The notes beneath the pieces are model-generated. The model saw only the letters and a list, made by a program, of their open reading frames with translations. It was not told the origin of the DNA and searched no databases. Positions 1 through 25,264 of a DNA stretch of 25,264 nt are shown here, piece by piece. A program made the translations under genes and the position numbers. The stretch is taken from positions 1-25,264 of the IMG/VR virus record IMGVR_UViG_3300021335_000083; one strand, written 5' to 3'. Origin of the DNA: a virus. How positions within the stretch are numbered: the stretch's first letter is position 1; each line of letters begins with the position of its first letter.

Positions 1-105
1 TTAGGAAAAGACTATTATGTTCAATTTAATTTAATTTATAAGCCAAATTGGTTTCATCGTACTATGATGAGATTGTGTTTTGGATATAAATGGGTAAACC
101 TTTAA
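1..105 (+). CDS. Partial gene, C-terminal 34 residues of an unknown protein
   Basis: An open frame enters from the left edge in frame 1 and stops with TAA at 103-105, leaving 34 residues that end in YKWVNL. The translation is not low-complexity and is rich in aromatic residues (Tyr, Trp, Phe, with a KPNWFHR stretch), as expected of a real protein end. The next start lies 12 nt downstream on the same strand, matching the dense packing of this operon. The 5' end is outside the window, so length and function cannot be given. I do not recognise the family. The alternative is a chance open frame of 105 nt. Confidence 0.45.
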   Translation, partial: LGKDYYVQFNLIYKPNWFHRTMMRLCFGYKWVNL

Positions 106-117
106 CACCAAAGAGAG

Positions 118-201
118 ATGAAAGAATGTAATTGTAACACGCCAAGCATTATAGACTTGTGTAATAGAGACAAAGAGACTTATGGTATTGAGAATGATTA
201 A
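118..201 (+). CDS. Small Cys-containing peptide, 27 aa, function unknown
   Basis: ATG at 118 follows a purine-rich GAGAG that could act as a weak ribosome binding site, and the frame closes at TAA 199-201. The peptide begins MKECNCNTPS and has three Cys (C4, C6 and one near residue 15), so it could bind metal or be disulphide-linked. Its stop overlaps the next start as ATGATTAA (194-201), the same 8-nt overlap seen at 3062-3069, which supports it being translated. There is no recognisable family, and at 27 residues chance occurrence remains possible. Confidence 0.4.
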   Translation: MKECNCNTPSIIDLCNRDKETYGIEND

Positions 202-391
202 GTCGTACCTTCGCAAGAAGCGGCATATAAAAACCACACAAGCATACTTAGAGATGCTTATGATGGATAACATCAACTTATCCATACAGGCTAGTAGATT
301 CGGATGGACAGAGGAGATACAGAACCAACTAACTAACTCCGCACTACTGATACGCAAGTACCAGAGGAGACTGAGATTAATAAGAATGTAA
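194..391 (+). CDS. Small basic protein, 65 aa, function unknown
   Basis: I place the start at ATG 194 (MIKSYLRKKRHIK) rather than the in-frame ATG at 182. The 194 start forms the 8-nt ATGATTAA overlap with the upstream peptide, a junction type recurring in this genome. The protein is strongly basic at both ends (RKKRH near residue 7; RKYQRRLRLIR at the C-terminus) and appears helical. It carries no signal peptide or membrane segment. The charge pattern would suit a nucleic-acid-binding accessory protein, but this is inference only. The next gene starts 1 nt after its stop. The 182 start would add four residues. Confidence 0.6.
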   Translation: MIKSYLRKKRHIKTTQAYLEMLMMDNINLSIQASRFGWTEEIQNQLTNSALLIRKYQRRLRLIRM

Positions 392-392
392 T

Positions 393-722
393 ATGTCAGA
401 AGAAGAAAAAGCAGAACAGTTGAAACAAGGACAAACTATATTTGACATTGGTGTACGCCTCGCCTGGAAGAAGAAGCGTGGTAACGGATACGTTAATATG
501 TATTTAGGCACAAAAGATAGACCCTTTCAGTTCGTGACAAGGGCTAAAGATATTAACGCTATTAATAGAAATCCAGAGATGATTGCTAAGATGATGGCGT
601 TTAACGGACTCACTGGAAAGAGTGTTTATGATTTTCATATATCAGAAGAGTTCTACCGCAAAGAGATAAGTAAATCCTTTGCGCATAAAGAAGAAGATTA
701 CGAGAAAGAATTTGGTAAATAA
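393..722 (+). CDS. Hypothetical protein, 109 aa
   Basis: This soluble, highly charged protein starts with MSEEEKAEQLKQG and ends with an acidic/basic helix (KEEDYEKEFGK). The middle has KKKRGNGYVNMYLGTKD followed by a segment starting RPFQFVTRAKD. I see no catalytic motif, membrane segment or signal peptide, and I do not recognise the family. It lies between a small basic protein (1-nt gap) and the helicase-like ATPase (12-nt gap), so it probably belongs to the DNA-metabolism part of the operon. The start is the first ATG after the upstream stop. Confidence 0.75.
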   Translation: MSEEEKAEQLKQGQTIFDIGVRLAWKKKRGNGYVNMYLGTKDRPFQFVTRAKDINAINRNPEMIAKMMAFNGLTGKSVYDFHISEEFYRKEISKSFAHKEEDYEKEFGK

Positions 723-734
723 ATTAAACGAGCA

Positions 735-1664
735 ATGAGAAACATTATTTATAAGGTAGAGGATGTGAGAGATTCTCTATCTACACTTAGAAATGAAGGA
801 GTTAAGAAAGGAGCTTGGACGGGGTTTGATTCTCTCTTTGATAAATACTCAGTTAAGAAGGGTTCCACTACATATATTTATGCTGGTGCGCATCAAGGTA
901 AGTCTCAGTTTGGATTTGAACTTATGATGAACCTATCAGAATATAGTGGTTGGAAGTGGGCATTATACTCGCCAGAGACTGGTTCTCCTACAGAGGTGTT
1001 TGCTGAACTTCTTTGGGTATACTTGCGTAAGCCATTCCTAATCAATGACCATCTTACTGCTACAGATGAGGAGACAGAAAAAGCTATAAGCTTTATCAAT
1101 GAACACTTCTATATCATTGATAGTGGATTACAAGACCTAACAGTGGAGGGTTTCTATACTGCTGTAGAGCAGATTGAGTCCGACAACTTTATCACAATTG
1201 ATGGGTGTATGATTGACCCATTCACTGAGATTAAGACAGATGTTAGTAGTGGTGTGCGTGATGATATTGCTATTGGTCAAGTACTTACAAAGATTCGCAA
1301 GCACTCAGCAGAAAAGGACTATCACACAATTGTAACGGTACACACTAAGCACCAACAAGCGAAGTACAAGAATGGTGTTCCGTATGTAGACAAACCAACG
1401 ATGAATGATATCGCAGGAGGTATGCAGTGGAGTCGCAAAGGTATGATGGTTATTAATGTATGGCGTTGCCCCTATGGATTGGAAGATGCTAATGGCATAC
1501 CTTACGAGCCTAATCAAGTAGAGATTACAGTTGTTAAGGCTAAACCTAAAATTGTAGGTAAGTTAGGTAGTGTGACTTTGTATTATGATAAAATGAAAAA
1601 CAGATACTATGAACTCAACAGCAGAGGAGAAAAACAATACGCATATCCACAGCCTAATTCTTGA
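735..1664 (+). CDS. RecA/DnaB-type helicase-like ATPase, single domain
   Basis: The 309-residue protein has the layout of a RecA-fold helicase core. A lead-in of the TGFDSLFD type (residues 29-36) precedes a P-loop AGAHQGKS (50-57, matching [AG]x4GK[ST]). An SPETG motif follows with the likely catalytic Glu at 81, then a Walker B-like hydrophobic strand ending MIDPF with Asp161. Later come a VTVHTKHQ segment resembling DnaB motif H3 and a GGMQWSRKGMMVI segment with an arginine-finger candidate. It lacks the N-terminal domain of bacterial DnaB and any primase domain, so it is closer to stand-alone phage RecA-like/DnaB C-terminal ATPases. The expected role is DNA unwinding or loading at phage replication forks. 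A RadA/KaiC-type recombination ATPase is the main alternative. Confidence 0.75.
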   Translation: MRNIIYKVEDVRDSLSTLRNEGVKKGAWTGFDSLFDKYSVKKGSTTYIYAGAHQGKSQFGFELMMNLSEYSGWKWALYSPETGSPTEVFAELLWVYLRKPFLINDHLTATDEETEKAISFINEHFYIIDSGLQDLTVEGFYTAVEQIESDNFITIDGCMIDPFTEIKTDVSSGVRDDIAIGQVLTKIRKHSAEKDYHTIVTVHTKHQQAKYKNGVPYVDKPTMNDIAGGMQWSRKGMMVINVWRCPYGLEDANGIPYEPNQVEITVVKAKPKIVGKLGSVTLYYDKMKNRYYELNSRGEKQYAYPQPNS

Positions 1665-1914
1665 TAGGAAGGTAGCCTTCGCTAATTTAGTGAGGGCTTA
1701 TCTTCGTTTCAATGTAAGTGATGCGCTCAACATTGTGGTAGAGAAAGATGGTAACATATCCATCAATGGTAAGTATTACAAGTTTGATGTGTCTGACTAT
1801 ACTGGTTGTACAGAAAACTACATATTCTTTAATCCTTCCTCTGGAAGAATAGTAATTGAAGGCAATGGTGTCAGTAAGGTATATAAGGTAGACGTGGATT
1901 TACTTGATTACTAG
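1609..1914 (+). CDS. Hypothetical protein, 101 aa
   Basis: The start ATG at 1609 lies inside the ATPase gene, a 56-nt overlap. No ATG, GTG or TTG in this frame lies near the upstream stop, so this start is the best choice. The N-terminal part looks helical (LILDRKVAFANLVRAYL). The rest looks beta-rich, with alternating hydrophobic residues and turns (DGNISINGKYYKFDVSD, and a strand around RIVIEGNG). I see no membrane segment or catalytic motif and do not recognise the family. Position between the ATPase and the NTPase-like gene suggests a DNA-metabolism accessory role, by context only. Confidence 0.65.
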   Translation: MNSTAEEKNNTHIHSLILDRKVAFANLVRAYLRFNVSDALNIVVEKDGNISINGKYYKFDVSDYTGCTENYIFFNPSSGRIVIEGNGVSKVYKVDVDLLDY

Positions 1915-1927
1915 TTATATTAGTACT

Positions 1928-2194
1928 ATGAATACAAGAGATTTAATTGTAGAGGAGTCAGAAGCCGTAACAAAACTTTTGATTTTAAAAAATGAAGCTT
2001 ATGGCGATTCTGCTCTTAACCCAGCAAATATTTTTGCAAGCGGTAATGCGGTAGATAACTTATGCTGTCGCATTGATGATAAGCTGATGCGCATAAAGAT
2101 GCGTGGTATTACAGATGAGACGGAAGATACCGTCCAGGATTTAATCGGTTACTTGATACTATTGAAGGTAGCACTAAGAATGAAGAATGGCTAA
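1928..2194 (+). CDS. Nmad1/DUF1599-like or MazG-like all-alpha protein, 88 aa
   Basis: I take ATG 1928 as the start. A longer form would need TTG 1904, inside the preceding gene, whose stop is at 1914. The protein is all-helical with a LKNEAYGDS motif (residues 20-28), then RIDDKLMRIK (48-57) and an acidic ED-x3-DLIGYLI block (66-77). This order (K..DYG..., R..DK..R..., E/D..DL..Y) is typical of Nmad1/DUF1599 proteins and resembles the all-alpha NTP pyrophosphatase (MazG) superfamily. Such proteins are linked to nucleotide pools or modified bases in phages. No other base-modification gene is visible in the window, so a modification role is only a possibility. Its stop overlaps the nuclease start by 8 nt. 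Confidence 0.55.
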   Translation: MNTRDLIVEESEAVTKLLILKNEAYGDSALNPANIFASGNAVDNLCCRIDDKLMRIKMRGITDETEDTVQDLIGYLILLKVALRMKNG

Positions 2195-2705
2195 AAGAAA
2201 CACCTTCGTAACAGCAAGTATATCTGGAGACTACGGCCAAGATATTGTAATGAAGTACCTAAAGGACAAAGGGTATGAGGTTGAAGAGGCTCCAAAAGAA
2301 TTGTTTTACGATTGGGATGTCAAGGCCAATAAAGCTGGTCGCACAGTAACCATTGAGGTTAAGTACGATTCAAAGGCGTATATGTGGGCGGCAAGACGTG
2401 GTACTCCAGAGCAACCTAACCTATACATTGAGTTTGAAAACACTAATACTGGTGGACCTTCTGGCATCTTAAAGTCTAAGGCTGACTTCTACTTTTACAT
2501 TCTGAAGACAGGAGACAAGGACATTGCCTTTGTGTTTGATAGGGTACAATTCTTGCAACACTTACAACTCTCTAACTACAAGGTTGTGGGCAATGGTGCT
2601 ACAGGAGATGACAATGCCAAAGGATGGATACCTCCATTACACGAACTGCTTGTTGCTCGTTACGGATATAAAGCAACTATAGACCTTACGCAATATGGTA
2701 AATGA
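2187..2705 (+). CDS. PD-(D/E)XK family nuclease, 172 aa
   Basis: The sequence fits the minimal PD-(D/E)XK nuclease core. A first helix (YGQDIVMKYLKDKGYEV) carries an acidic residue, and a strand YDWDVKA follows with the metal-binding Asp near 44. A second strand TIEVKYD contains the E57-V-K59 catalytic pair. A downstream YFYILKTG segment could be the next strand of the fold. Members cut DNA in recombination, repair, packaging or host degradation; this sequence does not show which. Lambda exonuclease-like, Holliday-junction resolvase-like and restriction-like roles are all open. It overlaps the upstream gene by ATGGCTAA and the RusA-like gene by 11 nt, so the two nucleases are probably co-translated. 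Confidence 0.75.
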   Translation: MAKRNTFVTASISGDYGQDIVMKYLKDKGYEVEEAPKELFYDWDVKANKAGRTVTIEVKYDSKAYMWAARRGTPEQPNLYIEFENTNTGGPSGILKSKADFYFYILKTGDKDIAFVFDRVQFLQHLQLSNYKVVGNGATGDDNAKGWIPPLHELLVARYGYKATIDLTQYGK

Positions 2706-3069
2706 TATAGAATTAAACTTACCAAAGCCACCAAGCCTTAATCAGTATTATGCTGGTAAGCATTGGGCTATTAGAAAAAAACAAAAAGATGAGTATTCAA
2801 AAGTCTGTAAAGAAGAGCTTGAAAAGTATGATGCGTTTACTTGCTCTTCCTATGAAATTCATATTAGGTATCATTCTCGTCACGATGTTGACAATATTAT
2901 TCTTGTTTCAAAATTTCTCTCTGATACTCTCGTTTCTCAAGGTATCATTAAGGACGATGGTAATAAGTATTACAAAAGGCTTAACATCAAGATTGACAAA
3001 GATTTACCAAAAGATACGTTCCTGGTTACACTCAGATGCTCCGACTTTAAAACTGTAGATAATGATTAA
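2695..3069 (+). CDS. rusA: RusA-type Holliday junction resolvase
   Basis: The 124-residue length and motif order match the RusA family. The N-terminal strand ends PPSLNQYY (12-19), a basic patch with H23, R27 and K28 follows, and then the DVDN motif (D64, D66), K73, D77 and the double Asp GIIKDD (87-88). In E. coli RusA the conserved Asp residues of DLDN and the later DD bind metal, and a Lys between them is needed for cutting, so the active site looks intact. The enzyme would cut branched recombination or replication intermediates before packaging. An overlapping frame at 2750-3058 is a shadow. Its stop overlaps the next start as ATGATTAA. Confidence 0.85.
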   Translation: MVNDIELNLPKPPSLNQYYAGKHWAIRKKQKDEYSKVCKEELEKYDAFTCSSYEIHIRYHSRHDVDNIILVSKFLSDTLVSQGIIKDDGNKYYKRLNIKIDKDLPKDTFLVTLRCSDFKTVDND

Positions 3070-3271
3070 TCAAAGAAACTATCAGACTTGTAAATTAATT
3101 AAGAACAGGATTGATTTATATCTGTACGAAATGGCAAAACTCTTCACTAAAATAGGAACAGATTCTACTGTTGAAGAGATTCAAGAAGCCTACAAGAAAG
3201 AAAAAGAATACATTGAACTAATAGCCGAACTAGACCCCGATAAGGCTGATAGGCTACGCTCATCATATTGA
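3062..3271 (+). CDS. Hypothetical protein, 69 aa
   Basis: This small, probably all-helical, charged protein starts MINQRNYQTCKL. A middle helix (YLYEMAKLFTKIG) is followed by a Glu/Lys-rich coiled-coil-like helix (residues about 35-60) ending in ELDPDKADRLRSSY. It has no membrane segment or enzymatic motif, and I do not recognise it. The start forms an 8-nt overlap with the RusA-like gene and the next gene begins 1 nt after its stop, so it is almost certainly part of the same translated series. Confidence 0.65.
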   Translation: MINQRNYQTCKLIKNRIDLYLYEMAKLFTKIGTDSTVEEIQEAYKKEKEYIELIAELDPDKADRLRSSY

Positions 3272-3272
3272 T

Positions 3273-3491
3273 ATGTCACTTGACCAATACTACGAAGAAT
3301 TAACTAACGATGAAGCGGATTTCATTCTTGACATATACAATGTCATCGACAGAATGGTGCTTGAGCGTGTCCCAGTCACATTGGTTGGATTGGGATATGA
3401 GCTTGGCGTAAATCCTCAAGAGCTGTCTGACCATCTACCTACAATAATACAGATACTCAACAAGGTTGAAGAAGAATACGAGATACGATAA
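3273..3491 (+). CDS. Small acidic protein with possible helix-turn-helix, 72 aa
   Basis: The protein is acidic and helical. Residues about 33-58 (from VPVTLVGLGYELGVN to HLPTII) read as a helix-turn-helix pattern: a helix, a GVN turn and a second helix beginning at PQELSD. This hints at DNA binding, or at a sigma-factor-like or anti-sigma partner of the next gene, but the strong negative charge argues against simple DNA binding. ATG 3273 lies 1 nt after the upstream stop. Its own end is overlapped by 26 nt by the possible sigma-factor gene, suggesting coupling. Family unknown. Confidence 0.6.
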   Translation: MSLDQYYEELTNDEADFILDIYNVIDRMVLERVPVTLVGLGYELGVNPQELSDHLPTIIQILNKVEEEYEIR

Positions 3492-3879
3492 GGTAGCTAT
3501 AGAGCGTGAAGCGATACTATCTGCAAAACAAGGTAGAATAACAGAACCTCTTGGTGAGTTTATACTTCAGCGTTCTATAGAGATTGCTGGTTCTGCGTTT
3601 GTTACAGATGGCAATGAAGAGCTAAAACAATCTCTGATAGATTCTGCTGTTATGCGTACTTGTGAAAAGTTTTTATATTACTATCAAGGTGGCAAAAGTG
3701 CTGCTAATTTAATAATAAGTATTATATATAGTACTATGACTAACAAGATAGTTAGTCTAAATCACAGTGATATTTATGGACATAACATAAAAGGTTATGT
3801 GGTGTGTATAGAAGATGGAGAAAAGTTTACACGCCTGCAAAGATATGTGAAGGATAGTTATTTAAGTCAACAATTATAA
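3466..3879 (+). CDS. Possible divergent T4 gp55-like late sigma factor, 137 aa
   Basis: The pattern resembles phage late sigma factors of the T4 gp55 type. An N-terminal segment ITEPLGEFILQRS (25-37) lines up with the lG..il.ia region. A helix of the aile.c.k.l type follows (LIDSAVMRTCEKFLYYY, 57-73), and then a KSAANLIISIIYSTMTNK segment (77-94) lies where gp55 proteins carry the nPFaYfT core-binding region. The aromatic residues of that last motif are poorly kept. Only a TTG (3466) is available as start upstream of the conserved part; it overlaps the previous gene by 26 nt. If correct, the protein would redirect host RNA polymerase to late phage promoters. A plain unknown protein is the alternative; I am well short of certain. 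Confidence 0.45.
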   Translation: MKKNTRYDKVAIEREAILSAKQGRITEPLGEFILQRSIEIAGSAFVTDGNEELKQSLIDSAVMRTCEKFLYYYQGGKSAANLIISIIYSTMTNKIVSLNHSDIYGHNIKGYVVCIEDGEKFTRLQRYVKDSYLSQQL

Positions 3880-3881
3880 TT

Positions 3882-4130
3882 ATGATAGAAATTTATAACG
3901 ATTGGATATTGGTGTCCTCAGTAGGTTTGATGTTTGCATTCCTATTTATATTTGAACCTTATGGATGGGTAATGGAAAACTTATTGCCTTTCAAGCCATT
4001 TAACTGCGTTCTGTGCCTTTCTTTTTGGTGCAGCCTCATCTTATATGCTGCGATGGGAGTAAGTCCATTATACGCTATTTATACGGCTTTTATAGCAGAG
4101 CTTTCTTATCGTCATTTGGTTAACGAATAG
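3882..4130 (+). CDS. Small inner-membrane protein with CxxC-FW motif, 82 aa
   Basis: Three hydrophobic segments are visible: residues about 8-24 (WILVSSVGLMFAFLFIF), 44-60 around SFWCSLILYAAMGV, and 62-76. A PFNCVLCLSFW motif (C42, C45, F48, W49) sits at the start of the second segment. The PF-x-C-x2-C-x2-FW arrangement resembles small DUF1360-like membrane proteins carried by many phages. Its function is unknown to me; metal binding at the CxxC or a role in membrane remodelling or superinfection exclusion are guesses. The start is 2 nt after the upstream stop. Its stop is followed by a possible 38-residue frame that contains a terminator-like hairpin. Confidence 0.7.
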   Translation: MIEIYNDWILVSSVGLMFAFLFIFEPYGWVMENLLPFKPFNCVLCLSFWCSLILYAAMGVSPLYAIYTAFIAELSYRHLVNE

Positions 4131-4133
4131 ATT

Positions 4134-4250
4134 ATGAAAAATGTAAATTCTAATAGTGACTGGCTCTTCCTTTATTGGGACGAGCCTATTTTTTCTAATT
4201 CTAATACTAAAGACAATGCCGATACCAGTTCCGAATCTGAAGGAGACTAG
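4134..4250 (+). CDS. Doubtful 38-aa frame overlapping a terminator-like hairpin
   Basis: ATG 4134 lies 3 nt after the previous stop, the same spacing found before the 40-residue gene at 4826, and the frame runs to TAG at 4248-4250. It encodes an acidic, Ser/Asn-rich peptide beginning MKNVNSNSDWLFLYW. Spacing favours translation. Against it, positions 4162-4186 form a hairpin followed by six T, as in an intrinsic terminator, and the next well-supported gene starts inside it at 4216 in another frame. I list it so the stretch is not silent, but consider it less likely than the terminator. Confidence 0.3.
   Translation: MKNVNSNSDWLFLYWDEPIFSNSNTKDNADTSSESEGD
4162..4194 (+). terminator. Terminator-like hairpin before the lysis cassette
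   Basis: GGCTC (4162-4166) pairs with GAGCC (4182-4186). The stem extends inward with TTCC (4167-4170) against GGGA (4177-4180), including one T-G wobble and a bulged C at 4181, leaving a six-base loop. TA and then six T (4189-4194) follow directly, giving a plus-strand rho-independent terminator shape. It would separate the DNA-metabolism and possible sigma genes from the endolysin-holin group. I found no convincing promoter just downstream. Confidence 0.5.
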
Positions 4251-4371
4251 ACCCGAATTTATAGAAAGATGTATGAGTGATTCTACAATGATTGATGAGT
4301 ACCCAGATACTTCACAACGCTTAGGAGTTTGCTATACATCTTGGACATCGGAGATTAAAAAAGTAAAATAA
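4216..4371 (+). CDS. Small phage protein with RC...QR.xVC..W motif, 51 aa
   Basis: ATG 4216 (MPIPVPNLKETRPEF) is chosen over an upstream GTG at 4156, because the longer form would add a hydrophobic stretch made from the terminator hairpin and its T-run. The protein contains EFIERCMSDSTMIDEYPD followed by SQRLGVCYTSW. This F-x2-RC ... QR-x-(A/G)VC-x3-W pattern is widespread in phages, either as a stand-alone peptide or at the end of head proteins, with two conserved Cys that may bind metal or form a disulphide. Its function is not established to my knowledge. The gene sits 1 nt ahead of the endolysin gene. Confidence 0.65.
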   Translation: MPIPVPNLKETRPEFIERCMSDSTMIDEYPDTSQRLGVCYTSWTSEIKKVK

Positions 4372-4372
4372 T

Positions 4373-4822
4373 ATGAACCTAAAAAAATCATCTCGCAAAA
4401 TAAATAAAATTATCTTGCACTGTAGTGCCACAAGAGAAGGCCAAGACATCAGTGTAGATACTATAAGAAAATGGCACGTTGACGGCAGAGGCTGGTCCGA
4501 CATTGGTTACCATTATATTGTTTCTATAGATGGACAGATAGAAGAAGGTAGACCAATAAATAGAAGCGGAGCGCATACTAAAGGGCAAAACAGTAATAGT
4601 GTAGGCGTTTGCTATATCGGTGGTGTAGAGACTGATGGAAAAACTCCAAAAGACACTAGAAATGCAGAGCAATTAATGGCTCTTGCTAATTTACTAGATG
4701 CCCTTATGGAAATGTATCCTGGCGCTACATTACACGGACACAATGAATTTGCCAATAAAGCTTGTCCATCATTTGATGTACAAAAAGAATATGATTTTTT
4801 AATTAATCCAAAAAATGTATAA
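4373..4822 (+). CDS. Endolysin, T7 lysozyme-type N-acetylmuramoyl-L-alanine amidase
   Basis: The 149-residue protein matches amidase_2/PGRP endolysins over its full length, like T7 lysozyme (about 150 residues). The three zinc ligands fit H16 (ILHCSAT), H123 (HGHNE) and C131 (KACPSF), and the catalytic Tyr and Lys fit Y46 (IGYHYIV) and K129. The spacing from His to Cys (8 residues) and the Tyr position equal those of T7 lysozyme. It would cleave the amide bond between MurNAc and L-Ala of peptidoglycan at the end of infection. No signal peptide is seen, so export needs the holin two genes downstream. T7 lysozyme also inhibits its own RNA polymerase; nothing here indicates that. The start is 1 nt after the previous stop. 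Confidence 0.92.
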   Translation: MNLKKSSRKINKIILHCSATREGQDISVDTIRKWHVDGRGWSDIGYHYIVSIDGQIEEGRPINRSGAHTKGQNSNSVGVCYIGGVETDGKTPKDTRNAEQLMALANLLDALMEMYPGATLHGHNEFANKACPSFDVQKEYDFLINPKNV

Positions 4823-4825
4823 GAT

Positions 4826-4948
4826 ATGAAAAATGATTTTGATTTAAGTGATAGCTTTGCTGATTTCGTAGATGAGTTAGCAAATAGCGAAAAGAATGAA
4901 AACGCCTGTAGCATTGACAATCCAGAATGCGAGGCTTGTGGGAGTTAA
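4826..4948 (+). CDS. Small acidic Cys-containing protein, 40 aa
   Basis: ATG 4826 lies 3 nt after the endolysin stop, and TAA 4946-4948 lies 2 nt before the holin start, so the frame fills the gap exactly. The N-terminal 25 residues are acidic (MKNDFDLSDSFADFVDEL). The C-terminal part has three Cys in ACSIDNPECEACGS, a C-x6-C-x2-C pattern that could bind a metal. No membrane segment or lipobox is present. Its place between endolysin and holin suggests a lysis-related or co-expressed accessory protein, but I recognise no family. Confidence 0.6.
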   Translation: MKNDFDLSDSFADFVDELANSEKNENACSIDNPECEACGS

Positions 4949-4950
4949 TT

Positions 4951-5316
4951 ATGGGAAACTTATTAGGACGATTAAAGGGCAAAGCAGTAACAGAAGTTGT
5001 AGGTGCAGTTGCCAATGTAGTAGACCAGTTTGTTCAGAACCCTGCGGAAAAAGAAGCTGCTCGTGCAGCAATAGAACAGGAGATAAGCAAGAGATGGGGA
5101 GCTGATATGGGTTCTGATTCTTGGTTATCCAAGAATGTAAGACCATTAACCCTTGCAGCAGTAATGATATTCCTAATACTAATGACTTTCTTTGAAGGTT
5201 TTGGTGTTAGTAGTGTTAGTGAAAGATGGATAGGGTTATGGGAGCTAGTAAGCTTAACGGTGATAGGCGGTTACTTCGCAGTAAGAAGCGTGGACAAGAG
5301 AGCCAAAGTAAAGTAA
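4951..5316 (+). CDS. Holin, GTA/3TM-type, 121 aa
   Basis: I start at ATG 4951 (MGNLLGRLKGKAV), 2 nt after the previous stop, rather than at ATG 4927 inside that gene. An amphipathic N-terminal helical region precedes RWGADMGSDSWLSKNVRP (48-65), the signature of the holin_3TM/GTA-holin family. Two strong membrane segments follow (about 66-84 and 98-112) and a basic tail (DKRAKVK). Family members insert in the inner membrane and release or time the endolysin. Position right after the amidase supports this. The stop is followed by three hairpins that close the operon. Confidence 0.8.
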   Translation: MGNLLGRLKGKAVTEVVGAVANVVDQFVQNPAEKEAARAAIEQEISKRWGADMGSDSWLSKNVRPLTLAAVMIFLILMTFFEGFGVSSVSERWIGLWELVSLTVIGGYFAVRSVDKRAKVK

Positions 5317-5318
5317 GG

Positions 5319-5359
5319 TGGTGCGAATTTGCACCAGTAGAATGTACTTGTTTAAGTAC
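5319..5359 (+). other. Two small hairpins just after the holin stop
   Basis: TGGTGC (5319-5324) pairs with GCACCA (5331-5336) around a six-base loop, and GTACTT (5344-5349) pairs with AAGTAC (5354-5359) around GTTT. Neither is followed by a T-run on the plus strand. They sit between the holin gene and the main terminator and may protect the 3' end of the transcript or form part of a compound terminator. Both are perfect 6-bp stems, which can also arise by chance. Confidence 0.4.
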
Positions 5360-5371
5360 TTGTAATAATAG

Positions 5372-5396
5372 GGGAGGCAAATAGCCTCCCTTTTTT
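5372..5396 (+). terminator. Intrinsic terminator between convergent operons
   Basis: A perfect 7-bp GC-rich stem, GGGAGGC (5372-5378) and GCCTCCC (5384-5390), encloses the loop AAATA and is followed by six T (5391-5396). This is a strong rho-independent terminator for the plus-strand lysis operon. On the minus strand the same stem begins 4 nt after the stop of the last structural-operon gene but is followed by CTATTATTAC, a poorer U-tract, so it is probably weaker in that direction. Confidence 0.88.
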
Positions 5397-5688
5397 ATTT
5401 AATATTGCGTAGCCTTTCGTTCTCTTTTGTCAAGAACAATACCTCTGTACGAAGAGCGTGTACTTCAGCAGTAAGAGCCAATACCTTTTCATTGCTCTCT
5501 ACAAGCAAGTCCTCTAAACGCATAACACGAGCCTTCAAATCATCACGATACTGAACGCCATCATTGTTCTCTAACTCCGTCTTCTTCTCCTCGGACTTTA
5601 CTTTTAGCCTTGCCTCAAAGAACTTCCATATACCAGCAGAGCCTAATACGGTAGCTAAAGTGATTATTATTTGTGTTATATTATCCAT
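5395..5688 (-). CDS. Membrane-anchored coiled-coil protein, 97 aa
   Basis: One hydrophobic segment at residues about 5-24 (TQIIITLATVLGSAGIW) is followed by a basic stretch (FEARLKVKSEEKK) and then a long charged coiled coil to the C-terminus, with leucines in heptad-like spacing. The shape is like an i-spanin (N-terminal anchor plus coiled coil). However, the basic residues after the membrane segment predict a cytoplasmic coiled coil by the positive-inside rule, which is the wrong topology for a spanin. It is the last gene of the minus-strand operon and overlaps the previous gene as ATGGATAA (5681-5688). Similar small anchored coiled coils occur in many phages without known function. Confidence 0.65.
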   Translation of the reverse strand: MDNITQIIITLATVLGSAGIWKFFEARLKVKSEEKKTELENNDGVQYRDDLKARVMRLEDLLVESNEKVLALTAEVHALRTEVLFLTKENERLRNIK

Positions 5689-6079
5689 TGCGGTGTAGTT
5701 GCTCTAACTTCAATCTTTTTAAACTGCTAAATGATGATAGAACAAGTAAAACCCATCCATAGTGTGAAGGTGTTGGTAGTCCTATATTCATAATGTACAT
5801 TATGAGGCTTGTGAAATACAAGCTAAAAGTGATAAATGCTGCACGCACACGACAGTCTAATCGGCCTCTTGCTACACAAGTAATCTGGTACAATCCACCC
5901 GTAAATAAGAATACCTCAAAGAAAGGCATAAAGCATATCTCAAGGTATGTAGCTATTGGAGCAAGGAACATAAGTGCAGCCGCAAGAGTAATCTCTGTAG
6001 GTTGACTGTCACTATACTTCCATATATTACGAAGTGATTTTAGTGAACTAACAAATTCTTTTTTAAACCTTAACCACAT
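5681..6079 (-). CDS. Multi-span membrane protein, 132 aa
   Basis: The N-terminus is basic and soluble (MWLRFKKEFVSSLKSLRN). About three to four membrane segments follow: residues about 30-46, 50-66, 79-101 and 106-120. A basic loop (RGRLDCRVR) and a basic tail (KRLKLEQLHRNG) are predicted to face the cytoplasm. The size and topology would fit a holin-like protein, but there is no family motif, and a family-matching holin already exists at 4951-5316. The start shares one base with the stop of the preceding gene (TAATG at 6079), so it should be translated with the virion genes. Function unknown. Confidence 0.6.
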   Translation of the reverse strand: MWLRFKKEFVSSLKSLRNIWKYSDSQPTEITLAAALMFLAPIATYLEICFMPFFEVFLFTGGLYQITCVARGRLDCRVRAAFITFSLYFTSLIMYIMNIGLPTPSHYGWVLLVLSSFSSLKRLKLEQLHRNG

Positions 6080-6702
6080 TATAGCAAAGCAATATTAATG
6101 AAGCGAGGTACAATCTCTGTGTTACATCCTGCATTAATCTGTAGCTTCACACCATTGGTCTGTACATCCTCGCTAATTACAAAGAATGTAGTGCTTGATG
6201 TGTAGTGGTGGATAGTGCTTTGCGTGTTCATATCAGCATCAAAAGAGTATATCTTATAACCACCAAATGCATTAAAATAAAAAAAGATATCTACCTCCTC
6301 ATTAGAAGAAGAAGGAATTAGTTGTATATCATAAGTAACGTGTACCAATGTACCGATAGGCACGTCAGTTAATGTAATAGTACCTGTGGTAGTATCGTAT
6401 AAGTCGTGGCTTAACCACTCTGGTGAGAACCTCTTGTCCTCAAAATTACCATTACCATCAAAAATAACAGTAGTATCTGTGTTTAGTAGTGCTGTGTAAG
6501 TTGTGTTACCACTATCGGAATAGTTTTCAAAACGATTAGAAGCCGTAGGACCAGCAGCATTAAAAGGAAAGTAAGTAGCAGTGCCGTCATTATTTGCTCT
6601 TTTGATATGAGCGTAATGAGAGTCTTCGTGAAACTCCAAAGAGTATACACCGCTCTTCTTGGCTGTAGCTCCCCCAACATTTATAAGCTTCTTGTCCTGC
6701 AT
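6079..6702 (-). CDS. Putative virion or fibre-head protein, 207 aa
   Basis: The protein is rich in Thr, Ser, Asn, Gly and aromatic residues, with many short beta-strand-like stretches (TGTITLTDVPIGTLVHVTYD; a strand around IFFYFNAFGG) and few charges. It ends RFINIALL. This composition suits a jelly-roll or beta-sandwich domain at the tip of a trimeric fibre or a capsid head fibre. There is no signal peptide or membrane segment. It is coupled by 1-nt overlaps on both sides (connector upstream, membrane protein downstream). The structural assignment comes from composition and location, not from a recognised family. Confidence 0.5.
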   Translation of the reverse strand: MQDKKLINVGGATAKKSGVYSLEFHEDSHYAHIKRANNDGTATYFPFNAAGPTASNRFENYSDSGNTTYTALLNTDTTVIFDGNGNFEDKRFSPEWLSHDLYDTTTGTITLTDVPIGTLVHVTYDIQLIPSSSNEEVDIFFYFNAFGGYKIYSFDADMNTQSTIHHYTSSTTFFVISEDVQTNGVKLQINAGCNTEIVPRFINIALL

Positions 6703-7241
6703 TATAGATTGTATGTTACTCCTCCGTCTTCACAAGAGGTATCCGTAATGCCATCTTTCGGATAGAATACACTGCCTTGGTAGGTATCTTCTTCGTCAAA
6801 TAAATCATTGTCACAACCGTCTGCAACTGCGATATCTTTAATCTCTTGATTATCAAGGATGTAATTTGTAATTCGTTTGTTGATATACCCAAGCTTGCTT
6901 TCGATTGTAGAAGAGATGGTATCAAGAATATATTGGTCTTGCTTACCTTCCTCATTTTTTGTTCTAGCAGTTTCTGTGCGTAGAATACTAATCGCTGCTT
7001 TAGAGGAATACATAGCTAAAGAATACTTAACTAATTTAAACAATCCTTCCTCTGTAGCAGATAGTGTTTGAGCAACAACTTTTGCTTCAATATCTTCATA
7101 TAGGCAAGTGCCTAATAAGTCTTGAATAGATGTGTACTGTTCAAGTTGAATCAATGCCAATAACGCACCTCTGTCCATACGCTTTGGCAAAGGAAAGTTT
7201 TGGTATAGGTAGTTATCGTCAATAAAGATTACATCAACCAT
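6702..7241 (-). CDS. Head-tail connector (adaptor) protein, 179 aa
   Basis: A helical protein with a connector-like N-terminus (IDDNYLYQNFPLPKR) leading to IQLEQYTSIQDLLGTCLYED, then several helices (LFKLVKYSLAMYSSKAAIS) and an acidic C-terminal tail. It resembles small head-completion proteins of the DUF6712/gp6-like type from Bacteroidota phages, which attach under the portal ring. The gene starts inside the portal gene's end (ATGGTTGA, 7234-7241), the expected neighbour for a connector. The disordered acidic tail could be an interaction surface. I rate the role as likely and the exact family as less certain. Confidence 0.6.
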   Translation of the reverse strand: MVDVIFIDDNYLYQNFPLPKRMDRGALLALIQLEQYTSIQDLLGTCLYEDIEAKVVAQTLSATEEGLFKLVKYSLAMYSSKAAISILRTETARTKNEEGKQDQYILDTISSTIESKLGYINKRITNYILDNQEIKDIAVADGCDNDLFDEEDTYQGSVFYPKDGITDTSCEDGGVTYNL

Positions 7242-8475
7242 TTGTTATATCTGTTGTGTTAGCACCTTTAATGCTTTCCAGGTTAATATCTTCTTCAACT
7301 ACAGATAATTCCATCTTATCATATCCTACTGTAGCAAGAATTCTATTTACAGAATCTAAAAGGATTTCTCTATTAGGAAGTGTTTCAGTAGCTCTAAAAA
7401 TTTGGTATGCTGTAACAAGCTCGTTTCCTGTACCGCCAAGCTTACCGCTAACCATAACACCAAATAGAGTAGGAGAAGTTACGTTGTGAGCAGTAAGAAT
7501 TTTAGCATCGTTAAGTCTTGATAATACGTCTACAGTTTTATCTAAGTTTGCAATATCTAGTGGCGTAAACTTTGGTGCATCCTCATCCTTCTTTACCCAA
7601 GAAACTACAAAGTTATCAGCTTCTGGCCCTGTAAAAGATTCTTTAAACTTATTGTATTCTTCACGCTTTTGTTCAGCAGACATATTTCTGCCAATAAAAG
7701 TAGCTAATACTTTAGGAGCAAATCCGTTTTCTGCACTACTCTTAATGTGTTTACCAAATGAAAAGTCTGAAGCAATATAATGAAAAGCAGAAATGTAATT
7801 TGGAACACCATAATATGGGTTTCCAGAGTAAGGATTCGCTACATATAAAAGTGCTTCTGTAGCTGACTTATCAAACTTATTAAAAGCCTTAATTTTTTTA
7901 GGCTCGTTGTGCTGTACAGAATTAGCTCCATAGCCAAAGCTTCTTCTTACAATGTAATGTGTGACCTCACCTTTAGCATTTGGTTCGCCTACACGAACTC
8001 CTTTTGGGTCTACAGACTTTAGTTCTACAATCTTAGTGCGCTCTTTGTTCCAACGAACATATAAAGCTAAAGCACCTTTGTGTTCATATTGGAATGCAGC
8101 GTGTGTAAGAACTTCATACATTCCCTGGTTATTACCACCACAATGGTTTAGAAATGCTTTTAATTCTGCCTTAGATTTATTAGTAGTAAGGAATTCATCG
8201 CTATAAGCAATGTCATTACCTACTACCATCTTTGCTTTCTTAGTTAAGATACCACTATGTACTGGAGATTGGCGTAGCATCTTTTCAAGAATTACTGGAA
8301 AATCGTCATTAACACCAAACTTAATATAATCGCCTAGTGTTGTATGACCAAGCTTATATCTACCATTAAGGTCTTCAATAGAATTTTCTAACTCGTTGGT
8401 TGGAATGCTATTCTCTGTAGCTTGTACAAAGGTATTAGAAGCAAAGAAATCTGTTATGTTTGATAGTAAACCCAT
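7234..8475 (-). CDS. Phage portal protein, 413 aa
   Basis: Length and pattern fit an HK97/PBSX-type portal. The N-terminal region includes YIKFGVNDDFPVILEKMLRQS, resembling the nlY..N.l....i.....a portal start. A central wing region has KGALALYVRWNKE and ELKSVDPKGVR, and ANPYSGNPYYGVPNY-x-SAFHYIASD (the P..YYG.P....A region) leads into the stem. A C-terminal helical part follows (FRATETLPNREILLDSVNR, near residue 370). The dodecameric ring would sit at the capsid vertex and pass DNA. It follows a fibre-like gene rather than terminase, which is unusual. The leader carries a TTGTAAATTA element 6 nt before the ATG. Confidence 0.8.
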   Translation of the reverse strand: MGLLSNITDFFASNTFVQATENSIPTNELENSIEDLNGRYKLGHTTLGDYIKFGVNDDFPVILEKMLRQSPVHSGILTKKAKMVVGNDIAYSDEFLTTNKSKAELKAFLNHCGGNNQGMYEVLTHAAFQYEHKGALALYVRWNKERTKIVELKSVDPKGVRVGEPNAKGEVTHYIVRRSFGYGANSVQHNEPKKIKAFNKFDKSATEALLYVANPYSGNPYYGVPNYISAFHYIASDFSFGKHIKSSAENGFAPKVLATFIGRNMSAEQKREEYNKFKESFTGPEADNFVVSWVKKDEDAPKFTPLDIANLDKTVDVLSRLNDAKILTAHNVTSPTLFGVMVSGKLGGTGNELVTAYQIFRATETLPNREILLDSVNRILATVGYDKMELSVVEEDINLESIKGANTTDITNG

Positions 8476-8481
8476 ATGATA

Positions 8482-8491
8482 TAATTTACAA
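8482..8491 (-). repeat. Recurrent TTGTAAATTA element in gene gaps (4 copies)
   Basis: The 10-mer TTGTAAATTA (minus-strand reading) occurs exactly at 8482-8491, 14731-14740, 16261-16270 and 18125-18134, each within 10 nt after a stop codon and before the next minus-strand gene. A near copy, TTGTAAAAT, overlaps the tape-measure start at 24732-24740. In front of the portal and the 258-residue gene the element ends about 6 nt before ATG, a distance that suits a translation-initiation element in an organism with weak Shine-Dalgarno use. A promoter part or chance in AT-rich gaps are alternatives. One further copy lies inside a plus-strand gene at about 3089. Confidence 0.4.
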
Positions 8492-8492
8492 T

Positions 8493-9989
8493 TTAGTGGT
8501 CAAATCTAAAGTGAGGGGCATCAGAAGATGAGTTATTTATATTGTACCAATTACCATCTTTTGATTTTGTCCAAACTTTAGTAAAGTCTGGTGTCTTATT
8601 AGTATCTAATTGCGTTATATACATATTATAATCAAAAGAACTTCCAGCAGGACTACCAATTATTGAGAAGTTAGATGTAATAGTTTCTTCTAATATAGCA
8701 CCATCTGTATATCCTTGTTGAACTTTTATAATAGCAGTTCTATTCAATAAATCATAATTGTAATTACCATCACCAACAGTAATTCTCAATAATGTTGGGT
8801 CGTTTGTTACGATTCCTGCATTGTTAAACACTATAGGGCTATATCCTTTTAAGGTAAATGTATCACCATCTATTGTGATTGTATCTTCCTCGTAAGGTGT
8901 TGATACTATTGTGTTAGCACCCGAGCTATAGTTTGCTGAATAAAATCCTGCTTGAATAGGAGTTGTAGTTCCATCACTCCATTCAAAGCTAGATAAGAAA
9001 TAAGTAGTTACGCTTGCTGTTTCCGTTGCTAAAGAGGGCCTTACATTTGTTGCAACCTCAGTCATAACTTGATTGGAACCGCTAAATGAAGGTGGATTAA
9101 ATCCAAAAACAAGATATAAAGAACTATCTGTACCCGCATTAACTGATTGGAAGTCTATTGTTAGGTTCCCATAGTTTTCTTCAACATATACATATAAATT
9201 ATATGTTTCAGTATTAACACTTTCAATATGATTTATAGTTGTTTTGCCGTTAAGTTGCATATCGTTTGCATCTGCTAAAGACTCGGCTACATACATTTCA
9301 ACTTTTGGGGGTATATAAACAGTGTATATAGATGATGTGTATAAAACATTATCATCTGCATCTAAACCCTCATATTTTACTTGAGACACATCACCAAAGT
9401 TTATTGTTTCATCTTCTATATCAAAAAATATTTGATTTAATGAACTCTTTGCCTGTGTTTTTGTAATAATATTACCACTGCTATCTTCAATAACGGCTCT
9501 TAATTTTTGTATAGAACTGCTAATATTTGAAATTGATGCAACCCACGTCCAAGTATCTGTTCTAACTTGATAAGGCTCGATTAAAGTTCCATATTCAGGG
9601 TCCCAAATTTCCACATAAAATGAAGGAGAAGAATTGTCGGGAGAAGATGAATCAACTTGGTTTGACAACACAACACTATTAGAATATATTCCAGTACTTA
9701 ATGTATTATATTGGTAATCTTGAACATCGGCAAGATATGTGTAATCGTTACCTTGATTAGAGATGGTAAGGTAATACTCCCCACCATCTATATCATTGCT
9801 TAATAAGTCAATGTTTAACTTAATGAAGTCCTTACAAGAATCAAGGTTGTTTAAGTCCGTAAGATTAGTTATGGTTAAAGAACCAGTACCCACTACCTTG
9901 GATAGTGTAATGTTAAAGCTGTTCACTGTAAAAGATGATAGCTTTACAAAGGATAGTGTATTTACTGCTCCTGCTTTAAGACGCTTCAT
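8493..9989 (-). CDS. Putative fibre or baseplate structural protein, 498 aa
   Basis: A beta-rich, Ser/Thr/Asn-rich protein without signal peptide or membrane segments. Residues 1-110 form a recognisable N-terminal module of short strands and turns, with SNDIDGGEYYLTISNQGNDY in its second half, similar to a module I associate with tail-appendage proteins of Bacteroidota phages. The remainder looks like repeated immunoglobulin-type beta-sandwich strands (YLVFGFNPPSFSG; DTITIDGDTFTLKGYSP). It ends in a short DAPHFRFDH tip. Position after the fibre genes and before the portal supports a virion role. Receptor binding is possible but unproven. Confidence 0.55.
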   Translation of the reverse strand: MKRLKAGAVNTLSFVKLSSFTVNSFNITLSKVVGTGSLTITNLTDLNNLDSCKDFIKLNIDLLSNDIDGGEYYLTISNQGNDYTYLADVQDYQYNTLSTGIYSNSVVLSNQVDSSSPDNSSPSFYVEIWDPEYGTLIEPYQVRTDTWTWVASISNISSSIQKLRAVIEDSSGNIITKTQAKSSLNQIFFDIEDETINFGDVSQVKYEGLDADDNVLYTSSIYTVYIPPKVEMYVAESLADANDMQLNGKTTINHIESVNTETYNLYVYVEENYGNLTIDFQSVNAGTDSSLYLVFGFNPPSFSGSNQVMTEVATNVRPSLATETASVTTYFLSSFEWSDGTTTPIQAGFYSANYSSGANTIVSTPYEEDTITIDGDTFTLKGYSPIVFNNAGIVTNDPTLLRITVGDGNYNYDLLNRTAIIKVQQGYTDGAILEETITSNFSIIGSPAGSSFDYNMYITQLDTNKTPDFTKVWTKSKDGNWYNINNSSSDAPHFRFDH

Positions 9990-10006
9990 TAAACTTTATA
10001 TATTAA

Positions 10007-10378
10007 TTATAATAACTCCTCACTTGGTTCTGGGAAGTACTCAGGATGCAATGCTCTACAAGCCTCCGTCCATTCTCTAATAGCAGAGCTAGAGCCAAAG
10101 GTATGCACACCCATAGGCGCACACCATACGAGCTGCCCATCCCAAGAGCTGTCTGCCTCGCCATCCCACAATACATCTATATGGTAGGTAGAAGATAGTA
10201 CAGGTGCGGTGAGTTCGTTTCCTTCTTCATCGTATGTACCTTCTTGCTCTACGAGGTTACCGAGATGTACGATAGCGTGGTTGTGGTTAGGGTTTCCTTC
10301 CTCATCGACTCCTAGTGCGTTAATCTTTGTAGTCGCAGCACCCTTGCTGCCGAAAGAGTATTTTCTAAATGTTTTCAT
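10007..10378 (-). CDS. Small acidic protein next to fibre genes, 123 aa
   Basis: The protein has a Gly/Asn/His-rich N-terminal half (EEGNPNHNHAIVHLGNL) and a middle with YHIDVLWDGEADSSWDGQLVW. The C-terminal helix reads AIREWTEACRALHPEYFPEP. Small proteins of this kind lie next to fibre genes in some Bacteroidota phages, where they may be fibre chaperones or virion components; that is inference from context. The gene is coupled to the upstream fibre by TAATG at 10378. I see no enzymatic motif. The duplicated EEGN pieces (residues about 26-29 and 51-54) are a minor oddity. Confidence 0.5.
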   Translation of the reverse strand: MKTFRKYSFGSKGAATTKINALGVDEEGNPNHNHAIVHLGNLVEQEGTYDEEGNELTAPVLSSTYHIDVLWDGEADSSWDGQLVWCAPMGVHTFGSSSAIREWTEACRALHPEYFPEPSEELL

Positions 10379-12078
10379 TATAGTGTTGTTAAATCTGCTA
10401 ATTCTTCGTTTGATAGTCGTGTCTTGAATACAAGGGCTTGATTTATTTCTACACCTACTTGAGATGAGTGATTAAATGTAACTTTAGAAAGGTTGGTATA
10501 AGTAGTTCCACTTCCACTTCCTATTTGTGTTCCGTTTACATAAAAAATAGATTCACTACCATTAAAAGAAACTGCTGCTTTTGCTCTCCCGTTTAATACT
10601 GAAGATGCAACTGAAAATATAATAGTCCCCCCATTTCGCACTTGAGTATAAATCTTACCATCGTTCAAACTATACATAATAATACGAGTTCCACTTGAAC
10701 CACTATCAACACCTAAATAGCCATTTAAATTTGTAGTGTCTTTTATATCAAAAAACAAAGTGCCTTCCGTTTGCCCAATTAAATCACTCACACCTGTTAC
10801 GGAGTTTGATTCATCGACACGAGTCACACTACTCCCATAGGTAGGGATGTAGGATGTTGCGTAGCTTCCTGCTTCAATCATTGCACCATAAGCATACATA
10901 TACCCCTGCGTGTCGGTTGTTGTAAGAGTCCCATTGTTTTGTGCAAAATAATAAGCAGCAGTATATACGGCTGTTGTAGTTTTTGTAATAGCACATCTAT
11001 ACCAACCATTCCCCATATCGGTTATCACTGCCGTGTGTCCACTTGCAGTTGTTCCGATAGTTCCGTTAGTTAGGTTAAAATATGTTACTCCATTGTACGA
11101 TAATGCTATATGGTCAAATGTTCCTGCTTTAGCAAATATGCTTAATGTCTTTGTACCTGCCGTTATACCTGCATAGTTGATATTGGCTGCCGTTGTAAAC
11201 CCGCTTTGCTGCGCCATCTTATAAGCATTTTGTGCGCCTTCAGGACTATCTACATTGTTTGCAGTTCTATCTAATCTATTAGCACTCCAACTATCAAGGT
11301 ATTCACTATGTGGGAAATCATTAGTCCTTTGTGGCTCTAACAACAAAGCAGGACACGAACTATCCGTATAGTCCAATCTTGGTACATTATCAGTAATACC
11401 TCCCTCTACGGCAGTAGTAGTCGTTTCTATGTAGTCTCTTGCTACAAGTCCCTGCTCAAGTTGGGCATCTTGGATGTAGATTCCTGCAGGAGATACACCG
11501 CCTGTAATACTACCATCTGCAACGGCAGGATATAGTCTAACTGCTGCTATTGAAGCATTCACGGAAATAGAACATCTATAATATCCATTACCTGCTGATT
11601 CAATAGCCGAATCTATAACGCCACTTGTAGAACCTAAAGCACCCGAAGACAAATCAAAATAAGCGTTATAATTAGTAACCCCATCGGAAATATACATATA
11701 CATCCAATTCACGCTTTCGGGTTTAGCGTAAACGCTAAATGTATGAACACCGCTTGAGGCTACATTTTGTCTAATATATCGTGCTGAAGCATCACTTCTC
11801 TCCAATAACCAAGCATCGTTACTTCCATCATACCCACTCTGTCCTCCGCTTACTGATATAGCAGAGCTTAATGTCCAAGTAGTATCAAAGGTATTGCTCT
11901 GCAACAAGAGGTTACTTGTCTCCTTCTCTATAAACCCATCTGCATTAACTCTCGTAGCAGCAGACGAACGGGTAAAAGTAAAATCACCATCACCACTAAC
12001 AGGCTTCTGCGAGTAGACCTTTCCTGTTTTAGTTCCGCTTGGTATAAGTACCAAACTTGATTTGTCGTATATACTCAT
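10378..12078 (-). CDS. Tail fibre with two tandem binding modules and lectin-like tip, 566 aa
   Basis: The N-terminal residues 1-52 (LVLIPSGTKTGKVYSQKP; FTFTRSSAATRVN) form a short conserved attachment module. Two related beta-sandwich modules follow. The first (about 55-215) includes LLLQSNTFDTTW, FSVYAK, and a GNGYYRCSI strand, and ends YIQDAQLEQG; the second (about 245-415) has LSIFAKAG, GNGWYRCAI and AYGAMIEAGSYATSYIPTYG. They resemble carbohydrate-binding modules of CBM4/9 shape. The C-terminal region (about 435-566) looks like a concanavalin A/LamG-type lectin domain (GTLFFDIKD; AKAAVSFNGSESIFYVNGTQ). It would bind host surface glycans. It is a paralogue of the adjacent fibre, from which it is separated by 1 nt. 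Confidence 0.75.
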   Translation of the reverse strand: MSIYDKSSLVLIPSGTKTGKVYSQKPVSGDGDFTFTRSSAATRVNADGFIEKETSNLLLQSNTFDTTWTLSSAISVSGGQSGYDGSNDAWLLERSDASARYIRQNVASSGVHTFSVYAKPESVNWMYMYISDGVTNYNAYFDLSSGALGSTSGVIDSAIESAGNGYYRCSISVNASIAAVRLYPAVADGSITGGVSPAGIYIQDAQLEQGLVARDYIETTTTAVEGGITDNVPRLDYTDSSCPALLLEPQRTNDFPHSEYLDSWSANRLDRTANNVDSPEGAQNAYKMAQQSGFTTAANINYAGITAGTKTLSIFAKAGTFDHIALSYNGVTYFNLTNGTIGTTASGHTAVITDMGNGWYRCAITKTTTAVYTAAYYFAQNNGTLTTTDTQGYMYAYGAMIEAGSYATSYIPTYGSSVTRVDESNSVTGVSDLIGQTEGTLFFDIKDTTNLNGYLGVDSGSSGTRIIMYSLNDGKIYTQVRNGGTIIFSVASSVLNGRAKAAVSFNGSESIFYVNGTQIGSGSGTTYTNLSKVTFNHSSQVGVEINQALVFKTRLSNEELADLTTL

Positions 12079-12079
12079 C

Positions 12080-13831
12080 TTATAAAGTTGTTAAGGCGAT
12101 ACATTCGCTATCAGTTAATGCCGTTGGGAAGATTAAAAGTTGTTTTGATATACACTCCGTTCTTAAATATGCCGAACTAATATCTATTACTACATCCGCA
12201 GTACCAAACAAAGAACCATTAGCAAAACATTTAAAAGTTCCATTACTATATACAATGGCTGCTTTATAGTTGTTTCCTTGAGCAAAATCACCGCTTGTGT
12301 CATAGAGACTTCCCGAAGTGCTACCATCAGCAGCATACAACCTCACACGGAAATAATTGGGATTGTGTGATTGTATTCTTATTCTACTGCTTCCGCTTCC
12401 GTAAAAAGAAAACATATCAATCGCATTTATCGTTGAAGGAACCATTCTTTCTAATTCCAAGAATATCGTATAGTTATCTGCAAGGGAGTCGGGTAAAGAA
12501 GTAAGCACTCCCGAATCAGCAGACCTCGTTACACTTGAACCATATGTTGGTATATATGAGGTAGGGTAGCTTCCTGCTTCTATTTGGATTCCGTAGATAT
12601 AGTAATTATCTCCTGCTGTTACAGATATACTTGGACTTCTTATCGCATCTGCGCTTGGTGCGACTACAATATATGCTTGAAGGGTCGTTAACAAAGCCTC
12701 CATCGTAGCAGTACATCTGTACCACCCATTGCCGTAGTCCTCAACATTTGCAGTAACAACACCCGACTCTTCGTAAGCAACAACACCCTCTTGAATATCA
12801 AAGTTTGTACGAGCATTGCTGCCTACTTGACCTCCTCCGTGAAATAACTGAATGTATCTAAATGCTCCTTTTTTAGCAAAGAAAGAAATAGTATAGTCAT
12901 TATTAGCAGTTACTGAAAAGCCATCTTGAATACCTATACTTGCAGTCGTTGTTGCGGCTGCTGATATTTGTGTCGCATTTTGTACACCTTCGGGTGATAA
13001 TGCGGAATTTGCAGTAACGGAAATGTTACCATAAGGATTCCAAGAAGAGCCAATATACTCACTATATCCTGCAAGGTTAGTCCGTTGAGGCTCAAGTAAG
13101 AGACTAGGACACGAACCCGAATAGTCAAGGCGAGGCATATCCTCCAAGATACCTGCCGATACGCTTGTAGTGGTTGTGGTAATTACATCCGTGCTAACTA
13201 GACCGCTTTCTAGCTGTGCGTCTTGGATGTAGATAGAGTCTCCACTCGTTGTAGTGAGTGTTCCGTTTGCCGTTGCTGTAAAGATACGAACCTCCGTTGC
13301 AGTCTTATCAAAGGCAATGGTACAACGATACCAACCGCCACCAATATCCTCCATAGAGGCATCAATAACATTATTTTGAACACCCCCCAATACTCCATTG
13401 GCTAAATCAAAATAAACATAAGGAGGTGCAGTAGCAACGACATATAGAGCCATCCAATTCACACTCCCTGCCTTTGCGTAAACAGACATTGTTTGTACTC
13501 CTGAGGTAGATATAGTTTGAGATACTCTACAAGAGGCTGCGGTTGAAAGCAACTCCCACGCAGTATTAGTACCATCATAACCCGAATGTCCTCCTGTAAC
13601 CGAAGCACTCGTTAGTGTCCAAGTAGTATCGAATGTATTCGATTGCAGCAAGAGATTCTCTCGACCCTTCTCAATATAGCCCGATGAGGCTACCCTAGTA
13701 GCAGCAAGATTTGAACCCCTACTAAAGGTAAAATCCCCACTACCATCCGTAGGGCGTACACTATACAGCTTACCATCCTTATAGGCGGTAGGTATCATTG
13801 CTAAAGATGATAAGTCAAATAAATTGCTCAT
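12080..13831 (-). CDS. Paralogous tail fibre with tandem binding modules, 583 aa
   Basis: The start is set at ATG 13831 (MSNLFDLSSLAMIPTAYKDG), which overlaps the upstream stop as TAATG; an ATG further upstream at 13864 would overlap more deeply with no gain. The domain order equals the neighbouring fibre: attachment module with FTFSRGSNLAATRV, module 1 with LLLQSNTFDTTW and GGGWYRCTI, module 2 with GNGWYRCTA and IEAGSYPTSYIPTYG, and a C-terminal lectin-like domain ending SECIALTTL. The tips differ strongly (from about residue 455) while the LLLQSNTFDTTW region is near-identical, even in DNA. This suggests duplication followed by divergence of receptor specificity. Both fibres may be on the same particle. 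Confidence 0.75.
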   Translation of the reverse strand: MSNLFDLSSLAMIPTAYKDGKLYSVRPTDGSGDFTFSRGSNLAATRVASSGYIEKGRENLLLQSNTFDTTWTLTSASVTGGHSGYDGTNTAWELLSTAASCRVSQTISTSGVQTMSVYAKAGSVNWMALYVVATAPPYVYFDLANGVLGGVQNNVIDASMEDIGGGWYRCTIAFDKTATEVRIFTATANGTLTTTSGDSIYIQDAQLESGLVSTDVITTTTTSVSAGILEDMPRLDYSGSCPSLLLEPQRTNLAGYSEYIGSSWNPYGNISVTANSALSPEGVQNATQISAAATTTASIGIQDGFSVTANNDYTISFFAKKGAFRYIQLFHGGGQVGSNARTNFDIQEGVVAYEESGVVTANVEDYGNGWYRCTATMEALLTTLQAYIVVAPSADAIRSPSISVTAGDNYYIYGIQIEAGSYPTSYIPTYGSSVTRSADSGVLTSLPDSLADNYTIFLELERMVPSTINAIDMFSFYGSGSSRIRIQSHNPNYFRVRLYAADGSTSGSLYDTSGDFAQGNNYKAAIVYSNGTFKCFANGSLFGTADVVIDISSAYLRTECISKQLLIFPTALTDSECIALTTL

Positions 13832-14151
13832 TATAATAAATCGCTTAATTTGTTTACTGTACAAGACTCAGCTTCAGCAGAACCACCATTTGCAACTACT
13901 CTTTGGGAATATAAATCAAACAAACCTCTAGCAGAATCTAGTGATGGAAAATCTAATATTGAATCACTAGCACAACTATATGATTCGATAATACCACCAT
14001 CATCAAAAACTCTTGTACCAAAATCCTGGTATCCTATTCTAATATTGTCTACAATGTATCCAGTCTTATTTATTAAATAAGATTTTATATTAGAAACCGT
14101 TTGGACAGCATCTTTAAGATATCCAGTTCCATTGTTTAATAAGTAACCCAT
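13831..14151 (-). CDS. Small internally duplicated Cys protein, 106 aa
   Basis: The protein is made of two kinds of duplicated motif. Near the N-terminus, YLLNNGTGYLKDAV and YLINKTGYIVDNI are copies. In the C-terminal two-thirds, GTRVFDDGGIIESYSC (45-60) and SQRVVANGGSAEAESC (82-97) are copies with identical GG-to-Cys spacing (C60 and C97). The second motif, RV-x3-GG-x2-E-x3-C, recurs in small proteins next to tail fibres in flavophages as far as I recall. It is coupled to the fibre gene by TAATG and lies 3 nt from the tube-like gene. It may link fibre and tail or be a structural adaptor; there is no established function. Confidence 0.6.
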   Translation of the reverse strand: MGYLLNNGTGYLKDAVQTVSNIKSYLINKTGYIVDNIRIGYQDFGTRVFDDGGIIESYSCASDSILDFPSLDSARGLFDLYSQRVVANGGSAEAESCTVNKLSDLL

Positions 14152-14154
14152 CTA

Positions 14155-14682
14155 TTATTCGAAAATAGTTTGGTCAGAAAAAACTGTTTTATCGTTAACA
14201 ACCAAAGAAGCAATTCCGCTTTGAGTGTTTAGTGTGATGTTAACATAAGACTTTTCAGAAGTTCCTGTACCACTGTTAGCTTCATAATTCATTGTTAATC
14301 CATCCATCCACCCAGATATAGTGACAGTATCGTTGTTATGTAAAAGAATGCAGCAGATGTCTTCTCTGCGACTCATAAGGTCTATTTGGTTAACCTTGTT
14401 GTCTATTGCTGGGGACTGAATGGTAATATCAGTAGTAATAACACCCAATCCACTTGTGGTGCTTTTATTTTCTGTAAAAGTTGTAGTACCGTCTTTTGGA
14501 TTATGAGCAAAAGTTACGGTGTTTAGAGTATCTACTTGAGTTACTTGTGTCTCATCTAAAGGGTCAAAAGTAATCGTCAAGTCTTTTTGTAATAGTAAGA
14601 TAGCTTTCTTGATACCACCCGTAACTCTCTTGCTACAGTTAATATCAATATCGCTTAATAAAATAGAACAGTTGAAAGCCAT
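14155..14682 (-). CDS. Second tail-tube-like virion protein, 175 aa
   Basis: It is a clear paralogue of the protein at 14750-15280: same length, same N-terminal Cys pair (C5 and C16 against C3 and C14), a matching DI-x3-C and GGI start, a KDG-x3-F-x-E strand in the middle, and a NSGTG-x2-EK-x5-LTL-like C-terminal signature (NSGTGTSEKSYVNITLN). The fold appears beta-rich. It could be a minor tube, tail-terminator-side or tail-tip adaptor ring made from a duplicated tube gene. It follows a strong terminator, so it is probably made in smaller amount than its paralogue. Codon use also looks less biased. Confidence 0.55.
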   Translation of the reverse strand: MAFNCSILLSDIDINCSKRVTGGIKKAILLLQKDLTITFDPLDETQVTQVDTLNTVTFAHNPKDGTTTFTENKSTTSGLGVITTDITIQSPAIDNKVNQIDLMSRREDICCILLHNNDTVTISGWMDGLTMNYEANSGTGTSEKSYVNITLNTQSGIASLVVNDKTVFSDQTIFE

Positions 14683-14690
14683 ATTTTTTT

Positions 14691-14724
14691 AAAATAAAAA
14701 GGGGCAGGGTTTTAGCCCTACCCC
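14691..14724 (-). terminator. Terminator after the tube-like gene
   Basis: Reading the minus strand, GGGGTAGGG (14724-14716) pairs with CCCTGCCCC (14709-14701) around a six-base loop and is followed by TTTTTATTTT (14700-14691). The single irregular pair is a U-G wobble on the minus-strand RNA but would be a C-A mismatch on plus-strand RNA, so the stem is better built for the minus strand. It lies 25 nt after the tube-like stop and should limit read-through into the fibre genes. Confidence 0.85.
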
Positions 14725-14749
14725 TTGTGTTAATTTACAAGATTTGCTA

Positions 14750-15280
14750 TTAAGCAGTTGCAGTAGCAAAGTCAGCAGCATCAATGCTGTAAGCAAGACC
14801 TTGCTCGTCACCAGTCAATGTCAATTGGAAACGGTTCTTTTCAGCACGACCAGTTCCAGAATTAGCATCAACAGTACCAGCGTATAGTCCGTAATCCAAA
14901 CCTACAACGTGGTAAGTTCCAGCAGCAGTTTCTACAAAGGCAACCAATTCCGCGCCACCTTTAGAGATGTTGTTCAAAGCAGTGATTTTGTCAGCAGTCA
15001 TTTTAGGAAGCTCTACAGAAATAGTAGGAATAGTAGCAACGATACCATCGGCAGCTACAGTTTTTACTTCGCTAAATACAGAAAAACCATCTTTGTTGTT
15101 AAAAGAAATTTGCGAAACACCAGTTACAGCAGTTGCAGCAGTGATAGCACGGTTGGCAGAATCTAATGTCAAAGCAGCTTCAGCATCAACTTTGTTAGCG
15201 ATGTGAAGTTCAATGATACCACCAATTGCTACGTCATCACAAGAGTAAGAGATGTCAGCAAGAGTTACAGTACAAGCCAT
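14750..15280 (-). CDS. Major tail tube-like protein, 176 aa
   Basis: This Ala/Thr/Val-rich, beta-rich protein lies immediately after the capsid gene and is flanked by hairpins on both sides, the setting of a highly expressed virion protein. Its many C- and A-ending codons (for example repeated GCA/GCT Ala and GAC) fit high expression. The C-terminal NSGTGRAEKNRFQLTLTG strand resembles tail-tube-type closing strands. Two N-terminal Cys (C3, C14) are shared with its paralogue. The presence of a 1,099-residue tape measure means that a tube protein must exist, and this is the best candidate here. A capsid decoration protein is the alternative. Confidence 0.55.
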   Translation of the reverse strand: MACTVTLADISYSCDDVAIGGIIELHIANKVDAEAALTLDSANRAITAATAVTGVSQISFNNKDGFSVFSEVKTVAADGIVATIPTISVELPKMTADKITALNNISKGGAELVAFVETAAGTYHVVGLDYGLYAGTVDANSGTGRAEKNRFQLTLTGDEQGLAYSIDAADFATATA

Positions 15281-15298
15281 TTGTTATAAGGTATTAAA

Positions 15299-15318
15299 GG
15301 AAGGGCCGTAGCCCTTCC
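15299..15318 (-). terminator. Hairpin with UACG tetraloop after the capsid gene
   Basis: On the minus strand GGAAGGGC (15318-15311) pairs perfectly with GCCCTTCC (15306-15299) around the loop TACG. A C(UACG)G loop belongs to the very stable UNCG class. It is followed by TTTAATAC, a short and poor U-tract, so it may be a partial terminator or a 3'-end stabiliser that separates capsid and tube messages. It ends 18 nt before the tube start at 15280. Confidence 0.65.
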
Positions 15319-15334
15319 GTTATTAATCAATTAA

Positions 15335-16228
15335 TTATGCGAAGTTCTTAGCGTAGACAATCTCTTCACCTTTCAAGTAAGAGAAGCCTAACTTGAACTG
15401 TCCCCAAATCTTATCAGAAGACAATTCAGCTTCGTACTTCATATCGATAGCACGAACATCGTTGTAATCGTCAGTCAACATCACCAAGTTTTGTGGTGCG
15501 CTGATGAAGAACTCATTCGCAGGCAAAGAAGCCATATGTACAACTTCCATACCGTAGTAGTTAGGAATACCACCTTCTACAACACCTTGAGGAGTAGTAG
15601 TGTACAAACCAGCGATAGCGATTTGGTAAGCTTGCATAGCAGCAGTACCCAAGAAGTAAGCTGGTTTGAAATCACGGTCAGCATCACCGTAAACAGCAGC
15701 CAACATAACGTCACTCATAGTTTCGTAAGCACCTTCCATCAAAGAAAGTACGTTAGAAGAAGAGATAGTAGCGTTAGTATCGTAGTCTAATACAGCAGCA
15801 TCAGAACCGAATTCTGTAGTCAATTCAGTACCAGCCAATTCCAATGCTTTTTGAGCAGACAATTTAGCGAAGTAGTCGAATACCCAGTCTTTGAATTCAG
15901 CATCCATAGTCTCTGGGTTGTGCTGACCTTGCTTCAACAACAAGCCACGGTAAGAAGACTCAAGAGCATCTTTACAGTTTAGGAAAGCCCACTTGTAAGT
16001 TTCAACAGTCATCTCTTTTTCACCTACTGAAGCAGTAGACTGAGAATCAAAAACACACAAGTCGTTACCAAAGGTAAGAGATGCATCAAAAATAGGCACG
16101 TTTACTTTTGCCTTAACACCATCAATAAGACGGAAGCGGTTCAATACAGCCGCTGATTTTACCATTGCATCGATGAACAAGTCTGGACGTCTGTCACCGT
16201 ATGGCAAATTTGAAATAGAAATACTCAT
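15335..16228 (-). CDS. Major capsid protein candidate, 297 aa
   Basis: The gene lies directly after the protease-scaffold gene, the usual place for the HK97-fold major capsid protein, and the length is right for a compact one. The middle looks helical with long strands near the end (FKLGFSYLKGEEIVYAKNFA). Segments such as GAYETMSDVMLAAVYGDADR and NEFFISAPQNLVMLTDDYND read like the peripheral domain and the long strand of capsid proteins. Codon choice is biased toward C-ending codons for Phe, Tyr and Asn, more than in the tape measure or tail-tip genes, as expected for the most abundant protein. No N-terminal delta-domain is obvious, consistent with a separate scaffold. Confidence 0.72.
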   Translation of the reverse strand: MSISISNLPYGDRRPDLFIDAMVKSAAVLNRFRLIDGVKAKVNVPIFDASLTFGNDLCVFDSQSTASVGEKEMTVETYKWAFLNCKDALESSYRGLLLKQGQHNPETMDAEFKDWVFDYFAKLSAQKALELAGTELTTEFGSDAAVLDYDTNATISSSNVLSLMEGAYETMSDVMLAAVYGDADRDFKPAYFLGTAAMQAYQIAIAGLYTTTPQGVVEGGIPNYYGMEVVHMASLPANEFFISAPQNLVMLTDDYNDVRAIDMKYEAELSSDKIWGQFKLGFSYLKGEEIVYAKNFA

Positions 16229-16273
16229 TTTATATGAATTTTAAAAAAGTTCGTTTTACTTAATTTACAATAA

Positions 16274-17350
16274 TTACTTGCGGTTAAAGAAGTTATTAAT
16301 CATATTAACCTTTTCGGGAGTAATACCATTAAAAACTACTGTCTTATCTTCTACTGTTTCTTCAACTTCTTCCGCTTTTTGTTCAGCAGCAAATGCTTCT
16401 TCAACTTCAGCTTCGTTAGTTTCTTCTTCAGCAGATAGTTGCTCTTCAACTTCTTGAGTTGCAGCCTCAAATTCTTCAGCCATTTCCTCAGTTGTTTCTT
16501 CAGCAACTTGCTCGGTCATTTCTTCCTGTACTTCTGGAGCTGATTCCTCAGATTCCTCGTACACTTTTTCTTCATCTTCAGTATGCTCGGCCATCTCTTT
16601 TTCTTCAGATGTACCCATACTTTCAATGTGCTTTTGAATCATTTCGATAGCAGACTTTAGGTCTTCAACGCCAGCGAACTTATCCTCAAAAGATGTCAAT
16701 GCTTCAAGGAGTACGTTGTTTTCGTTCTCCAAAGCTTCAATGCGTGCCTCGTACTTGTTAGCCATTGCCTCAAATTGAGCCTCTAGTTTACCAAGTTCTT
16801 TGGCGAAAGCAAATTCATTCATTTGTTCGTTATTATTTGTTGGTTTAATATCAGCTTTAATCTCAATAGAGAAACCATTAATCTCTCCACTTTTGATTGC
16901 AGTGAATAATTCGTCAGACTCAATCTTTGCCTTAACGAATACGGTTCCGTTTGGTAAATCATAACCATAGTCTTTTGACTTATCATTATCACTTTCTTTC
17001 ATCCAAACTTCAAGCATTACCACATCATCAGTATCGTATGAGTGGTTAACACCAAATGCGTTAAATAGTCCTTCCTTAGAATACTTGTACATAATCTCAC
17101 GGATAGTTTCTTCCGTAAATCTTACATAGTAATATCCCATATCTGGACTAAATCGTAGAATCTCCTTATTAGGAATCATAATAGGTCCTACGACTTCTTT
17201 CTTTTCTTCATTAGAAAACATTTGAATTTTCTTTACCTCATTAAAGTAGATAAAGTTTTCTTCAATAGCTGGTTTGTCTACAAGAGAAATCTTATACATT
17301 CCTTGTGCAATGTCCTCTAATGATATATCAAATAATGGTAAGTTATCCAT
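16274..17350 (-). CDS. XkdF-type prohead protease fused to acidic scaffold, 358 aa
   Basis: The start is ATG 17350 (MDNLPLFDISLED), which makes an 8-nt ATGGATAA overlap with the upstream gene. Residues 1-165 form a phage maturation protease of the XkdF/HK97 assemblin class: KISLVDKPAIEENF (20-33), VVGPIMIPN (53-61), a His in FGVNHSYD (H103) and a Ser in EINGFSIE (S161), the expected His-Ser pair. Residues about 175-255 are a coiled coil, and 270-335 are extremely Glu-rich, ending in a basic TPEKVNMINNFFNRK tail that suits capsid-shell contact. The protein thus combines protease and scaffold. An in-frame ATG at 16822 (M177, MNEFAF) could give a separate 182-residue scaffold. Confidence 0.75.
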   Translation of the reverse strand: MDNLPLFDISLEDIAQGMYKISLVDKPAIEENFIYFNEVKKIQMFSNEEKKEVVGPIMIPNKEILRFSPDMGYYYVRFTEETIREIMYKYSKEGLFNAFGVNHSYDTDDVVMLEVWMKESDNDKSKDYGYDLPNGTVFVKAKIESDELFTAIKSGEINGFSIEIKADIKPTNNNEQMNEFAFAKELGKLEAQFEAMANKYEARIEALENENNVLLEALTSFEDKFAGVEDLKSAIEMIQKHIESMGTSEEKEMAEHTEDEEKVYEESEESAPEVQEEMTEQVAEETTEEMAEEFEAATQEVEEQLSAEEETNEAEVEEAFAAEQKAEEVEETVEDKTVVFNGITPEKVNMINNFFNRK

Positions 17351-18119
17351 TCTTTTTACTTCTTTTATGCCAACTCGGTAGCAAGTCATTATCTTGTGTG
17401 TACTTTGGGTTAGAAGGTTTTCCATTCTTAACTAAGTACATAAATGCGTTTAATCGTGCAAGTCCCCATTGTACCGCTGAGGTAACTTTAGGACTGTGGG
17501 AGGTGTTGTACGCGCCCATACCTCGTAGTACGACTCTTTTTGCAGCACCAACCCCAATCTTTTTTTTAGGGTATTTTTGGTTATAAGCATTAACCTTATT
17601 AGTTATTTGCTTAATAATCGTAGGAGAAAGTTTTCCACCGCTTCCAACGCCTTTAGGATTGCTCTCAGGAGTTTTGCTTTTAGGAGCTTTGGGAGATTTA
17701 CTAATGCTTCCATCGCTTCCTTGAGTAGCGTAATCATCCTTGACTTTACGGTCACCCCACGGGAGGTCAGCGACATCAGCACTTGCCTTAACTGTTCCTT
17801 TTCGTATGCTCTCAGCTTTTCTAATCGCCCAGTTAATTCCGCTTGTGCCTCCCCAGCCGAGCCAAGCAACATACCCTCTATCTTTCCAAGGAGTGTCCTT
17901 ATACTTAGGGTCAATTTCAGCATTTTTTCTATGGCGATTAAACGCAGCCATTCTAGCAATAGTGTCATAGCTTAACTTTCTTTTTGATGCTAATTGTCTT
18001 GCACGAGTCCAACCCACTGAAGTCATTCCTTTAACTTCATCACCATACTTCTCCTTCCACGCAAGAACTTTCTTTGCGTTGTTAGTAGCAGATTGTGGAT
18101 AGTCGTTATATGTAGCCAT
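17343..18119 (-). CDS. Two-domain phage protein of unknown function, 258 aa
   Basis: The N-terminal block (1-110) has a dense conserved-looking series: NNAKKVLAWKEKYGDEVKGM, VGWTRARQLASK, LSYDTIARMAAFNRHRKN and DRGYVAWLGWGGTSGINWA. Such W/R/G-rich blocks occur alone or fused to head maturation proteins in phages. A Ser/Lys/Pro linker (about 125-160) joins a second block (about 165-258) with GVGAAKRVVLRGMGAYNTSH and VQWGLARLNAFMYLVKNG. The positive charge suggests nucleic-acid or scaffold contact. It lies directly before the protease-scaffold gene, so a head-assembly role is likely. The start is the only good ATG, 6 nt downstream of a TTGTAAATTA element. Antisense frames in 17577-17975 are shadows. 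Confidence 0.6.
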   Translation of the reverse strand: MATYNDYPQSATNNAKKVLAWKEKYGDEVKGMTSVGWTRARQLASKRKLSYDTIARMAAFNRHRKNAEIDPKYKDTPWKDRGYVAWLGWGGTSGINWAIRKAESIRKGTVKASADVADLPWGDRKVKDDYATQGSDGSISKSPKAPKSKTPESNPKGVGSGGKLSPTIIKQITNKVNAYNQKYPKKKIGVGAAKRVVLRGMGAYNTSHSPKVTSAVQWGLARLNAFMYLVKNGKPSNPKYTQDNDLLPSWHKRSKKNG

Positions 18120-18134
18120 CGTATTAATTTACAA

Positions 18135-20870
18135 TTATCTTAATAACCCTTCTATTGTCAAGTATGCGTAATCCTCATATACAGGACCCGTTGCGCTTTT
18201 TACATATATTCTTCCACCAGTCATAACACTTGATGTAAATTCAGCTAAAAAGAAATTTAGATTGTTTAATTCAGTAGTAGGAACAACCATATTAAACTCA
18301 ATTTTAGGTAGGTTTGATTGGCTTATTTTTTCAGAAACTTCAAATATCTCAGTATAAGTATCTGTTGGATTCCCAGATTCATTTTCAAATGCTAAATCCC
18401 AACCAGCTGTATTTACATTTGACAATCTTCCGTTAAAAACGTGTTTGCCGCCTAAGTTTGAAGCAGTTGGTCCCCATTGGTTATTGCTATAGACTCTTTG
18501 TGTCTCAGTAGACATATCTGGAACCGTTCCTCTTTGAAGCATATATGGTACAAGAAGATTAGTTTTATATAGAGGTTTATCTATATATGCAAATCTAAAA
18601 CCAATATCAGAGTTTTGTGTAAATATATTTGGCGTAAATCCTAATTGTGTTGAACTAAAAATACCTAAATTTGAATCATCAATAACTCCCTCAGCATCAT
18701 CGCCACAAACAGAATTAAAATATATAGATGATTCTAAATCAATCTTTAAGTCAACGATTCCATCTTTAGATATTTCTTGTGTTGTGGAGCCGAATATAAT
18801 CCCATCATTGTTTAAATCATCATAAAACAAATTATAGTCTTTATTATTAAGGCTTAATGTCTTAACTTTATCTCCATTATTTGTAATCTTAAAAGACTTT
18901 ATATCATCAATGTATTGATTAATATTGCTTGTAGATGAACGCAATGAAAATATAGGGTCTATCCTAAGTATATGTTCTCCAGAGTTGTCATCAAAGTCAT
19001 AAAACAAGCTACAGTCAAATCTTTTTGCAATATTCAATAAAACATCTGAAACATTATATGGACAAGTTTTTATGATTGACTCTTGTAATATATACTCATC
19101 ACTATTTTTATATGGAAGAAAATCCTCATTGGCTACAAATATTACATTTAATTGACCGTAATCGCCAGAACCATCTGGTTCGCCAAATCTTGTTATAGCT
19201 TTTCTTATATCGTTTTCATTAAATAATGCAGTCGATGAGGCAGACGCATACTTTATACCTCCTTGAACAGTATTAAAAGCTGTAGCATAAGTAATCTTTA
19301 ATTCACCATCAATAGGTTTTATGTAATAGTTTACAGAGTATTCACTACCACTATTAATAAATATCTCCTCAGATGGCATATACGCTGTAAAAGGTTCAAA
19401 TACTAATGTATCATATACAGGACCATTTGGAGCATAAAGTATTGTTGAATCATCAAGTGGGTCTAGATAATCTGGTGGGTCAGCAGCGTTAAATTTGTTT
19501 GAATATCCATTTGCTACTGTAAGCACATTCGACATATCAAGAACCAAATCATCACCCTGCGAATCTTGCATAGTGATTTCCTTTACTTGAATTCCATCTG
19601 CCCATATTCCAATACACACATTAAATTCCATCGTACTATCTGGGTCATTAAATAGTATGTCACCCACCATTAAGTCCTCTTGTATAACGGGTATTTCATA
19701 TTTAGCTTCGGCTATAGTAGCTTGTGTACCAGATGCTATAGTTATGGCTGAATTAAAAGAAACTTTTGGCGCAAAAAATCCTCTTATATAATTACAATCA
19801 ATGTTTGGAAAAACTCCCTCACAAGGATAAAATCCCATACGTTTTTCTACTCCCCATTCTTGTATGTTTGGATAAATAGGATTACCCTCTCCATCCGTTC
19901 CATAATTACCAGATGTTTCAGTAGAACTAAACCATTTAGTATAAAATAGTTTTCTATCTTGATTTAAATCTACCTTTGCCTCAAGGCTTTCATTTGGAGA
20001 TGCCCAAGCAGGAGATTGTCTGACGGTAAATGTTCTTGTATTTACATCACTTTTAGCCAGTAACTTCGATGGTATAACCATCTGAAGCTTTTCGGGTTGC
20101 ATATCTGTAAATAAGGGATTATTTACAAAGTTACCAACAGCAAATAACCGAGAGTCTATTCTAAACGGAAAATTTATTGGGTCACCTATGTATCTTGCTA
20201 AGTAATCAAAAAATCTTTGAACGCTAAACACAGGCATAATACCCGCTCTGTCTATGCCTATACCATACTCTACAAACTGCCTTGCAGCATAATTGTATTT
20301 GCCTTTAACATCGTTAACAAAGTCAACGTATGGGAATGATATTGCTTTAGAAGGGTCTGGATTCTGACCAATAATACCAGCTTCACCAGGGTCTGTAGGG
20401 TCGTTGGTTTTTTTAAGAAAAGTAGAGAATGTCTTTCTTTGAGTAAAGAATGAATCATCATATATTGTTCCTAAATTAACCTCTTTTATTTGGGATAGAT
20501 ATTTAGATATGTAATCTTTTAAAACTATCTCAAGGTAAGGTTCTGATGAATTATATTCAACAGATGATACATTTAAAATTCCAGCTATTGTAGAATTTTG
20601 ATTACCATATATCGTTAAAATAAAATAAAAATCATCTCTTGGAAAGTCAGCACCAGTATCTGATGAAGGCTCAAAGTTAAAGACGTTTGCACTTTTATTA
20701 TTTTCAGTAAGTGGTATTCTTAAATCAGTGTAAAAAGGAATTTTTACTTTGTCTATATCTATATCATCATAGAATTCAACATCGTAATCTAATTCTTGTT
20801 TTGGGAATAAGTCAACAGCGTAATAACTATTAGCACTATTGTCTCTACTTATTTCTAACTTAAAATCCAT
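18135..20870 (-). CDS. Large tail-tip or baseplate protein, 911 aa
   Basis: A beta-rich protein with no membrane segments, encoded second after the tape measure, the usual place for tail-tip hub proteins. The N-terminus (MDFKLEISRDNSANSYYAVD) leads into strand-rich repeats. A middle part has FDCSLFYDFDDNSGEHILR, which reads like the barrel section of phage tail hub or tail-associated proteins. The C-terminus (EDYAYLTIEGLLR) is strand-like. I see no lysozyme, CHAP or other peptidoglycan-hydrolase motif. It may combine distal-tail and Tal-like functions. This assignment comes from position, size and texture. The next gene upstream ends 1 nt before its ATG. Confidence 0.5.
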   Translation of the reverse strand: MDFKLEISRDNSANSYYAVDLFPKQELDYDVEFYDDIDIDKVKIPFYTDLRIPLTENNKSANVFNFEPSSDTGADFPRDDFYFILTIYGNQNSTIAGILNVSSVEYNSSEPYLEIVLKDYISKYLSQIKEVNLGTIYDDSFFTQRKTFSTFLKKTNDPTDPGEAGIIGQNPDPSKAISFPYVDFVNDVKGKYNYAARQFVEYGIGIDRAGIMPVFSVQRFFDYLARYIGDPINFPFRIDSRLFAVGNFVNNPLFTDMQPEKLQMVIPSKLLAKSDVNTRTFTVRQSPAWASPNESLEAKVDLNQDRKLFYTKWFSSTETSGNYGTDGEGNPIYPNIQEWGVEKRMGFYPCEGVFPNIDCNYIRGFFAPKVSFNSAITIASGTQATIAEAKYEIPVIQEDLMVGDILFNDPDSTMEFNVCIGIWADGIQVKEITMQDSQGDDLVLDMSNVLTVANGYSNKFNAADPPDYLDPLDDSTILYAPNGPVYDTLVFEPFTAYMPSEEIFINSGSEYSVNYYIKPIDGELKITYATAFNTVQGGIKYASASSTALFNENDIRKAITRFGEPDGSGDYGQLNVIFVANEDFLPYKNSDEYILQESIIKTCPYNVSDVLLNIAKRFDCSLFYDFDDNSGEHILRIDPIFSLRSSTSNINQYIDDIKSFKITNNGDKVKTLSLNNKDYNLFYDDLNNDGIIFGSTTQEISKDGIVDLKIDLESSIYFNSVCGDDAEGVIDDSNLGIFSSTQLGFTPNIFTQNSDIGFRFAYIDKPLYKTNLLVPYMLQRGTVPDMSTETQRVYSNNQWGPTASNLGGKHVFNGRLSNVNTAGWDLAFENESGNPTDTYTEIFEVSEKISQSNLPKIEFNMVVPTTELNNLNFFLAEFTSSVMTGGRIYVKSATGPVYEDYAYLTIEGLLR

Positions 20871-20871
20871 A

Positions 20872-21435
20872 TTAACGTGTAGCTATATTAAATTCTAATG
20901 AAGACTTAAATTTATTGTTTAGTATTTCAAAATCACTACCAGAAAATCCAACGCCATATGCTACGGATTCGCAAGTATCAACAAAAACTAATTCATTAGA
21001 TAATATAAGGTCTTTTACGGACTTGTATTGAGTGTTTCGGAAATATTCTCTTCTCTTGTTATTAACAACCAAACGGTAATCAACAGAGCTTGAATATGGT
21101 TTATACGCATCAGAATAAAGACCTCTTTTAACACTAGTTAAAATTCTGTATGTTTGAACATCATTGAATATAATGTCTGCGTTTGCATCCCAATGTCTTG
21201 ATTGATTGGATGAAAAGTTTGAAGGCACGCCTGTGTATACCTCGTTATCAAACTGAAACAATCTTGAACTAGTATTGATGCAAATTGCATATACACCTTT
21301 AACATCGCTATAAGGTATATATACTGCATCATTAAGCAAGAATGTGCCAGATGATATGGTGAATGTGTTTGAGCTTTGTAGAGTAGCGGAAAACGTCTCT
21401 GTATCGGGACCGCTATAAAAAAGGTAATCAGCCAT
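20872..21435 (-). CDS. Putative distal tail protein, 187 aa
   Basis: The gene is coupled to the tape measure by TAATG at 21435 and followed 1 nt later by the tail-tip gene, a position held by distal-tail (Dit) proteins in many siphoviruses. The sequence is beta-rich with polar loops (YLFYSGPDTETFSATLQSS) and has a basic middle (RLVVNNKRREYFRNTQYKS). The C-terminal strand is SSLEFNIATR. No known motif is evident and the length is short for a Dit, so a small tail-tip adaptor is also possible. Confidence 0.45.
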   Translation of the reverse strand: MADYLFYSGPDTETFSATLQSSNTFTISSGTFLLNDAVYIPYSDVKGVYAICINTSSRLFQFDNEVYTGVPSNFSSNQSRHWDANADIIFNDVQTYRILTSVKRGLYSDAYKPYSSSVDYRLVVNNKRREYFRNTQYKSVKDLILSNELVFVDTCESVAYGVGFSGSDFEILNNKFKSSLEFNIATR

Positions 21436-24400
21436 TATATTCTGTCGTTTCTATCTCTTAATCTACGTTCATTATCATTGCTTCTAAGGTCTTTATTTGA
21501 AACAAATGCACGAACTGGTTTATTTACTCCTATAGCAGTCGATGTTGTAGCTTCTGCAATTGCCTTTAGGTAATCTACACTTTCTGCCGCTGGACTTGGT
21601 ACTAATCCACCCTGGGCAAATTTAACACGACCAATTGTCGGTTGAGTTGCATATGAGCTATTTATTCTTTCGAGCAAGTCTCTATGCATTGCGGTAGCTT
21701 TTTTGTTTACGATAAACTCTCCACCTTCCATTTCATATCCGCTCTGACCTTGTACTGTAAACGGAACCCCACCCTGTTCGTGTGATGGGCCATTAACAAC
21801 ACCACCATCAGCAAACTTCTTAGGGAAGAATTTACGCTTGTTAATAGCCGCTACTTGAGCTGAACTTTGTGCTGCCGCAATACCAGCTCCAATGGAACCA
21901 ACTATAAATGCTGTTGCTGGCTCATAGTTTTTATATGCCTCAATATACGATTGAGCAATCGCTTCAGCACCTTCTAACAGCGCATCGTTTCTATCTTGTT
22001 TTTTCTCAGCCTCAAATATCTTTTGATTAATAGAATTTTCTTCTGCTAATTGAGCCTTCTTTAAATCCCTTTGTTTTTTTCTGTATTGAGATTCTGTTAT
22101 TAATTGGTTTTCTAATTGAGCTTTTAATATATTCTCTTCGGTTTCATATCTGTTTTTTACTACATCAAGTTTTGCCTGCTCTGAATTTTTTAAATTCTCT
22201 AAGCTAGTGTCATTGAATGCCGAAAGAGATTCTCCTAATGCTTCAACAGCTTCTTTAGCATAGTCAGCCCAACCTCCTTTTTGCAGTTCATCTAAGAAGT
22301 CTTCAAAATCTTTTTTAGTCTTTTTTGTACTAACACTTGTAGTATCTAATGCATAACCAGCGCTTAGAACTTCAGCTGCTAATTTATCAAAAAGAGCAGC
22401 TACTTCTGGAGATACATTATTAAGTTCCTTAAATGCTTCTATGTTTTCTTTTAATCCATCATATTGTCTGTCACGAGCAGCATTGTATTCTTCTTGACTT
22501 ATCTGACCATCCTCTAATTGCTTGTTAAGATTTTTAATTTCTTCAGAATAGTCTTTAATAGTATTCTGAACATCCTTTACAACTTGGCTGCCAAGAATTT
22601 TAGCAAGCTTTTCATTAGCTTCTACAGCATCGGTGATTATGCTTTTATTATCTCTATAACCAGCATTTAATTCACCTATTTTTTCAGCTGTATCAGAATA
22701 AGCTTTAGAAACATCTGCTTGTCTTTGAGCTTCTATTTTTGCTCTTTCTTCAGCAGTTTTAGCGACAAAAGTTTCTAGTGCGGCACGCTCATTAATAGCT
22801 GCTACCGTTTCAGCAGTTTCCTTATTTATATCTGAAATTTTTTCTTTTAATCTTCTTGCTTCAGCAGCCTTTTGTTTTTGTCTTGCTTGTATTCCTATCT
22901 GTCGTATTTGTTCTTCAGATATAATCACATTAGTAAGTTGTTCTCTGTATCTTTGAAGTGCAGAAATACTAGATTCGTATTCTAATCTTCTTTCTTTACT
23001 TAACGTAGTATTTGTTTTAAGTGTATTACTATATGATTCAATTGTTTTTTGTATCTCCTCATTTAGTTCATTTGCTTTTTTATTTACATTGTTTCCGTTT
23101 CTTGCGGATTTAACTAATGCATCTACGGAATCTTTGTATTGTGAATTTACTGATTCCTGTCCTTTTGTTATAGCTATTTGTTCTCTTTGTGATTCAACAC
23201 TAGTTTCCAATAGCGCATTATACCCTTGCAAGGATGCAAATTGTTCTTGAGTAAATCCAAACTTTTCTAAAGCCTCTTGACTTGGTGTTATGCTTCTGCC
23301 AAGCTCTTTTGATATTTCTGCCGCCTCCTCAAAAGCCTTTCTTATTTCATAAATATTTTTTTGTGATACACTTCCGCTTTCAACAAGCCTTTCAAGTGAC
23401 TGAGTTAATGGGTCAATACCATCGTTTATCACTTTATCAACATCTTCCTGCAATCCTTCAAAGCCCGCATTTTTTAATTCTCTAAATCCAAGTGCTGTTT
23501 GTTGAGCTTGCTTAGACAATAATCCAAGAGTTTTTATGAATATATCTGAATCAATAATTACGCTTCCTAAATTTATTTGGAAAGCTTTAATATTTGATGT
23601 CAATATATCCATTTGACCACTAAAAGTATCCGCTTGTTCGGCAGCTGCAAACAATGCTCTACCTTGCTGGTAATATTTATTATTAGCCTCATCAAGTACA
23701 TCAATGTTTTTCAACAAAGTTATAAGCTGGGCAGCATTTCTCTTTCCAACCAAATCAACCGCTTCGCTCAATGAAACATTTTGTTCTGCTAATTCTCTTA
23801 AAGATAATTCAGCATCGGCACTACTTTTCCCAATTTCTGTTAAAATTCCACGAAGACCAGTACCAATACGAGATGCTGTAAAACCAGCATCAGCTAATGA
23901 TGCCATTGCACCAACTGTTTGTTGTAAAGTAAGTCCAAGATTACTTGCGATAGGACCAACATATTGTATTGCTGTTCCAAAGCTTTCAAAAGATAATGCG
24001 CTATTATTAATTGATGTTACAAGTGTATCTGAAATCTCTGTAGTCTGTTCGATTAGTAGTCCAAATTGATTCCTAACCTTACCAATAAGAGCAGCAGTGG
24101 TTTCCAATGGAGAACCAAGTGCTTGTGCTGCAAATGCTATTGACTGAGTAGAAGCGATAACCTCTTCAGATGTAAAACCAAGTTTCGAAAGTTCTGTCTG
24201 CAATCCAACAATTTCCTCTGCTGTAAATTTTGTTTGACCAGCTACAGAAAGTGCGTTATCTTTTAATTTTTTAAGATTATCTCCAGTAACCCCTGCTACA
24301 GCAGACAAATTACCAAGTACTTTTTCAAACTTTATTGCTTCTTGTACAGAACCTATTGTTAACTCTCTAAAAAAGGTAAGGGCCGCGTTAATCCCTTGGT

Positions 24401-24734
24401 ATGCAATAAGATATCTTGATAATGTACCTCCAGCTGTTTTTAATTTAGAGAAAAAACCCGAAGATGCATTGCTAGCATTTTTAGTAGACTTTGTTGTCTC
24501 ATTAAGGTTTTTGTTTACCCTTTGGGTATACTTTCTTGTTTCATCAAGACTTTTGTTTAATTGGTCGTGCTGTTTTCTATATTGTGATAGCAGACCATCC
24601 TTAATTGCCTTATTGTATCTTTTATTAAGTTTATCTAATTCATTAGCCTGGTCCCTAGTAGCTTTACCATTCTTTTTGATAGTTTCTGTAAGCTCTAGTA
24701 TTTGCCTCTGTAAATCTTGTATCTTGTTAGCCAT
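21435..24734 (-). CDS. Tail tape measure protein, 1,099 aa
   Basis: Residues 1-90 are a charged coiled coil (QRQILELTETIKKNGKATR). From about 120 to 350 comes the TP901-type tape-measure core, with FEKVLGNLSAVAGVTGDNLK, QTKFTAEEIVGLQTELSKLG, and SLADAGFTASRIGTGLRGIL, repeated helices typical of the family. Long Lys/Glu coiled coils fill the middle (including KKKRDLKKAQLAEEN-like stretches), and a Gly/Ala-rich hydrophobic segment (AFIVGSIGAGIAAAQSS) lies near residue 975. A C-terminal FADGGVVNGPSHEQGGVPF motif is shared with other tape measures. At about 0.15 nm per residue the tail would be near 165 nm. The protein also guides DNA through the membrane in related phages. Its start overlaps the end of the upstream gene's gap. 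Confidence 0.93.
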   Translation of the reverse strand: MANKIQDLQRQILELTETIKKNGKATRDQANELDKLNKRYNKAIKDGLLSQYRKQHDQLNKSLDETRKYTQRVNKNLNETTKSTKNASNASSGFFSKLKTAGGTLSRYLIAYQGINAALTFFRELTIGSVQEAIKFEKVLGNLSAVAGVTGDNLKKLKDNALSVAGQTKFTAEEIVGLQTELSKLGFTSEEVIASTQSIAFAAQALGSPLETTAALIGKVRNQFGLLIEQTTEISDTLVTSINNSALSFESFGTAIQYVGPIASNLGLTLQQTVGAMASLADAGFTASRIGTGLRGILTEIGKSSADAELSLRELAEQNVSLSEAVDLVGKRNAAQLITLLKNIDVLDEANNKYYQQGRALFAAAEQADTFSGQMDILTSNIKAFQINLGSVIIDSDIFIKTLGLLSKQAQQTALGFRELKNAGFEGLQEDVDKVINDGIDPLTQSLERLVESGSVSQKNIYEIRKAFEEAAEISKELGRSITPSQEALEKFGFTQEQFASLQGYNALLETSVESQREQIAITKGQESVNSQYKDSVDALVKSARNGNNVNKKANELNEEIQKTIESYSNTLKTNTTLSKERRLEYESSISALQRYREQLTNVIISEEQIRQIGIQARQKQKAAEARRLKEKISDINKETAETVAAINERAALETFVAKTAEERAKIEAQRQADVSKAYSDTAEKIGELNAGYRDNKSIITDAVEANEKLAKILGSQVVKDVQNTIKDYSEEIKNLNKQLEDGQISQEEYNAARDRQYDGLKENIEAFKELNNVSPEVAALFDKLAAEVLSAGYALDTTSVSTKKTKKDFEDFLDELQKGGWADYAKEAVEALGESLSAFNDTSLENLKNSEQAKLDVVKNRYETEENILKAQLENQLITESQYRKKQRDLKKAQLAEENSINQKIFEAEKKQDRNDALLEGAEAIAQSYIEAYKNYEPATAFIVGSIGAGIAAAQSSAQVAAINKRKFFPKKFADGGVVNGPSHEQGGVPFTVQGQSGYEMEGGEFIVNKKATAMHRDLLERINSSYATQPTIGRVKFAQGGLVPSPAAESVDYLKAIAEATTSTAIGVNKPVRAFVSNKDLRSNDNERRLRDRNDRI

Positions 24735-24735
24735 T

Positions 24736-25264
24736 TTACAATATGTTTGATATCACATCATTCTGAACATCTACGAATGTATCTCCGTATAATTCAGAAA
24801 TTCTATTTTGTATTTTATTATTTGCTCTTCTCAACGATGCCTCAACACCATATGTTTTATTTTCAAAAGGCTCAGTGAAATCTTTTTTATCTATGCCTTG
24901 TTTTGCTATTTTTCTAGCAACAAGAAATGCAACTGATTTAATTTCCCATTCTTTATTTGCTTCTCTTTTAACACCATTTTTGGTGATGGTAAAACTATTG
25001 CCTCTAGCTTTTTTTATTTTAACCCACTCAGCAATGTTGTCTACATTTGGGAACCATTTTTTATTTCCGCTACCCGTTGTCAAGTTAAAATATTTTTCCT
25101 CTGTTAATCCGTATCTAATCTTTACAATTATTTCTGTGGCTATCGGAGTTTTTTTAGGTCCTATTTTAACAGTCTTAATAATTACTCCACCGCCATCTAC
25201 AAGGAACCTATCGTCCTTTGTAGGTATAATTGCTTTTGATGCTCTAAAGGCAAGAAGTTCTCCA
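24736..25264 (-). CDS. Truncated gp10-like tail or neck protein, C-terminal 175 aa
   Basis: The frame stays open from TAA 24736-24738 to the right window edge. A TTG start at 25083 would be artificial, because the upstream codons give a clean continuation (VDGGGVIIKTVKIGPKK; then ATEIIVKIRYGL). So this is a 5'-truncated gene. The visible part includes WFPNVDNIAEWVKIKKARGN and VAFLVARKIAKQGI, followed by a helical end (NNKIQNRISELYGDTF). The W-x-x-VDNIAEW and V-A-x-K-I-x-x-x-G-I spacing resembles small HK97 gp10-like tail-completion proteins, which normally sit upstream of tube and tape measure. I am only moderately sure of the family. It ends 1 nt before the tape-measure start. Confidence 0.6.
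   Translation of the reverse strand, partial: GELLAFRASKAIIPTKDDRFLVDGGGVIIKTVKIGPKKTPIATEIIVKIRYGLTEEKYFNLTTGSGNKKWFPNVDNIAEWVKIKKARGNSFTITKNGVKREANKEWEIKSVAFLVARKIAKQGIDKKDFTEPFENKTYGVEASLRRANNKIQNRISELYGDTFVDVQNDVISNIL

Follow-up and report, generated by a model that had tools for sequence, protein, structure and literature searches.

ORF 3466-3879 of a virus record of 25,264 bases, which was analysed over its whole length and is called the window here, is best explained as the gene for a minimal gp55-type sigma factor of a phage of about 38 kb, a factor that would read late promoters consisting of a -10 element only. We put the probability of this explanation as a whole at roughly 0.7. 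That the protein is a late sigma of the gp55 type is well supported by fold prediction and by a sequence link that runs through jumbo-phage relatives. The two genes at the centre of the argument are:

3466..3879, + strand: gp55-like late sigma factor (sigma region 2 protein) by predicted fold and profiles, 137 aa, TTG start
3273..3491, + strand: small acidic helix-turn-helix (HTH)-like ORF, 72 aa, overlapping the sigma gene by 26 nt

By profile matches, the + strand block of the window holds a helicase-like gene, a RusA-like resolvase gene, an amidase and a holin, and the - strand is a virion block that includes portal, tape-measure and protease-like genes. (ORF 2187-2705 on the + strand, which adjoins the RusA-like gene, gives a weak match to NOV_C that falls below the cut-off, PF13020, E 0.0022.) The siphovirus label of this phage is a putative one that rests on the tape-measure match. 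Most annotated relatives of the helicase come from phages of Flavobacterium and Riemerella, and most of those of the portal from Nonlabens phages; this is probably a small marine phage with Flavobacteria as its hosts. The larger related records that were searched are 23-43 kb. Two related records, with terminal repeats of 345 bp and 120 bp (the latter is G004), are probably complete at about 38 kb, and most of the others may be fragments. The further genes of the window that enter the argument are:

4373..4822, + strand: amidase (lysis), PF01510 E 5e-14, phrog_822; 3' of the sigma gene and codirectional with it
4927..5316, + strand: holin, phrog_3427 E 1.5e-16
7234..8475, - strand (late strand): portal protein, phrog_11226 E 8.2e-25
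14155-14682, - strand: putative tail tube, a label inferred for an ORF that matches no family
15335-16228, - strand: putative major capsid protein, a label inferred for an ORF whose sole match is a family of unknown function
17343-18119, - strand (late strand): ORF with no assigned function

ORF 3466-3879 is a real gene, since it has many relatives and most of these match it over its full length. Scans of viral contigs returned 20 loci, 58 loci, and, in three further scans, the best 80 of 167, the best 80 of 191 and the best 80 of 189; one scan of genome contigs gave 234 pattern matches and zero relatives. Alignment of 54 family members, with identity down to 50%, has made it possible to judge several statements of a preliminary description of this DNA, which had proposed an ORF with a TTG start, had singled out the segments ITEPLGEFIL, CEKFLYYY and KSAANLIISIIYSTMTNK, and had pointed to a small acidic HTH-like ORF that lies just upstream and overlaps. 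All of these are borne out. The 137-aa ORF belongs to a conserved family, the three segments are present and fall in its well-conserved stretches, and a relative of the HTH-like ORF stands directly upstream of the sigma gene in 54 of 54 members, overlapping it by 11-92 nt. The TTG start is supported because 23 of the 54 aligned members offer TTG alone, without ATG, before residue 12 (ATG occurs there in 30 and GTG in 1); in one large group of the family an ATG lies a few codons 3' of the TTG place. The HTH-like ORF itself matched no family, its scattered weak matches being led by HTH_micro at E 0.0045 in one of 22 members.

Searches of phage records with the single protein or the family gave nothing significant (one was empty to E 1, and two gave E values of at least 0.7), and the same was true of PHROGs and Pfam besides a weak match to phrog_33363 (48 positions, function unknown) for 6 of 12 members, with a best E of 8e-4. 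Sequence searches of the PDB yielded armadillo repeats at E 0.013 in one case and were empty in another. Thirteen T4-like records and FCL-2 contain nothing that the family profile matches (0/14), and an hhalign comparison of the family with gp55 alone is weak and undecisive (Prob 4.4%, P 0.0092). The family profile and a gp55 profile do converge, at E 4e-5 and 1.5e-6, on one ORF of Tenacibaculum phage pT24 (a 234-kb record), and this bridging ORF matches phrog_234, 'late sigma', at 5.2e-7. A jumbo-phage profile was built from eight proteins, that of pT24 and seven tblastn relatives of it, and compared with 5500 distinct ORFs, all 60 codons or longer, 107 of them family members. The best family member scored E 3.4e-6; 49 of the 107 reached E<0.05, as did zero unrelated ORFs among the 5500, and 89 of the 107 outranked the best unrelated ORF. 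The window ORF, at E 0.16 and rank 91, is ahead of all unrelated ORFs. With a profile of gp55 only, family members are the six best ORFs behind gp55 and pT24 (best E 0.023), and the window ORF, at E 220, does not stand out; with a combined gp55 and jumbo-phage profile, the window ORF has E 14 and 15 of the 107 members lie above the best unrelated ORF. Homology to the gp55 family is found, in other words, through the jumbo-phage relatives, the direct comparison being weak.

The predicted fold agrees with this assignment. An AlphaFold2 model built from 54 sequences (pLDDT 79.8) has helices at residues 9-22, 27-44, 51-72 and 79-103, four helices as in sigma region 2, the helical fold of the T4 gp55 family. 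(An earlier model from 12 close sequences was set aside at pLDDT 52.) T4 gp55 (7d7c_F) is the top match of a Foldseek search of the PDB, with E 0.049 and probability 1.00, and it is also the best match by VIA-align 2 (Z 12.4, rmsd 4.9, 118 residues aligned), where the runner-up is a sigmaE at Z 10.1. Sigma factors, or complexes containing one, account for 49 of the 50 VIA rows listed, some of them assigned by gene name; the exception is Sld7 (Z 7.1). In a viral structure library a 119-aa protein of pT24 ranks first (E 5.5e-5), and a phage late sigma comes second (3.8e-4). The VIA alignment with gp55 extends to residue 132 of the model, and the region after helix four is modelled, at low confidence, as a beta hairpin, where gp55 has a helix-loop-helix. 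The reading of this ORF as a gp55-like late sigma, put forward in the preliminary description, is accordingly not refuted by family placement, in which the pT24 ORF joins the family to gp55, or by fold, in which the sigma region 2 helices are predicted and gp55 is the closest structure.

The same description had suggested that a common late promoter be sought in the leader of the virion operon. The window covers part of that leader, and a search of the late-strand gaps of the window and eight relatives has yielded the motif TTGTAAATTA, which is common to them. In these nine records, which were chosen for carrying the sigma gene, TTGTAAATTA has 43 late-strand and 6 early-strand copies against 1.6 expected from shuffles. 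Over 193 sequences, context clusters with the form TTGTAWATTA number 45 on the late strand and 10 on the early one; by distinct contexts the strands are closer, 75 late to 58 early, because a single early place recurs. Downstream of TTGTAWATTA, AA is present at +14/+15 in 82-84%, and upstream of it there are no conserved positions among the 45 late context clusters. By computation, the motif is a candidate for a late promoter of the T4 type, with a -10 element only. It precedes just 4 of the 19 late ORFs of the window:

18125..18134, - strand: TTGTAAATTA, starting 15 nt upstream of the start codon of ORF 17343-18119
16261..16270, - strand: TTGTAAATTA, 42 nt upstream of the putative major capsid gene, ORF 15335-16228
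14731..14740, - strand: TTGTAAATTA, 58 nt before ORF 14155-14682 (putative tail tube)
8482..8491, - strand: TTGTAAATTA, starting 16 nt upstream of the portal gene

Of 77 portal loci, picked by portal rather than by sigma gene, 62 have an exact TGTAAATTA in the 60 nt before the portal; in the distinct rows listed for the other 15, TTGTAGATTA is seen in 8 and no such sequence in 3. In the window (8473-8491, - strand) 6 nt separate the motif end from the portal start codon, and the distance is 5-6 nt in many relatives. Because the motif is so near, the predicted portal transcript would have almost no leader. Before the putative tail tube gene (14683-14740, - strand), a GC-rich hairpin and a T run come directly after TTGTAAATTA, an arrangement that several relatives also have; this hairpin may stabilise the 5' end of the transcript or act as a terminator.

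One early-strand copy of the motif deserves separate treatment:

3062..3271, + strand: small conserved ORF, 69 aa, carrying an intragenic promoter-like site
3088..3097, + strand: TTGTAAATTA, inside ORF 3062-3271 and 185 nt upstream of the HTH-like ORF; candidate promoter for the HTH, sigma and lysis genes

The codons at this site are nearly invariant: TGT in 94 of 94, AAA in 91 of 96 and TTA in 85 of 88. These counts take in those of 110 contexts that have the majority residue; some of the 110 are out of register (no Cys there). The decamer is exact in 63 of the 110, its first T being free, and the neighbouring Leu codons use several synonyms. Such synonymous constraint indicates, at the level of sequence, that selection acts on the DNA itself.

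From these results we infer the following mechanism. Late in infection, the gp55-like protein would replace the host sigma on the host RNA polymerase core, and the polymerase carrying it would go to promoters that have a -10-like element alone, with TGTAAATTA as the core. This core lies about 4 nt before the conserved AA, at which transcription probably starts. The candidate promoters stand before virion genes, on the strand opposite to the sigma gene. The intragenic copy on the sigma gene's own strand could drive the HTH, sigma and lysis genes, which would create a positive feedback loop and would time lysis with virion production. The gp55-like protein might read the motif with or without the overlapping HTH protein, which is likely a helper in the position that gp33 has in T4.

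The main rival grants that the ORF encodes a gp55-like sigma region 2 protein but has TTGTAAATTA read by another factor, either the HTH partner, acting as a DNA-binding protein, or a second, ECF-like sigma, so that the promoters of the gp55-like protein differ; an ECF-like reader is the chief form of it. The HTH-like ORF does always adjoin the sigma gene, as noted above, and an ECF-like sigma (phrog_1740; its region 4 match, PF08281 at E 3.9e-4, misses the curated cut-off) is encoded at 28 loci or records, some on the same contig, including G001, G007 and G009. In relatives the ECF-like gene lies in the early region (L011:2-652, + strand; L216:5327-6052, + strand; L212:12316-13026, - strand); the window begins past that place. 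However, the profile did not find the gene in G002, G003, G004, G005 or G008 (most of them possibly fragments, G004 probably complete), and all five retain the sigma gene and the motif. In addition, the motif resembles a -10 element, placed 4 nt from a conserved AA and with its upstream side unconserved. We consider a different reader unlikely.

Still less probable is the view that takes TTGTAAATTA for a translation signal or for a promoter element of the host, and not for a phage late promoter. Flavobacterium host promoters are described in PMC6847099 as carrying TAHHTTTG, a -7 element located 4-5 nt before the start site, but TAnnTTTG has 21 late and 24 early copies in the window and thus no clear strand bias. 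A translation signal would fit those motif copies that begin 15-16 nt before a start codon; against it, 37 of the 45 late clusters have a start codon within 140 nt and in these it lies anywhere between 5 and 72 nt from the motif end, and the synonymously constrained intragenic copy is 185 nt from the next start. Least probable of all is that this is a four-helix protein of a different function whose likeness to sigma region 2 is convergence: middling Z values, up to about 13, are common for helical bundles, tblastn gives a weak match to a terminase small subunit (E 5), and the clamp-helix acids are out of alignment, but gp55 heads the PDB matches, sigma factors or their complexes fill all but one of the 50 VIA rows listed, and both the pT24 bridge and the profile searches of 5500 ORFs point to gp55.

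Compared with T4 gp55 (185 aa; PDB 7d7c and 7d7d; phrog_234), the protein of the preferred gp55-type reading has the same order of sigma region 2 helices over the 118 aligned residues, and its candidate promoters likewise seem to have no -35 element, but it is 137 aa long and the family is without the long C-terminal tail. An invariant tyrosine of the family, Tyr7, is one column from T4 Tyr10. By the account given in PMC7892883, T4 gp55 residues E70, D74 and E77 bind the beta' clamp helices. The corresponding columns are S, S and M in the window ORF, and 7 of 10 representatives have E where T4 has D74; Asp59, invariant in the 54 members, sits one residue off the T4 clamp-helix acid place, and since identity is low and this invariant Asp is one residue away, the register of the alignment here is uncertain.

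In T4, late transcription driven by gp55 is activated by the phage sliding clamp. No member of the clamp families PF02916 and PF00712 (the bacterial type) was found in the 19 records searched for each, the window and 18 related ones of which most are possibly fragments; T4 itself was positive for PF02916, found on gp45. The family C-terminus is nevertheless conserved, with D130 invariant and S134 and L137 nearly invariant in 54 members, and these residues might form a short clamp peptide or bind the clamp of the host. The cyanophage gp55s that were compared end early as well. The T4 late promoter consensus is TATAAATA, which differs from the TTGTAAATTA of these phages. As a late motif here, TATAAATA had 5 late and 0 early copies in the window alone and was dropped because it does not separate the strands over the nine records (22 late, 16 early).

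A review (PMC2988020) regards T4 gp55 and gp33 together as a split sigma. The present arrangement is similar in having a region 2 protein plus a small partner and differs in that the partner is a 72-aa HTH-like ORF that overlaps the sigma gene. In pT24 a 461-aa ORF stands immediately upstream, in place of the small HTH ORF. By sequence, the closest gp55-like ORFs are those of Tenacibaculum phages pT24 and PTm1, Chryseobacterium phages MA9V-1 and MA9V-2, Sphingomonas phage PAU (gp112) and Xanthomonas phage XacN1; most of these are short and, as here, without a long tail, but their records are at least 200 kb, unlike this phage. Nonlabens phage P12024S gp33, annotated as Sigma-70 region 2, is likewise a sigma-like gene in a flavobacterial phage of about 36 kb; that record has no match to the family profile, and the motif is present in it once. 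It is already known, then, that gp55-like factors are annotated in jumbo phages and that a small flavobacterial phage has a sigma region 2 gene. In titles and abstract openings, with few subscription papers covered, no publication was found that deals with either the late-strand motif or any gp55-like late sigma of a small phage of Bacteroidetes. A gp55 relative in phages of about 38 kb, with no identified clamp gene and with a visible candidate promoter, would show the minimal size of such a system.

The sigma and the motif also vary between relatives. In G023 and G024 the sigma has 41-43% identity to that of the window and TTGTAAATTA is absent (39,000 of the 51,594 bases of G023 were covered). 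TCGTAAATTA is found there in three late-strand and zero early-strand copies each, although two of the three sites in G023 are copies of one, in a duplicated stretch; elsewhere it has one late-strand copy each in G022 and L297 and one early-strand copy in G001. The capsid, tube and portal genes of this clade are without the motif. A first guess for the two records, ATAATnnTCTAA (2 sites in G024, 3 in G023), was superseded by TCGTAAATTA. Though the sites are few, these differences suggest that they changed along with some factor that reads them by sequence, be it this sigma or another. A fuller picture, tentative and with the odds somewhat against it, would be a two-protein late sigma that works without a phage clamp, in which the gp55 region 2 protein and the HTH protein replace gp55, gp33 and gp45 of T4, read TTGTAAATTA on the polymerase of the host, switch on themselves and the lysis genes through the intragenic promoter, and yield late mRNAs that are nearly leaderless or begin with a 5' hairpin, promoter and sigma co-evolving as in the TCGTAAATTA clade. 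Such natural variants would allow sigma-promoter co-evolution to be examined in a phylum where RNA polymerase recognises promoters of an unusual kind. The duplicated stretch of G023 (about 22785-26892 and 32817-36924; L324:12785-16892 and L325:3817-7924) contains the portal and its neighbours twice, about 10 kb apart, and is possibly an assembly duplication.
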